From NCBI RefSeq assembly GCF_029953595.1, contig NZ_CP124535.1, positions 3,207,001 through 3,271,000 of the forward strand: a DNA stretch of 64,000 bases. The letters run 5' to 3'. The notes below the pieces were generated by a model, which worked only from the letters and a program-made list of their open reading frames with translations, searched no databases and was not told the origin of the DNA. The DNA is from Fuscovulum ytuae. GTDB taxonomy: Bacteria; Pseudomonadota; Alphaproteobacteria; Rhodobacterales; Rhodobacteraceae. Positions 1-64,000 of the stretch are shown piece after piece. Each line of letters starts with the position of its first letter. Position 1 is the first letter of the stretch. The translations under genes and the position numbers were made by a program.

Positions 1-48
1 ATTGGGGCAAGTGATTGCGGGCGCTGGATTAATTGGCGGTTTCGGGCT

Positions 49-89
49 GCAACGGCTGTGCCCTGTTTTGTGCCGGGTTTTGTGCAGCA
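49..89. repeat. 41-nt iteron-like repeat, copy 1
   Basis: This segment matches 62261-62301 at 40 of 41 positions. Internally it is about three 12-nt units each ending in TGTGC (CGGCTGTGC, TGTTTTGTGC, GGTTTTGTGC). No gene is visible in 1-229 apart from this repeat. Its function is unknown. Confidence 0.6.
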
Positions 90-229
90 TTCTGTGGGCA
101 CGCAGCGCGCGGTGATCAGGCGTTAACCTAAGCGTGCTGTTGCGGCATTGGGGGTGAGTCGGGGCCGGGAGGGGCTTGGCATCGCGCCGGGGGCGAGGCA
201 TGGTCGCGGCGCGCAAGCGGGGGGGCGGC

Positions 230-997
230 ATGGATTGGGCGATGGCGGGGCTGGAGCCTGCCGCCTTTTGGGCGGCACTGGCGGTGACGCTGTTTGCCGG
301 GTTTGTAAAGGGGGCGGTGGGCTTTGCCATGCCCTTGATCATGGTGTCGGCCTTCAGTGCCTTTCTGCCACCGGAGATGGCGGTGGCGGGGCTGATCCTG
401 CCGACGCTGGTGACAAACCTCTTTCAGGCGACGCGGCAGGGGTTGGCGGCGGCATGGGGGTCGGTGAAGACCTATCGCCGGTTCCTGATCGGCACGGTGG
501 TGTTCATCCTGATCTCGGCCCCGTTCCTGACGGTGATCCCGCGGGTGGCCTATCTTCTGGTTCTGGGTGTGCCGGTGACGGCCTTTGCGGCGGCGCAGCT
601 GATGGGGGTGCCGCTGGCGCTGCCCCTGCGGCATCGGGCGCGGGCGGAATGGGGGCTGGGGATCGTTGGCGGGCTGTTTGGCGGGGTGTCGGGGATCTGG
701 GGGCCGCCGCTTTTGGTTTATCTGTTGTCCATCAAGGCCGAGAAGGCCGAGATGGTGCGGGTGCAGGGCGTGGTCTTTCTGATCGGGGCGGTGGCCTTGT
801 TGGCGGCGCATCTGCGGACGGGGGTTGCGGATGGCGCGAGCCTTGGGTTTTCGGCGGCGCTGGTGATGCCGGCGATGGCGGGGATGATGCTGGGATATCG
901 GGTGCAGGACCGGCTGGATCAGGCGCGTTTCCGGCGCTGGACCCAAGGGTTGCTGGTGCTGACCGGGCTTAATCTGGTGCGTCAGGCGGTGATGTAG
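230..997 (+). CDS. TauE/SafE family sulfite exporter-like membrane protein
   Basis: This is a 255-residue, very hydrophobic protein with the TauE/SafE (TSUP) pattern of two related membrane halves. The first contains FAGFVKGAVGFAMPL near residues 23-37 and the second contains GIVGGLFGGVSGIWGPPLLVYLL. The family exports sulfite, sulfoacetate or other organosulfur anions across the inner membrane, but the substrate here cannot be told. I chose the ATG at 230 because the upstream in-frame extension is Arg/Gly-rich and unlike family N-termini. It stands alone and converges on pckA, with a shared hairpin terminator between them. Confidence 0.8.
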   Translation: MDWAMAGLEPAAFWAALAVTLFAGFVKGAVGFAMPLIMVSAFSAFLPPEMAVAGLILPTLVTNLFQATRQGLAAAWGSVKTYRRFLIGTVVFILISAPFLTVIPRVAYLLVLGVPVTAFAAAQLMGVPLALPLRHRARAEWGLGIVGGLFGGVSGIWGPPLLVYLLSIKAEKAEMVRVQGVVFLIGAVALLAAHLRTGVADGASLGFSAALVMPAMAGMMLGYRVQDRLDQARFRRWTQGLLVLTGLNLVRQAVM

Positions 998-999
998 GG

Positions 1000-1054
1000 G
1001 GGGGAGAACCCCACCCTACCCATCGGGCATTGCGGTAGGGTGGGGTTCTCCCCC
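1000..1054. terminator. bidirectional hairpin between tauE-like gene and pckA
   Basis: There is a perfect 21-bp inverted repeat, 1000-1020 against 1034-1054, with a 13-nt loop. The right arm carries GGTAGGGTGGGG, the core shared by several other intergenic palindromes in the window. It lies 3 nt after the tauE-like stop and 11 nt before the pckA stop, so it can end both transcripts. It lacks a long T tract. Confidence 0.7.
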
Positions 1055-1064
1055 TCCCTGACCC

Positions 1065-2663
1065 TTAGCCGATCGCGGCGGCCTTTACGTCTTCGTCGAT
1101 GAAGGGGACGTATTGTTCGAAGTTCTTCGAGAACATTTCGACCAGTTTCTTGGCCTGCGCGTCATAGGCGGCCTTGTCGGCCCAAGTGTTGCGCGGGTCG
1201 AGAAGGCCCGTGTCCACGCCCGGCACGGCGACCGGCACGTCGAAGCCGAAATTCGGGTCGCGGCGGAATTCCACCGCAGCGAGCGAGCCGTCGAGTGCCG
1301 CAGACAGAAGCGCGCGGGTGGCCTTGATCGGCATCCGCTTGCCCGTGCCATAGGCGCCGCCGGTCCAGCCGGTGTTCACCAGCCAGCAATTGGCGCCGTG
1401 CTTGGCGATCTTGGCTTGCAGGAGCTTGCCATAGACCTCGGGGCGGCGCGGCATGAAGGGCGCACCGAAGCAGGTGGAGAAGGTGGGTTGCGGTTCGGTC
1501 ACGCCGCGTTCGGTTCCGGCCACCTTGGCGGTGAAGCCCGACAGGAAGTGATACATGGCCTGCGCGGGCGTCAACCGCGAGATGGGCGGCAGGACGCCGA
1601 AGGCATCGCAGGTGAGCATGATGATGTTCTTCGGATGCCCGCCGAGGCCCGTGTTGGAGGCGTTCGAGATGAAGTCCAGCGGATAGGCGCAGCGGGTGTT
1701 GGCCGTCAGGCTGTCATCGGCGAAGTCGAGTTCCAGCGTTTCGGGATCGTAGACCATGTTTTCCACCACGGTCGAGAAGTGGTGGGTGGTGGCATAGATC
1801 TCGGGCTCTGCCTCGGGGTCGAGGTTGATGGTCTTGGCGTAGCAGCCGCCTTCGAAGTTGAAGGAGCCGCGGTCGGACCAGCCATGTTCGTCGTCGCCGA
1901 TCAATATGCGGTCGGGCGCGGCGGAGAGCGTGGTCTTGCCGGTGCCGGAGAGGCCGAAGAAGACGGCGGTATCGACCGGGTTGCCGATGGCGTGGTTGGC
2001 CGAGCAATGCATCGGCATCACGCCCTTTTCGGGCAGGATGTAGTTGAGGAGCGTGAAGACTGATTTCTTGTTTTCGCCGGCATAGGCGGTGTTGGCGATC
2101 AGGATCAGCTTCTTGTCGAAGTGGAAGGCAATCACGGTTTCGCTGCGGCAGCCATGGCGCGCGGGATCGGCCTTGAAGCTGGGGCAGTTGATGATGGTCC
2201 ATTCAGGAACGAACTGATCCAGTTCCGTACGTTCCGGGCGCCGCAGGAGATGGCGGATGAAGAGGCCATGCCAGGCAAGTTCCGTCACCACGCGCACGTC
2301 AAGGCGGTGGACGGGGTCAGCCCCGGCATAAAGGTCTTGGACGAAATAATCGCGGCCCTGCATATGGGCGAGCATGTCAGCGTGGAGCTGGTCGAAGCCT
2401 TCGGGCGGCATCGCGGCGTTGTTGTCCCACCAGATGGTGTTTTCGACGGAAGGCGTGCGGACGACGTGTTTGTCCTTGGGCGAGCGACCGGTGAACTGGC
2501 CGGTGGAGACGAGGAAGGCGCCGCCTTTGCCGAGGCGGCCTTCGCCACGCTTTACCGCCTCTTCGACGAGGCTGTGTTCGAGGAAGTTGTAATAGACGTT
2601 CCCAAGACCTGTGATGCCTTGATGTGCCAATTCCTGCGCGGGGTTCACGCGACCGTTCGTCAT
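1065..2663 (-). CDS. pckA: phosphoenolpyruvate carboxykinase (ATP)
   Basis: This 532-residue protein catalyses ATP-dependent decarboxylation of oxaloacetate to PEP, the entry step of gluconeogenesis. Visible signatures are the P-loop GLSGTGKT at 237-244, the GDDEHGW metal/nucleotide motif at 256-262 and the conserved [11 protein letters not shown] segment near the C-terminus. Length is normal for the ATP-type family. The ATG at 2663 is preceded by a strong GGAGGAG ribosome binding site; the in-frame extension to 2720 is not needed. It is divergent from the chvI-chvG operon, an arrangement conserved in alphaproteobacteria, where ChvG/ChvI is linked to carbon regulation. Confidence 0.97.
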
Positions 2664-2800
2664 ACTGCAAGCTCCTCCGCCGGGGGCGCGCCCGGCCTTG
2701 TCGGTTCCCGAAATTGCCAACCCGGGCCAAGGGGTTGGATGCCACCGCCCGGGCCAAGGGGAGGGGACATGACTGGCCTATACCACGTCGCTCGCGGTTG

Positions 2801-2870
2801 GGAACAGGTCGGTTCCGTTTCGTTAGCGCAACCACCGAAGGTTTAGCGCAACCATTCGTTCAGGTTGTGC
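2801..2870. promoter_or_regulatory. pckA/chvI intergenic control region with repeated GCGCAACC sites
   Basis: The 371-nt gap between the divergent pckA and chvI starts has no gene. It holds two direct copies of TTAGCGCAACCA at 2824-2834 and 2844-2854, exactly 20 nt apart (two helical turns), an inverted GGTTGTGC at 2863-2870, and a separate dyad GGAAC-N6-GTTCC at 2801-2816. Leftward, TGGTATAGG (reverse of 2777-2785) could be an extended -10 for pckA. These look like operator sites; the binding protein is not identifiable from sequence. Confidence 0.5.
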
Positions 2871-3034
2871 AAATGGGTGGCAAATCCGCCAGTCTGTGGG
2901 TTTTCCGCGACGGTTTGGCCCAGCAAATGCCTCGATTCGCACATATCGGTTGATTCCCGGCAGCGGAAAAATGATCATGCCCGGCAAAACAAAAGTCTTC
3001 GTGACAGTAGTACGGGCAGCAAGGGATAACCATT

Positions 3035-3736
3035 ATGGCAAGGATTGCACTTGTCGACGATGACAGGAACATCCTGACTTCGGTCGCAATGACGCTGGAA
3101 GCCGAAGGGTTCGAGGTCGAAACCTACAATGACGGGCAATCGGCGCTGGACGCCTTTAACCGGCGGCTGCCGGATATGGCCGTGCTTGACATAAAGATGC
3201 CGCGGATGGACGGGATGGACCTGTTGCAGCGTCTGCGTCAGAAGACGACGATGCCGGTGATCTTTCTCACCTCGAAAGATGATGAGATCGACGAGGTTCT
3301 GGGTCTGCGCATGGGCGCGGATGACTATGTGAAGAAGCCCTTCAGCCAGCGCCTGCTGGTGGAGCGTATCCGGGCGCTGCTGCGGCGGCAGGACGCCATC
3401 GCCACGGGTGAGGTGGCGACAACGGAAGAGACAAAGATCATGGAGCGGGGCAACCTGCGCATGGACCCGCTGCGCCATTCGGTGACGTGGAAGGGCATGG
3501 ATGTCGCGCTGACGGTGACGGAGTTCATGCTGTTGCAAGCGCTGGCCCAGCGACCGGGTTTCGTGAAGAGCCGGGATCAGTTGATGGACGTGGCCTATGA
3601 TGATCAGGTCTATGTGGATGACCGGACCATCGACAGCCACATCAAGCGTCTGCGGAAGAAAATGCGTGCGGTGGATGAAAACTTTTCGGCCATCGAGACG
3701 TTGTATGGAATCGGCTATCGTTACAACGAAGAGTAA
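3035..3736 (+). CDS. chvI: response regulator ChvI (OmpR/PhoB type)
   Basis: This 233-residue DNA-binding response regulator has a receiver domain (about 1-118) with acidic pocket D9/D10, phospho-acceptor D52 in [11 protein letters not shown]79 and K101, then an OmpR-type winged helix (about 130-233). It is the partner of the ChvG kinase encoded next. In rhizobia and other alphaproteobacteria this pair controls envelope, acid and carbon responses and is essential or nearly so. It starts at ATG 3035 and its stop codon directly abuts the chvG ATG, so the two are translated as a unit. Confidence 0.95.
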
Positions 3737-5434
3737 ATGACCGCAGCGCCACGCATCGGGAAAGAGGGACGGCGGGACCGTTCGGATGATGTCGTCCTCG
3801 GCGAGGACTGGACATCCGGGGATGGTTTGGTCGATCCCGCGCTGCGGGCGAGCCGGGATCGGCGCGGTGTCGTGTCGTTGAACCGGTCGCCTTTGGCGCG
3901 GAAGATCATCCTGTTCAATTTGCTGGCGCTTTTGGTGTTGGCGGGTGGGGTGCTGTTCCTTAATCCCTTCCGCGAAAGCCTTGTGGCGCTGCGGCAGGAT
4001 GCGATCATTGCCGAGACGCTGCTGGTTTCGGATGTGTTCGAAGCGGTGGCCGCCGAGGCGGAGGGTCCGCTGGATGCCATGCGGGCCGGGCGCGTTCTGG
4101 AGACGGTGCAGGTGGGCCCGGGCGGCGAGGCCTTTGTCATGCTGCCCGATGGCACGCTTGCTGGGCGCAAGGTCGGGCAGGAACGCATTCAGGGTGAGGT
4201 GCAGGTGCGCCCGACGCCCATCGTGGATGCGCTGACGGCGGCATGGAACGGGGTGGCGGGGCTATTGAAGCGCGCAACGCCCGAGGCGGAGGCGGTGAAT
4301 CGTCTTACCCTTGCGCAGGCGCTGTTTTCCGGCGCGCTGAAGGGCGAGGGCGTGCAGGTGGCGGGCCGGTCGCCGGATGGTGGGCGGCTTTTTGCCGTGG
4401 CCGAGCCGGTGTTCCGCAATGGGCAAGTGGTGGCTGTGGTCATCATGACCGCCGATCAGGGCCCGATTGAGCAATTGGCGCGGGCCGAGCGTGAGCAGGT
4501 GCTGCTGATCTTTATCGCATCCTTGATGGTGTCTTTCGGGTTGAGCCTGATGCTGGCCTCGACCATCGCGAACCCGTTGTCAGACCTTGCGGCGGCGGCG
4601 GAATTGGGCCGCGACCGGGACGCGCGCAAGATGGCGCCCGGACGGGTGCGCATCCCTGATCTTGCGGCGCGGCCGGATGAGATCGGGCGGCTTTCTGTGG
4701 CGATGCGGGGTATGGTGGCGGCGCTGTATGATCGGATCGATGCGAATGAACAATTCGCGGCCGATGTGGCGCATGAGATCAAGAACCCGCTGGCAAGCCT
4801 GCGGTCGGCGGTTGGCACGATGCGGCTGGCCAAGCGCGATGACCAGAAGGAAAAGCTGCTGGACGTGATCGAGCATGACGTGCGCCGGTTGGACCGTCTG
4901 GTGAGCGACATTTCCAACGCCTCGCGGCTGGACAGCGAATTGGTGAAGGAGGAGGAGGAGGAGTTCAACCTTGTCCGCACCCTGACCAATCTGTCGGAAT
5001 ATCTGGGTCAGCAGGCGCAGGAGAAGGGGGTGGAGTTCATCACCGACTTCCCCAGCGAGCCGATCCTGATCCGGGGGCTGGAGGCGCGGTTGGCGCAGGT
5101 CTTCGTGAACCTGATCACCAATGCGATCAGTTTCTGCGAAGATGGCGATGCGGTGCGCATCTGGGCGCGGCGGCGTGAGAACCGGGTTCTGATCGTGGTC
5201 GAGGATACCGGGCCGGGCATTCCCGAACAGGCGCTGACAAAGGTGTTCAAGCGGTTCTACAGCGAACGCCCGCAGGTCCAGTTTGGCGAACATTCGGGCT
5301 TGGGACTGGCGATTTCCAAGCAGATCGTCGAGGCGCATGGCGGGGTGATCTGGGCCGAGAACATCCGCCCGACCCATGCCGATGTCACCTCTGACCCGCT
5401 GGGCGCGCGGTTCGTGGTCGGTCTGCCGGTGTGA
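3737..5434 (+). CDS. chvG: sensor histidine kinase ChvG
   Basis: This 565-residue inner-membrane kinase has a cytoplasmic N-tail, TM1 (about 56-77), a periplasmic sensor region (about 78-252), TM2 (about 254-275) followed by HAMP, an H-box FAADVAHEIKNPLASLRSA with phospho-acceptor H346, and a HATPase domain with the N-box (FVNLITNA), G1 (DTGPGIP) and G2 (GLGLAISK). It phosphorylates ChvI. In rhizobia it is held in check by the periplasmic protein ExoR; no ExoR gene is in this window. Its final codons overlap the GTG start of hprK by a GTGA junction. Confidence 0.95.
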   Translation: MTAAPRIGKEGRRDRSDDVVLGEDWTSGDGLVDPALRASRDRRGVVSLNRSPLARKIILFNLLALLVLAGGVLFLNPFRESLVALRQDAIIAETLLVSDVFEAVAAEAEGPLDAMRAGRVLETVQVGPGGEAFVMLPDGTLAGRKVGQERIQGEVQVRPTPIVDALTAAWNGVAGLLKRATPEAEAVNRLTLAQALFSGALKGEGVQVAGRSPDGGRLFAVAEPVFRNGQVVAVVIMTADQGPIEQLARAEREQVLLIFIASLMVSFGLSLMLASTIANPLSDLAAAAELGRDRDARKMAPGRVRIPDLAARPDEIGRLSVAMRGMVAALYDRIDANEQFAADVAHEIKNPLASLRSAVGTMRLAKRDDQKEKLLDVIEHDVRRLDRLVSDISNASRLDSELVKEEEEEFNLVRTLTNLSEYLGQQAQEKGVEFITDFPSEPILIRGLEARLAQVFVNLITNAISFCEDGDAVRIWARRRENRVLIVVEDTGPGIPEQALTKVFKRFYSERPQVQFGEHSGLGLAISKQIVEAHGGVIWAENIRPTHADVTSDPLGARFVVGLPV

Positions 5435-5853
5435 CGGCAGAGGTGACGCTGCACGCGACTTGTGTCGCGGTGGAGGGTCGCGGGGTGTTGATCACGGGGC
5501 CGTCAGGCAGCGGCAAATCCGGTCTTGCGCTGTCCCTTATGGCGCTGGGCGCGCGGCTGGTGGCGGATGACCAAGTGACGCTTTCCGTTACAGAAGGGGC
5601 GCTCTGGGCCGCCTGCCCGCCCACGATCCGGGGAATGATCGAGGCGCGGGGGATTGGCCTTCTGGCGGCGGACCCGGTGGACGCGGCGGAGGTGGTTTTG
5701 GTGGTCGATCTGGGGACGCCCGAGACGGAGCGGTTGCCGCCGCGACGTGAGGTTTCCTACCTCGGACGGACAGTAGCCCTTGTGCGAAGGATCGAAGGGC
5801 CCCATTTCCCGGCAGCGGTGCTGCACTATGTCAGGGCAGGGCGCAAAGAGTGA
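5431..5853 (+). CDS. hprK: short HPr kinase/phosphorylase (catalytic domain only)
   Basis: This 140-residue protein has Walker A GPSGSGKS at 23-30, acidic residues D46/D47 and the EARGIGLL signature at 71-78. It corresponds to only the C-terminal catalytic domain of Firmicute HPrK (about 310 residues), which is the usual alphaproteobacterial form. It phosphorylates HPr on Ser46, and such a serine is present in the HPr encoded downstream. Its GTG start overlaps the chvG stop (GTGA) and its own stop overlaps the rapZ GTG, so expression is probably by translational coupling. Confidence 0.92.
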
Positions 5854-6797
5854 CGGAAAGTCCCGCGATGCAGGACGACTTACAGGCGATGGGGCACCGG
5901 CTTTTGCTGGTCACCGGTCCTTCGGGGGCAGGGCGCAGCACGTCGATCGACGCGCTGGAGGATCTTGGCTATGAGGTGATCGACAACCTGCCCCTGCGGC
6001 TTGTGCCGCGTCTGATCGAGGGCGCGCCGCTGGAGCGGCCCATCGCGTTGGGCCTTGATGTGCGCAACCGGGATTTCAATGTCACCGCCTTGATCGAGTT
6101 GATCGACACTTTGACGCGCGACCCGAGGGTGGCGTTGCAAGTGTTGTATGTGGACTGTGCGCCGTCGGAACTGATCCGGCGCTATAGCCAGACGCGGCGG
6201 CGGCATCCCTTGGCCCCGGCGGAAACGCCCGCCGAAGGGATCGCGCGTGAGATCGACCTTTTGGCCCCGATCCGGGTGCGGGCGGATCACCTGATCGACA
6301 CGACGGAGATGAGCCCGCATGACTTGAAGGCAGAGCTTGCGCAATGGTTCGGGCAGTCTGTGGCGTCGCGGATGGCGGTGTCCTTGCAGAGCTTTAGCTA
6401 TAAGCGTGGGCTGCCGCGGGGCGTGGATATGGTGTTTGACTGCCGGTTTCTGCGGAACCCCTATTGGGAGGCCGCTTTGCGCGATCTGGACGGGCGTGAT
6501 GCGGCGGTGGTGGCGCATGTGGCGGATGACCCGCGCTTTGCGGAATTCTTTGAAAGAGTGAGCGGGTTGGTGCAATTCCTGCTTCCGGCATCGGTTGCCG
6601 AGGGCAAGGCGCATCTGTCCATCGGCTTTGGCTGCACAGGCGGGCAACATCGCAGCGTGGCGGTGGCCGAAATGCTTGGCAAGGCGCTTGCAGAGGCGGG
6701 TTGGGCGGTGTCAAAACGGCACCGGGAACTGGAACGCAGGGCGGCGGTGACGCCGGGTGCTGCGGGCACGGGAATGGGCGGGGTGACGGGCGCGTGA
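5850..6797 (+). CDS. rapZ: RapZ/YvcJ-family P-loop protein
   Basis: This 315-residue nucleotide-binding protein has Walker [10 protein letters not shown] at 23-31 and the C-terminal [10 protein letters not shown] motif typical of RapZ. In E. coli RapZ is an adaptor that directs RNase E to the sRNA GlmZ. In alphaproteobacteria the role is less defined, but linkage to hprK and PTS genes is conserved. The start is GTG 5850 overlapping hprK; an ATG at 5868 is an alternative. The C-terminal 20 residues are Gly/Ala-rich, and the stop overlaps the GTG of the EIIA gene. Confidence 0.9.
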
Positions 6798-7189
6798 TCG
6801 GTATCGTGATCGTGGCACATGGCGGGCTGGCGCGGGAATATCTTTCCGCGGTCGAGCATGTCGTGGGCAAGCAGGATGCGATGCGGGCCATCGCCATCGA
6901 GGATGACCATGACCGCAAGGCCAAGCAGGCCGAGATCTGTGCCGCCGCCGATGCGGTGGATACGGGCGCGGGCGTGGTGGTGGTGACGGATATGTTCGGG
7001 GGATCGCCGTCGAACCTATCGCTCATGGCCTGTATCGGGGCGGATCGGCGCATCGTCTATGGGGCGAACCTGCCGATGCTGATCAAGCTGGCAAAGTCGC
7101 GCGATTTGACGGTGCCGGAGGCTGTGGCCGCCGCGCTTGACGCCGGGCGGAAGTATATCAACAGTCTGGACCTTGGCGGTGGGGCGTGA
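6794..7189 (+). CDS. PTS EIIA component, mannose family (ManX/EIIA-Man-like)
   Basis: This 131-residue protein begins with the mannose-family IIA fold: [16 protein letters not shown], with the phosphorylated His at position 9, and [10 protein letters not shown] further on. No IIB, IIC or IID transporter subunit is encoded nearby, so it is inferred to be a regulatory phosphate acceptor rather than part of a sugar importer. The GTG at 6794 overlaps the rapZ stop, and upstream in-frame sequence is only rapZ coding in another frame. It sits 10 nt before HPr. Confidence 0.9.
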
Positions 7190-7199
7190 GCTGGGGATC

Positions 7200-7469
7200 A
7201 TGACGGCACGGGTGTTTCGGATCATCAATGAAAAGGGGCTGCATGCGCGCGCCTCGGCCAAATTCGTGGAAGTGGTCGAAGGGCATGATGCGCAGGCGCA
7301 GGTGACAAAGGACGGGATGACCGTGTCGGGGGATTCGATCATGGGTCTTCTGATGTTGGCCGCGTCGCGCGGGACAGAGATCGCGGTGGCGACAAGCGGC
7401 GCAGAGGCGGAGAAGCTTGCCGATGCGCTGGAGGCGCTGGTTGCAAACCGCTTCGGTGAAGACTACTGA
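7200..7469 (+). CDS. ptsH: phosphocarrier protein HPr
   Basis: This 89-residue protein has the catalytic H15 in NEKGLHARAS and the regulatory S46 in VSGDSIMGLL. It carries phosphate from enzyme I to EIIA and is the substrate of the HprK encoded in the same operon. The start at ATG 7200 gives the canonical N-terminus with a GGGGA ribosome binding site. Enzyme I (ptsP/ptsI) is not in the window. The presence of S46 next to an HprK gene means that both the His and Ser phosphorylation circuits should operate. Confidence 0.95.
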   Translation: MTARVFRIINEKGLHARASAKFVEVVEGHDAQAQVTKDGMTVSGDSIMGLLMLAASRGTEIAVATSGAEAEKLADALEALVANRFGEDY

Positions 7470-7499
7470 GGCGCGTCAGACCCAATAGGCAGATCCCGC

Positions 7500-8405
7500 G
7501 TGACCGATACGTCGCAAAGCGAAGAGGTGCGCACCCTTGAGGTGAGCGAGGACGAGCTGGCCCGGCGGCGGGCGGCGCGGGCCGAGCGGCCCTATGACAT
7601 GCGGCGGCTGTCCTATGCGGGGACGTTTAAGAACCCGTTCAAGGCGAACACGATCCGCACCATCGAATGGTTGACGGCGAAGGTCACGCTCTTGCGGTTG
7701 ATCCGGGATTTCGAGCGGACGGGAGCGCCGCAGGGTGCGCCTTTCTGGCCCAAGGCGATCCGTCAGATGGGGATAACGATCCAGACGCCGCCCGAAGAGA
7801 TTGCCCTTATCCCGAAGACGGGGCCACTGGTGGTGGTGTCGAACCATCCGTCGGGGTTGGTCGATGGGATGGTGTTGGCCGAGATGGTCAATCGTGTGCG
7901 GTCGGATTTCAAGATCCTGACGCGGTCCTTGCTGACGGGGATACCGGAGGTCGAGGAATTCATGATCCCGGTGCCTTTTCCGCATGAGGATAATGCGCGG
8001 GAACTGGGCCTGCAGATGCGGGACGAGACGATGAAGCACCTGAAGGCGGGCGGGGTGATCATCCTGTTCCCCGCTGGCAAGGTGGCGATGAGCGAGGGCT
8101 GGTGGGGGCCAGCTGTGGAGGCGGAGTGGAACGTCTTCACCCATAAGATCGTGCGGTCATCGGGGGCGACGATCCTGCCGGTATTCTTCCCCGGCCAGAA
8201 TTCGCGTGCGTTCCAGATTGCCAACCAGATCAGCGACACGCTGCGGCAGGGTCTGCTGCTGTATGAGATCAAGCGTTGTTTGTTCAAGCCGACACGGCCC
8301 GTGATCGGCCCGCCGATCCCGGCGACGGAATTGAAAAACTGGGAGGGGAACCCGCGAGGGTTTCTGGCCTGGCTGAGGGAATATACGCTTTCACTGAAAG
8401 GGTAG
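7500..8405 (+). CDS. lysophospholipid acyltransferase family protein
   Basis: This 301-residue member of the PlsC-like acyltransferase group has the acceptor motif NHPSGLVDG at 115-123 (H116, D122; one residue longer than the classic HX4D) and the FPAGKV motif near 190-195. The fold suggests acyl transfer onto a lysophospholipid or ornithine-lipid-type acceptor at the inner membrane, but the substrate is unknown. It starts at GTG 7500, 30 nt after ptsH, and may be the last gene of the chvI operon. It converges on the 3-hydroxyacyl-CoA dehydrogenase gene across a hairpin array. Confidence 0.78.
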   Translation: MTDTSQSEEVRTLEVSEDELARRRAARAERPYDMRRLSYAGTFKNPFKANTIRTIEWLTAKVTLLRLIRDFERTGAPQGAPFWPKAIRQMGITIQTPPEEIALIPKTGPLVVVSNHPSGLVDGMVLAEMVNRVRSDFKILTRSLLTGIPEVEEFMIPVPFPHEDNARELGLQMRDETMKHLKAGGVIILFPAGKVAMSEGWWGPAVEAEWNVFTHKIVRSSGATILPVFFPGQNSRAFQIANQISDTLRQGLLLYEIKRCLFKPTRPVIGPPIPATELKNWEGNPRGFLAWLREYTLSLKG

Positions 8406-8434
8406 GGCGGGGTTTCCCGTCTCTTGAGGCGGCG

Positions 8435-8567
8435 GCGATTTCTGACGCAGAAATCGCGTCGGAATTTGACGCAAATTCCGGGTGGGCGACCGCTGGTCGC
8501 CTATTTGCGGGACGGTGGGGCCGATTTCTGCGTCAGAAATCGGTGCGGAAACTGCGTCAGTTTCCGC
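8435..8567. repeat. array of five perfect triloop hairpins
   Basis: Five perfect stems with 3-nt loops lie in 133 nt: 8435-8444/8448-8457 (loop ACG), 8460-8468/8472-8480 (ACG), 8485-8491/8495-8501 (GCT), 8521-8530/8534-8543 (CGT) and 8545-8554/8558-8567 (CGT). Arm sequences differ between units while pairing is kept. Four units share a TG-ACG-CA core (CTG-ACG-CAG in three, TTG-ACG-CAA in the second), the last two inverted. The array fills the gap between the convergent acyltransferase and dehydrogenase genes and ends 5 nt from the dehydrogenase stop codon. No T tracts follow the stems. Confidence 0.9.
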
Positions 8568-8571
8568 GATT

Positions 8572-9450
8572 TCAGCGTGTTGGGACGGGGGTTTCACCGC
8601 GATAGTCGTAAAAACCGCGCTGGGTTTTTCGGCCGAGCCAGCCTGCCTCGACATATTTTGTCAGAAGCGGGCAGGGCCGATATTTCGTATCCGCCAGACC
8701 GTCATGCAGCACGTTCATGATGGCAAGGCAGGTGTCCAGGCCGATGAAATCGGCCAGCTCTAGCGGCCCCATCGGGTGGTTCGCGCCGAGTTTGAGCGAT
8801 TCGTCGATGGATTTCACGTTCCCGACGCCTTCGTAAAGCGTGTAGACGGCCTCGTTGATCATCGGCATCAGGATGCGGTTGACGATAAAGGCCGGGAAAT
8901 CTTCGGCACTGGCGGCGGTTTTGCCGAGTTTCTTCACCACCTCATGCAGACTATCCCATGTGTCCTGATCGGTGGCGATACCGCGGATCAGTTCGACCAG
9001 CTGCATCACGGGGACGGGGTTCATGAAGTGGAAGCCCATGAATTTTTCGGGCCGATCCGTGCGCGAGGCAAGCCGCGTGATGGAGATTGACGAGGTGTTG
9101 GAGGTCAGGATGGTCGAGGGTTTGAGATGGGGCAGCAAATCCTCGAAAATCGCCTGTTTGACGGTTTCGCGTTCGGTCGCGGCTTCGATGATGAGGTCGG
9201 TGGGGCCGACATCGGCAAGGCGCAGCGTGGTGCGGATGCGGCCTTGCGCGGCGGCCTTTTCTTCGGCGGTGATCTTGCCACGCGCGACTTGGCGGTCGAG
9301 GTTTTTCTCGATCGTGGCAAGCGCCTTGTCGATGCTGGCTTGGCTGATATCGGTCAGGAGCACGTCATAGCCCGCAAGGGCGAAGACATGGGCGATGCCA
9401 TTGCCCATCTGGCCTGCGCCGACGACGCCTACGCTGCGGATTTCTGCCAT
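8572..9450 (-). CDS. 3-hydroxybutyryl-CoA / 3-hydroxyacyl-CoA dehydrogenase
   Basis: This 292-residue NAD-dependent dehydrogenase has the Rossmann motif GAGQMG at 11-16, the ELxxE-like region IIEAATE, catalytic H141 in GFHFMNPVPVMQLVE, and the C-terminal domain with VNRILMPMINEA. It oxidises (S)-3-hydroxyacyl-CoA in butyrate, polyhydroxyalkanoate-related or beta-oxidation metabolism. ATG 9450 has an AAGGAG site at the right distance; the GTG nine nt upstream would touch that site. ETF genes about 1 kb further on would accept electrons from the matching acyl-CoA dehydrogenase step. Confidence 0.93.
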   Translation of the reverse strand: MAEIRSVGVVGAGQMGNGIAHVFALAGYDVLLTDISQASIDKALATIEKNLDRQVARGKITAEEKAAAQGRIRTTLRLADVGPTDLIIEAATERETVKQAIFEDLLPHLKPSTILTSNTSSISITRLASRTDRPEKFMGFHFMNPVPVMQLVELIRGIATDQDTWDSLHEVVKKLGKTAASAEDFPAFIVNRILMPMINEAVYTLYEGVGNVKSIDESLKLGANHPMGPLELADFIGLDTCLAIMNVLHDGLADTKYRPCPLLTKYVEAGWLGRKTQRGFYDYRGETPVPTR

Positions 9451-9614
9451 GCCACCCACTCCTTCATTCGCGCCCGAACCTTATGCATCGGCGCGGGGGG
9501 CGCGCAAGCGGTGGTGGGCCGAATGCGGAAATCTTTAGCTGAATTGCGAGTTTAACCCCCCGTTCATGCCTTTGCGGCAAGGCTGTTGGTGGGTGAATTC
9601 ATGTGGGGTGGGCT

Positions 9615-10436
9615 ATGGCCTATGATTATGCGGGCGAGGGGTCGCTCGACTACATGCCCTGTCGTTATGGGCGGTCTCGGTTGTTGTTCCGGGGGCCGCG
9701 GCGCGATCTTTCGGGGCGGTTCGTTGCGGTTCTGGGCGGGATTGAGGCTTATGGGCGATATATCCCAAAGCCCTATCCGGCTTTGGTTGAGGCGGGGTTG
9801 GGGGCAAAGGTGTTGAACCTTGGCTGTCCCAATGCCGGGCCGGATGCGTGGCTGGGCGATCCTTCGATGATGGATGTTGTGGCGCGGGCCGAGGTGGTGG
9901 TGGTGCAGGTGCCGGGGGCGGCGGATCTGTCGAACCGGTTCTACACGGTGCATCCGCGCCGGAACGACCGGTTTTTGCGCGCGTCACCCCTGTTGCAAAC
10001 GATCTATCGGGGGGTGGATTTCACCGATTTCAACTTTACCCGCCACATGCTGCGGTCCCTTTTTGATGCCGATCCGGCGCGGTTCGCGCTGGTGGCGCAA
10101 GAGTTGCGGGCGTCTTGGTTGGCACGCATGGCGGCGTTGTTGGCGGCGATCCCGGGGCGAAAGGTCCTGCTGTGGATGGGGGAGAGGCCGCCGGGGCCAC
10201 GGCGGGATGCGCCTTTCGGCGAGCCGGTGCTTGTGGATGCGCCGATGATGGCAGAGGTGGCGGCACGGGCTGATGTGGTGGTGACGGCGGTGCCAAGCGA
10301 TGCCGCGCGGGCGCAGGGGACGGAGGGAATGGTCTTTCCGGCCTTGGCGGAGCCGGCGGCGCGGGGGTTGCCGGGATTGGCCGCGCATGAGGAGGTGGCG
10401 GCGGCGCTGATCCCGGTGCTGCGGGGGGTGATGTGA
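9615..10436 (+). CDS. uncharacterised protein, DUF6473-like
   Basis: This 273-residue soluble protein begins [19 protein letters not shown], a start I associate with a Rhodobacterales family annotated DUF6473. It contains a conserved-looking core [19 protein letters not shown] and [10 protein letters not shown] near residues 75-85, with alternating hydrophobic strands such as VVVVQVPG. This is loosely like an SGNH-hydrolase or sulfotransferase-type alpha/beta fold, but I cannot assign catalytic residues. No function is known to me. It is transcribed alone, divergent from the dehydrogenase gene and convergent with etfA. Confidence 0.7.
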
Positions 10437-10439
10437 AAA

Positions 10440-10461
10440 GGGCGCGGGTTTCCCCGCGCCC
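10440..10461. terminator. bidirectional hairpin between DUF6473-like gene and etfA
   Basis: A 9-bp perfect GC stem GGGCGCGGG / CCCGCGCCC has a 4-nt loop. It lies just after the stop of the plus-strand gene and 24 nt beyond the etfA stop. Confidence 0.6.
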
Positions 10462-10485
10462 CCTCGTTCCGTGATCCTGAAGGGA

Positions 10486-11409
10486 TCAGAGTTTTTCGAT
10501 CATTTCCGGCACAGCGGTGAAGAGGTCGGCCACGAGGCCGTAATCGGCCACTTGGAAGATCGGGGCCTCTTCGTCCTTGTTGATCGCGACGATGACCTTG
10601 CTGTCTTTCATGCCTGCAAGGTGCTGGATCGCGCCAGAGATGCCCACAGCGACATAGAGCGTGGGGGCGACGACCTTGCCGGTCTGGCCCACCTGCCAGT
10701 CGTTCGGGGCATAGCCCGAGTCGACGGCGGCGCGGGAGGCACCAACGGCGGCGCCGAGCTTGTCGGCCAGTTTCTCAATCAATGCGAAGTCGGCTTGGGA
10801 GCCAACGCCACGACCACCAGAGACGACGATGCCAGCCGAGGTGAGTTCCGGGCGGTCAGACGCGGCGACCTTGTCTTCGACCCAAGACGACAGCGAACCG
10901 TCGGCGGCGACAGCGACCTTTTCAACGGCGGCGCTGCCCGTGCTGGCGGCGGCGTTGAAGGAGGCGGTGCGAACGGTGAGGACCTTTTTGCCGTCCGAGG
11001 ATTTCACCGTCTGGATCGCGTTGCCCGCATAGATCGGGCGTTCGAAAGTGTCGGCGTCCACGACAGCGGTCACGTCCGAGATCACCATCACGTCCAGCAG
11101 AGCGGCAGCGCGCGGCAGGACGTTCTTGGAGAAGGCGGTCGCGGCGGCGGCGATGTGGCTGTAATTGCCAGCCAGCGAGACGATCAGGGCGGCGGTCGCC
11201 TCGGCCATCCCATGGTCATAGGCGGCGTCATCGGCGTGAAGGACCTTGGAGGCACCGTCGAGCTTTGCCGCCTCGGCCGCCGCAGTTGCGGAGGTGCCTG
11301 CGACGAGGATGTGAACCTCGCCCAGAGCGTTCACGGCGGAGAGGGCCTTGGCGACGGCGTCGGTGGCCAGTTGGCCATCATTCACATCGGCGAGAAGAAG
11401 AACGGCCAT
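10486..11409 (-). CDS. etfA: electron transfer flavoprotein alpha subunit
   Basis: This 307-residue protein has an N-terminal alpha/beta domain and the C-terminal FAD-binding domain GGRGVGS...[15 protein letters not shown]...[22 protein letters not shown]. With EtfB it forms the heterodimer that passes electrons from acyl-CoA and other dehydrogenases to ETF-ubiquinone oxidoreductase. The ATG at 11409 lies 1 nt after the etfB stop codon, so the two subunits are translationally linked. Confidence 0.97.
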
Positions 11410-11410
11410 C

Positions 11411-12172
11411 TTAGATCACCCCTGCTTCGTCTTTGAGTTTCGCGATGAGTTCCTCGATCGAACCCACTTTCACGCCTGCCTTGCGGCCTGCCGGTTCCAC
11501 GCTTTTCACCACGGAGAGGCGGGGGGCGACGTCCACGCCATAATCGGCGGGGGTCTTGGTGGCCAAGGGTTTGGTCTTGGCCTTCATGATGTTCGGGAGC
11601 GATGCATAGCGCGGTTCGTTCAGGCGCAGATCGACCGAGATGATGGTCGGCAGCTTGACGGCAATGGTTTGGAGGCCGCCATCGACTTCGCGCGTCACCT
11701 TGGCGGTATCGCCTTCGATGGCGACTTCCGACGCGAAGGTGGCCTGCGACCAGCCCAAGAGGGCCGAAAGCATCTGGCCTGTGGCGTTCATGTCATTGTC
11801 GATCGCCTGCTTGCCGCAGAGGACGAGGCCGGGGCCTTCTTCCTTGACCACACCAGCCAGCAGCTTTGCCACGGCCAGCGGTTCGATATCGGTATGCACA
11901 TCGGCGGCGGCTTCGATCAGGATGGCGCGGTCGGCACCCATGGCGAGCGCGGTGCGCAGGGTTTCCTGCGACTGCTTCACGCCGATGGAAACGACGACGA
12001 CTTCGGTCGCGATGCCCTTTTCCTTGAGCCGGATCGCCTCTTCGACGGCAATCTCGTCAAAGGGGTTCATCGACATCTTGACGTTGGCGAGATCGACGCC
12101 GGAACCATCCGCCTTTACGCGGACCTTCACGTTGTAGTCGATCACACGTTTGACAGGCACCAAGACCTTCAT
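11411..12172 (-). CDS. etfB: electron transfer flavoprotein beta subunit
   Basis: This 253-residue protein starts [20 protein letters not shown], the standard EtfB N-terminus, and carries the AMP-site region [12 protein letters not shown] and [18 protein letters not shown]. It is the partner of EtfA in electron transfer from flavin dehydrogenases. ATG 12172 is preceded by AAGGAGA; the longer frame to 12211 is not supported. About 135 nt separate it from the upstream adenosyltransferase gene, so it may have its own promoter. Confidence 0.97.
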
Positions 12173-12308
12173 CGCGCATCTCCTTATTGCGGTCCGACGG
12201 GCGGACCTCACCCAAGCTCTCGGTCAGGTAGTTAGACCGTATGACCCGACAGCAACAGACCAAATACGACAGGTCCGCGCGTCGAGACGTCGCGTTTTTC
12301 TGGCGGGA

Positions 12309-12887
12309 TCAGCCTTCGCGGGTCAGGCCGGGCACCCAGAGGACGTCGGCGCGGCCATCGTCATTGGCGATGCGGCCTGCGACGAAGAACCAGTCGGACA
12401 GGCGGTTGAGGTATTTCACCGCCTCAGGGTTGACCGATTCCATGGTGGCGAGTTCGACCGTCAGGCGTTCGGCGCGGCGGCAGACGGTGCGGCAGAGGTG
12501 AAGCTGCGCGGCAAGGGGCGAGCCGCCGGGCAGGATGAAGCTGCGCAGGGGTTGCAGGCGGGCATTCATCGCGTCGATTTCGCGTTCGAGCCGCTGGACC
12601 TGTGCCTCTTGCATCCTGAGGGGGGTGTAGGGGAGCGTAGCGTCCAAATGCATGTCGGGCGTGCAGAGATCGGCCCCGAGGTCGAAAAGATCGTTCGAGA
12701 TGCGGGCGAGGGACTTGTCCATTTCCGGGTCGGCATGGAGGCGGGCAAGGCCGACGGTGGCGTTGGTTTCATCCACGGTGCCATAGGCCGAGACGCGGGT
12801 GGCGTGTTTGGCCACGCGCGCGCCGTTGCCAAGTGCGGTTTCCCCGGCATCGCCGGTCTTGGTGTAGATTTTCGACAGGACGACCAT
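12309..12887 (-). CDS. cob(I)alamin adenosyltransferase, PduO type
   Basis: This 192-residue protein has the N-terminal PduO signature YTKTGDAGETALGNG and the later RRAERLTVEL helix. It transfers the adenosyl group of ATP to cob(I)alamin, making coenzyme B12 for enzymes such as methylmalonyl-CoA mutase or ethylmalonyl-CoA mutase. It starts 3 nt after the stop of the twin-membrane protein gene and is read with it. Its position upstream of etfBA fits acyl-CoA metabolism. Confidence 0.92.
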   Translation of the reverse strand: MVVLSKIYTKTGDAGETALGNGARVAKHATRVSAYGTVDETNATVGLARLHADPEMDKSLARISNDLFDLGADLCTPDMHLDATLPYTPLRMQEAQVQRLEREIDAMNARLQPLRSFILPGGSPLAAQLHLCRTVCRRAERLTVELATMESVNPEAVKYLNRLSDWFFVAGRIANDDGRADVLWVPGLTREG

Positions 12888-12890
12888 GAG

Positions 12891-13094
12891 TTACCCTTTG
12901 GAATGCAGATAGGCGAAGGCGACGATCAGGGCCACGGCCACGGCTTGGGCGATGATGCGATAGCGCATGATGCGGTTGGCGTGTTTGCGGTTGAAGTCGC
13001 CACCTTTGGCGAAGCCGCCGATGCCCACCATCAGGATGGCGAGAACGGCAAAGGCCGCGAGTGCGGCGATGATGAAAAGCGGATCGGAGAGCAT
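12891..13094 (-). CDS. twin transmembrane protein, HIG1 domain
   Basis: This 67-residue protein has two membrane helices (about 5-27 and 44-64) joined by a basic loop GGDFNRKHANRIMRYRI, which fits the HIG1 (hypoxia-induced) domain. Mitochondrial HIG1 proteins such as Rcf1 associate with respiratory complexes; the bacterial role is not established. It is the first gene of a short operon with the adenosyltransferase. Confidence 0.8.
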   Translation of the reverse strand: MLSDPLFIIAALAAFAVLAILMVGIGGFAKGGDFNRKHANRIMRYRIIAQAVAVALIVAFAYLHSKG

Positions 13095-13146
13095 GGCGTT
13101 TCCCTGTGGTTGGGGCGTGATCTAGCGGGGATCGGCGAAAAGGCGA

Positions 13147-13177
13147 ATGCCCAAGATGCCGCGCCCCATCTTGGCAT
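13147..13177 (-). terminator. hairpin downstream of the SDR gene
   Basis: The arms ATGCC(C)AAGATG and CATCTTGGCAT pair over 11 bp with one bulged C, directly after the SDR stop codon in its direction of reading. Confidence 0.5.
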
Positions 13178-13182
13178 GCGTG

Positions 13183-14007
13183 TCAGCCCTTGGCGATGGC
13201 GCGGTCCAGAAGACGGGTGGGCAGGAGGCGGCGCAGGAGGCCCGCGATATAGGTGGGCGTGGTGACGTAATAGCGCGCACGGGGGCGAGGGCTTTCCACC
13301 GCGTGGATCAATTTGGCCGTGACGGCGGAGCAGGGGAGTTCGAAGCGGTCTTTCTTGGCCGAAGGTTTGTAGAGCCTATCGCGCAGGGCGGCGTATTCGT
13401 CGCGGCGGGCGGAGTTTTCCCAATCAATCCACTTTTCGAAATGGGGGATGGCGTTCTGGCGGATGCGGGTGCCGATGGGGCCGGGTTCGATCAGGATCAC
13501 CTCGACCCCCGTGCCGGTCATTTCAAGGCGCAGGACATCGGACAGGCCTTCAAGGGCAAATTTGGTTGAAACATAGGCCCCGCGCCATTTCGCGCCGACA
13601 AGGCCAAGCACAGAAGAGCATTGCACGATGCGGCCATGGCCTTGCGCCCGGAAGGTGGGGATCAGGCGGCGCGACAGGTCGTGATAGCCGAAGAGGTTGG
13701 TTTCAAAGATTTCGCGCAAGGCGCCACGCGGCAGGTCTTCGACGGCGCCGGGGCAGGCGAAGGCGCCGTTGTTGAAGAGTGCGTCTAGGCGGCCATCGGT
13801 GCGGGAGAGGGTTTCTTCGACCGCCCGCGCGATGCTGTCTTCGGAGGCGTAGTCGAGGGGAAAGCTTTCCAGCCCCTCTGCGATCAGGCGGTCACAATCG
13901 CCTTGCTGGCGGCAGGTGGCAAAGACACGCCAGCCGCGCGCCTTGAGCGCGTGGGCGGCATGGTGGCCGATGCCGGAAGAGCAGCCGGTAATGAGGATCG
14001 TACGCAT
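13183..14007 (-). CDS. short-chain dehydrogenase/reductase (classical SDR)
   Basis: This 274-residue NAD(P)-dependent oxidoreductase has the coenzyme motif TGCSSGIG at the N-terminus, NNGAF (NNAG variant), the catalytic serine in CSSVLGLV and YVSTK for the YxxxK pair. The substrate is unknown; the sequence looks most like SDRs annotated as general oxidoreductases. ATG 14007 places the glycine motif at the usual distance from the N-terminus; an in-frame ATG at 14040 has no ribosome binding site. Confidence 0.9.
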   Translation of the reverse strand: MRTILITGCSSGIGHHAAHALKARGWRVFATCRQQGDCDRLIAEGLESFPLDYASEDSIARAVEETLSRTDGRLDALFNNGAFACPGAVEDLPRGALREIFETNLFGYHDLSRRLIPTFRAQGHGRIVQCSSVLGLVGAKWRGAYVSTKFALEGLSDVLRLEMTGTGVEVILIEPGPIGTRIRQNAIPHFEKWIDWENSARRDEYAALRDRLYKPSAKKDRFELPCSAVTAKLIHAVESPRPRARYYVTTPTYIAGLLRRLLPTRLLDRAIAKG

Positions 14008-14078
14008 GTGCCTGCCCTTGCCGTTTTTATGCTTTGGCATGGTTTAGGCAGCGTGGCGCAGCTTTGCAATCTGCGGGA

Positions 14079-14609
14079 TCAGTCAGAGGCCGGGAAGAGC
14101 GAATAGGTGGAGAGCGAGGGCGGTTCGGTTGAGATCAGGCGGCGATGAACGAAGCCTTCGACTCCGTCGCCTTCGATGCGGATATGGACCCAGTCGCCGA
14201 CCTGTTCGACCATCTGAACGATCTCGCCCCGTGTGACACGATCCACGATGGCGCCATTGCGGCTGGCGGCGTCGCGAACATTGGCCGCTTCGGCGGTGAT
14301 GGTGCGCAGGATGACGGTGGGGTTGTTGAAATCGTTGAAGGCGGGTTCGGCGGGTTGTTCCAAGACGGCAGGCGTCGGCGCGGCCTTTGTGACGGGCAGG
14401 ATGCGGATCGTGTCGGCAGGGGCTGCCGCGCGGATCACGGGCGCGTCTTCGGCAACGTCTGGTTCCGTTTCGGCCAGTGTGACGGATGGGCTGGTAAGCT
14501 CGATGGCATAGGCACCGCGTAGGCCCATGCGTTCCTGACCGCGGTCTTCGCCGCCGATCAGCAGAGCAAGGTAAAGGCCAGCGCCGCAGAAAATGAGATA
14601 ACGAAACAT
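14079..14609 (-). CDS. membrane-anchored or secreted SH3-domain protein
   Basis: This 176-residue protein has an N-terminal hydrophobic segment (MFRYLIFCGAGLYLALLIGG), an Ala/Pro/Thr-rich linker and a C-terminal bacterial SH3 domain (about 100-165: NVRDAASRNGAIVDRVTRGE, DWVHIRIEGDGVEGFVHRRL). Such domains bind cell-wall peptides, and the protein is inferred to lie in the periplasm. It is divergent from parC across 171 nt. ATG 14609 starts the signal-like helix; the extension to 14666 is unlikely. Confidence 0.75.
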   Translation of the reverse strand: MFRYLIFCGAGLYLALLIGGEDRGQERMGLRGAYAIELTSPSVTLAETEPDVAEDAPVIRAAAPADTIRILPVTKAAPTPAVLEQPAEPAFNDFNNPTVILRTITAEAANVRDAASRNGAIVDRVTRGEIVQMVEQVGDWVHIRIEGDGVEGFVHRRLISTEPPSLSTYSLFPASD

Positions 14610-14780
14610 GAGGATACCCGACTCACCACACCCAAAAGTATGTCCTTTCCCTAGCATGATTCGCACATTGTTTGAGCGGAAAATGGCCTGTTTGGACTTC
14701 TGTCTTTTGCGGGGTGGTCTGCCGGAGGAGGGATGCGGTTTCGGCTGGACCGGGGGCGCGTGGCGAATTACACAACATGC

Positions 14781-17084
14781 ATGTCAGATACGCCCGAGAG
14801 CCCCAAGATAGAGCCTGTCCTTGTCGCAGAGCCGCTAAGCCGTGCGATCGGTGAGCGATATTTGACCTATGCGCTGTCGACCATCATGCACCGCGCGTTG
14901 CCGGATGCGCGGGATGGGTTGAAGCCGGTGCATCGCCGGATTCTCTATGCGATGCGGGAATTGCGGCTGAGTTCGACAGGGGGATTCCGCAAGTCGGCCA
15001 AGATCAGCGGCGATGTGATGGGGAACTATCACCCGCATGGGGATGCCGCGATCTATGACGCGATGGCGCGTTTGGCGCAGGATTTCAACGTTCGTTACCC
15101 ACTGGTCGATGGGCAGGGGAACTTTGGCAATATTGACGGGGATAACCCGGCGGCCAGCCGCTATACCGAGGCGCGGCTGACGGCGATTGCCGAAACGCTG
15201 ATGGAAGGGCTGGCGGAAAACGCGGTCGATTTCCGCCCGAACTATGACGGCACGCTGGAAGAACCCGTCGTGATGCCAGCGGCCTTTCCCAACCTGTTGG
15301 CGAATGGCGCGAGCGGGATCGCCGTGGGGATGGCCACGAATATCCCGCCGCATAATCTGGATGAGTTGATCGGGGCCTGCCATGCGATGCTGGGCAATCC
15401 GGGCATCACGGACGAGGAATTGGTGGGTTTCGTGCCGGGGCCGGATTTCCCGACGGGCGGGGTTCTGGTGGAGCCGAAGGCCAATATCCTTGAGGCCTAC
15501 CGTACCGGGCGCGGCAGTTTTCGGCTGCGCGCGAAATGGGAGGTGGAGGATCTGGGGCGCGGCACGTGGCAGATCGTGGTCACGGAGATTCCCTATCAGG
15601 TGCAGAAGGGCAAGCTGATCGAAAAGCTGGCCGAGCTGATCACGACGAAGAAGATCCCGCTCTTGGCAGATGTGCGGGACGAAAGCGCCGATGACGTGCG
15701 CATCGTTCTGGAGCCGCGGGCGCGGACGGTGGAACCCGATGTCCTGATGGGCACGCTGTTCAAGAACAGCGATCTGGAGATCCGCTTCAGCCTGAACATG
15801 AATGTGCTGATCGACGGCAAGGTGCCGAAGGTGTGCAGCCTGAAAGAGGTGCTGCGGGCCTTCCTTGACCATCGGCGCGATGTGTTGCGGCGGCGGTCGG
15901 AACACCGGATGGAAAAGATCGACCATCGGTTGGAGGTTCTGGAAGGCTTTATCATCGCCTTCCTGAATCTGGATCGGGTGATTGACATCATCCGCTATGA
16001 CGACGATCCCAAGCGCGCCTTGATGGCCGAGGATTGGGGCAAGGATCACAAGCGGGCGACGTCGGAGAAGGATTATGTCTCGCCCCCTCTTGGTGAAGGG
16101 GAACTGACCGAGGTTCAGGCGGAAGCCATCTTGAACATGCGGCTGCGGTCTTTGCGGCGTCTGGAAGAGATGGAGCTGATCCGCGAGCGCGATGCGCTGA
16201 TGAAAGAGCGGGCCGATCTGGCCGATCTTTTGGAAAGCGAAAAGCGGCAGTGGAAGAAGATCGGGGCGGAGCTTGAAGAAATCCGCAAGCAGTTTGGCAA
16301 GGATACGGTGATCGGTCGGCGGCGCACCACATTTGCCGAGATGGGCGATGTGGAAGAGGTGCCGTTTGAGGCGATGATCGAGCGGGAACCCATCACGGTG
16401 ATCTGTTCCAAGATGGGATGGATCCGCGCGATGAAGGGGCATGTCGCGCTGGACACCGAGGTGAAGTTCAAGGACGGCGATGAGGGGCGGTTCATCTTCC
16501 ACGCCGAGACCACGGACAAGATTTTGCTGATCGGGTCGAACGGGCGGTTCTATACGCTTTTGGGCGCGAACCTGCCGGGTGGGCGGGGCATGGGGGAACC
16601 CGTGCGTCTGATGGTCGATCTGCCGAATGAGGCGGAGATCACCGATCTGATGATTTTCCGCCCCGGCGAGAAGTTGTTGGTGGCGTCCACGGCGGGGGAT
16701 GGGTTCGTGGTGCCGTCGGATGAGGTGCTGGCCCAGACACGGGCGGGCAAGCAGGTGCTGACGGTGAAGGATGGGGTGAAGACCGCGCTGTGCCGTCGGG
16801 TTTCGGGCGATAGCGTGGCGGTGGTGGGGGATAACCGCAAGCTGCTGGTCTTCCCGCTGGCGGAATTGCCCGAGATGGCCAAGGGCAAGGGCGTGCGGTT
16901 GCAGAAATACAAGGATGGCGGGCTGTCGGATGCCGTCACCTTCACGCTGACCGATGGGCTTTCGTGGAAAGACCCGGCGGGGCGGACGCGGACCGAGGCC
17001 GATCTGACCGAATGGCAGGGGCCGCGAGCGGGCGCGGGCAAGATGGCGCCGCGCGGGTTCCCGAGGGACAATCGATTTACGTAA
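14781..17084 (+). CDS. parC: DNA topoisomerase IV subunit A
   Basis: This 767-residue type II topoisomerase subunit decatenates daughter chromosomes together with ParE. Visible are [13 protein letters not shown] at 47-58, [12 protein letters not shown] at 84-95 (quinolone region), the catalytic Tyr128 in [10 protein letters not shown] and a beta-pinwheel C-terminal domain (about 490-767) with [19 protein letters not shown]. No GyrA-box (QRRGGKG) is present, which supports ParC rather than GyrA. The position matching Ser80 of E. coli ParC is Ala89 here. The start at ATG 14781 lacks an obvious ribosome binding site, so it is a best guess. Confidence 0.93.
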
Positions 17085-17106
17085 GATGATTTGAGGACGG
17101 CATTTG

Positions 17107-18297
17107 ATGGATCAAACCGGGGAGTTGCGCGTTTCCTACCGGGGTGATCCGGCGAAGCTGTTTCCGCTGGCGCTGGGGACCGGGGTTCTGGGCGTGATCA
17201 CGCTGGGCATCTATCGGTTCTGGGCCAAGGCGCGCATCCGGCGGCATGTCTGGGGGCAAGTGCGGGTGGGCGATGACGCCATGGAATTCACCGGCACGGG
17301 GCTGGAGATGTTCCTTGGCTTTCTAATGGCGGTGGTGGCGCTGGCTGTCTATCTGGCGCTGGTGCAACTGATCCTCTTCGCGGTGGGGATACGGTTCGTT
17401 CTGGACCCACAAAACCAGATGGAAGAGGTGGCGCAGGGGATTTCCATCGCGCTGTCCTTTCTGGCGGTGCTGCCCCTGATGCTGTTCGCGGCCTATCGGG
17501 CGCGGCGCTACAAGCTGGCGCGGACGCGGCTGCGGGGGATACGCTTTGCGATGGAAAATGCGGCTGGCGGCTACATGCTGCGCGGGTTGTTTTACCTGCT
17601 GCTGACAGTGGGATCGGCGGGGGTGCTGTGGCCGCTGATGACCTATCGGCTGGAGGCCTTTATGACCGAGCGGACATGGTATGGTAGCGCGCGGTTTCGG
17701 CAGGGAGGGCGGTGGACGGGGCTATATGGAGCCTATTTTCATGTGCTTGTCGGGATTGGGATGCTGGTTCTGGCGGTGGCTGCCGGTGTGGCGGGGATGG
17801 AGTGGCAGGCGGGGCTATTGGGGGCCTTGGGTGTGATCTGGGGGATGATCGGGTTGGTGATCTATCGGGTCCGGGCCTTTGCCTATCTGATGTCCCATAA
17901 GGAGATGGACGGTGGCCTTGGCTTTCGCGCGGTGCCACGGGCGGGGCGGGTGGTCTGGCTTTACCTCAAGGGCGTCGTCATCGTGGGCCTTTTGGGGGGG
18001 ATCGGGTCGGCGGCGATCTTTGCGCCCTTGGGGAGTTTGATGGCAGGGGTGGAGGAGCCTTCGGCCCTGCTGGCCTTTGAATTCGCGGTGCTGGGTTTCT
18101 TGGCCTATCTTTTGGTGCTGACGGTGTTCGGGGCGCTGACGCTTGTTTTCATCAACCAGCCGATCCTTGGGCATTTCGTCGACAGCGTGACGGTGACGGG
18201 TGCGGATGCGCTGGATGCGGTGCGGCAGCGGGCATCGGACCGTGGCGCGGATGCCGAAGGTTTGGCCGATGCTCTGGATATGGGCGGGGCCTTTTGA
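17107..18297 (+). CDS. DUF898 (YjgN-like) integral membrane protein
   Basis: This 396-residue membrane protein begins with a soluble segment VSYRGDPAKLFPLALGTGVLGVITLGIYRFWAKARIRRHVW, typical of DUF898/YjgN proteins, followed by several membrane helices. The pattern FWAKARIRR followed later by ERTWYGSARFRQGG (FxG-type repeats) is characteristic. The biochemical function is unknown. Its stop overlaps the start of an M48 metalloprotease (TGATG), suggesting the two act together. Confidence 0.82.
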   Translation: MDQTGELRVSYRGDPAKLFPLALGTGVLGVITLGIYRFWAKARIRRHVWGQVRVGDDAMEFTGTGLEMFLGFLMAVVALAVYLALVQLILFAVGIRFVLDPQNQMEEVAQGISIALSFLAVLPLMLFAAYRARRYKLARTRLRGIRFAMENAAGGYMLRGLFYLLLTVGSAGVLWPLMTYRLEAFMTERTWYGSARFRQGGRWTGLYGAYFHVLVGIGMLVLAVAAGVAGMEWQAGLLGALGVIWGMIGLVIYRVRAFAYLMSHKEMDGGLGFRAVPRAGRVVWLYLKGVVIVGLLGGIGSAAIFAPLGSLMAGVEEPSALLAFEFAVLGFLAYLLVLTVFGALTLVFINQPILGHFVDSVTVTGADALDAVRQRASDRGADAEGLADALDMGGAF

Positions 18298-19376
18298 TGG
18301 CCCCCGCGCCAGAAGAGGCCGTTTGGTTCGACGGGGTTTCCGCGCGGCGGCAGGCGGTGGTGGTGGAGGTTTCGCCCGACGGGCGTGCCTTGCGTTTCGG
18401 GCGCGAAGTTTGGCCCTTGGATCGGCTGCGGCGGATCGAGGGGGAGGCGCTGGTTCTGGCGCTGGCCGTGGCGGATGGGGACGAGTTGCCGCGCGATCCG
18501 GCGCGTTTGGTGCTGGCCGAGGGTGCGTTGGCGGCATGGGTCAGGGCCGAGGCGAAGGGTTTGGCGCGGCGTGATGTCAGGCGCGGCACGGGGGTGAAGG
18601 TCGCGGGGCGCATCGTTCTGGCGGGGGTGGCGCTGGCGGCGATACTGTTCGTGTTCTTGCCGCGGATTTCGGACCTTTTGGCCGATCAATTGCCTTTGGC
18701 GCAGGAGGTGGCCTTTGGGCAGGCCGTGCTGCGGCAGGTAGAGGGGATGCTGGGCGCGGAGGGAAGCCTCGTTTGCGACAACCCGGCGGGGGGGGCCGCG
18801 TTGGAAAAGATGGGGCGGCGGCTGACCGAGGGGCAGGGGCTGCGCTATGATATTGATCTGGCGGTGTTCGACCATGAGATGCTGAACGCCTTTGCCGCGC
18901 CGGGGGGCCATGTGGTGATCCTGCGCGGGTTGCTGGATGAGGCGGAAAGCCCTGAAGAGGTGGCAGGGGTTCTGGCGCATGAGATCGGCCATGTGGAGGC
19001 GCGCGATCCGGTGCGGCTGGCCTTTCGGGCGGCGGGATCGGCGGGGATATTGGCGCTGGTTCTTGGCGATGTGACCGGGGGAACGGTGATCGGCTTGGCA
19101 GGCGATTATGTCCTGCGGGCGTCTTACACGCGCGAGGCAGAGGCGGCGGCGGATGACTTTGCCTTTGATCTGCTGGCGCGGACGGGGGTGGGGACGGAAG
19201 GACTTGCCGCCTTTTTCGATCGGATCGAGGGGATGGGGGGCGACGTGCCCGAGATTCTGTCCAGCCATCCGGCAAGCGGCAATCGAGCGGAGGCCGCGCG
19301 GGCGGGTGGGGGTAAGGCGGATGAGCCTGTGCTGAGCGATGTGGAATGGCGGGCGTTGCGCGGCATCTGCGGGTAA
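18297..19376 (+). CDS. M48-family zinc metalloprotease
   Basis: This 359-residue protein has an N-terminal soluble region, one membrane helix (about 104-122) and an M48 peptidase domain with the zinc motif HEIGH at 228-232 and a downstream glutamate in YTREAEAAADDFAFDLL as third ligand. The topology suggests a single-pass inner-membrane protein with the protease in the periplasm, resembling BepA/LoiP-type quality-control proteases. The ATG at 18297 overlaps the DUF898 stop codon, so it is translationally coupled. Confidence 0.85.
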   Translation: MAPAPEEAVWFDGVSARRQAVVVEVSPDGRALRFGREVWPLDRLRRIEGEALVLALAVADGDELPRDPARLVLAEGALAAWVRAEAKGLARRDVRRGTGVKVAGRIVLAGVALAAILFVFLPRISDLLADQLPLAQEVAFGQAVLRQVEGMLGAEGSLVCDNPAGGAALEKMGRRLTEGQGLRYDIDLAVFDHEMLNAFAAPGGHVVILRGLLDEAESPEEVAGVLAHEIGHVEARDPVRLAFRAAGSAGILALVLGDVTGGTVIGLAGDYVLRASYTREAEAAADDFAFDLLARTGVGTEGLAAFFDRIEGMGGDVPEILSSHPASGNRAEAARAGGGKADEPVLSDVEWRALRGICG

Positions 19377-19382
19377 AAATGC

Positions 19383-19406
19383 GCCCGGAACGCGTTTGTT
19401 CCGGGC
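19383..19406 (+). terminator. hairpin after M48 protease gene
   Basis: The perfect 9-bp stem GCCCGGAAC / GTTCCGGGC has a 6-nt loop and lies just beyond the protease stop. There is no clear T tract. Confidence 0.6.
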
Positions 19407-19704
19407 TTGCACTCGGTATCGACCATAACGGAGGCAAGGCGGCAGGCGCCCGATGTCCGTTGACCATGACAATGCGGCGAAAGGACGTGTCGGGCAACCG
19501 TCCGTTCGTCGAAAAAGATACATCTTTGGTATAGGTTTTTTGGCTGGGCCTATTGGCTCGGCGCGTGCCGCCCGGAACAGGAAGCCTGCCCCGGACGCGC
19601 ACTCGTTACTCTACACGAACGGGCGGGAGGGGGCTTGCGCCCGGTGCCCATTCGACCGTGAACATACACCGCTCGGCCCCCGCTTAAAAGATCAAGCAAG
19701 TGAC
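19407..19704. other. 298-nt gap with no recognised gene
   Basis: The gap lies between the M48 terminator and the P450 stop codon. A plus-strand frame opens at ATG 19453, about 14 nt after GGAGG, but its translation is rich in Arg, Ala and Gly, matches nothing I know, and runs on antisense into the P450 gene. I see no tRNA or strong structured RNA. Confidence 0.4.
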
Positions 19705-21099
19705 CTATCCAGAAGATTCCGCAGATGTGACCGAAAGCCAGACCCCGCCTTCGGGACGAAGGGTAAGGATCATGACGGGTTTGGGGTCTTTGCCGGGGAT
19801 GCGGGCAAAGCGGAAGCGGGCAAGCAGGGTGGCGAGGATGATGACCGCCTCTTGGATCGCGAAATTCGCGCCGATGCAGATGCGGGGGCCATCACCGAAA
19901 GGCAGGAAGGCGAAACGGTCGGTCTGATGGCCGGGGGCGAACCGGTCGGGATCGAAGCTGTCGGGGTTGGGCCAGAGCTTTTTGTGGCGATGCAGCGCAT
20001 AGATCGGCAGGATGACGGTATCACCGCGCCGCACCTCGCGCCCGCAAAGCTCGTCGTTTTTCTGGGCGGTGCGCGACAGGAAGGCGGCGGGCGGGTAGAG
20101 GCGAAGGGTTTCGTCGATGACCTGCCGGATGAAGGGCAGGCGCGGCACGTCTTCGGCCGTTGCCGTGCGCGGGCCGAGGATGGACTGTGCTTCGGCCCGC
20201 GCGCGGTCTTGCAGGGCGGGGTCGAAGGCCATCAGATAGAGCGCCCAAGACAGGGTGAGGGCCGTGGTTTCATGGCCCGCGACGATGAAGGTCAGAAGGT
20301 TATCCCTGATCTCTTCGGTCGTCATCTTGCGGCCTGACTTCGGGTCTTCTCCTGCCATCAGAAGATCGAGCAGATCGGGCATCGGATTGCTGCCCTTTTC
20401 GCTGCGGCGACGGTCGATGGTGGCGTCTGCCATCTTTTTCATATCGCGCAGGCCAGGGCCGGAAAGCATGCGCGAGGGGCGCGGCACCCAAGGCGGTGCG
20501 CCGATCACGTCAAGGAGGGAAATCTTTGCCGTCTGGCCAATATAGGCATCGATGGCCTTGTGGACGGCGTCACGATCAAAACCGTCGTTACCGGAAAAGG
20601 TGACGTCCGAGATCACCTCGAAGGTGGCGGTGACCATTTCGTCAAAGGCATCGGCGGCGCGGCCCGCGGCGGCGGCAAAGCGGGCCGAGGCGCGGTCGGC
20701 GGCGGCGGTCATCACGGGGGCGAGGTTTGCGACGTTGCGATGCGAAAAGACGGGGGCGGCGGTGCGGCGCTGCCACAGCCATTCCTGCCCTTCGGCGATG
20801 AACATCGACTGTCCGATGGCCGGGGCGAGCATGAGTTTGGTCACATCGGATTTGGGGTAATCCTCGACCCGGTCGCGCAGCACGCGGCGAAGCGCGTCGG
20901 GGTCCATCACCATATGCCAGCGTTTGCCGCGCGGGTTTGAGATGATGGGGGCGTGGGTGGCGATTTCGGGGATCAGTTCCAGCACATTGCGGCGGCCCGC
21001 ACGGAGTGTGCCGAGGATGCCGAGCGGTTCCGTCGCCAGGGGAACGCGGACGGGAAGTGGGGCATCCTTGGCGGTATGGGTTGCGGCATCGCGGGGCAT
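19705..21099 (-). CDS. cytochrome P450
   Basis: This 464-residue heme monooxygenase has the I-helix oxygen-binding motif AGHETT at 274-279, the K-helix ETLR at 330-333, a meander PDSFDPDRF and the heme-ligand loop FGDGPRICIG with Cys408. There is no membrane anchor, so it is soluble and needs external redox partners, none of which are encoded nearby. The pattern resembles the CYP family widespread in Rhodobacteraceae; the substrate is unknown. ATG 21099 has an AAGGAGG site. It is divergent from a lipoprotein gene. Confidence 0.93.
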   Translation of the reverse strand: MPRDAATHTAKDAPLPVRVPLATEPLGILGTLRAGRRNVLELIPEIATHAPIISNPRGKRWHMVMDPDALRRVLRDRVEDYPKSDVTKLMLAPAIGQSMFIAEGQEWLWQRRTAAPVFSHRNVANLAPVMTAAADRASARFAAAAGRAADAFDEMVTATFEVISDVTFSGNDGFDRDAVHKAIDAYIGQTAKISLLDVIGAPPWVPRPSRMLSGPGLRDMKKMADATIDRRRSEKGSNPMPDLLDLLMAGEDPKSGRKMTTEEIRDNLLTFIVAGHETTALTLSWALYLMAFDPALQDRARAEAQSILGPRTATAEDVPRLPFIRQVIDETLRLYPPAAFLSRTAQKNDELCGREVRRGDTVILPIYALHRHKKLWPNPDSFDPDRFAPGHQTDRFAFLPFGDGPRICIGANFAIQEAVIILATLLARFRFARIPGKDPKPVMILTLRPEGGVWLSVTSAESSG

Positions 21100-21229
21100 G
21101 GGGCGCGGTCCTCCTTGCCGAGGAAGATAGGCGGGGGGATGCCCTGCGGAAAGGGCAACCGTTGCGCGACGGGCGCGCAGCCGCTATCCGGGGGGAAGGC
21201 CGACGGGGCCGCGAATGACGGGAGAACTC

Positions 21230-21949
21230 ATGCTGAACCTGCGCCATGTGGCCCTTGTCTGCGGGCTGGGCCTGCTGTCTGCCTGCGGGGCGAGCGATCT
21301 GGAAGAGCCGCCGGTGCCGCTGGGGGATTTTGCGCTGGGCCTGAACATCGTCGTGGCGGACAATGTGCAGAAGGTGCCGATTTCGCGGGAAGCATCGCCC
21401 GATGAGTGGGAAGAGGTGATGAAAGCGGCAGTCGCGGCGCGGTTCGGGCGATATCAGGGTGGGCGGCTTTACAATATCGGGATCTCGGTCGACGGCTATG
21501 CGCTGGCCCCGCCCGGTATTCCAGTTGTGGCGGCGCCGAAATCGGTGCTTGTGATTACGGCGAATGTCTGGGACGACGCGACGCAGACAAAGCTGAACCC
21601 TGAGGGCGAGCAGTTCACGGTGTTCGAGGGCGTGTCAGGCGAGACGGTCATCGGATCGGGGCTGACGCGCAGCAAGCGCAAGCAGATGGAAGTACTGTCC
21701 TATAACGCAGTGAAGCGGGTGGAGGATTGGCTGGTGCGCCATCCCGAATGGTTCCCGACTGATGGGTCGTTGCCCGTGCCCTTGCCCGCAGACGGGGAGG
21801 CGGCGGCGGTGCCTGCGACGGCCGTTGCCGCGCCCGCGGCTGCCCCGGTGGCCCCGGCCTCTGGCACGACGGCGGCACCGGGAACGGTGGCCGTTCCTTT
21901 GCCGCCGCCGCAACCGGTGGTGCCGATCCCCGGCCCATCGCTTCCCTAA
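21230..21949 (+). CDS. putative lipoprotein with Ala/Pro-rich tail
   Basis: This 239-residue protein has a lipoprotein signal ending LLSAC (Cys19). The body (about 20-180) has no family I can name; it includes VLVITANVWDDATQTKLNPEGEQFTVFEG and VKRVEDWLVRHPEWF. The tail (about 185-239) is low-complexity Ala/Pro/Val. ATG 21230 is preceded by GGAGAA and places the lipobox correctly. It lies upstream of tuf but is probably transcribed separately. Confidence 0.75.
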   Translation: MLNLRHVALVCGLGLLSACGASDLEEPPVPLGDFALGLNIVVADNVQKVPISREASPDEWEEVMKAAVAARFGRYQGGRLYNIGISVDGYALAPPGIPVVAAPKSVLVITANVWDDATQTKLNPEGEQFTVFEGVSGETVIGSGLTRSKRKQMEVLSYNAVKRVEDWLVRHPEWFPTDGSLPVPLPADGEAAAVPATAVAAPAAAPVAPASGTTAAPGTVAVPLPPPQPVVPIPGPSLP

Positions 21950-21993
21950 GCGACGGGTCGTAGTGCGGCGGGCCAAAGGCGCGCCCTTTCGGC

Positions 21994-22022
21994 TTGATTT
22001 TCCCCTGTGGGCGGCTTAATTC
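21994..22022 (+). promoter_or_regulatory. candidate sigma-70 promoter for tuf1
   Basis: TTGATT at 21994-21999 is followed after 17 nt by TAATTC at 22017-22022. The -10 lies in the loop of a 7-bp inverted repeat GGGCGGC / GCCGCCC (22009-22015 and 22023-22029). It is about 55-80 nt upstream of the tuf start. Confidence 0.45.
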
Positions 22023-22077
22023 GCCGCCCGTGTAGCACAGGGCCCGTCCGGGCCCCCCAATCCGAAGGCCCGAGGAC

Positions 22078-23253
<1,176 letters not shown>

Positions 23254-23261
23254 TCGAACAG

Positions 23262-23289
23262 GTAGGAGGGGCAGTAATGCCCGTCCTAC
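23262..23289. repeat. GTAG-footed palindrome after tuf1
   Basis: The arms GTAGGAgGGGCA and TGCCCgTCCTAC pair over 11 of 12 positions around a GTAA loop. The same element follows tuf2 at 43827-43854, and related ones occur elsewhere in the window. Confidence 0.6.
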
Positions 23290-23296
23290 GGAATGA

Positions 23297-23327
23297 ACGC
23301 GCGGGGGTGACCCCGCGCGTTTTTCTT
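23297..23327 (+). terminator. rho-independent terminator of tuf1
   Basis: The perfect 10-bp stem ACGCGCGGGG / CCCCGCGCGT with a GTGA loop is followed by TTTTCTTT. It is a textbook intrinsic terminator. Confidence 0.92.
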
Positions 23328-23419
23328 TGTAATTTTGCCTCATCATGAGGGAGGCACCGATGGACCTGACGATCTGACCTGCGTTTTCACCTGAAACGAC
23401 GATCAGCGAGGTTCATCCT

Positions 23420-24067
23420 ATGCCATTTCTGAACGCGGATGCGGTGCATCCCCTGATGTTTCCTGATGGCAGCGTGCATCCTGACATGGTGCATCTGGCG
23501 CGTGTCATCGACCATCCGAACATCACGGTGGGCGATTACAGCTATGCCAATGATTTCGACCCACCCGCGCCTGACGGATGGGCGGCGCGGCTGGCCCCCT
23601 ATCTTTATCCGGGTGCGCCAGAACGGTTGCGGATCGGGCGGTTTTGCCAGATCGCGCATGGGGTGCGGATCATTACCGCATCGGCCAATCACGCGATGGG
23701 GGGCATTTCCACCTATCCCTTTGGTGTCTTTGACCCTGCCACGCTTGAGGGTTTTCGCGACAGCTTTGCGGACCTGCCCGATAGCGAGATCGGGCATGAT
23801 GTCTGGATTGGGCATGCGGCGCTGATCTTGCCCGGCGCGCGGATTGGCAGCGGCGCCATCATCGGCGCGGGGGCGGTGGTGGCGGGCGCGGTTGCGCCTT
23901 ACTCGATCGTTGCGGGAAACCCGGCGCGGGTGATCCGGCTACGGTTTTCCGAGGCCGATGTGGCGCGCCTATTGGAGATTGCTTGGTGGGATTGGGAGCT
24001 TGCGCGCATCCGTGCGGCGCTGCCTGCGCTGATGGCTGGGGATGTGGCGGCGCTGGCTATGTGTTGA
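23420..24067 (+). CDS. CatB-related O-acetyltransferase (hexapeptide repeat)
   Basis: This 215-residue left-handed beta-helix acyltransferase of the xenobiotic acetyltransferase (Vat/CatB) type has hexapeptide stretches RIGRFCQIAHGVRI and IGHDVWIGHAALILPGARIGSGAIIGAGAVV, and the probable catalytic His91 in SANHAMGGISTYPF. It transfers acetyl from acetyl-CoA to a hydroxyl group. True streptogramin or chloramphenicol acetyltransferases share this fold, but this chromosomal housekeeping context does not itself indicate resistance. It ends in a GC hairpin. Confidence 0.82.
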   Translation: MPFLNADAVHPLMFPDGSVHPDMVHLARVIDHPNITVGDYSYANDFDPPAPDGWAARLAPYLYPGAPERLRIGRFCQIAHGVRIITASANHAMGGISTYPFGVFDPATLEGFRDSFADLPDSEIGHDVWIGHAALILPGARIGSGAIIGAGAVVAGAVAPYSIVAGNPARVIRLRFSEADVARLLEIAWWDWELARIRAALPALMAGDVAALAMC

Positions 24068-24087
24068 GGCGGGGAAAGAAAATCACG

Positions 24088-24108
24088 GCACCGGGATTTC
24101 CCCGGTGC
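24088..24108 (+). terminator. hairpin after acetyltransferase gene
   Basis: An 8-bp stem GCACCGGG / CCCGGTGC has a 5-nt loop and is followed by a C-rich stretch and then TTGATTT. Confidence 0.5.
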
Positions 24109-24116
24109 GGCCCCCC

Positions 24117-24145
24117 TTGATTTCCCTCCCACCATGCCGTAACCC
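24117..24145 (+). promoter_or_regulatory. candidate promoter for tRNA-Trp
   Basis: TTGATT at 24117-24122, a 17-nt spacer and TAACCC at 24140-24145 lie 12 nt before the tRNA. The -35 is good and the -10 weak. Confidence 0.35.
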
Positions 24146-24157
24146 CCCCGCAGGCCT

Positions 24158-24233
24158 AGGGGTATAGCTCAGTTGGTAGAGCATCGGTCTCCAAAACCGA
24201 GGGTCGCGGGTTCGAGTCCTGCTGCCCCTGCCA
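24158..24233 (+). tRNA. tRNA-Trp (anticodon CCA)
   Basis: This is a 76-nt cloverleaf. The acceptor AGGGGTA pairs with TGCCCCT (one G-T). The anticodon arm is TCGGT/ACCGA around loop CTCCAAA, with anticodon CCA at 24191-24193. The T arm contains GTTCGAGTC, and the CCA end is encoded. It lies just upstream of secE, a common arrangement in bacteria. Confidence 0.97.
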
Positions 24234-24323
24234 GGCCAGATGCGCGCAATGCGCCCTGTCTCCCTTGAATCAGGCAGCCATCCGGCGTATCTCGGCGCCA
24301 AACCAATCGTTCGGACGTGACCC

Positions 24324-24512
24324 ATGGCCAAGACTAACCCCTTCACCTTCCTGCAGCAGGTGCGCACCGAAGTCGGCAAGGTGGTCTGGCCCACGCGGCG
24401 CGAGGTTCTGCTGACCACGATCATGGTCTTTATCATGGCGGCGCTGACGGCGACCTTCTTCAGCCTTGTCGATCTGGGGATTCGGACCGGGCTGCGGATG
24501 CTGTTCGGCTAA
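24324..24512 (+). CDS. secE: preprotein translocase subunit SecE
   Basis: This 62-residue short-form SecE has the amphipathic segment FLQQVRTEVGKVVWPTRREV and a single membrane helix TTIMVFIMAALTATFFSLVDLGI. It stabilises SecY in the translocon. It precedes nusG, but two hairpins lie between them. Confidence 0.95.
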   Translation: MAKTNPFTFLQQVRTEVGKVVWPTRREVLLTTIMVFIMAALTATFFSLVDLGIRTGLRMLFG

Positions 24513-24576
24513 GGCCGGTTTTGCCTTGAATTCGGGGGGGCGCGCCTGTATCTGCGCCCCTGATCAGGGACACAAG

Positions 24577-24609
24577 GCGCGCAGCGATTCGGGTTGCGCG
24601 CTGTTTTTT
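24577..24609 (+). terminator. hairpin with T tract between secE and nusG
   Basis: GCGCGCA pairs with TGCGCGC, extended by GC/GT pairs, and is followed by TGTTTTTTG. A second stem GGGGCGC / GCGCCCC lies at 24537-24560. NusG synthesis may therefore depend on read-through or a local promoter. Confidence 0.6.
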
Positions 24610-24668
24610 GTTCCCGAAAGCAGTGAAATTTGCGGGGTTCGACCCCAAAGAAGCAGGATGGACGAGGC

Positions 24669-25202
24669 ATGGCGAAGCGCTGGTATTCGGTGAGCGTTCT
24701 CTCGAATTTCGAGAAGAAAGTGGCCGAGCAGATCAAGCAAGCCGTGATTGACGCCGGTCTTCAGGAGGAGATCGACGAGGTGCTGGTGCCGACCGAAGAG
24801 GTGATCGAGGTGCGGCGCGGCAAGAAGGTGACGAGCGAGCGTCGCTTCATGCCCGGCTATGTGCTGGTGCGGATGGAGATGAGCAACCGCGGCTATCACC
24901 TGATTTCGTCGATCAACCGGGTGACCGGGTTCCTTGGCCCGCAGGGCAAGCCGATGCCGATGCGGGATGCCGAGGTGAACGCCATCCTCAACCGTGTCGA
25001 GGAAGGGGAGGCGCAGCCGCGCAACCTGATCCGTTTCGACATCGGCGAGAAGGTGAAGGTCACCGACGGGCCCTTTGAAGGGTTTGACGGGATGGTGGAA
25101 GAGGTCGACGAGGACCACAGCCGCCTGAAGGTTTCGGTTTCGATCTTCGGCCGGGCGACCCCGGTGGAACTGGAATTCACGCAGGTGTCGAAAGGCGTCT
25201 GA
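24669..25202 (+). CDS. nusG: transcription termination/antitermination protein NusG
   Basis: This 177-residue protein has an NGN domain (MAKRWYSVSVLSNFEKKVAEQIK, FMPGYVLVRMEM) and a C-terminal KOW domain (GEKVKVTDGPFEGFDGMVEEV). It binds RNA polymerase and couples it to Rho or to the ribosome through S10. ATG 24669 gives the conserved N-terminus. Confidence 0.97.
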   Translation: MAKRWYSVSVLSNFEKKVAEQIKQAVIDAGLQEEIDEVLVPTEEVIEVRRGKKVTSERRFMPGYVLVRMEMSNRGYHLISSINRVTGFLGPQGKPMPMRDAEVNAILNRVEEGEAQPRNLIRFDIGEKVKVTDGPFEGFDGMVEEVDEDHSRLKVSVSIFGRATPVELEFTQVSKGV

Positions 25203-25293
25203 CGTGCATCGCGTGGGAGGCGAGCGCCCCTGAGGGGTGACGGACCGGACCACTAAACCGCATCTTCGGATGCTGTGACAAAGGAGATGGCCC

Positions 25294-25746
25294 ATGGCCA
25301 AGAAAGTAATCGGCAGCCTTAAGCTGCAAGTGAAGGCTCAGCAAGCCAACCCGTCGCCCCCGGTTGGTCCGGCGCTGGGTCAGCGCGGGCTGAACATCAT
25401 GGCCTTCGTGAAGGAATTCAACGCGAAGACCGCCGACATCCCGCCGGGCACCCCGACGCCCGTCGTGATCACCTATTATCAGGACAAGTCGTTCAGCCTT
25501 GAGCTGAAGACGGCGCCGGCGTCCTATCTGCTGAAGACCGCTGCCGGTCTGCCGCCGGTGGGCAAGCGCAACCGTCCGAAGGGTTCGACCAAGCCAGGCC
25601 GCGAAGTTGCGGGCACGGTGACTGTGGCGCAGATCCGCCAGATCGCCGAAACGAAGATGAAGGACCTGAACGCCAATTCCGTGGAAGCTGCGATGCAGAT
25701 CATCCTTGGTTCGGCGAAGTCCTGCGGCATCGAAGTGAAGGGCTGA
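25294..25746 (+). CDS. rplK: 50S ribosomal protein L11 (uL11)
   Basis: This 150-residue protein has the uL11 signature [16 protein letters not shown] and a C-terminal rRNA-binding domain with [12 protein letters not shown]. It forms the GTPase-associated centre on 23S rRNA with L10. AAGGAG precedes the ATG. It is 4 nt from rplA and cotranscribed with it. Confidence 0.98.
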
Positions 25747-25750
25747 GATC

Positions 25751-26449
25751 ATGGCAAAGCTCGGTAAGCGCGCGCGTGCAGCGCAGGAGATTTTCGGCAC
25801 CGCGACCAACGTTTCGGTCGAGGATGCGGTGGCTCTGATCAAGAAGGCGGCTTCGGCCAAGTTCGACGAGACGGTCGAGATCGCGATGAACCTTGGCGTC
25901 GACCCGCGCCATGCGGACCAGATGGTGCGCGGCGTGGTGCAACTGCCGAACGGCACGGGCAAGACCGTGCGCGTTGCAGTGTTCGCCCGTGGGGCCAAGG
26001 CCGATGAGGCCAAGGCCGCTGGTGCGGATATCGTGGGTGCGGAAGACCTGATGGAAACCATCATGGGCGGCAAGATCGAATTCGATCGCTGCATCGCGAC
26101 CCCCGACCTGATGCCGCTGGTTGGCCGTCTGGGTAAGATCCTTGGCCCGCGCAACCTGATGCCGAACCCGAAGGTTGGCACGGTGACGATGGATGTGAAA
26201 TCCGCCGTCGAGGCCGCCAAGGGTGGTGAAGTGCAGTTCAAGGTCGAAAAGGCCGGTGTGGTGCATGGCGGCGTCGGCAAGGTGTCGTTTGATGCCGAAA
26301 AGCTGGCCCAGAACATCCGCGCCTTCGTGGATGCGGTGAACCGCGCCAAGCCGTCGGGGGCGAAAGGGGCCTATCTGAAGAAGGTCTCGTTGTCGTCGAC
26401 GATGGGGCCGGGCGTTTCGGTTGACCTGTCCTCGGCAACCTCGAACTGA
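25751..26449 (+). CDS. rplA: 50S ribosomal protein L1 (uL1)
   Basis: This 232-residue L1 stalk protein has [16 protein letters not shown] and the C-terminal [10 protein letters not shown]. In E. coli it also represses its own L11-L1 operon. It is followed by a strong terminator, so rplKA forms a closed unit. Confidence 0.98.
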
Positions 26450-26456
26450 TCTGTTT

Positions 26457-26483
26457 CACCGGCCCCCTTGCGGGGCCGGTTTT
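26457..26483 (+). terminator. terminator of rplKA
   Basis: The 9-bp stem ACCGGCCCC / GGGGCCGGT with a 5-nt loop is followed by TTTTACTTT. It separates rplKA from the glycosyltransferase gene. Confidence 0.85.
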
Positions 26484-26507
26484 ACTTTATGTGCGGGTTA
26501 ATCTGGG

Positions 26508-27446
26508 ATGACGAACGTTTCGATTACGCTTGTCTCCGTCCTGCGCGAACCTCTTCCCAATCTTTTGCGGTTTATCACGTGGCACCGTCGTCAGGGCGTA
26601 AGTGCCTTTCGGTTTTATTTTGATGATCCCGCCGATCCGGCCATTGCGGCGCTGGTCGATGTGGCGGATGTGGTTTGCGTTCCCTGCACGGCTGCGTTTT
26701 GGGAAAGCCTTGGGTTGGCCACCGATGAGCGGTTTACCAAACGGCAATGCGCTGCGCTGACCCATGGGTATCGGCAGGTGACCGAAGGCTGGGTCGCCGT
26801 TTGTGATGGGGATGAGTTCTTTCACGTTGAAGTGGGGGGACTGGCCCCGGTTTTGAGCGGCGTGGCCCCTGAGGTGGCGGCCGTGCGCTTTGAGCCTGCC
26901 GAGGTGATCCAGACTGATGCTGCGGATGGGATGATGCGGTTCCGCACCCCGATGCCGCGAAAGGCGATTGACCGTATCTATGGCGCGGCGGGTCTGCTTG
27001 TGCGGCGGAACATGGGGTTGGTCGGGCATCGTCAGGGGAAGTCGATCACGCGGGCGAGGCAGGAGGTCGGTGCCATTCGCCAGCATTGGGCGCAGGATGC
27101 TGCGGGGAATATGCTGCCTGAGGTGGTGCTGGACCGGACGGCCGGGGCCTATCTGCTGCATTTCTTCGATCGTGGATATGAGTCTTGGCGGGCAAAACTG
27201 GCTTGGCGGATTGGTTCATGGGGCTTTGCCTCGGCGATCCGGGAGCATTTGGCGCCACTGCATCTGGCCTTGCAGGGCGGGGCTGATGAGGCTGCGGAGG
27301 ACACGCTGCGGGCGGAATACCGGGCCTTGCATCATTTCGACGCGGCAAAGATCGCGGATTTGGACAAGATCGGCTGTCTTTATCAATTGCCTGAGACGGA
27401 GTTTTCGAAGATCGATCCCGATCTGGCCGGGTTACTGGGCGCCTGA
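26508..27446 (+). CDS. glycosyltransferase family 2 protein (Glyco_tranf_2_4-like)
   Basis: This 312-residue soluble protein has the start ITLVSVLREPLPNLLRFITWHRRQGVSAF and a DxD-type nucleotide-sugar motif CDGDEFF (D100, D102, E103), as in PF13704-type glycosyltransferases. The sugar and acceptor are unknown; a polysaccharide or surface glycan is likely. It is unusual to find such a gene between rplKA and rplJL. It lies behind the rplA terminator with only 58 nt upstream, so it depends on a local promoter or read-through. Confidence 0.8.
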   Translation: MTNVSITLVSVLREPLPNLLRFITWHRRQGVSAFRFYFDDPADPAIAALVDVADVVCVPCTAAFWESLGLATDERFTKRQCAALTHGYRQVTEGWVAVCDGDEFFHVEVGGLAPVLSGVAPEVAAVRFEPAEVIQTDAADGMMRFRTPMPRKAIDRIYGAAGLLVRRNMGLVGHRQGKSITRARQEVGAIRQHWAQDAAGNMLPEVVLDRTAGAYLLHFFDRGYESWRAKLAWRIGSWGFASAIREHLAPLHLALQGGADEAAEDTLRAEYRALHHFDAAKIADLDKIGCLYQLPETEFSKIDPDLAGLLGA

Positions 27447-27636
27447 TCCTGCCGATCAGGGTTGCGTGATGTCGGCGGCGAGGTGGCTCGCGACGTAGGA
27501 AGGGGCTTGGAAAGGCGGCGGGGAAAGACTATGCACCCCCAATGCCACGCCTGCGTGATTCGTCACGGGGATGGCATGCTTTGTCCGAGACGGTGGGTGG
27601 CGCGGCCTTACGTGCCTTAATCTTCCTGCCTGAGAT

Positions 27637-27763
27637 GGGGTTCGAGACGATTTCACGGGCTTCGCCCGGTGACATGGCTCTTGGGACTGCATCATGGACC
27701 CGAACGCCCCTTTCGGGGGGCAGACATGAGCCGGGGGGAAACCCCCACACTTGGAGTGAAACT
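27637..27763 (+). promoter_or_regulatory. probable L10-binding leader of rplJL mRNA
   Basis: The 317-nt gap before rplJ holds no gene. Its second half can fold as a branched leader: GGGGTTCG (27637-27644) pairs with CGAACgCCCC (27701-27710), with a GGGC/GCCC hairpin inside. A separate GGGGG-AAA-CCCCC hairpin (27733-27746) sits just before the ribosome binding site. In other bacteria L10(L12)4 binds a branched leader here to control rplJL. The fold was made by eye. Confidence 0.4.
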
Positions 27764-28279
27764 GTGGATAGAGCCCAGAAAGAGAAAGTGGTCGAGGAAC
27801 TCGGCCAGATCTTCGAAAGCTCTGGCGTTGTGGTGGTTGCCCACTACACGGGTATGACGGTTGCACAGATGCAGGACCTGCGCGCAAAAATGCGCGAAGT
27901 TGGTGGGTCCGTGCGCGTTGCCAAGAACAAGCTCGCCAAGATCGCCCTTGAAGGGAAGCCCGGCGCTAAGATGGGTGACCTTCTCACGGGTATGACCGTG
28001 CTTGCCTATTCGGAAGACCCTGTCGCAGCAGCGAAGGTGACCGAGGCCTATGCCAAGACGAACGACAAGTTCGTCATCCTTGGCGGGTCCATGGGCGGCG
28101 AGGTTCTGGACCAGGCTGGTGTGAAAGCCGTGGCCTCCATGCCGTCGCGTGAAGAGCTTATCGCTCAGATCGTGTCGTGCATCGGTGCGCCCGCGTCGAA
28201 CATCGCCGGGGCCATTGGCGCGCCTGCATCGAACATCGCGAGCATCCTGTCGACGATCGAGGAAAAGGCCGCGGCCTGA
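27764..28279 (+). CDS. rplJ: 50S ribosomal protein L10 (uL10)
   Basis: This 171-residue protein starts at GTG 27764 ([17 protein letters not shown]) with GGAG ten nt upstream. Upstream in-frame sequence is leader, not family-like. It anchors the L7/L12 stalk. In the last 40 residues the phrase IGAPASNIA occurs twice, a short internal duplication in the L12-binding tail. Confidence 0.97.
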
Positions 28280-28347
28280 TCCCCGACATATCCGCGTGGT
28301 TGACCCCATCGCGTTGGAACCCATCTTAACCTTACGGAATGAGCAAA

Positions 28348-28725
28348 ATGGCTGATCTTAACAAACTCGCCGAAGACATCGTCGGCCTGACCCTCCTGCA
28401 GGCTCAGGAACTGAAGACCATCCTGAAGGACAAGTACGGCATCGAGCCCGCCGCTGGTGGCGCTGTGATGATGGCGGCTGGTCCGGCTGCGGCTGCTGCC
28501 CCGGCTGAAGAAGAAAAGACCGAATTCGACGTCGTCCTGACGGATGCCGGCGCGAACAAGATCAACGTGATCAAAGTTGTGCGCGAAATCACCGGTCTGG
28601 GCCTGAAGGAAGCCAAGGACCTGACCGAAGCCGGTGGCAAGGTCAAGGAAGGCATCTCCAAGGCCGATGCCGAGGCGATGAAGAAGAAGTTCGAAGAGGC
28701 TGGCGCCAAGGTCGAACTGAAGTAA
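28348..28725 (+). CDS. rplL: 50S ribosomal protein L7/L12 (bL12)
   Basis: This 125-residue stalk protein has an N-terminal dimer domain ([22 protein letters not shown]), an Ala-rich hinge ([15 protein letters not shown]) and the C-terminal factor-binding domain. ATG 28348 is preferred over 28339 because it gives the conserved N-terminus and spacing to GGAATGAG. Confidence 0.97.
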
Positions 28726-28764
28726 TCGGGCGGGATGCGCAGCGCATCCTGACATCGGTTTTCA

Positions 28765-28849
28765 GGCTGGGTCGGGGAATTCCCCGGCCCAGCCGAACCT
28801 GTCTTGAAAGGGGCATCTGACAGCCCAGGGCATGAATGCCCCTTTCAAG
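28765..28849 (+). promoter_or_regulatory. two large hairpins between rplL and rpoB
   Basis: Hairpin 1 is GGCTGGG(T)CGGGGAA paired with its complement at 28765-28794, with one wobble pair. Hairpin 2 has a perfect 14-bp stem CTTGAAAGGGGCAT (28803-28816) and ATGCCCCTTTCAAG (28836-28849). Neither has a T tract. In E. coli an attenuator and an RNase III site occupy this gap, so partial termination or processing is a reasonable inference. Confidence 0.55.
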
Positions 28850-28985
28850 GCGCGGTTCCAGATTCGGGAGCCCCTCCGGTGGGACGGGGGGCATGAATGG
28901 GATCTGACCCCCTTATCGCAAGAGGCGCGCGCCCGTGGCCCCGACGGACCCGCGCCAGCGACACGAGAAAAAGGTGACGACGCAC

Positions 28986-31900
28986 ATGGCGCAAGCTTAC
29001 GTTGGCCAGAAACGCATCCGCCGCTATTACGGCAAGATCCGCGAAGTCCTGGATATGCCGAACCTCATTGAGGTTCAGAAATCCTCATATGACCTGTTCC
29101 TGAAGTCCGGTGATGCGGACAAGCCGCTGGATGGCGAAGGGATTCAGGGGACGTTCCAATCGGTGTTCCCGATCAAGGACTTCAACGAGACGGCGGTTCT
29201 GGAATTCGTGAAATACGAATTGGAAAAGCCGAAATATGACGTGGACGAGTGCCAGCAGCGTGACATGACCTATGCGGCGCCCTTGAAGGTGACGCTGCGC
29301 CTGATCGTGTTCGATGTTGATGAAACCACCGGCGCGCGGTCGGTGAAGGACATCAAGGAACAGGATGTCTACATGGGCGACATGCCCCTGATGACATCGA
29401 ACGGCACGTTCATCGTGAACGGGACGGAGCGGGTCATCGTGTCCCAGATGCACCGGTCGCCCGGCGTGTTCTTTGACCATGACAAGGGCAAGACGCATTC
29501 CAGCGGCAAACTGCTGTTCACCTGCCGGATCATTCCCTATCGCGGGTCTTGGCTGGATTTCGAATTCGACGCCAAGGATATCGTCTTTGCGCGCATCGAC
29601 CGCCGCCGCAAGCTGCCGGTGACGACACTGCTTTATGCGTTGGGCATGGATCAGGAAGGCATCATGGATGCCTATTACGACACCGTGACCTTCAAGCATG
29701 TGAAGAACAAGGGCTGGGTGACCAAGTTCTTCCCGAACCGTGTTTCGGGCACGCGCCCGACTTATGACCTTGTGGATGCCGCCACGGGCGAGGTGATCCT
29801 GAAGGCGGGCGAAAAGGCCACGCCGCGGATGGTGAAGAAGTGGAAGGATGAGGGCACGGTGACGGAACTGCTGGTTCCGTTCGACCACATCATTGGCCGC
29901 TATGTCGCCAAGGACATCATCAACGAAGAGACGGGCGAAATCTGGGTCGAGGCCGGCGACGAGCTGACCATGGAGTACGACCGGGACGGCGCTGCCAAGG
30001 GTGGCACGGTCAAGCTGCTCTTGGATCAGGGGATCACGGAGATCCCGGTGCTGGACATCGACAATATCAATGTCGGCCCCTACATGCGCAACACCATGGC
30101 CGCCGACAAGAACATGGGCCGCGACACCGCGCTGATGGACATCTATCGCGTGATGCGCCCGGGCGAACCGCCGACCGTGGAAGCGGCAAGCGCGCTGTTC
30201 GATACGCTGTTCTTCGACAAGGAACGCTATGACCTGTCGGCCGTGGGCCGGGTCAAGATGAACATGCGTCTGGACCTGCAGAAGCCCGATACCCAGCGCA
30301 CGCTGGACCGCGAGGATATCATCGCCTGCATCAAGGCGCTGTGCGATCTGCGCGATGGGCGGGGCGAGATTGACGATATCGACCACCTCGGCAACCGTCG
30401 TGTGCGGTCTGTCGGTGAGTTGATGGAGAACCAGTATCGCGTTGGCCTTCTTCGGATGGAACGCGCGATCAAGGAGCGGATGTCGTCGGTTGAAATCGAC
30501 ACGATCATGCCGCAGGACCTGATCAACGCGAAGCCCGCGGCGGCGGCGGTGCGTGAATTCTTCGGCTCTTCGCAGCTGTCGCAGTTCATGGACCAGACGA
30601 ACCCGCTGTCGGAAGTGACGCATAAGCGCCGTCTGTCGGCGCTTGGCCCGGGCGGTCTGACGCGGGAACGCGCAGGCTTCGAAGTGCGCGACGTGCACCC
30701 GACGCATTATGGCCGGATGTGCCCCATCGAGACGCCAGAAGGCCAGAACATCGGCCTTATCAACTCGCTCGCGACCTTTGCGCGGGTGAACAAGTATGGC
30801 TTCATCGAAACCCCCTATCGCAAGGTGGTGGATGCCAAGGTGACCGATGAGGTCATCTATATGTCGGCAACCGAAGAGATGCGGCATACCGTGGCGCAGG
30901 CCAACGCGAACCAGGATGGCGAGGGCAAGTTCCTTGACGACCTGATCTCCAGCCGGAAGGCCGGGGAATTCATGTTGAACCCGCCGGAAGCCATCGACCT
31001 GATCGACGTGTCGCCGAAGCAGCTTGTTTCGGTGGCGGCCTCGCTGATCCCGTTCCTTGAGAATGACGACGCGAACCGCGCACTGATGGGGTCGAACATG
31101 CAGCGTCAGGCGGTGCCGCTGCTGCAGTCGGACGCGCCCTTCGTGGGAACGGGGATCGAGGCCGTGGTGGCCCGCGATTCCGGTGCCGCGATCATGGCGC
31201 GGCGGTCGGGCGTGATCGACCAAGTCGACGCGACGCGTATCGTTGTGCGCGCGACCGAGATGCTGGAACCCGGCGAACCCGGCGTGGACATCTATCGTCT
31301 GCGCAAGTTCAAGCGTTCCAACCAGTCGTCCTGCATCAACCAGCGCCCGCTGGTGAAGGTGGGTGATCGGGTGGAGCGTGGCGAGGTGATCGCCGACGGC
31401 CCCTGCACCGACATGGGCGAACTGGCCCTTGGCCGGAACGTCGTCGTGGCCTTCATGCCGTGGAATGGCTATAACTACGAGGACTCCATCCTCATTTCCG
31501 AGCGTATCCTGCGCGATGACGTGTTCACCTCGATTCATATCGAGGAATATGAGGTCGCGGCGCGGGACACGAAGCTTGGCCCTGAAGAGATCACGCGGGA
31601 TATCCCGAACGTGGGCGAAGAAGCGCTGCGCAACCTTGATGAGGCTGGCATCGTCTATATCGGGGCCGAAGTGCAGCCGGGCGACATTCTGGTGGGCAAG
31701 ATCACCCCCAAGGGCGAAAGCCCGATGACGCCGGAAGAAAAGCTTCTGCGCGCGATCTTTGGCGAAAAGGCGTCCGACGTGCGCGACACGTCGCTGCGCC
31801 TGCCGCCGGGGGCCTATGGCACGATCGTCGAAGTGCGGGTGTTCAACCGGCACGGCGTCGACAAGGACGAGCGCGCGCTGCAGATTGAGCGTGAGGAAGT

Positions 31901-33119
31901 CGAACGTCTGGCGCGGGACCGCGACGACGAGCTGGCGATCCTTGAGCGCAATATCTATTCGCGCCTCAAGACGTTGATCATGGGCAAGACCGCCGTGAAG
32001 GGGCCGAAGGGCATCAAGACCGGGTCGACCATTGATGACGAATTGCTGGGCACGCTGAGCCGTGGCCAGTGGTGGCAGCTTGCGCTGGGTGAAGAGGCCG
32101 AGGCGAAGGAAGTCGAGGCACTGCACGACCAGTTCGAGGCGCAGAAGCGCGCGCTGGAGCATCGTTTCGAAGATAAGGTCGAAAAGGTGCGCCGGGGCGA
32201 CGATCTGCCTCCGGGCGTCATGAAGATGGTGAAGGTCTTCGTCGCGGTGAAGCGTAAGCTGCAGCCGGGCGACAAGATGGCCGGTCGCCACGGGAACAAG
32301 GGCGTTATCTCCAAGGTCGTGCCGATCGAGGACATGCCGTTCCTTGCCGATGGCACGCCGGTTGACCTTGTGCTGAACCCGCTGGGGGTGCCGTCGCGGA
32401 TGAACGTGGGGCAGATCCTTGAGACCCATATGGGTTGGGCGGCGCGTGGCCTTGGCCTGCAGATCGACGAGGCGCTGAAAGAGTATCGTCGTTCCGGCGA
32501 TATGACCCCGGTGCGCGAAGCGATGCGGATCGCCTATGGCGACGACACCTATGGCGAGGTCTTTGCCGGCCTTGACGAGGATGACCTGTTGGAGAAGGCG
32601 TCCTATGTGACGCGCGGCGTGCCGATCGCGACGCCGGTCTTCGACGGCGCCAAGGAGCAGGACGTCAATGACGCGCTGCGCCGGGCTGGGTTCGATCAGT
32701 CGGGCCAGTCGGAGGTGTTCGATGGCCGTTCGGGCGAGAAATTCGCCCGGAAGGTCACGGTGGGCGTCAAGTACATGCTGAAGCTGCATCACCTTGTCGA
32801 CGACAAGCTGCATGCCCGTTCGACGGGGCCGTACTCGCTTGTCACCCAGCAGCCGCTGGGCGGGAAGGCGCAGTTCGGCGGTCAGCGTCTGGGGGAGATG
32901 GAGGTCTGGGCATTGGAAGCCTATGGCGCCGCCTATACCCTGCAAGAGATGCTGACAGTGAAGTCGGACGACGTGGCAGGCCGGACCAAGGTCTACGAGT
33001 CGATCGTCAAGGGCGAGGACAATTTCGAGGCGGGCGTTCCGGAAAGCTTCAACGTGCTTGTCAAGGAAGTCCGCGGCCTCGGCCTGAACATGGAACTCCT
33101 GGATGCGGAGGAGGAGTGA
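28986..33119 (+). CDS. rpoB: DNA-directed RNA polymerase subunit beta
   Basis: This 1377-residue protein has the rifampicin region [31 protein letters not shown] in its usual susceptible form, the [25 protein letters not shown] active-site segment and the C-terminal [19 protein letters not shown]. Together with beta-prime it forms the catalytic core. ATG 28986 has AAGGTGA upstream and gives the alphaproteobacterial start [16 protein letters not shown]. Confidence 0.99.
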
Positions 33120-33212
33120 CGGAAAGGCGGGGTAATCCCCGCCATCCGGTCCTCGGCCGGGCGGGCAACCGTCCGGCATCCTTCCCCGCAGCCCTCATCT
33201 TAGGGAATTGAA

Positions 33213-37451
<4,239 letters not shown>

Positions 37452-37472
37452 TCGTCGGATCAGGAATGGGAA

Positions 37473-37504
37473 GGGGCCGTCGCGGAAACGCGGCGGCCCT
37501 TTTC
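37473..37504 (+). terminator. terminator of rpoBC
   Basis: GGGGCCGtCGCG-GAAA-CGCGgCGGCCC forms a 12-bp stem with a GNRA tetraloop and is followed by TTTTC. Confidence 0.88.
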
Positions 37505-37566
37505 GCATTGAACGCATGCGGCTGGCTGCTAGGCTGCGGGCCTGTGCGCGTGCGAGGGAGGCCGGG

Positions 37567-38397
37567 ATGGACGAGGCGATTGGGACCGGGATGCAGGTTC
37601 TGGGACTGTGCCGGTTTTCGGTTCCGAGTCTGGGCGGCTTTCAGGTGGAGCATGTAACGCTCGAGGCGCGGCGTGCGATGCTATACGACCCCTCTCGGCT
37701 GGACTTGCGGACGGTCTGGTTCGAGCATGTGACGCTGCCGTCGATCCGGGCGCAGCGGGATAGGAATTTCACCTTTGTCGTGATGGTGGGCGAGGACCTG
37801 CCAGATCCGTGGCGGTCGCGTCTGGAGCGGATGATCGCGGATGTGCCGCAGGTACGCATCGTGGCGGCCCCGCCCGGTCAGCATCGCCGCATCTGTGCCG
37901 ATGCTGTGCGGGCGCATGTTGATCCCGCCGCAGACTGTGTGGCCGAGTTCCGGCTGGATGACGATGACGCGGTGGCGGTGGATTTCGTGGAACGGGTCCG
38001 TGCTGATGCGGCGGCCTTGGTTCCGGCCTTTCTGAAGGCGGGGAATGCTGCGTTGGATTATTCGCGCGGAGTGGTGGTGGAGTCGGGGCCGGATGGGGTG
38101 GTGGTTATGCCGAGGCGGGCACTCCTCTGGACACCGGCGCTGGCGGTGTTAACGAAGGCGGATGCAGAGCAGCGGATCCTTGACCATCCGCATCACAAGC
38201 TGTGGAGAAACATGCCGACGCTGACGCTGCCTGACGAGGTGATGTTCCTGCGCGGGTCGCATGGCGGGAATGACAGCCATATTCCGAAGGAACCCCCGGC
38301 ATGGGACCTGCCACGCGAACGTTGGGCACCGCTGTTGAAGCGGCGCTTCGGGATCGACCTTGCGGGGTTCGAGGCAGCGCTGGCGGGATTGCGGTGA
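37567..38397 (+). CDS. putative rhamnosyltransferase-like glycosyltransferase
   Basis: This 276-residue protein has the GT-A-like sequence VLGLCRFSVPSLGGF, WFEHVTLPSIRAQRDRNFTFVVMVGEDLP and the acidic motif FRLDDDDAV at 128-136, matching the putative rhamnosyl transferase family (PF11316). The substrate is unknown. ATG 37567 is preceded by GAGGGAGG. It lies between the rpoC terminator and a DMT transporter, 7 nt from the latter. Confidence 0.72.
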   Translation: MDEAIGTGMQVLGLCRFSVPSLGGFQVEHVTLEARRAMLYDPSRLDLRTVWFEHVTLPSIRAQRDRNFTFVVMVGEDLPDPWRSRLERMIADVPQVRIVAAPPGQHRRICADAVRAHVDPAADCVAEFRLDDDDAVAVDFVERVRADAAALVPAFLKAGNAALDYSRGVVVESGPDGVVVMPRRALLWTPALAVLTKADAEQRILDHPHHKLWRNMPTLTLPDEVMFLRGSHGGNDSHIPKEPPAWDLPRERWAPLLKRRFGIDLAGFEAALAGLR

Positions 38398-38404
38398 CCT
38401 ACTG

Positions 38405-39286
38405 ATGCCTTTGTCCGACAATCTGCGCGGCGCGATCTACATGAACGTGGCCATGGCCTCTTTCACGCTGAACGATACGGCGATGAAGGCGGTGATGCAG
38501 CATTTGCCGCTGTGGCAGGCTATCGCGATGCGGGGCATGCTGACCTTGGGGCCTTTGATGTTGATCGGGCATCTGACTGGGGGGCTGCGGTTGCGGTTTC
38601 CCAAGGGGGTCGGGCGGATCGTGGGGTTGCGGTCGGTGGCGGAAGTGGCATCGACCCTTCTGTTCCTTGCGGCGCTGATCCATATGCCCTTGGCGAACCT
38701 GTCGGCGATCTTGCAATCCTTACCGCTTGCCGTGACGCTGGCCGCCGCGCTGTTTCTGGGCGAGCGGGTGGGGTGGCGGCGGCTGTCGGCGATCCTTGTG
38801 GGATTTCTGGGTGTGTTGATCATCATCCGGCCGGGGCCCTCGGGGTTTGATCATTGGTCGCTGATGGGGCTGGCCTCGGTCGCCTTTGTGGTAGTACGGG
38901 ATTTGACGACACGGTCGCTGCCACGGGATGTGCCTTCGGCAAGCGTGGCAGTGATGGCTTCGGCCTCGGTGACGGTGACGGCGCTGATCCTGTCGCCCTT
39001 GTCGGGATGGGTGATGCCGACGGCAACCGAATTGGGTCTGATCGTGATGGCAGCCTGCTGTCTGGTGGCGGGCTATATGTTCGTCATCATGGTGATGCGG
39101 GTGGGGGATATCGGTTTTGTGGCCCCTTTTCGCTATACCGCCCTGCTGTGGGCGATATTTCTGGGCTGGATTGTCTTTGGAACCCTACCTGATGGCCTGA
39201 CGCTGCTAGGGGCAGGGTTGGTGGTGGGGTCGGGCATTTTCACCCTGTGGCGCGAGCGAAAGGTGAAGGCCGCAGTCGCCACGTGA
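38405..39286 (+). CDS. DMT-superfamily (EamA) transporter
   Basis: This 293-residue protein with about ten membrane helices has two EamA-like repeats. The end of the first, LGERVGWRRLSAILVGFLGVLIIIRPG, is the diagnostic pattern. Such proteins export small metabolites; the substrate cannot be predicted. It starts 7 nt after the glycosyltransferase and is likely cotranscribed with it. The str operon promoter begins 17 nt beyond its stop. Confidence 0.88.
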   Translation: MPLSDNLRGAIYMNVAMASFTLNDTAMKAVMQHLPLWQAIAMRGMLTLGPLMLIGHLTGGLRLRFPKGVGRIVGLRSVAEVASTLLFLAALIHMPLANLSAILQSLPLAVTLAAALFLGERVGWRRLSAILVGFLGVLIIIRPGPSGFDHWSLMGLASVAFVVVRDLTTRSLPRDVPSASVAVMASASVTVTALILSPLSGWVMPTATELGLIVMAACCLVAGYMFVIMVMRVGDIGFVAPFRYTALLWAIFLGWIVFGTLPDGLTLLGAGLVVGSGIFTLWRERKVKAAVAT

Positions 39287-39303
39287 GGCGCCCCAGCCGG
39301 GCG

Positions 39304-39332
39304 TTGACATCCCCGGCGACTCCCCCTATACG
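39304..39332 (+). promoter_or_regulatory. strong sigma-70 promoter of the rpsL-rpsG-fusA-tuf operon
   Basis: TTGACA at 39304-39309 has a 17-nt spacer to TATACG at 39327-39332. The predicted start near 39339 leaves a leader of about 230 nt before rpsL. The spacer and first bases of the -10 lie in one arm (39317-39328) of a perfect 12-nt inverted repeat whose other arm is 39356-39367 in the leader. No gene is seen in the 283-nt gap. Confidence 0.8.
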
Positions 39333-39569
39333 CCCGCTACCTGAGTGCTGGCCCCCTAGGGGAGTCGGCCTTTGGATATCGAAAAGTGAGTGGTCATGAT
39401 CCGGGCCAAGTGCCCCGATCCTCTGGAATTCCACCGCGTCGTCCCCGGACGGGGGCGCATGCGGTTTTGGTGTTTTGCGATCCGCGCAGGGCATCAGTCG
39501 AGAAGCAGCGCGTCGAGGTTCGGCGCGAGTATTGACAACAGCCCAGGACGGGCAAATCGAGGTAGTTGA

Positions 39570-39941
39570 ATGCCGACGATCCAACAGCTGATCCGCAAGC
39601 CGCGGGAAGCGAAAGTTAGAAGGTCCAAGTCGCAGCACTTGGAATCCTGCCCGCAGAAGCGTGGTGTTTGCACCCGCGTCTACACCACGACCCCGAAGAA
39701 GCCGAACTCCGCTATGCGGAAGGTCGCCAAAGTGCGCCTGACCAACGGCTTTGAGGTGATCAGCTACATCCCCGGCGAAAAGCACAACCTTCAGGAACAC
39801 TCTGTGGTTCTGATCCGCGGCGGCCGCGTGAAGGACCTTCCGGGTGTGCGTTACCACATCCTGCGCGGTGTTCTGGATACCCAGGGCGTCAAAGATCGTC
39901 GTCAACGCCGTTCGAAATACGGCGCGAAGCGTCCGAAGTGA
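39570..39941 (+). CDS. rpsL: 30S ribosomal protein S12 (uS12)
   Basis: This 123-residue decoding-site protein contains TPKKPNSA with K43 and [12 protein letters not shown] with K88, the wild-type, streptomycin-sensitive state at both classic positions. It is the first gene of the str operon. Confidence 0.99.
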
Positions 39942-39952
39942 GGAGCTGAGAG

Positions 39953-40423
39953 ATGTCCCGCCGTCACGCCGCAGAAAAGCGCGAAATCCTGCCCGACGCC
40001 AAATATGGCGATCGCGTGCTGACCAAGTTCATGAACAACCTGATGCTGGATGGAAAGAAATCCGTCGCAGAATCGATCGTCTATGGCGCGCTGGAGCGCG
40101 TCCAGTCGCGCCTGAAGCGCGAACCGATCCAGGCCTTCCACGAGGCTCTGGACAATGTGAAGCCGTCGGTTGAAGTGCGTTCGCGCCGCGTCGGTGGTGC
40201 CACCTATCAGGTGCCCGTCGAAGTGCGGACCGAGCGTCGTGAAGCGCTGGCCATCCGCTGGCTGATCACGGCCGCCCGCAAGCGCAACGAAAACACGATG
40301 GAAGAACGGCTTGCCGCCGAACTGGCCGATGCGGTGAACAACCGCGGCACCGCCGTGAAGAAGCGTGAAGACACCCACAAGATGGCCGACGCGAACAAAG
40401 CGTTCAGCCATTACCGCTGGTAA
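39953..40423 (+). CDS. rpsG: 30S ribosomal protein S7 (uS7)
   Basis: This 156-residue 16S rRNA assembly protein has [20 protein letters not shown] and [24 protein letters not shown]. In E. coli S7 represses its own operon. It is 11 nt from rpsL and 9 nt from fusA. Confidence 0.99.
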
Positions 40424-40432
40424 GGGATCACC

Positions 40433-42559
40433 ATGGCACGCGAATATCCGCTTGAGCGTTACCGCAACTTCGGGATCATTGCCCATATCGACGCGGGCAA
40501 GACCACGACTTCGGAACGGATTCTTTACTACACCGGCAAGTCCCACAAGATCGGCGAAGTCCATGACGGCGCCGCCACGATGGACTGGATGGAGCAGGAG
40601 CAGGAACGCGGCATCACGATCACCTCGGCTGCCACGACCACCTTCTGGAACCGTCAGACCGATCCGGGCCAAGACACCTCGGACAAGTCCAAGAAGTTCC
40701 GGTTCAACATCATCGACACCCCCGGCCACGTGGACTTCACCATCGAGGTGGAGCGTTCGCTGGCGGTTCTGGACGGTGCAGTTGTTCTGCTGGACGGCAA
40801 CGCCGGCGTGGAACCGCAGACCGAAACCGTGTGGCGTCAGGCTGACCGCTATAAGGTTCCGCGGATCGTGTTCGTCAACAAGATGGACAAGACCGGCGCT
40901 GACTTCTTCAAATGCGTTCGCATGATCAAGGACCGCACCGGCGCGAATGCCGTTCCGGTGGCTCTGCCGATCGGCGCAGAAGACAAGCTGGAAGGAATCA
41001 TCGACCTCGTGACCATGGAAGAGTGGGTCTATGAGGGCGAAGACCTTGGCGCATCGTGGGTGCGTCAGCCGATCCGCGACAGCCTGAAGGCCGAAGCGGA
41101 AGAGTGGCGGATGAATCTGGTGGAAACCGCGGTTGGTCAGGATGACGCCGCGATGGAAGCCTATCTGGAAGGCAACGAACCCGATGCGGATACGCTGCGT
41201 GCGCTGATCCGCAAGGCGACGCTGGCCATCGACTTCATCCCGGTTTTTGCGGGCTCTGCCTTCAAGAACAAGGGTGTGCAGCCGCTTTTGAACGCCGTGA
41301 TCGACTATCTGCCCTCGCCGCTGGACGTGCCGCCCTATATGGGCTTTGCGCCGGGCGACGAAAGCGAAACCCGCAACATCGCGCGGTCGGCGGAAGACGA
41401 ACAGCCCTTCTCGGGGCTGGCGTTCAAGATCATGAACGACCCCTTCGTCGGATCGCTGACCTTCACCCGGATTTATTCGGGCAAGCTGGCCAAAGGCGAT
41501 GCTATGCTGAACGCGACCAAGCAGCGCAAGGAACGCGTCGGCCGGATGATGATGATGCACGCCATTGAGCGTGAGGAAATCACCGAAGCCTTTGCGGGCG
41601 ACATTATCGCGCTGGGCGGCCTCAAGGAGACCACCACCGGTGACACGCTGTGTGACCCGGCGGCCCCCGTCGTTCTGGAAACCATGACCTTCCCGGTCCC
41701 GGTGATCGAGATCGCGGTGGAACCGAAGACCAAGGCCGACCAGGAAAAGATGGGCATCGCGCTGGCACGTCTGGCTGCCGAAGACCCGTCCTTCCGGGTG
41801 GAGACCGACCTTGAAAGCGGTCAGACCATCATGAAGGGCATGGGCGAACTTCACCTCGACATCCTCGTCGACCGTATGCGTCGCGAGTTCAAGGTTGAGG
41901 CGAATATCGGTGCGCCGCAGGTGGCCTATCGTGAAACGATCTCGCGCGAGCATGAGATCGACTACACGCACAAGAAGCAGACCGGTGGTACCGGCCAATT
42001 CGCGCGCGTGAAGCTGATCATCTCGCCGACCGAGCCGGGCGAAGGCTATTCGTTCGAGTCGAAGATCGTTGGCGGTGCGGTTCCGAAGGAATACATCCCC
42101 GGTGTCGAAAAAGGCATCAAGTCGGTGATGGACTCCGGCCCGCTGGCTGGCTTCCCGGTGATCGACTTCAAGGTTCAGCTGGTCGATGGCGCGTTCCATG
42201 ACGTGGACTCCTCGGTTCTCGCCTTCGAAATCGCGGCCCGTGCTGCGATGCGCGAAGGCCTGAAGAAGGCCGGGGCGAAGCTTCTGGAACCCATCATGAA
42301 GGTGGAAGTCGTGACGCCCGAGGAATATACGGGCGGCGTGATCGGCGACCTGACCTCGCGTCGGGGGATGATCAACGGGCAGGACAGCCGCGGCAACGCG
42401 AATGTCATCGCCGCGATGGTTCCGCTGGCCAACATGTTCGGCTACATCAACCAGCTGCGCTCCATGACCTCGGGTCGGGCGGTGTTCTCGATGGAGTTCG
42501 ACCATTACGACACCGTTCCGGAAAACCTGAGCCAGGAAATCCAGAAGAAATACGCATAA
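40433..42559 (+). CDS. fusA: elongation factor G
   Basis: This 708-residue translocation GTPase has G1 AHIDAGKT at 17-24, the effector loop [20 protein letters not shown] and [10 protein letters not shown]. All five EF-G domains are present; the length and intact G domain mark the canonical translocase rather than a paralogue. Confidence 0.99.
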
Positions 42560-42563
42560 GGGC

Positions 42564-42620
42564 GGTGCGTGCGAAAGCACGCACCCTACCAACCCCGTAG
42601 GGTGCGTGCTAGCACGCACC
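42564..42620. repeat. four-arm palindromic element between fusA and tuf2
   Basis: Arm 1 GGTGCGTGC (42564-42572), arm 2 GCACGCACCCTAC (42577-42589), arm 3 GTAGGGTGCGTGC (42597-42609) and arm 4 GCACGCACC (42612-42620) can pair 1:2 with 3:4, or 2:3. It occupies most of the 83-nt gap, ending 22 nt before the tuf2 ATG. No T tract follows. Confidence 0.75.
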
Positions 42621-42642
42621 GTCACCGAAACAGGAGGCCATC

Positions 42643-43818
<1,176 letters not shown>

Positions 43819-43826
43819 TCGAACAG

Positions 43827-43854
43827 GTAGGAGGGGCAGTAATGCCCATCCTAC
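43827..43854. repeat. GTAG-footed palindrome after tuf2
   Basis: This is the counterpart of 23262-23289 with one base different. The arms GTAGGAgGGGCA and TGCCCaTCCTAC flank GTAA. Confidence 0.6.
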
Positions 43855-43867
43855 GGAAGAAAGAACC

Positions 43868-43894
43868 GCCGGGGGACGGCAACGATCCCCCGGC
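43868..43894 (+). terminator. hairpin between tuf2 and rpsJ
   Basis: The stem GCCGGGGGA / TCCCCCGGC (9 bp) has a 9-nt loop and no T tract. It may give partial termination or mark the str/S10 boundary. Confidence 0.45.
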
Positions 43895-43959
43895 GAAACG
43901 CAATCGTAATGTGAACCTATGGGCTGGATGATCCGGCCTACGTTCCGAAGGAAAAGAAG

Positions 43960-44268
43960 ATGCAAGGTCAAACCATCCGCATCCGGCTGAAAGCCTTCGA
44001 TTACCGTGTGCTGGACGCCAGCACGCAGGAAATCGTGAGCACGGCCAAGCGGACCGGCGCGCAGGTGCGCGGCCCGATCCCGCTGCCCAACAAGATTGAG
44101 AAATTCACGGTTCTCCGTGGTCCGCACATCGACAAGAAGTCGCGCGACCAGTGGGAGATCCGCACGCACAAGCGTCTTCTCGACATCGTCGATCCGACCC
44201 CGCAGACCGTGGACGCGCTCATGAAGCTCGACCTCGCGGCTGGCGTGGATGTCGAGATCAAGGTTTGA
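43960..44268 (+). CDS. rpsJ: 30S ribosomal protein S10 (uS10)
   Basis: This 102-residue protein ([43 protein letters not shown]) binds 16S rRNA and, as NusE, joins antitermination complexes and contacts NusG. It is the first gene of the S10 cluster. AAGGAAAAGAAG precedes the ATG. Confidence 0.99.
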
Positions 44269-44281
44269 GGAGGGCATGACC

Positions 44282-45001
44282 ATGCGCTCTGGCGTTATCG
44301 CAAAGAAGCTGGGCATGACCCGGCTGTTCATGGAAAACGGGGCACAAATCCCGGTTACCGTTCTGCAACTCGACAACCTGCAGGTCGTGGCGCAGCGCAC
44401 CGCTGACAAGGATGGCTACACTGCCGTTCAGCTTGGCGCGGGCACTGCCAAGGCCAAGCGGACCACGGCCGCGCAGCGGGGCCACTTTGCCAAGGCGAAT
44501 GTGGAACCGAAGCGGAAGGTCGCGGAGTTTCGCGTAACCCCCGACAACCTGATCGATGTGGGCGCGGAGATCACCGCCGACCATTACCTCGCAGGTCAGT
44601 TCGTCGACATCGCGGGCACCTCGATCGGTAAGGGTTTTGCCGGTGCGATGAAGCGGCACAACTTCGGTGGTCTGCGGGCCTCGCACGGTGTGTCGATCAG
44701 CCACCGTTCGCACGGGTCCACGGGCCAGTGCCAGGACCCCGGCAAGGTGTTCAAGGGCAAGAAGATGGCCGGTCACCTTGGTGCCGTCCGCGTGACCACT
44801 CAGAACCTTCAGGTCGTTCGCACGGATAGCGAGCGCGGCCTGATCATGGTGAAGGGCGCGGTCCCCGGTTCCAAAGGTGGTTGGGTCACGATCAAGGATG
44901 CGGTGAAGAAGCCTGCGCATAAGGACGCCCCGCGTCCTGCGGCGATCCGCACCGCTGCTGCTCCGGCTGCCGAAGTGGCGGTCGAAGGGGGTGAAGCATG
45001 A
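44282..45001 (+). CDS. rplC: 50S ribosomal protein L3 (uL3)
   Basis: This 239-residue early-assembly protein contains [27 protein letters not shown], where the conserved Gln is the usual PrmB methylation site. I prefer ATG 44282 ([16 protein letters not shown]), nine nt after GAGGAGG; an ATG two codons earlier is too close to that site. It overlaps rplD by ATGA. Confidence 0.98.
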
Positions 45002-45618
45002 AACTCGATGTGATCAAGCTGGACGGCGGCAAAGCCGGTTCCATCGATCTGGATGAGGCGCTGTTCGGCCTTGAGCCGCGCGCGGACATCCTGCATCGCG
45101 TGGTGCGCTGGCAGCGTGCCAAGGCACAGGCCGGCACCCACTCGGTTCTGGGCAAGTCGGACGTGTCCTACTCGACCAAGAAGATCTATCGCCAGAAGGG
45201 CACCGGTGGCGCACGCCACGGGTCCCGCAAGGCGCCGATCTTCCGTCATGGTGGCGTCTACAAGGGCCCGACCCCGCGGTCGCATGCCCATGACCTGCCG
45301 AAGAAGTTCCGGGCCCTCGGGCTGCGTCACGCGCTGTCGGCCAAGGCCAAGGCGGGTGAGCTGGTGATCGTGGACAACCTCGCCATGGCGGAAGCCAAGA
45401 CGGCGATGCTTGCCAAGACGGTCAAAGAGCGTGGCTGGAAGCGCGTGCTGATCATCGATGGCGCGGATGTCGACGCGAATTTCGCGCTGGCCGCCCGCAA
45501 TATCGAAGGGATCGACGTGCTGCCGACCATCGGCGCGAATGTCTATGACATCCTGAAGCGTGACACGCTTGTGATCACGAAGGCGGGTGTCGAAGCCCTG
45601 GAGGCACGCCTGAAATGA
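44998..45618 (+). CDS. rplD: 50S ribosomal protein L4 (uL4)
   Basis: This 206-residue protein has the exit-tunnel loop [26 protein letters not shown]. In E. coli L4 also autoregulates the S10 operon. It overlaps rplC and rplW by ATGA at both ends, so the three are translated in tight sequence. Confidence 0.98.
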
Positions 45619-45911
45619 GCGCGAAACCCGAACATTACGACCTGATCAAGAAGCCGATCATCACCGAAAAGGCCACCATGGCCAGCGAAAACGGTGCGGT
45701 CGTCTTTCAGGTGGCGATGGACGCCACCAAGCCTGCGATCAAGGAAGCCGTCGAGGCGGTCTTTGGCGTGAAGGTCAAGGCGGTGAACACCGTCGTGACC
45801 AAGGGCAAGGCGAAGAAGTTCCGCGGCCGTGCTGGCGAGCGGAGCGACAAGAAGAAGGCCTATGTGACCCTTGAAGAGGGTAACACTATCGACGTGGCCA
45901 CAGGCCTCTGA
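45615..45911 (+). CDS. rplW: 50S ribosomal protein L23 (uL23)
   Basis: This 98-residue protein ([26 protein letters not shown]) sits at the tunnel exit and docks trigger factor and SRP. An intrinsic terminator follows directly, which is unusual inside an S10 cluster. Confidence 0.98.
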
Positions 45912-45930
45912 TAGAAGCCGCACGAATCTT

Positions 45931-45963
45931 GCGGCCCCGGGTTTCCGGGGCCGCGGATTTTTT
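45931..45963 (+). terminator. strong intrinsic terminator between rplW and rplB
   Basis: The perfect 10-bp stem GCGGCCCCGG / CCGGGGCCGC with a GTTT loop is followed by GGATTTTTTG. It splits rpsJ-rplC-rplD-rplW from rplB onward, so the next genes need read-through or a promoter in 45964-46074. Confidence 0.9.
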
Positions 45964-46074
45964 GAAGAATCCGGTTCTTTTCCCAAGGGATAGGGGCCGA
46001 CTGCCGGGGATCTTCGGAGCCCTATAACCAACGGGATCGCCAAGTGATCCCCTAGCTGACGGAAGACAGAGAGC

Positions 46075-46911
46075 ATGGCACTCAAGTCGTATAAACCGAC
46101 GACGCCTGGCCAGCGTGGGCTGGTTCTGATCGACCGTTCGGAGCTGTGGAAAGGACGCCCTGTCAAAGCCCTTACCGAGGGTTTGATCAAGACGGGTGGC
46201 CGGAACAACACCGGACGTGTCACGATGTGGCACAAGGGCGGCGGCGCAAAGCGCCTGTACCGCGTTGTGGATTTCAAGCGCCGCAAGTTCGATATTGCGG
46301 CGACCGTGGAGCGGATCGAATACGATCCGAACCGGACCGCCTTCATCGCGCTGGTGAAGTATGCGGATGGCGAGCTGTCGTATATCCTGGCTCCCCAGCG
46401 TCTGGCGGTGGGCGATCAGGTGATCGCGGGCGCCAAGACCGACGTGAAGCCCGGCAATGCGATGCCCTTCAGCGGCATGCCGATCGGGACGATCGTGCAC
46501 AACGTCGAGCTGAAGCCCGGCAAGGGCGGCCAGCTGGCACGTGCCGCGGGCACCTATGCCCAGTTCGTCGGTCGTGACGGTGGCTATGCGCAGATCCGCC
46601 TGTCTTCGGGCGAACTGCGGATGGTGCGTCAGGAATGCATGGCGACCATCGGCGCTGTGTCAAACCCGGACAATTCGAACCAGAACCTCGGCAAGGCCGG
46701 TCGTAAGCGGCATATGGGCGTCCGCCCGACCGTTCGCGGTGTTGCGATGAACCCGATCGACCACCCGCATGGTGGTGGTGAAGGCCGCACCTCGGGTGGC
46801 CGTCACCCCGTTACCCCGTGGGGCAAGGGCACCAAGGGCAACCGGACCCGGTCGAACAAGAAGACGGACAAGTACATCGTCCGTTCGCGTCACGCGAAGA
46901 AAGGGCGCTAA
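46075..46911 (+). CDS. rplB: 50S ribosomal protein L2 (uL2)
   Basis: This 278-residue peptidyl-transferase-centre protein has [18 protein letters not shown] and the conserved [20 protein letters not shown], whose histidine lies near the catalytic centre. The 163-nt gap before it has no gene. Confidence 0.99.
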
Positions 46912-46914
46912 TCC

Positions 46915-47193
46915 ATGGCACGTTCTATCTGGAAAGGCCCGTTCGTCGACGCCTATGTCCTGAAGAAGGCAGAGAAGGCGCGGGAATCGGGCAAGAACGA
47001 AGTGATCAAGATCTGGTCGCGCCGTTCGACGATCCTGCCGCAATTCGTTGGTCTGACCTTTGGGGTCTACAACGGACACAAGCACATCCCCGTCAACGTG
47101 ACCGAAGAAATGATCGGTCAGAAGTTCGGGGAATATTCGCCGACGCGGACCTATTACGGCCACGCCGCCGACAAGAAAGCCAAGAGGAAGTAA
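46915..47193 (+). CDS. rpsS: 30S ribosomal protein S19 (uS19)
   Basis: This 92-residue head protein ([43 protein letters not shown]) starts 3 nt after rplB. Confidence 0.99.
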
Positions 47194-47196
47194 GCC

Positions 47197-47577
47197 ATGG
47201 GTAAGGAAAAGAATCCGCGCCGCGTGGCGGACAATGAAGCGATGGCGATTGCCCGGATGCTTCGCACCTCGCCGCAGAAACTGAACCTCGTTGCCGGGAT
47301 GATCCGTGGCAAGAAGGTCGAGAAGGCGCTTGCCGATCTCACCTTCTCTAAGCGCCGCATCGCGGGTGACGTGAAGAAGTGCCTGCAATCGGCCATTGCC
47401 AATGCCGAGAACAACCATGGGCTGGACGTGGACAACCTTGTTGTCGCGGAAGCTTGGGTCGGGAAGAACCTCGTGATGAAGCGGGGCCGTCCGCGGGCCC
47501 GTGGCCGGTTCGGCAAGATCATGAAGCCGTTCAGCGAAATCACCATCAAGGTGCGTCAGACCGGGGAGTCGGCATAA
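47197..47577 (+). CDS. rplV: 50S ribosomal protein L22 (uL22)
   Basis: This 126-residue tunnel protein has the beta-hairpin region [23 protein letters not shown]. The macrolide-interaction loop is intact. Its stop overlaps the rpsC ATG by one base (TAATG). Confidence 0.99.
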
Positions 47578-48293
47578 TGGGACAGAAGGTTAACCCCATC
47601 GGGATGCGCCTCCAGGTCAACCGGACCTGGGACAGCCGCTGGTTCGCCGAGTCGAAGGACTATGGCAATCTGCTGCTTGAAGACCTCAAGATGCGCGAGT
47701 TCATCCATGAGGAATGCAAGCAGGCCGGCGTGAGCCGCGTGATCATCGAGCGTCCGCACAAGAAGTGCCGTGTGACCATTCACACCGCGCGTCCGGGCGT
47801 GATCATCGGCAAGAAAGGTGCGGATATCGAAGGTCTGCGGAAGAAGCTGTCGGCTTTCACCGCGTCCGAACTGCACCTGAACATCGTCGAAGTGCGCAAG
47901 CCGGAGCTTGATGCCCAGCTGGTGGCCGAGTCGATCGCCCAGCAGATGGAGCGCCGGGTTTCGTTCCGTCGTGCCATGAAGCGCGGCGTTCAGAACGCGA
48001 TGCGCATGGGTGCCCTGGGCATCCGGGTGAACGTGGCTGGTCGTCTGGGTGGTGCGGAAATCGCGCGGACCGAATGGTACCGCGAGGGCCGCGTTCCGCT
48101 GCACACGCTGCGCGCCGACATCGACTATGCGCTGTCGGAAGCCGAGACGCCCTATGGGATCATCGGTGTGAAAGTGTGGATCTTCAAGGGCGAGATCCTT
48201 GAGCATGATCCGCAGGCCCGCGACCGCCGTCAGGCGGAAGCGCAGGACGGCGCTGCGCCCCGTGCGCCGCGTCGCGACCGCGAACGCGCGTAA
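47577..48293 (+). CDS. rpsC: 30S ribosomal protein S3 (uS3)
   Basis: This 238-residue protein has an N-terminal KH domain ([20 protein letters not shown]) and a C-terminal S3 domain ([23 protein letters not shown]), and forms the mRNA entry site. The start [20 protein letters not shown] at ATG 47577 is canonical; upstream in-frame sequence is rplV in another frame. Confidence 0.98.
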
Positions 48294-48307
48294 GGGAGTA
48301 GAAGGAA

Positions 48308-48721
48308 ATGCTGCAACCGAAACGGACCAAGTTCCGCAAACAGCACAAGGGCCGCATCCATGGCGAAGCCAAGGGTGGTTTCCTGCTGAACTTCGGCTCT
48401 TATGCGCTGAAGGCCACGGAACCCGAGCGTGTGACGGCCCGCCAGATCGAAGCGGCCCGCCGCGCGATCACCCGTCACATGAAGCGTCAGGGCCGCGTCT
48501 GGATCCGGATTTTCCCGGACCTGCCGGTCTCGGCAAAGCCGATCGAAGTGCGTATGGGTAAGGGTAAGGGCTCGGTCGACCGTTGGGTCGCCAAGGTCAA
48601 GCCCGGCCGTATCATGTTCGAGATCGACGGCGTGAACGACACGATCGCCCGCGAAGCGCTGCGCCTTGGCGCGATGAAGCTGCCGGTCACCACCCGCGTC
48701 GTGGCGCGCGAGGACTGGTAA
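48308..48721 (+). CDS. rplP: 50S ribosomal protein L16 (uL16)
   Basis: This 137-residue protein ([16 protein letters not shown]) binds near the A-site tRNA elbow. The loop [15 protein letters not shown] is conserved, with Arg82 matching E. coli Arg81, the residue hydroxylated by the 2OG oxygenase YcfD. A palindrome and an intrinsic terminator follow, then a 2OG oxygenase gene. Confidence 0.98.
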
Positions 48722-48749
48722 GGGCGGCGGGGTGAAACCCCGCCCTACC
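48721..48749. repeat. GGGCGGGG palindrome after rplP
   Basis: The left arm AGGGCGGCGGGGT and the right arm ACCCCGCCCTACC pair with a small bulge around GAA. The right arm read backwards is GGTAGGGCGGGGT, the core shared with other palindromes in the window. Confidence 0.5.
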
Positions 48750-48755
48750 GATATC

Positions 48756-48792
48756 GGCCCCCGATGCGCGAGTGTCGGGGGCCTTTTTCTTT
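48756..48792 (+). terminator. intrinsic terminator after rplP
   Basis: The perfect 9-bp stem GGCCCCCGA / TCGGGGGCC with a 10-nt loop is followed by TTTTTCTTTT. It cuts the S10 cluster between L16 and the oxygenase gene. Confidence 0.9.
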
Positions 48793-48865
48793 TGTGACAC
48801 CGACCCCCTCCCCGACCCTCGCCCATAGGTGGGGGAGGTGGAGATCACCCGATGGAGCCTGACCG

Positions 48866-49489
48866 ATGACCGAGATCACGCCGCTGTTCGTGACCCATCT
48901 TTACCGCGCTGAATTGAACAGCCTTGCCAAGAAGAAGGTGGATTACGCCGAGTTGCACGCAACCTGCGATGCGGTGGCCGAGGATGACGAGGCCGGGCAG
49001 GAATGGTGCGAGGCGAATGGTTATCCGGGCTATACCTCCTACGCCTCGCTGGACGATCTGCCGTGGCGGATGCCGATCTTTGGCGATCTGGAAAAGGCGC
49101 TGGACAAGCATGTTGCGGCTTTTTGCGCCGCTCTGGGGTTCGATCTTGGTGACAAGAAGCTGAAATGCAATTCGCTGTGGATCAACATCCTGCCGGAAGG
49201 CGGAACGCATGCGAGCCACATTCATCCGCATTCGGTGATTTCCGGAACGACCTATGTGGCGATGCCGGAAGGGACGAGTGCGCTGAAGCTGGAAGACCCG
49301 CGGCTGCCGATGATGATGATGGCGCCGCTGGTCAAGAAAGAGGCGTCGCAGGCGCTGCAACGCTTTGTCTATGTGAAGCCGAAGGTGGGTGAGGTGCTCT
49401 TGTGGGAAAGCTGGCTGCGCCACGAGGTGCCGATGAACATGGCGGAGGATGAGCGTATCAGCGTCAGCTTCAACTATGGTTGGGCGTGA
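48866..49489 (+). CDS. 2-oxoglutarate/Fe(II) oxygenase-like protein (TIGR02466-type) inside the S10 cluster
   Basis: This 207-residue protein looks like the 2OG-FeII_Oxy_5/TIGR02466 family. A jelly-roll core has the iron region HASHIHPHSVISGTTYVAMPEG (H118, H120, H122), a mid-barrel EDPR, the distal ligand in LLWESWLRHEVPMN (H186) and the 2-oxoglutarate-binding Arg197 in RISVSFNYGW. The expected reaction is O2- and 2OG-dependent hydroxylation; the substrate is unknown. It replaces the usual direct rplP-rpmC junction, lies 144 nt after rplP behind a terminator and 161 nt before rpmC, and so probably has its own control. E. coli YcfD, which hydroxylates L16, is a different, cupin-type 2OG family. 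A ribosomal-protein substrate is inference from position only. Confidence 0.78.
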   Translation: MTEITPLFVTHLYRAELNSLAKKKVDYAELHATCDAVAEDDEAGQEWCEANGYPGYTSYASLDDLPWRMPIFGDLEKALDKHVAAFCAALGFDLGDKKLKCNSLWINILPEGGTHASHIHPHSVISGTTYVAMPEGTSALKLEDPRLPMMMMAPLVKKEASQALQRFVYVKPKVGEVLLWESWLRHEVPMNMAEDERISVSFNYGWA

Positions 49490-49650
49490 GGGGCAACTAA
49501 GTGCTTGCCCTTCGGACATCGCTTCTGTAATGGGACGCATCCTGCGGTTCCGGGGCGACTCGGAATCGTTGGTTTATCATTGATCCACCGGGTTCAGGGT
49601 TACCCTTCCGCGTAAGGGGCTCTCTGGTGATTGAGAAAAGGACAAAGGCC

Positions 49651-49851
49651 GTGAAAGCCGACGAACTGCGGGGCAAGACCCCTGACCAGCTGCGCGACAG
49701 CCTGGTTTCGCTGAAGAAGGAAGCCTTCAATCTGCGCTTCCAGCAGGCCACCGGCCAGCTTGAGAACACCGCCCGCATGAACGCCATCCGCAAGGATGTG
49801 GCGCGCATCAAGACGGTGCTGAACCAAAAAGCCGCTGAAGCTGCGAAATAA
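49651..49851 (+). CDS. rpmC: 50S ribosomal protein L29 (uL29)
   Basis: This 66-residue protein is [30 protein letters not shown] in its N-terminal half. The GTG at 49651 gives the usual length with AAGGAC upstream; a GTG eight codons earlier is possible but adds a non-family extension. Confidence 0.95.
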
Positions 49852-49863
49852 GAGGACCACGAA

Positions 49864-50097
49864 ATGCCCAAGCGTATCCTGCAAGGTGTCGTGACCTCGG
49901 ACAAGAACGCCCAGACGATCACCGTTCTGGTCGAGCGCCGCTTCAAGCACCCGCTGCTGCAAAAGACCGTCCGCAAGTCCAAGAAATACCGGGCCCACGA
50001 CGAGCACAACACGTTCAAGGTTGGCGATACTGTTCGCATCGAAGAGTGCGCGCCCATCTCGAAGACGAAACGTTGGACGGTGGTCGTCGAGGCGTAA
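49864..50097 (+). CDS. rpsQ: 30S ribosomal protein S17 (uS17)
   Basis: This 77-residue OB-fold protein ([30 protein letters not shown]) binds 16S rRNA. It is 12 nt after rpmC. Confidence 0.98.
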
Positions 50098-50178
50098 GCC
50101 TGCGGCCAGCGTTCAGCACGAACGAAACCCTGGGACGGTTGCAGATCATGACCGTTCCCAAAGGTCGGGAGTAACCCA

Positions 50179-50547
50179 ATGATCCAGATGCAGACCAATC
50201 TGGATGTTGCTGACAACTCCGGCGCGCGCCGGGTTCAGTGCATCAAGGTTCTGGGCGGTTCGCACCGCCGCTATGCGTCCGTCGGCGACATCATCGTGGT
50301 GTCGGTGAAGGAAGCTATTCCGAAAGGCCGCGTGAAGAAGGGCGACGTCCGCAAGGCTGTTGTCGTTCGCACCGCCAAGGAAGTCCGCCGTGAAGACGGC
50401 ACGTCCATCCGTTTCGACCGCAATGCCGCCGTCATCCTGAACAACCAGGGTGAACCGGTCGGCACCCGTATCTTTGGGCCGGTCGTGCGTGAGCTGCGTG
50501 CGAAGAACTTCATGAAGATCATCTCGCTGGCACCGGAGGTGCTGTGA
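50179..50547 (+). CDS. rplN: 50S ribosomal protein L14 (uL14)
   Basis: This 122-residue protein starts [33 protein letters not shown], the standard sequence, and lies at the subunit interface. Its stop overlaps the rplX start (TGATG). Confidence 0.99.
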
Positions 50548-50852
50548 TGGCTGCGAAGCTTAAAAAGGGTGACACGGTCATCGTGTTGACCGGCAAGGAC
50601 AAGGGCAAGAAGGGCGAGATTTCCGCCGTCATGCCGAAGGACAACAAAGCGATCGTCGATGGCGTGAATGTCGCCATCCGTCACACGAAGCAGTCGGCCC
50701 AATCGCAGGGCGGCCGTCTTCCGGTGGCGTTGCCGATCGATCTGTCGAACCTTGCCATCGTGGACAAGAACGGCAAACCGACCCGCGTCGGGTTCCGTAT
50801 GGAAGGCGACAAAAAGGTCCGTTACGCCAAGACCACCGGGGAGGCGATCTGA
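50547..50852 (+). CDS. rplX: 50S ribosomal protein L24 (uL24)
   Basis: This 101-residue protein has a KOW motif ([22 protein letters not shown]) and initiates 50S assembly. It overlaps rplN and rplE by TGATG at both ends. Confidence 0.98.
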
Positions 50853-51412
50853 TGCTTGACACAGCAACCTACACCCCGCGCCTGAAGACCGAATACGCCG
50901 GCAAGATCCGCCCGGCGATGAAGGCCGAGTTCAACTACAAGAACGACATGCAGATCCCCAAGCTGGACAAGATCGTCCTGAACATGGGTGTCGGCGAGGC
51001 CGTGAAAGATACCAAGAAGGTCAAGCAGGCCGCCGAGGAGCTTTCGCAGATCGCCGGTCAGAAAGCCGTCATCACCAAGGCCAAGAAGTCCATCGCCGGT
51101 TTCCGCGTTCGCGAGGAAATGCCGCTGGGCTGCAAGGTCACGCTGCGCGGCGACCGGATGTATGAATTCCTTGACCGTCTTATCACGATCGCCCTGCCGC
51201 GCGTCCGCGACTTCCGCGGCGTGAAGGGCAACAGCTTTGATGGCCGCGGCAACTATGCCATGGGCCTGAAAGAGCACATCGTGTTCCCCGAGATCAACTT
51301 CGACAAGGTCGACGAAGTTCTGGGGATGGACATCATCATCTGCACCACCGCAAAGACCGACGCGGAAGCCAAGGCGCTGTTGAAGCATTTCAACATGCCC
51401 TTCACGTCGTAA
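50852..51412 (+). CDS. rplE: 50S ribosomal protein L5 (uL5)
   Basis: This 186-residue 5S rRNA-binding protein has [18 protein letters not shown] and [27 protein letters not shown]. It is coupled to rplX. Confidence 0.99.
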
Positions 51413-51430
51413 GCGCGAGGAACCTGAGAT

Positions 51431-51736
51431 ATGGCAAAGAAATCCATGGTGAACCGCGAAGTGAAGCGCGCCAAGCTTGTGAAGCAGCATGCTTCGAAGC
51501 GCGCTGCCCTGAAAGCGGTGATCAACGACCAGTCCAAGCCGATGGAAGAGCGTTTCAAGGCGACTCTGAAGCTGGCGGAACTGCCCCGCAACTCGTCCGC
51601 CACCCGGCTGCACAACCGCTGCCAGCTGACGGGCCGTCCCCATGCTTACTACCGTAAGCTGAAACTCTCGCGGATCATGCTGCGCGAACTGGCCTCCTTC
51701 GGCCAGATCCCCGGCATGGTGAAGTCGAGCTGGTAA
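51431..51736 (+). CDS. rpsN: 30S ribosomal protein S14 (uS14), zinc-free type
   Basis: This is the 101-residue long form lacking the paired CxxC zinc motifs; only one Cys remains, in [20 protein letters not shown]. This is the usual alphaproteobacterial C-minus form, so it does not depend on zinc supply. Confidence 0.98.
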
Positions 51737-51749
51737 GGGAGGAGCACAG

Positions 51750-52148
51750 ATGTCCATGAACGATCCTCTCGGCGATATGCTGACCCGCATCCGCAACGCG
51801 CAGATGCGCGGCAAATCCACCGTCGCGACGCCGGCTTCGAAGCTGCGCGCCTGGGTGTTGGATGTGCTGACTGCGGAAGGCTATATCCGTGGCTATGAAA
51901 AGAAGACGACCGAGAATGGCCAGGGCGAACTGGTGATCTCGCTGAAGTACTTCGAAGGCGCCCCTGTGATCCGCGAACTCAAGCGCGTGTCCAAGCCGGG
52001 CCGTCGCGTCTACATGGGTGTCAAGGACATCCCGTCGGTGCGCAACGGTCTGGGCGTTTCCATCGTCTCCACGCCGAAGGGCGTGATGTCGGACGCAGCG
52101 GCTCGCTCTGCCAATGTTGGCGGCGAAGTCCTCTGCACCGTGTTCTGA
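51750..52148 (+). CDS. rpsH: 30S ribosomal protein S8 (uS8)
   Basis: This 132-residue protein ([20 protein letters not shown] at the N-terminus, [20 protein letters not shown] near the C-terminus) is, in E. coli, the autogenous repressor of the spc operon. Confidence 0.99.
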
Positions 52149-52158
52149 GGAGGGTGGT

Positions 52159-52692
52159 ATGTCTCGTATTGGCAAAAAACCGGTCGAACTGCCCAAGGGC
52201 GTGACGGCCTCGATGTCCGGCCAGACCATCGAAGTGAAGGGGCCGAAAGGCACCCGCAGCTTCACCGCTGGCGACGACGTGACGATCACCATCGACGGCA
52301 CCACCGTCAAAGTGACGCCGCGCGGCACGTCCAAGCGCGCCCGCCAGCAATGGGGGATGGTGCGGTCCATGGTGGCAAACCTTGTCACCGGGGTGACCGA
52401 AGGCTTCAAGAAAGACCTGGAAATCCAGGGCGTGGGTTACCGCGCCGCGATGGCCGGGAACGTGTTGAAGCTGTCGCTGGGCTATAGCCACGAAGTGAAT
52501 TTCGAAGTGCCGAAGGGGGTGACCGTCACCTCGCCGAAGCAGACCGAGATCACCGTGGAAGGCATTGACCAGCAACTGGTCGGCCAGGTGGCCGCGAACA
52601 TCCGCGAGTGGAAGCGCCCGGAACCCTATAAGGGCAAGGGCATCCGCTACAAGGATGAGTACATCTTCCGCAAGGAAGGCAAGAAGAAGTAA
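52159..52692 (+). CDS. rplF: 50S ribosomal protein L6 (uL6)
   Basis: This 177-residue protein ([21 protein letters not shown]-terminal [26 protein letters not shown]) lies near the sarcin-ricin loop. ATG 52159 follows GAGGAGGGTGG. Confidence 0.99.
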
Positions 52693-52703
52693 GGGGCGCA
52701 AAA

Positions 52704-53063
52704 ATGGCGAACAACAAGAGAGAGCTGTTCCTCAAGCGCCGCCTGCGCGTTCGGAACAAGATCAAGGCCATGGCCAACGGGCGTCTTCGTCTGTCGGTTC
52801 ATCGGTCTTCGAAGAACATCAGCGTCCAGCTGATCGACGACGTGAAGGGGGTCACCGTGGCCTCTGCCTCGTCCCTCGAGAAGGAACTGGGCGTCGTCGG
52901 CAAGAACAACGTCGAGGCTGCGGCCAAGATCGGCGCTGCGATTGCCGAGCGGGCCAAGAAGGCCGGCGTGGACGAGTGCTATTTCGACCGCGGCGGTTTC
53001 ATTTTCCACGGGAAAATCAAGGCGCTTGCCGATGCTGCCCGTGAAGGTGGCCTGAAGTTCTAA
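52704..53063 (+). CDS. rplR: 50S ribosomal protein L18 (uL18)
   Basis: This 119-residue 5S rRNA-binding protein ([32 protein letters not shown]) is followed by a 110-nt gap holding the hairpin GGGCGGCG / CGCCGCCC at 53071-53092. Confidence 0.98.
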
Positions 53064-53173
53064 TGTCGGTGGGCGGCGTGCAAGCGCCGCCCCGATGATC
53101 CGGGGATGCCGTCTGGCTCCACCAGGATTGGCCCATAACGGCGCCTTGCCGCGCCAACATGAAGGAATGCCAT

Positions 53174-53746
53174 ATGGCAGAACGTGAGAACCGCCGGGAG
53201 CGTCGTGACGACCGTCGTGACAACCGCCCGGAAGAAACCCCGGAATTCGCCGACCGTCTGGTCGCGATCAACCGCGTGTCGAAAACCGTGAAGGGCGGCA
53301 AGCGCTTTGGCTTTGCGGCACTGGTCGTCGTGGGCGATCAGCGTGGCCGTGTCGGCTTTGGCAAAGGCAAGGCCAAGGAAGTGCCGGAAGCGATCCGCAA
53401 GGCGACCGAACAGGCCAAGCGTAGCCTGATCCGTGTGCCGCTGAAGGACAGCCGCACCCTGCACCATGACATCGAAGGCCGTCATGGCGCGGGTAAGGTG
53501 GTGATGCGGACGGCTGTTGCCGGTACCGGGATCATCGCCGGTGGTCCGATGCGCGCCGTGTTCGAGATGCTGGGTATTCAGGACGTGGTGGCCAAGTCCA
53601 TCGGGTCGCAGAACCCCTACAACATGATCCGTGCGACGATTGACGGTCTGAAGCAGGAATCCTCGCCCCGTCACGTGGCAAGCCGCCGCGGCAAGAAGGT
53701 GGCCGAAATCCTGAAGAAGCCCGAAGCCGAAGTCGTGGAGGGCTGA
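53174..53746 (+). CDS. rpsE: 30S ribosomal protein S5 (uS5)
   Basis: This 190-residue protein has a charged N-tail ([21 protein letters not shown]) and the S5 signature [31 protein letters not shown]. It maintains decoding fidelity. ATG 53174 lies 8 nt after GAAGGAA. Confidence 0.98.
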
Positions 53747-53749
53747 TAG

Positions 53750-53944
53750 ATGACTGCCAAGAAGACCATCGTCGTGAAGCAGGTGGCTTCGGCCGCCCGC
53801 CGCCCGGCCATTCAGACCGCGACCCTGAAGGGTCTTGGCCTGAACAAGATGCACCGCACGCGCGAGCTGGAAGATACACCTTCCGTGCGCGGCATGGTGA
53901 ATTCGATCTCGCACCTTGTGAAGATCATCGAAGAGCGTGGCTGA
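53750..53944 (+). CDS. rpmD: 50S ribosomal protein L30 (uL30)
   Basis: This 64-residue protein ([45 protein letters not shown]) starts 3 nt after rpsE. Two strong hairpins follow before rplO. Confidence 0.98.
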
Positions 53945-53949
53945 TTGTG

Positions 53950-53974
53950 TAGGATGGGCAGATTGCCCATCCTA
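53950..53974. repeat. GTAG-footed palindrome after rpmD
   Basis: The perfect 11-bp stem TAGGATGGGCA / TGCCCATCCTA with a GAT loop is preceded by G to give the GTAGG foot. It is related to the tuf-downstream elements. Confidence 0.65.
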
Positions 53975-53979
53975 TCGGG

Positions 53980-54007
53980 GGCGCGCAGGGAAACCTGCGC
54001 GCCTTCT
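53980..54007 (+). terminator. hairpin between rpmD and rplO
   Basis: The perfect 10-bp stem GGCGCGCAGG / CCTGCGCGCC with a GAAA tetraloop is followed by TTCT. It is probably a partial terminator. The 168-nt gap has no gene. Confidence 0.65.
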
Positions 54008-54112
54008 GCCATTTTATAGGGGGGCAGTGATGCCAGACCCGCAACAAGAAAGAAACGCCGTGTTGGCCCCATCCGTCGCAGGCGGGGCCCTTCCGGCCAA
54101 GGAGTATGCGAC

Positions 54113-54592
54113 ATGAAATTGAATGAACTGCGTGACAATGACGGCGCGGCCCGCAAGCAAAAGCGTGTGGCGCGCGGCCCGGGTTCGGGCAAGGGCAAGA
54201 CCGCAGGCCGCGGGATCAAGGGCCAGAAGTCCCGTTCGGGCGTGGCCATCGGTGGGTATGAAGGCGGCCAGATGCCGCTTTATCGCCGCTTGCCGAAGCG
54301 CGGCTTTAACAAGCCGAACCGTCTGGAATTCGCCGTCGTCAACCTTGGCTTGATCGAAAAGTTCATCGGTCTGGGCAAGCTGGATGCGAAATCCGAGATC
54401 ACCGAGGACGCGCTGGTTGCTGCTGGCGTGACGTCGAACAAGCGCGACGGTATCCGCGTTCTCGCCAAAGGCGAGATCAAGTCGAAGGTGACGCTGGTGG
54501 TTACCGGGGCCTCGGCTTCGGCCATCGAAGCGGTCCAGAAGGCCGGTGGTTCGATCACCGTCAAGGCATCGGCGGCGGCTGCGGCTGAATAA
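54113..54592 (+). CDS. rplO: 50S ribosomal protein L15 (uL15)
   Basis: This 159-residue protein ([43 protein letters not shown]) is assembled early into 50S. AAGGAG lies upstream of the ATG. Confidence 0.98.
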
Positions 54593-54693
54593 CGGTTGTG
54601 AGCGGTCGGCAGACCGCTTACATAACCCCTAGTTTTCCCGCGCCGCCGACCGGAAAACGGTTCGGCGGCGCCTCCATGAAAAGAGTCCTCGGC

Positions 54694-56052
54694 ATGGCAT
54701 CTGCTGCAGAGCAAATGGCGGCGAACCTGAGCTGGTCCGCCCTAGGCAAGGCGACCGATCTTCGTCAGCGCATCTTCTTTACCCTTGGCCTGCTGATCGT
54801 CTATCGGCTGGGGACCTATATCCCAGTGCCGGGCATCGACGGCACCGCATTGCGTGAGTTCATGACACAGGCGACACAGGGCATCGGCGGCATGCTGAAC
54901 CTGTTCACCGGGGGCGCGATCAGCCGGATGGGCATCTTCGCGCTGGGGATCATGCCCTATATCAGCGCGTCGATCATCGTGCAGCTGCTGGCGGCCATGG
55001 TGCCGCAGTTGGAGCAGCTGAAAAAGGAAGGCGAGCAGGGGCGAAAGAAGCTGAACCAATATACCCGCTACGGCACCGTGGCGCTGGCGATCTTTCAGGC
55101 CTGGGGTATTGCGGTTTCCATCGAGGCGGGTGGTTTGGCGCATGAGCCTGGGCTGTTCTTCAAGCTGGCCTGCGTGATCACCCTTGTCGGCGGGACGATG
55201 TTCCTGATGTGGCTGGGCGAACAGATCACCGCGCGCGGCATCGGCAACGGGATATCGCTGATCATCTTTGTGGGCATCGTGGCCGAAATTCCGGCGGCGC
55301 TGGTGCAGTTCTTTGAACAGGGCCGGTCGGGCGCGATTTCTACGCCCCTGATCCTTGGGATCATCGTGATGGTGATCGCGGTCATCGCCTTTGTCGTGTT
55401 CATGGAACGCGCATTGCGCAAGATCCATATTCAGTATCCGCGCCGTCAGGTGGGGATGAAGATCTATGATGGCGGGTCGTCGCACCTGCCGGTGAAGGTG
55501 AACCCGGCAGGGGTTATTCCGGCGATTTTTGCATCGTCGCTGCTGCTTTTGCCGACGACGATTGGCACCTTCTCGGGTCAGGATACGAACCCGGTTCTGT
55601 CGACGCTGATGGCCTATCTGGGTTATGGCCAGCCGCTGCACCTGTTGGCGATGGCGGCGATGATCGTGTTCTTCACCTATTTCTACACGGCCAACGTGTC
55701 CTTCAAGGTGGAGGATGTGGCCGAGAACCTGAAGAATCAGAACGGGTTCATCCCCGGTATCCGCCCCGGCAAGAAGACCGAGGAATATCTGGAATATGTC
55801 GTAACCCGTATCCTTGTGCTGGGGTCGGCCTATCTGGCGGCGGTCTGTCTGTTGCCCGAGGTTCTGATCGCGCAGGTGGGGCTGCCCTTCTACTTTGGCG
55901 GCACATCGGTTCTGATCGTGGTGTCGGTGACGATGGATACGATCAATCAGGTGCAATCGCATCTTTTGGCGCATCAGTATGAAGGCCTGATCGAGAAGTC
56001 GAATCTGCGCGGGAAGAAACGGACGGCGCCCAAGGCGCCAGCGCGGCGCTGA
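54694..56052 (+). CDS. secY: preprotein translocase subunit SecY
   Basis: This 452-residue channel protein with ten membrane helices has [16 protein letters not shown] (plug region entry), [15 protein letters not shown] and [17 protein letters not shown] prefer ATG 54694 ([23 protein letters not shown]), the usual alphaproteobacterial start; an ATG six codons earlier is possible and the ribosome binding site is weak for both. It is followed by adk. Confidence 0.97.
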
Positions 56053-56063
56053 GGTCAGGGGCG

Positions 56064-56714
56064 ATGGTGAATATCATCCTTCTGGGCCCGCCGGGGGCCG
56101 GCAAAGGTACGCAGGCCAAGCGTCTGGTCGATGAAAGGCACATGGTGCAGCTTTCGACCGGCGACATGCTGCGCGAAGCCAAGACCAGCGGGACCGAGAT
56201 GGGCAACCGCGTGGCCGAGGTCATGGCGCGGGGCGAATTGGTGACGGATGAGATCGTCATCGGCCTTATCGAGGAAAAGATCACCGGCCCTGCGGGTGGT
56301 GGTTTCATCTTCGACGGGTTTCCGCGCACGCTGAAACAGGCGGATGCCTTGGCCGCGCTGATGAACCGGACGGGGCAGACGCTGGATGCGGTGATTGAGA
56401 TGCAGGTGGATGACGCGGCACTGGTCGCGAGGATCACCGGACGTTTCACCTGCGGCAACTGCGGCGAGGTCTATCACGAGGTCACCAAGCCCACCAAGGC
56501 GGCGGGCGTCTGCGACGTGTGTGGATCGTCCGATCTGCGCAAGCGGGCGGATGACAATGAGGACGCGCTGAAACAGCGGCTGATGGAATATTACAAGAAG
56601 ACCTCGCCCCTGATTGGCTATTACTACGCAAAGCACCAGCTTTCGACGGTGGATGGTTTGGCGGAAATGGACACGGTTTCCGAGGCCATCGCATCGGTGC
56701 TTGACAAAGCCTGA
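56064..56714 (+). CDS. adk: adenylate kinase, zinc-type LID
   Basis: This 216-residue enzyme interconverts ATP+AMP and 2 ADP. The P-loop GPPGAGKGT is at 8-16, with FDGFPRT and the LID domain. The LID has four cysteines (C130, C133, C150, C153) in CGNC...CDVC, which should bind structural zinc, unlike the Cys-free LID of E. coli. It is 11 nt after secY. Confidence 0.98.
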
Positions 56715-56902
56715 AAATGCCGTCCCACGCCCTTGACGGGCGGGGGAAAAGCCCATAAAGCACGGCGTCCCGCAAGGGAATCGTCCGGCCATATTGATGC
56801 TTGGCTGGTCAGATCGAATCGGTGGAATGGGGTGACCCGCGCCGCCGGAGTTGTGAAAAAAGGTTCTGGCATCACGGAACCGCAACGAAAAGGAACATGC
56901 GC

Positions 56903-57271
56903 GTGGCACGTATTGCTGGCGTCAACATCCCCACCCAGAAGCGGGTGCCGATTGCCCTGACCTACATCACCGGGATCGGCTCGCATAATGCGGAAATCAT
57001 TTGCAATTCGCTGAACATTGACCGCGCGCGCCGGGTCAATCAGCTTTCGGATGCCGAAGTGCTGGCCATCCGCGAATTCATCGACGCGAACTTCACCGTC
57101 GAGGGCGACCTGCGCCGCGAAGTTTCGATGAACATCAAGCGTCTGATGGACCTTGGCTGCTATCGCGGCCTGCGTCACCGCAAGAACCTTCCGGTTCGCG
57201 GTCAGCGTACCCACACGAACGCCCGCACCCGCAAGGGCCCGGCGAAGCCGATCGCCGGCAAGAAGAAGTAA
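56903..57271 (+). CDS. rpsM: 30S ribosomal protein S13 (uS13)
   Basis: This 122-residue protein ([25 protein letters not shown]) forms the B1 inter-subunit bridge. The GTG at 56903 gives the canonical start 8 nt after AGGA; an in-frame ATG two codons earlier is the alternative. The 188-nt gap after adk has no gene; a weak TTGACG-17-TAAAGC promoter-like pair begins at 56733. Confidence 0.96.
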
Positions 57272-57286
57272 GGGGAGCGCACAGTC

Positions 57287-57685
57287 ATGGCACGTGATAC
57301 CAAATCCGCCGCGCGCACCAAGCGCAAGGAACGCAAGAACATCGCCGCTGGTGTGGCGCATGTGAATTCGTCGTTCAACAACACCAAAATCCTGATTTCC
57401 GACGTGCAGGGCAATGCGATCTCGTGGTCGTCTGCTGGCACGATGGGCTTCAAGGGCTCGCGCAAGTCGACGCCTTACGCCGCCCAGATGGCCGCAGAAG
57501 ATGCTGGCCGCAAGGCGCAGGAACATGGCGTGAAGACGCTGGAAGTCGAAGTGCAAGGCCCCGGTTCGGGCCGCGAGTCGGCGCTGCGCGCGCTGGCTGC
57601 GGTGGGTTTCAACATCACCTCGATCCGTGATGTGACCCCGCTGGCACATAACGGCTGCCGCCCGCCGAAGCGCCGCCGCGTCTAA
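57287..57685 (+). CDS. rpsK: 30S ribosomal protein S11 (uS11)
   Basis: This 132-residue protein ([23 protein letters not shown]-terminal [12 protein letters not shown]) forms the platform next to the 16S 3' end and the Shine-Dalgarno helix. Confidence 0.99.
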
Positions 57686-57700
57686 GTCTTTTCGAATAAG

Positions 57701-57728
57701 GCGGGCCGTGCCGGTTGGTGCGGCCCGC
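57701..57728 (+). terminator. hairpin between rpsK and rpoA
   Basis: GCGGGCCG / CGGCCCGC (8 bp) has a 12-nt loop, with TT only after it. It is probably a partial terminator or processing site. Confidence 0.45.
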
Positions 57729-57801
57729 TTAAGCTATTTCTGATCCTCGGGCGTCCGCCGCTATCTGGACATGGGCTGCGGACTGGTATGGAGGCGAAAG
57801 C

Positions 57802-58818
57802 ATGATCCACAAGAACTGGCAGGAACTCATCAAGCCGACGCAACTGGTGGTTAAGCCTGGTGCTGACCCCGCGCGCGTGGCGACGGTGATCGCCGAGCCG
57901 CTGGAGCGGGGCTTCGGCCTGACGCTGGGCAACGCGCTTCGGCGCGTGCTGCTGTCTTCGCTTCAGGGCGCGGCCATCACCTCGGTGCAGATCGACAACG
58001 TGCTGCACGAGTTTTCCAGCGTCGCGGGCGTGCGTGAAGACGTGACGGACATCGTGCTGAACCTGAAGGGCGTGAGCCTGAAGATGGAAGTCGAGGGGCC
58101 GAAGCGCCTGTCGATTTCGGCCAAGGGGCCGGGCGTGGTGACGGCTGGTGACATTTCGGAGAGCAACGGGATCGAGGTTCTGAATAAGGACCATGTGATC
58201 TGCCATCTGGATGACGGCGCCGACGTGTTCATGGAACTGACGGTGAATACCGGCAAGGGCTATGTCTCGGCCGACAAGAACCGCCCGGAAGATGCGCCGA
58301 TCGGCCTGATCCCGATCGACGCGATCTATTCGCCGGTCAAGAAGGTTTCCTACGAAGTGCAGCCGACCCGCGAAGGGCAGGTGCTGGACTATGACAAGCT
58401 GACGATGAAGATCGAAACCGACGGCAGCCTGACGCCGGATGACGCTGTGGCCTATGCCGCGCGCATCCTTCAGGATCAGCTGTCGATCTTCGTCAACTTC
58501 GACGAGCCGGAATCGGCGAAGGCTGGCGAAGTGGATGCAGGGCTTGAGTTCAACCCGCTGCTTCTGAAGAAGGTCGACGAGCTGGAGCTTTCGGTCCGTT
58601 CGGCCAACTGCCTGAAGAACGACAACATCGTCTATATCGGCGACCTGATCCAGAAGACCGAGGCCGAGATGCTTCGGACGCCGAACTTCGGACGCAAGTC
58701 CTTGAACGAGATCAAGGAAGTGCTGTCGGGCATGGGCCTGCATCTTGGCATGGAAGTCGAGGATTGGCCGCCGGAGAACATCGAAGACCTGGCCAAACGC
58801 TTCGAGGATCAGTTCTGA
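57802..58818 (+). CDS. rpoA: DNA-directed RNA polymerase subunit alpha
   Basis: This 338-residue protein has an N-terminal dimerisation domain ([30 protein letters not shown]) and a C-terminal DNA/activator-binding domain containing [14 protein letters not shown], with the conserved Arg of the 265 determinant. GGAGGCG precedes the ATG. Confidence 0.99.
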
Positions 58819-58823
58819 AATCG

Positions 58824-58851
58824 GTAGGGTGGGGTAATAACCCCACCCTAC
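58824..58851. repeat. GTAGGGTGGGGT palindrome after rpoA
   Basis: The perfect 12-bp stem GTAGGGTGGGGT / ACCCCACCCTAC with an AATA loop lies 6 nt after the rpoA stop. Its core is the same as that of the tauE/pckA terminator. Confidence 0.75.
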
Positions 58852-58954
58852 GGAAATGCCCGGAATGCCGGGGAAATCTGGGCACAACCGCCCCAACGAC
58901 GCCCTCCGCAACGCACGGGGGGCAACACAAAGCAAAACGCGATAGGAGATACCA

Positions 58955-59374
58955 ATGCGTCACGCCCGCGGCTACCGCCGCCTGAACCGCACCCACGAAC
59001 ACCGCAAGGCGCTGTTCGCCAACATGGCCGGCTCGCTCATCGAGCATGAGCAGATCAAGACGACTCTGCCCAAGGCCAAGGAACTGCGCCCGATCGTTGA
59101 AAAGCTGATCACGCTGGCCAAGCGCGGTGATCTGCACGCCCGTCGTCAGGCGGCTGCGCAGCTGAAGGAAGACCGCCATGTGGAGCGGCTGTTCGCCATC
59201 CTGGGCCCCCGCTACAAGTCGCGCAATGGTGGCTACCTGCGCGTGCTGAAGGCCGGGTTCCGCTTTGGCGATATGGCACCGATGGCGATCATCGAATTCG
59301 TCGATCGCGACACCAGCGCCAAAGGTGCTGCGGATCGTGCCCGCGTCGAGGCCGAGGAAGCAGCCGAGGATTGA
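58955..59374 (+). CDS. rplQ: 50S ribosomal protein L17 (bL17)
   Basis: This 139-residue protein ([45 protein letters not shown]) is the last ribosomal gene of the cluster. AGGAGA lies before the ATG. Confidence 0.99.
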
Positions 59375-59396
59375 TCCTTCGGCAATGTCGAGATTG

Positions 59397-59424
59397 AAAG
59401 GCCCGCCTTTATGGTGGGCCTTTT
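59397..59424 (+). terminator. terminator of the alpha operon after rplQ
   Basis: AAAGGCCCGCC pairs with GGTGGGCCTTT (11 bp, one G-T) around a 5-nt loop and runs into TTTT. Confidence 0.85.
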
Positions 59425-59483
59425 CCATTGATGCCGACGGAATGCGGGCGCATATCGGGGAAAGACGAACCGAGGGGATGCCT

Positions 59484-60869
59484 ATGTTCCGCCACCTGTG
59501 TCTTGTCGCTGCGCTGTCGATCCTGCCATTCGGCGCCCTTGCGCAAACGGCCGTTCCTGTCAGTGAGGCCGAGATTTCCCTGTCTTTCGCGCCCGTGGTG
59601 AAAGCGGCGGCGCCGGCGGTGGTGAATATCTACGCCACGCGCATCGTGCAGGAGCGGCGGTCGCCCTTTGCCGATGATCCCTTCTTCAATCAGTTCTTTG
59701 AGGCGTTGGGGCCTGCCCAGCCACGCATCCAGAATTCGCTGGGGTCTGGCGTGATCGTCAGCGCCGATGGGATCGTTGTGTCGAATTATCACGTGGTGGG
59801 GCAGGCGACGGAGATCAGGGTCGTGCTGAACGACCGGCGCGAATATGCGGCGGATGTGATCCTTGCCGATCAAGAAAGCGATTTGGCGGTGTTGCGACTG
59901 CGTGATGCGACGGATCTGCCGGTACTTGAGATGCGGAATTCCGATGAGTTGGAGGTGGGCGATCTGGTTCTGGCCATCGGCAATCCGTTCGGCGTGGGGC
60001 AGACGGTGTCTTCGGGCATCGTGTCGGGTCTGGCGCGGTCGGCGCTGCAGGTGGGGGATGGGCGGGGCTATTTCATCCAGACGGATGCGGCCATCAATCC
60101 GGGGAATTCGGGCGGTGCGCTGGTGGATGTGCGGGGAAGGCTGGTTGGGATCAACACGGCGATCCTGACGCGGGGGGGCGGGTCGAACGGGATCGGCTTT
60201 GCGATCCCGGCCAATCTGGTGCGCAGCATTGTGGCGCAGGCCGAGGCGGGGGCCGCACGCTTTGCCCGGCCGTGGGCAGGGGTGACGGGTCAGGCGATGG
60301 ATGCGGCGCTGGCCGAAAGTCTTGGGCTGGCGCGGCCCGACGGGGTGGTGATTTCCGATGTGCATCCGAAAAGTCCCTTTGCCGCCGCGGGGTTGCAGCC
60401 GGGGGATGTGATCCTGTCCTTGGGGGGAGAGCCCACGAACACGCCGCAGGAGGTGATCTTCCGCATGGCGGCGCTGGGGGTGGGGACGGAGGCCGAAATC
60501 ACTTGGCTGCGGAACGGAGAGGCGATGCAGGCCTCGATGATGCTGGCCCCCGCGCCGGATGACCCGCCCCGCGACCAGATGACGGTCACGGCGGATGTTG
60601 GCCTGCGCGGCCTGACGGTGGTGCGGATCAATCCGGCGGTGATCGAAGAGTTGGGCCTGCCCATGCAGGCCGAGGGCGTGGCTGTGATGCAGGCCGAGGA
60701 CCTGTCGGCGCGGGCGGGGGTGCAGCGGGGGGATATCCTTCTGGGCATCAACGGGGCGGCGGTGGGTACGCCTGCGGATGTGCTGGCGCTGGCCGAGATG
60801 GGGTCGCGGGTTTGGGTGCTGGACCTGATCCGCGAGGGACGGGCCTTGCGGCTGCGGTTCCGTTTCTGA
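59484..60869 (+). CDS. Deg/HtrA-type periplasmic serine protease
   Basis: This 461-residue protein has a signal peptide (cleavage near ALA-Q, residues 18-20), a trypsin-like domain with the triad H103 (SNYHVVG), D133 (ESDLAVLRL) and S209 (NPGNSGGALV), then two PDZ domains (about 265-355 and 375-455). The family degrades or refolds damaged envelope proteins. It may be DegQ-like or MucD-like; orthology is not settled. ATG 59484 is better spaced from GAGGGG than ATG 59478. It follows the rplQ terminator and precedes rarA by 38 nt. Confidence 0.9.
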   Translation: MFRHLCLVAALSILPFGALAQTAVPVSEAEISLSFAPVVKAAAPAVVNIYATRIVQERRSPFADDPFFNQFFEALGPAQPRIQNSLGSGVIVSADGIVVSNYHVVGQATEIRVVLNDRREYAADVILADQESDLAVLRLRDATDLPVLEMRNSDELEVGDLVLAIGNPFGVGQTVSSGIVSGLARSALQVGDGRGYFIQTDAAINPGNSGGALVDVRGRLVGINTAILTRGGGSNGIGFAIPANLVRSIVAQAEAGAARFARPWAGVTGQAMDAALAESLGLARPDGVVISDVHPKSPFAAAGLQPGDVILSLGGEPTNTPQEVIFRMAALGVGTEAEITWLRNGEAMQASMMLAPAPDDPPRDQMTVTADVGLRGLTVVRINPAVIEELGLPMQAEGVAVMQAEDLSARAGVQRGDILLGINGAAVGTPADVLALAEMGSRVWVLDLIREGRALRLRFRF

Positions 60870-60907
60870 TGCTTTCACAGTGGAGTTTGGCGGGGTAGGT
60901 TGAAGCC

Positions 60908-62221
60908 ATGGCTGACCTGTTCGACTCTGCCCCCCGTCCTGCTGCCGAAGGCCCGCGCCCTTTGGCGGATCGGTTGCGGCCTAAGCGGCTGTCCGAGGTG
61001 ATCGGGCAGGGGCATGTGCTGTCGCCTGATGGACCGCTGGGCGCGATGCTGGCGGCGAAGTCTTTGAGTTCGCTGATCCTCTGGGGGCCGCCGGGGGTGG
61101 GCAAGACCACCATCGCGCGGCTTTTGGCGGATGAGACGGATCTGGCCTTCGTGCAGATTTCGGCGATTTTCACCGGGGTGCCGGATCTGAAAAAGGTGTT
61201 CGAGCAGGCGAAAATCCGGCGCGGAAACGGGCAGGGGACGCTGCTTTTTGTCGATGAAATTCACCGTTTCAACAAGGCGCAGCAGGATGGATTTCTGCCG
61301 CATATGGAGGATGGGACGATCCTTCTGGTCGGTGCGACGACCGAAAATCCCAGTTTCGAATTGAACGCAGCCCTTTTGAGCCGCGCGCAAGTGATTGTTC
61401 TGGAAAGGCTTTCACTGGCCGATCTGGAGCGGTTGGCGCAGCGGGCGGAAAAGGAGTTGGGTCGCAGCCTGCCCCTGACGGGGGAGGCGCGGGAGGCGAT
61501 GCTGGAGATGGCGGATGGGGATGGGCGGGCCTGTCTGAACCTGATCGAGCAGGTGGCGGCCTGGAAGGTGGAGCGGCCCTTGGATCGCGCCCAGTTGGCG
61601 CAGCGGTTGATGCGTCGGGCAGCGAAATATGACAAGTCGGGGGAGGAGCATTACAACCTGATCTCGGCCTTGCACAAATCCATCCGAGGGTCGGACCCGG
61701 ACGGGGCGCTTTACTGGTTTGCGCGGATGCTGGAGGGGGGGGAGGACCCGCGGTTTCTGGCGCGGCGGTTGGTGCGGATGGCGGTGGAAGATATCGGTCT
61801 GGCGGACCCTCAGGCGCAGGGACTCTGCATCGATTCATGGCAGACCTATGAGCGGCTGGGGTCGCCGGAGGGTGAGCTTGCCCTGGCAAATGCCGTTGTT
61901 TATCTGGCACTTGCGCCGAAATCGAACGGCGTCTACGTGGCCTATAAGGCAGCACGGGCAGCGGCGCGGGAGACCGGCAGCCTGATGCCGCCGCGCCATA
62001 TCCTGAACGCGCCGACGAAGATGATGAAAGAGATCGGCTATGGCGCGGGCTATGCCTATGACCATGATGCCGAGGATGGGTTTTCGGGGCAGGATTATTT
62101 CCCCGAAGGCATGAAGCGCCCGGTCTTTTATGCGCCACCCGAGCGGGGGTTTGAGCGCGAGTTGAAGAAGCGGGTGGAGTATTTCGCCAAGCTGCGCGCG
62201 AAACGGCAGGGCGAGCGTTAA
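60908..62221 (+). CDS. rarA: replication-associated recombination protein A (MgsA/RarA)
   Basis: This 437-residue AAA+ ATPase is related to clamp loaders, with Walker A GPPGVGKTT at 60-68, Walker B LLFVDEIH (D116, E117), sensor 1 ATTENPSFELN and the C-terminal tetramerisation domain (YALDPQAQ-like GLADPQAQGL, DYFPEGMKRPVFYAP). It acts at stalled replication forks. It is probably cotranscribed with the protease. Confidence 0.95.
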   Translation: MADLFDSAPRPAAEGPRPLADRLRPKRLSEVIGQGHVLSPDGPLGAMLAAKSLSSLILWGPPGVGKTTIARLLADETDLAFVQISAIFTGVPDLKKVFEQAKIRRGNGQGTLLFVDEIHRFNKAQQDGFLPHMEDGTILLVGATTENPSFELNAALLSRAQVIVLERLSLADLERLAQRAEKELGRSLPLTGEAREAMLEMADGDGRACLNLIEQVAAWKVERPLDRAQLAQRLMRRAAKYDKSGEEHYNLISALHKSIRGSDPDGALYWFARMLEGGEDPRFLARRLVRMAVEDIGLADPQAQGLCIDSWQTYERLGSPEGELALANAVVYLALAPKSNGVYVAYKAARAAARETGSLMPPRHILNAPTKMMKEIGYGAGYAYDHDAEDGFSGQDYFPEGMKRPVFYAPPERGFERELKKRVEYFAKLRAKRQGER

Positions 62222-62260
62222 TCGCAGCCAGTTTTCCTATATGTAGCAAGGGTTTGGCCC

Positions 62261-62301
62261 GCAACGGCTGTGCCCTGTTTTGTGCCGGATTTTGTGCAGC
62301 A
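62261..62301. repeat. 41-nt iteron-like repeat, copy 2
   Basis: This copy differs from 49-89 at one base (62289). It consists of 12-nt periods each containing TGTGC. It lies 40 nt after rarA in the 342-nt gap before crcB. Confidence 0.6.
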
Positions 62302-62385
62302 AAGTGTACATACAAATTCCAGCAGAGAGATTGGCGAAATCATGGTTAAGGGTGCGCATTTGCACAGGCGGCCCCCTCTCCCTGA

Positions 62386-62414
62386 CCCTCTCCCCCGGAA
62401 GGCGGGGGAGAGGG
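62386..62414. repeat. CCCTCTCCCCCG palindrome
   Basis: The perfect 12-bp stem CCCTCTCCCCCG / CGGGGGAGAGGG has a 5-nt loop, a common type of proteobacterial intergenic repeat. The rest of the 62222-62563 gap shows no gene. There is no fluoride-riboswitch-like sequence before crcB. Confidence 0.6.
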
Positions 62415-62563
62415 GAGGAGACATATCCGCAATCGCAGGGCGGGATGGGAGCGGTGTGTTTGAGTATTTGAGCCAAGGTGAAAGGGCGGGAGAGCGGCCT
62501 GTGCGGGGGCGGTTGGCCCTTCTTCTGTTGACATTCCGGCCCCTTGGCGCAATGGACAGGCCC

Positions 62564-62932
62564 ATGATCCAGAGCATCCTTCTTGTTGCCTTGGGCGGGG
62601 CTGCGGGTTCCGTCGCGCGGTTTCTTGTCGTCACGGCGGCGGGGCGGATGATGCCCGGCTGGCCGCTTGGCACGCTGGTCGTGAATGTGGTCGGATCGCT
62701 GGCCATAGGCGTGGCCTATGTCCTGCTGGCGCAGCGGGCGGCGATTGCGCCCTTGGTCGTGGCAGGGTTCCTTGGCGGGTTCACCACCTTTTCGGCCTTT
62801 TCCCTTGACGCGATGAAGCTGTGGGAGGGCGGACAGGCGATGCAGGCTGGCGCCTATGTTGCGGCATCCGTCATCCTTTCCCTTGCTGCCGTGGCGCTTG
62901 GCGCGGCCCTTGCCCGGAGTATCACCGCATGA
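62564..62932 (+). CDS. crcB: CrcB/Fluc fluoride exporter
   Basis: This 122-residue protein with four membrane helices has GGAAGSVARF, GTLVVNVVGSLAIG and GFLGGFTTFSAFSLD, the core motifs of Fluc fluoride channels, which act as dual-topology dimers to let fluoride out of the cell. ATG 62564 gives the family-typical start; ATG 62552 would add four residues. The stop overlaps the next gene by ATGA. Confidence 0.93.
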   Translation: MIQSILLVALGGAAGSVARFLVVTAAGRMMPGWPLGTLVVNVVGSLAIGVAYVLLAQRAAIAPLVVAGFLGGFTTFSAFSLDAMKLWEGGQAMQAGAYVAASVILSLAAVALGAALARSITA

Positions 62933-63972
62933 GCGGCGTGAAGACCCTGACCGTATCGGAAGATGAGGGGGAGCAGCGGCTGGACCGCTGGTTCAAGCGG
63001 CGCTTTCCGCATGTGACCCAAGGCGCGGTGGAGAAGATGTGCCGCACCGGGCAGGTGCGGGTCGATGGCGCGCGGGCCAAGGCATCAGATCGCGTGGTGC
63101 CGGGGCAGGCGATCCGCGTGCCGCCCTTGCCCGATCCGAATGTGGAGCGGCCCCGCATCGAGGGGATTTCGCCTGCGGATGCCAAGATGATTCAGGACTG
63201 CGTGCTGTGGATGGACGAGCATATGATCGTCTTGAACAAGCCTGCGGGCCTGCCGTCGCAAGGGGGCAGCGGGCAGGGCGAGCGGCATGTAGACGGCCTG
63301 ACCGAGGCGCTGAAATTCGGCTATAAGGAGCGGCCGAAGCTGGTGCATCGGTTGGACAAGGATACGTCCGGTTTGCTGATGCTGGCGCGGACGGATCGGG
63401 TGGCGCGGAACCTGTCAGAGGCGCTGCGGCACCGCAACACGCGCAAGATCTACTGGGCGGTGGTGGCGGGCGTCCCGAACCCGAAGAAAGGGTCGATCAA
63501 ATACGGGCTGATGAAGGCCCCCGGCCATGGCAAACGCGGCGAGGGCGAGAAGATGGTCTGCGTCCATCCCGCGAAGATGGCCGACTATCCCGATGCCAAG
63601 CGGGCGCATACGGATTACTTCGTTCTGTGGTTCCTTGGATCGCGCCTGTCATGGATGGCGCTGGAGCCTGTGACGGGGCGGACGCATCAGCTGCGCGCGC
63701 ATATGGCGGAGCTGGGTCATCCCATAATCGGGGATGGGAAATATGGCGGGTCGGATGCCGACAATCAGGGCGATGGCTGGGGGGCCGCCGTGGGGGGGGA
63801 CATTTCCCGCAAGCTGCATCTGCACGCGCGGATGTTGATGGTGGAGCATCCGGTGACGAAGGTGGAGATGACCTTCACCGCGCCCTTGCCCGAGCATATG
63901 GCGCGGACATGGAAGGCGCTGGACTGGAAAGAGGATGACGTGCCCTCTGATCCTTTCACGGTGTTTCGATGA
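62929..63972 (+). CDS. RluA-family 23S rRNA pseudouridine synthase (RluC-like)
   Basis: This 347-residue protein has an N-terminal S4 RNA-binding domain (about 16-65) and a catalytic domain with HRLDKDTSG (Asp143) and TGRTHQLRAHM. It converts specific uridines in 23S rRNA to pseudouridine. The RluC/RluD split cannot be made with certainty; RluC is more likely. It overlaps crcB and the next gene by ATGA. Confidence 0.88.
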   Translation: MSGVKTLTVSEDEGEQRLDRWFKRRFPHVTQGAVEKMCRTGQVRVDGARAKASDRVVPGQAIRVPPLPDPNVERPRIEGISPADAKMIQDCVLWMDEHMIVLNKPAGLPSQGGSGQGERHVDGLTEALKFGYKERPKLVHRLDKDTSGLLMLARTDRVARNLSEALRHRNTRKIYWAVVAGVPNPKKGSIKYGLMKAPGHGKRGEGEKMVCVHPAKMADYPDAKRAHTDYFVLWFLGSRLSWMALEPVTGRTHQLRAHMAELGHPIIGDGKYGGSDADNQGDGWGAAVGGDISRKLHLHARMLMVEHPVTKVEMTFTAPLPEHMARTWKALDWKEDDVPSDPFTVFR

Positions 63973-64000
63973 GCGGCTGGACGGCGAAACGGTTCTGGCA
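63969..64000 (+). CDS. partial CDS, probable ATP12 family chaperone (5' end only)
   Basis: Only ten codons (MSGWTAKRFW) lie inside the window, starting at an ATGA overlap with the pseudouridine synthase stop. The W-x-x-K-R-F-W start is typical of bacterial ATP12-like F1-ATPase assembly chaperones, and this neighbourhood is known in Rhodobacteraceae. Ten residues are too few for certainty. Confidence 0.45.
   Translation, partial: MSGWTAKRFW

Follow-up and report, generated by a model that had tools for sequence, protein, structure and literature searches.

The gene that lies between rplP and rpmC in the S10 ribosomal protein cluster of Fuscovulum ytuae encodes a protein of the TIGR02466/PF13759 family, with a conserved set of three histidines and one arginine, a modelled fold of the PHD/P4H class, and a location that persists across the window's family (Rhodobacteraceae). 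The window is the whole stretch of DNA that was analysed, 64,000 nucleotides in length. Our preferred reading, held tentatively and at somewhat less than even confidence, is that the product is an iron oxygenase of the PHD fold with a three-histidine site, likely acting on a protein or peptide substrate that is not specifically ribosomal, and that its gene was captured once in a permissive gap of the S10 cluster. To our knowledge, E. coli has no gene between rplP and rpmC. The relevant features, in window coordinates, are as follows.

48308–48721, + strand: rplP, ribosomal protein L16, the upstream neighbour (TIGR01164, 192.6 bits)
48756–48783, + strand: intrinsic-terminator-like hairpin 3' of rplP, 12 pairs plus a T-run (hairpin scan)
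48866–49489, + strand: oxygenase-like protein of TIGR02466/PF13759, 207 aa (ORF and profile scores)
49217–49225, + strand: HxH codons, His118-Ile119-His120, predicted metal ligands (His120 at the canonical Asp/Glu place)
49421–49423, + strand: His186 codon, predicted third metal ligand (H in all but one of 329 ungapped rows)
49454–49456, + strand: Arg197 codon, predicted anchor for 2-oxoglutarate or another carboxylate (R in 323 of 329 ungapped rows)
49544–49569, + strand: weak terminator-like hairpin 3' of the oxygenase gene (poor T-tail)
49627–49851, + strand: rpmC, ribosomal protein L29, the downstream neighbour (TIGR00012, 74.9 bits)

Family membership and the predicted metal site

The 207-residue protein predicted between rplP and rpmC was confirmed as an open reading frame (48866–49489, +). 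It scored 267.2 bits against TIGR02466 (cut-off 62.5), with residues 7–206 aligned to positions 3–200 of the 201-position model, and 123.1 bits against PF13759 (2OG-FeII_Oxy_5; cut-off 27), and was itself the single TIGR02466-type match in the window's genome. This is an uncharacterised family with two solved structures, PDB entries 3bvc and 2rg4, both of which matched the protein at E about 1e-92 and 68–69% identity, with an HIHPHS stretch common to all. No function of any member was found in the open-licence papers searched (PMC10598087, PMC9964418 and PMC10436341 included), nor was an HxH triad found to be named for the family there. The closest record, from Tabrizicola sp. TH137 (locus L038), was 100% identical. 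Ka/Ks values of 0.066–0.150 across 11 pairs (Ks 0.79–1.26, near saturation) indicate that the gene is under purifying selection and is maintained. At one metagenome locus (L058:3001-3621) the frame held a single stop codon, possibly decay or a sequencing error. A full-length homologue, 63% identical, was seen at the end of an IMG/VR contig (L233:3001-3615), where it adjoins an integrase-like ORF and is probably the host flank of a provirus.

The original prediction had described a 2OG-oxygenase histidine cluster at residues 118, 120 and 122, followed by His186 and Arg197. His118, His120, His186 and Arg197 were placed correctly and are invariant in a 34-row alignment, but His122 is not conserved, being His in only 145 of 339 distinct rows, 9 of which are gapped there. 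The conserved set of the family is H118-x-H120...H186...R197. These counts come from a motif census in which 411 loci gave 339 distinct aligned segments (9 gapped at the motif columns), drawn from Pseudomonadota, from viral contigs and from two phages (the window's family having more than its share), and recruited with the family profile at E 1e-4, a threshold at which remoter HxD proteins would fall outside. HxH was present in all 330 distinct rows aligned at the motif; of the 321 rows that were complete, 315 had all four residues, H-H-H-R. The canonical 2OG-oxygenase metal motif is HxD/E...H, according to PMC4295552, and the assignment of the protein to that motif failed, given the uniform HxH. 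When compared by hhalign with HxD-bearing PF13640 proteins, H118 paired with His and H120 with Asp (probability 25%, E 7.7e-4), a register for H120 that comes from one comparison, weak by itself, and is otherwise supported by fold similarity only. Asp144 was considered as a hidden carboxylate ligand and is unlikely to be one, as it is D in 176 of 182 cellular rows, whereas many viral rows have E, N, H or K there.

In 2OG oxygenases, the Arg or Lys for the 2OG carboxylate lies about 10 residues after the last histidine, and Arg197, kept in 323 of 329 ungapped rows, agrees with this. The standard 2OG-oxygenase label is nevertheless uncertain, because the metal motif is HxH, not HxD/E. In a human P4H the equivalent Asp-to-His change (D414H, giving HxH) left no hydroxylase activity, according to PMC2767507, which also describes a three-histidine site in cysteine dioxygenase, an enzyme that does not use 2OG. 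The inactivity of the engineered HxH enzyme counts against ordinary 2OG hydroxylation by such a site, and therefore suggests either a working natural three-histidine centre or chemistry other than canonical 2OG hydroxylation. Judged from the aligned sequences, the family may be built round a native three-histidine centre that has a chemistry of its own.

One form this could take is a 2OG-independent dioxygenase of the PHD fold, which would act much as thiol or diketone dioxygenases do, on a carboxylate-bearing substrate held by Arg197. The invariant HxH...H set would suit such an enzyme, as would the precedents just cited, namely a three-histidine cysteine dioxygenase that dispenses with 2OG and a three-histidine P4H that is inactive. 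The retention of Arg197 in 323 of 329 ungapped rows, at the position by which 2OG oxygenases bind their cosubstrate, speaks against it, as does a fold closest to 2OG enzymes, and this reading is considered improbable. Under the preferred reading, the product would be a mononuclear non-haem iron oxygenase with a double-stranded beta-helix of the PHD/P4H type and a predicted metal site at H118/H120/H186, and Arg197 would anchor a carboxylate group, probably from 2-oxoglutarate. Should the HxH triad prove to be the metal site, the protein would be a natural counter-example to the carboxylate-ligand rule for P4H-type hydroxylases, the engineered three-histidine P4H being inactive (PMC2767507); a three-histidine site, if true, would also open a reaction type in a family spanning alphaproteobacteria and phages.

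Fold of the modelled protein

The AlphaFold2 model (pLDDT 84.3, pTM 0.82) gave 1596 Foldseek matches. Among the best 50 of these, the first two were the protein's own relatives (2rg4/3bvc) and most of the others were PHD2, a share that is inflated because PHD2 is over-represented in the PDB. The best match beyond the protein's own family was an uncharacterised Burkholderia oxygenase, and the same best 50 of 1596 also included a Dictyostelium PHD, a Trichoplax PHD and the P4H of Pseudomonas putida, entries for the last including a complex with EF-Tu (4iw3; E 1.7e-5, TM 0.53). Also among them were PolD and TlxI, the substrates of which are small molecules. A double-stranded beta-helix is indicated by matches to PHD2, P4H and others at E about 1e-5, the TM-scores beyond the protein's own relatives being only 0.4–0.6 (best 50 of 1596). 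Among characterised enzymes, the modelled fold most resembles the PHD/P4H prolyl hydroxylases, rather than YcfD, and there was no YcfD or JmjC entry among the best 50 of the 1596 matches. A profile search of the PDB returned the family's own two entries only, plus sulerythrin noise in the N-terminal half.

Location, descent and candidate substrates

The rplP–oxygenase–rpmC order anticipated by the original prediction was strongly borne out within the window's family. In a set of best-match loci, in which close relatives are over-represented and a few genomes may appear twice, the oxygenase gene lay between those for L16 and L29 in all 76 loci that held the three genes, in the ribosomal direction in 61 and inverted in 15. 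Also examined were 120 genomes sampled evenly across the family, of which 73 passed the TIGR02466 cut-off, 65 carried a strong copy (at least 165 bits), and 107 had a detectable L16. In 56 of the 65 strong-copy genomes the gene and L16 shared a contig and were no more than 20 kb apart, the gene being on the downstream side of L16 in 55 of these 56 and usually 0.1–3 kb away; six more (G045, G080, G082, G108, G118, G119) had it beside the L29 block, so that it was near L16 or beside the L29 block in 62 of 65. The three exceptions were G089, where L16 and L29 are side by side and the oxygenase is elsewhere, G056, where S10 genes were absent from the 8.6 kb read around the oxygenase, and G102, which has only a paralogue, 31% identical. 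A displacement of the gene from L16 in G080 and G082 was discounted, since the contig carrying L16 ends 0.3–0.9 kb after it and a break of the assembly within the gap accounts for the separate contigs. A strong copy was lacking in 44 of the 107 genomes with L16, some of which have weaker, distant TIGR02466 matches. In G064, a short oxygenase match (L179:4024-4212, 78.6 bits) was observed about 2.8 kb downstream of L16, and may reflect decay, divergence or a contig break.

The gap itself varies. Where it could be measured in genomes without a strong copy (38 of 44), it was 26–291 bp in 30 and 480–6305 bp in 8, and in one congener (G104) a 2.5-kb gap holds an RTX-like protein and no oxygenase. 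Other ORF clusters in the gap (ORFs of at least 70 aa, spurious antisense ORFs included) each occurred in at most 7 of the 76 loci; on this count a companion gene was rejected. Because gap sizes and contents vary, the spot between rplP and rpmC is regarded as a site of insertion and loss.

Several further observations concern this joint, which is a hotspot in the window's family, with variable inserts, a gap of about 20 kb (G086) and a moved or turned L2–L16 block (G009, G034, G045). In G086 the oxygenase sits inside this L16–L29 separation, on the L29 side. In G009 the turned L2–L16 block comes after the oxygenase; G034 has the L29 block in the middle, with the oxygenase on one side of it and an L16 block of opposite direction on the other; and in G045 L16 is 206 kb off on the same contig, the oxygenase still being beside L29 with L23 as its other neighbour. 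RTX-like repeat proteins were seen in the gap at several loci (L038, L191:5366-6871, L056, L116, L025, L027): in L191 without the oxygenase, and in L038 together with an oxygenase identical to that of the window, the gap of which has no RTX-like ORF. Between rplP and the oxygenase gene, a short GC-rich stretch of the window (48801–48851) has 83–89% matches elsewhere in the genome (four of five off-site places) and, to judge by these, is a dispersed intergenic repeat.

The gene had also been proposed to form a terminator-bounded unit. This stood on the 5' side, where a 12-pair hairpin is followed by a T-run (48756–48783), but the 3' side is weak (49544–49569, tail TGGTTTATCA), and the region as a whole gave 3 terminator-like hits against 1.7 in shuffles. 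Of 73 loci with the gene, 34 had such a hairpin within 150 bp after L16, as did 13 of 43 loci without it, where shuffles lead one to expect 0.6 and 0.8, so a terminator after L16 is common, though far from universal. Regulation apart from the ribosomal genes, as had been suggested, is plausible to the extent that separate transcription is possible, with a terminator after rplP and inversion in 15 of 76 loci; the same inversions argue against operon coupling.

Outside the window's family the picture is different. The TIGR02466 cut-off was passed in 69 of 289 alphaproteobacterial genomes sampled, and relatives turned up in 193 of 50,697 phage records, almost all of them from cyanophages. The flanks of the 20 strongest out-of-family copies were inspected (13 alphaproteobacterial families, about 6 kb per side except for a single flank of 4.1 kb), and none of the 20 had S10-cluster genes nearby, eight ribosomal proteins having been tested. 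Relatives lying away from ribosomal genes, which the original prediction had named as evidence against itself, are thus what was found at these 20 loci, and among all loci examined it is only in the window's family that the gene's context is tied to ribosomal genes. No orthologous neighbour was common to different families among the 20, neighbours being partly common within f5 and within f63. An aminotransferase neighbour at 6 of 20 loci (f5, f63, f93) was set aside, the cross-family proteins being paralogues at 25–30% identity. In two f63 loci the homologue has EttA, an ABC-F protein associated with the ribosome, no more than 6 kb away: L210:3666-5330 (NCBIfam EttA, 925 bits) and L212:11103-12585 (assigned by its near-identical start); as a general link it was dropped, the other cluster members being different ABC ATPases at 26–47% identity, and the f63 case stands.

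In a tree of 93 copies, the ribosomal-locus label required 5 changes, compared with 25.6 for shuffled labels, and short flanks account for at least two of the 'non' labels within the clade (L013, for which the longer L216 reaches L29, and L122, for which G141 is ordered L16–oxygenase–L29). Copies from f67 and f116 were nested in the clade and grouped with that of G089, none of them at S10 genes. The tree agrees with a single capture, after which the position was lost in places, and with a transfer between the window's family and f67/f116, the direction of which is inferred. Oxygenase and ribosomal-protein distances were correlated across 61 loci (r = 0.79, matched in 0 of 1000 permutations), which points to vertical descent. 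The persistent location looks like one ancient capture followed by vertical descent, not operon partnership, and the position of the gene is best explained by descent. The preferred scenario would comprise a single capture between rplP and rpmC, early in the window's alphaproteobacterial family, at a permissive joint, where a terminator-like hairpin follows rplP in about half of gene-bearing loci; the oxygenase gene would then have been kept at that place by vertical descent, amid a turnover of other inserted genes. The locus shows that a ribosomal protein cluster can gain a permissive gap holding foreign genes, and warns against inferring function from position alone.

A gene sitting by chance in such a gap could also encode an oxygenase of small molecules, acting on a metabolite, cofactor or natural product. 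That the gap is a site of turnover, that PolD and TlxI are among the fold matches, that phage relatives are many (193 of 50,697 records), and that the 20 out-of-family loci have no cross-family orthologous neighbour would all be in keeping with this. It is rated as rather unlikely, since after the family's own two entries most of the best 50 of 1596 matches are protein prolyl hydroxylases, and no pathway partner recurs beside the gene across families. Under the preferred reading, the most likely hydroxylated target would be a residue in a protein or peptide, not specifically ribosomal.

The original prediction had named as possible substrates L16, the hydroxylation of which at Arg81 is the role of YcfD/RoxA, or another ribosomal protein such as L29, S17 or L14. 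The loop in question (VRMGKGKG, with Arg82) is intact in the upstream rplP, and the protein is not of the YcfD type, as had been said: PF08007 (JmjC_2) was absent from its Pfam matches up to E 1, and had no match in the window's whole genome. The loop VRMG(K/S)GKG was alike in gene-bearing (78 of 90, two further rows being unaligned there) and gene-lacking (42 of 43) rows inspected, so the proposed link to L16 hydroxylation found no support in a loop that is the same with or without the oxygenase. Of the 120 genomes, 2 had a PF08007 score above the cut-off (G011, which carries the oxygenase, and G084, which does not), and this co-occurrence does not indicate replacement of ycfD; YcfD-type proteins are nearly absent either way, and replacement was rejected. 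Because the loop is alike and PF08007 rare, the gene is not an obvious stand-in for YcfD, nor does its presence go with a change in L16. Co-variation of L16, L29, S17 and L14 residues with gene presence gave several significant cases, with kinship ignored, and no credible target.

A hydroxylase of the ribosome or of a translation factor, modifying L16, L29, S17, L14 or EF-Tu, with a place in the S10 cluster that reflects its role, is accordingly given little probability. It would account for a location kept in 62 of 65 genomes, and for a gene that stays on the L29 side in G045, with L16 206 kb away, and in G009, G034 and G086; a P4H solved with EF-Tu (4iw3) is among the fold matches, and EttA is within 6 kb in two f63 loci. 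It is at odds with the absence of S10 genes at all 20 homologue loci in 13 other families, which leaves a ribosomal substrate in general (L16, L29, S17 or L14) unsupported, and with the inverted gene in 15 of 76 loci, the 44 of 107 L16-detected genomes that lack a strong copy, the like L16 loop in rows inspected with and without the gene, and the nested f67, f116 and G089 copies away from S10 genes, in the last of which L16 and L29 remain adjacent. A ribosomal substrate, the less likely part, would if true add a further case of oxygen-linked ribosome modification. Lower still do we rate a combined reading, in which TIGR02466/PF13759 would be a PHD-fold, three-histidine iron family of bacteria and phages, perhaps 2OG-dependent through its Arg, and the enzyme captured in the S10 cluster would act on the translation apparatus.

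Comparison with known systems

The closest of the known proteins are 3bvc and 2rg4, which belong to the same family as the window's oxygenase over its full length; among the loci examined, members other than those of the window's family do not share its S10-cluster location. YcfD/RoxA (PF08007, JmjC_2) is also a double-stranded beta-helix oxygenase, and its target loop is present in the L16 encoded next to the gene, but a protein of 207 aa is too short to contain the dimerisation and winged-helix domains of the YcfD type as well (domains described in PMC4295552). Three-histidine non-haem dioxygenases, such as cysteine dioxygenase, resemble it in their three histidine metal ligands, which for the oxygenase are predicted; they differ in that its best 50 of 1596 fold matches are of the 2OG superfamily and that Arg197 is kept. 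With the PHD/P4H enzymes (PHD2/EGLN1, and the P. putida P4H, 4iw3 and 4j25), the likeness is one of fold and of the His...His...Arg arrangement, at 10–16% identity and TM 0.4–0.6, and the distinguishing feature is the second ligand, which is Asp in those enzymes and His in this one.
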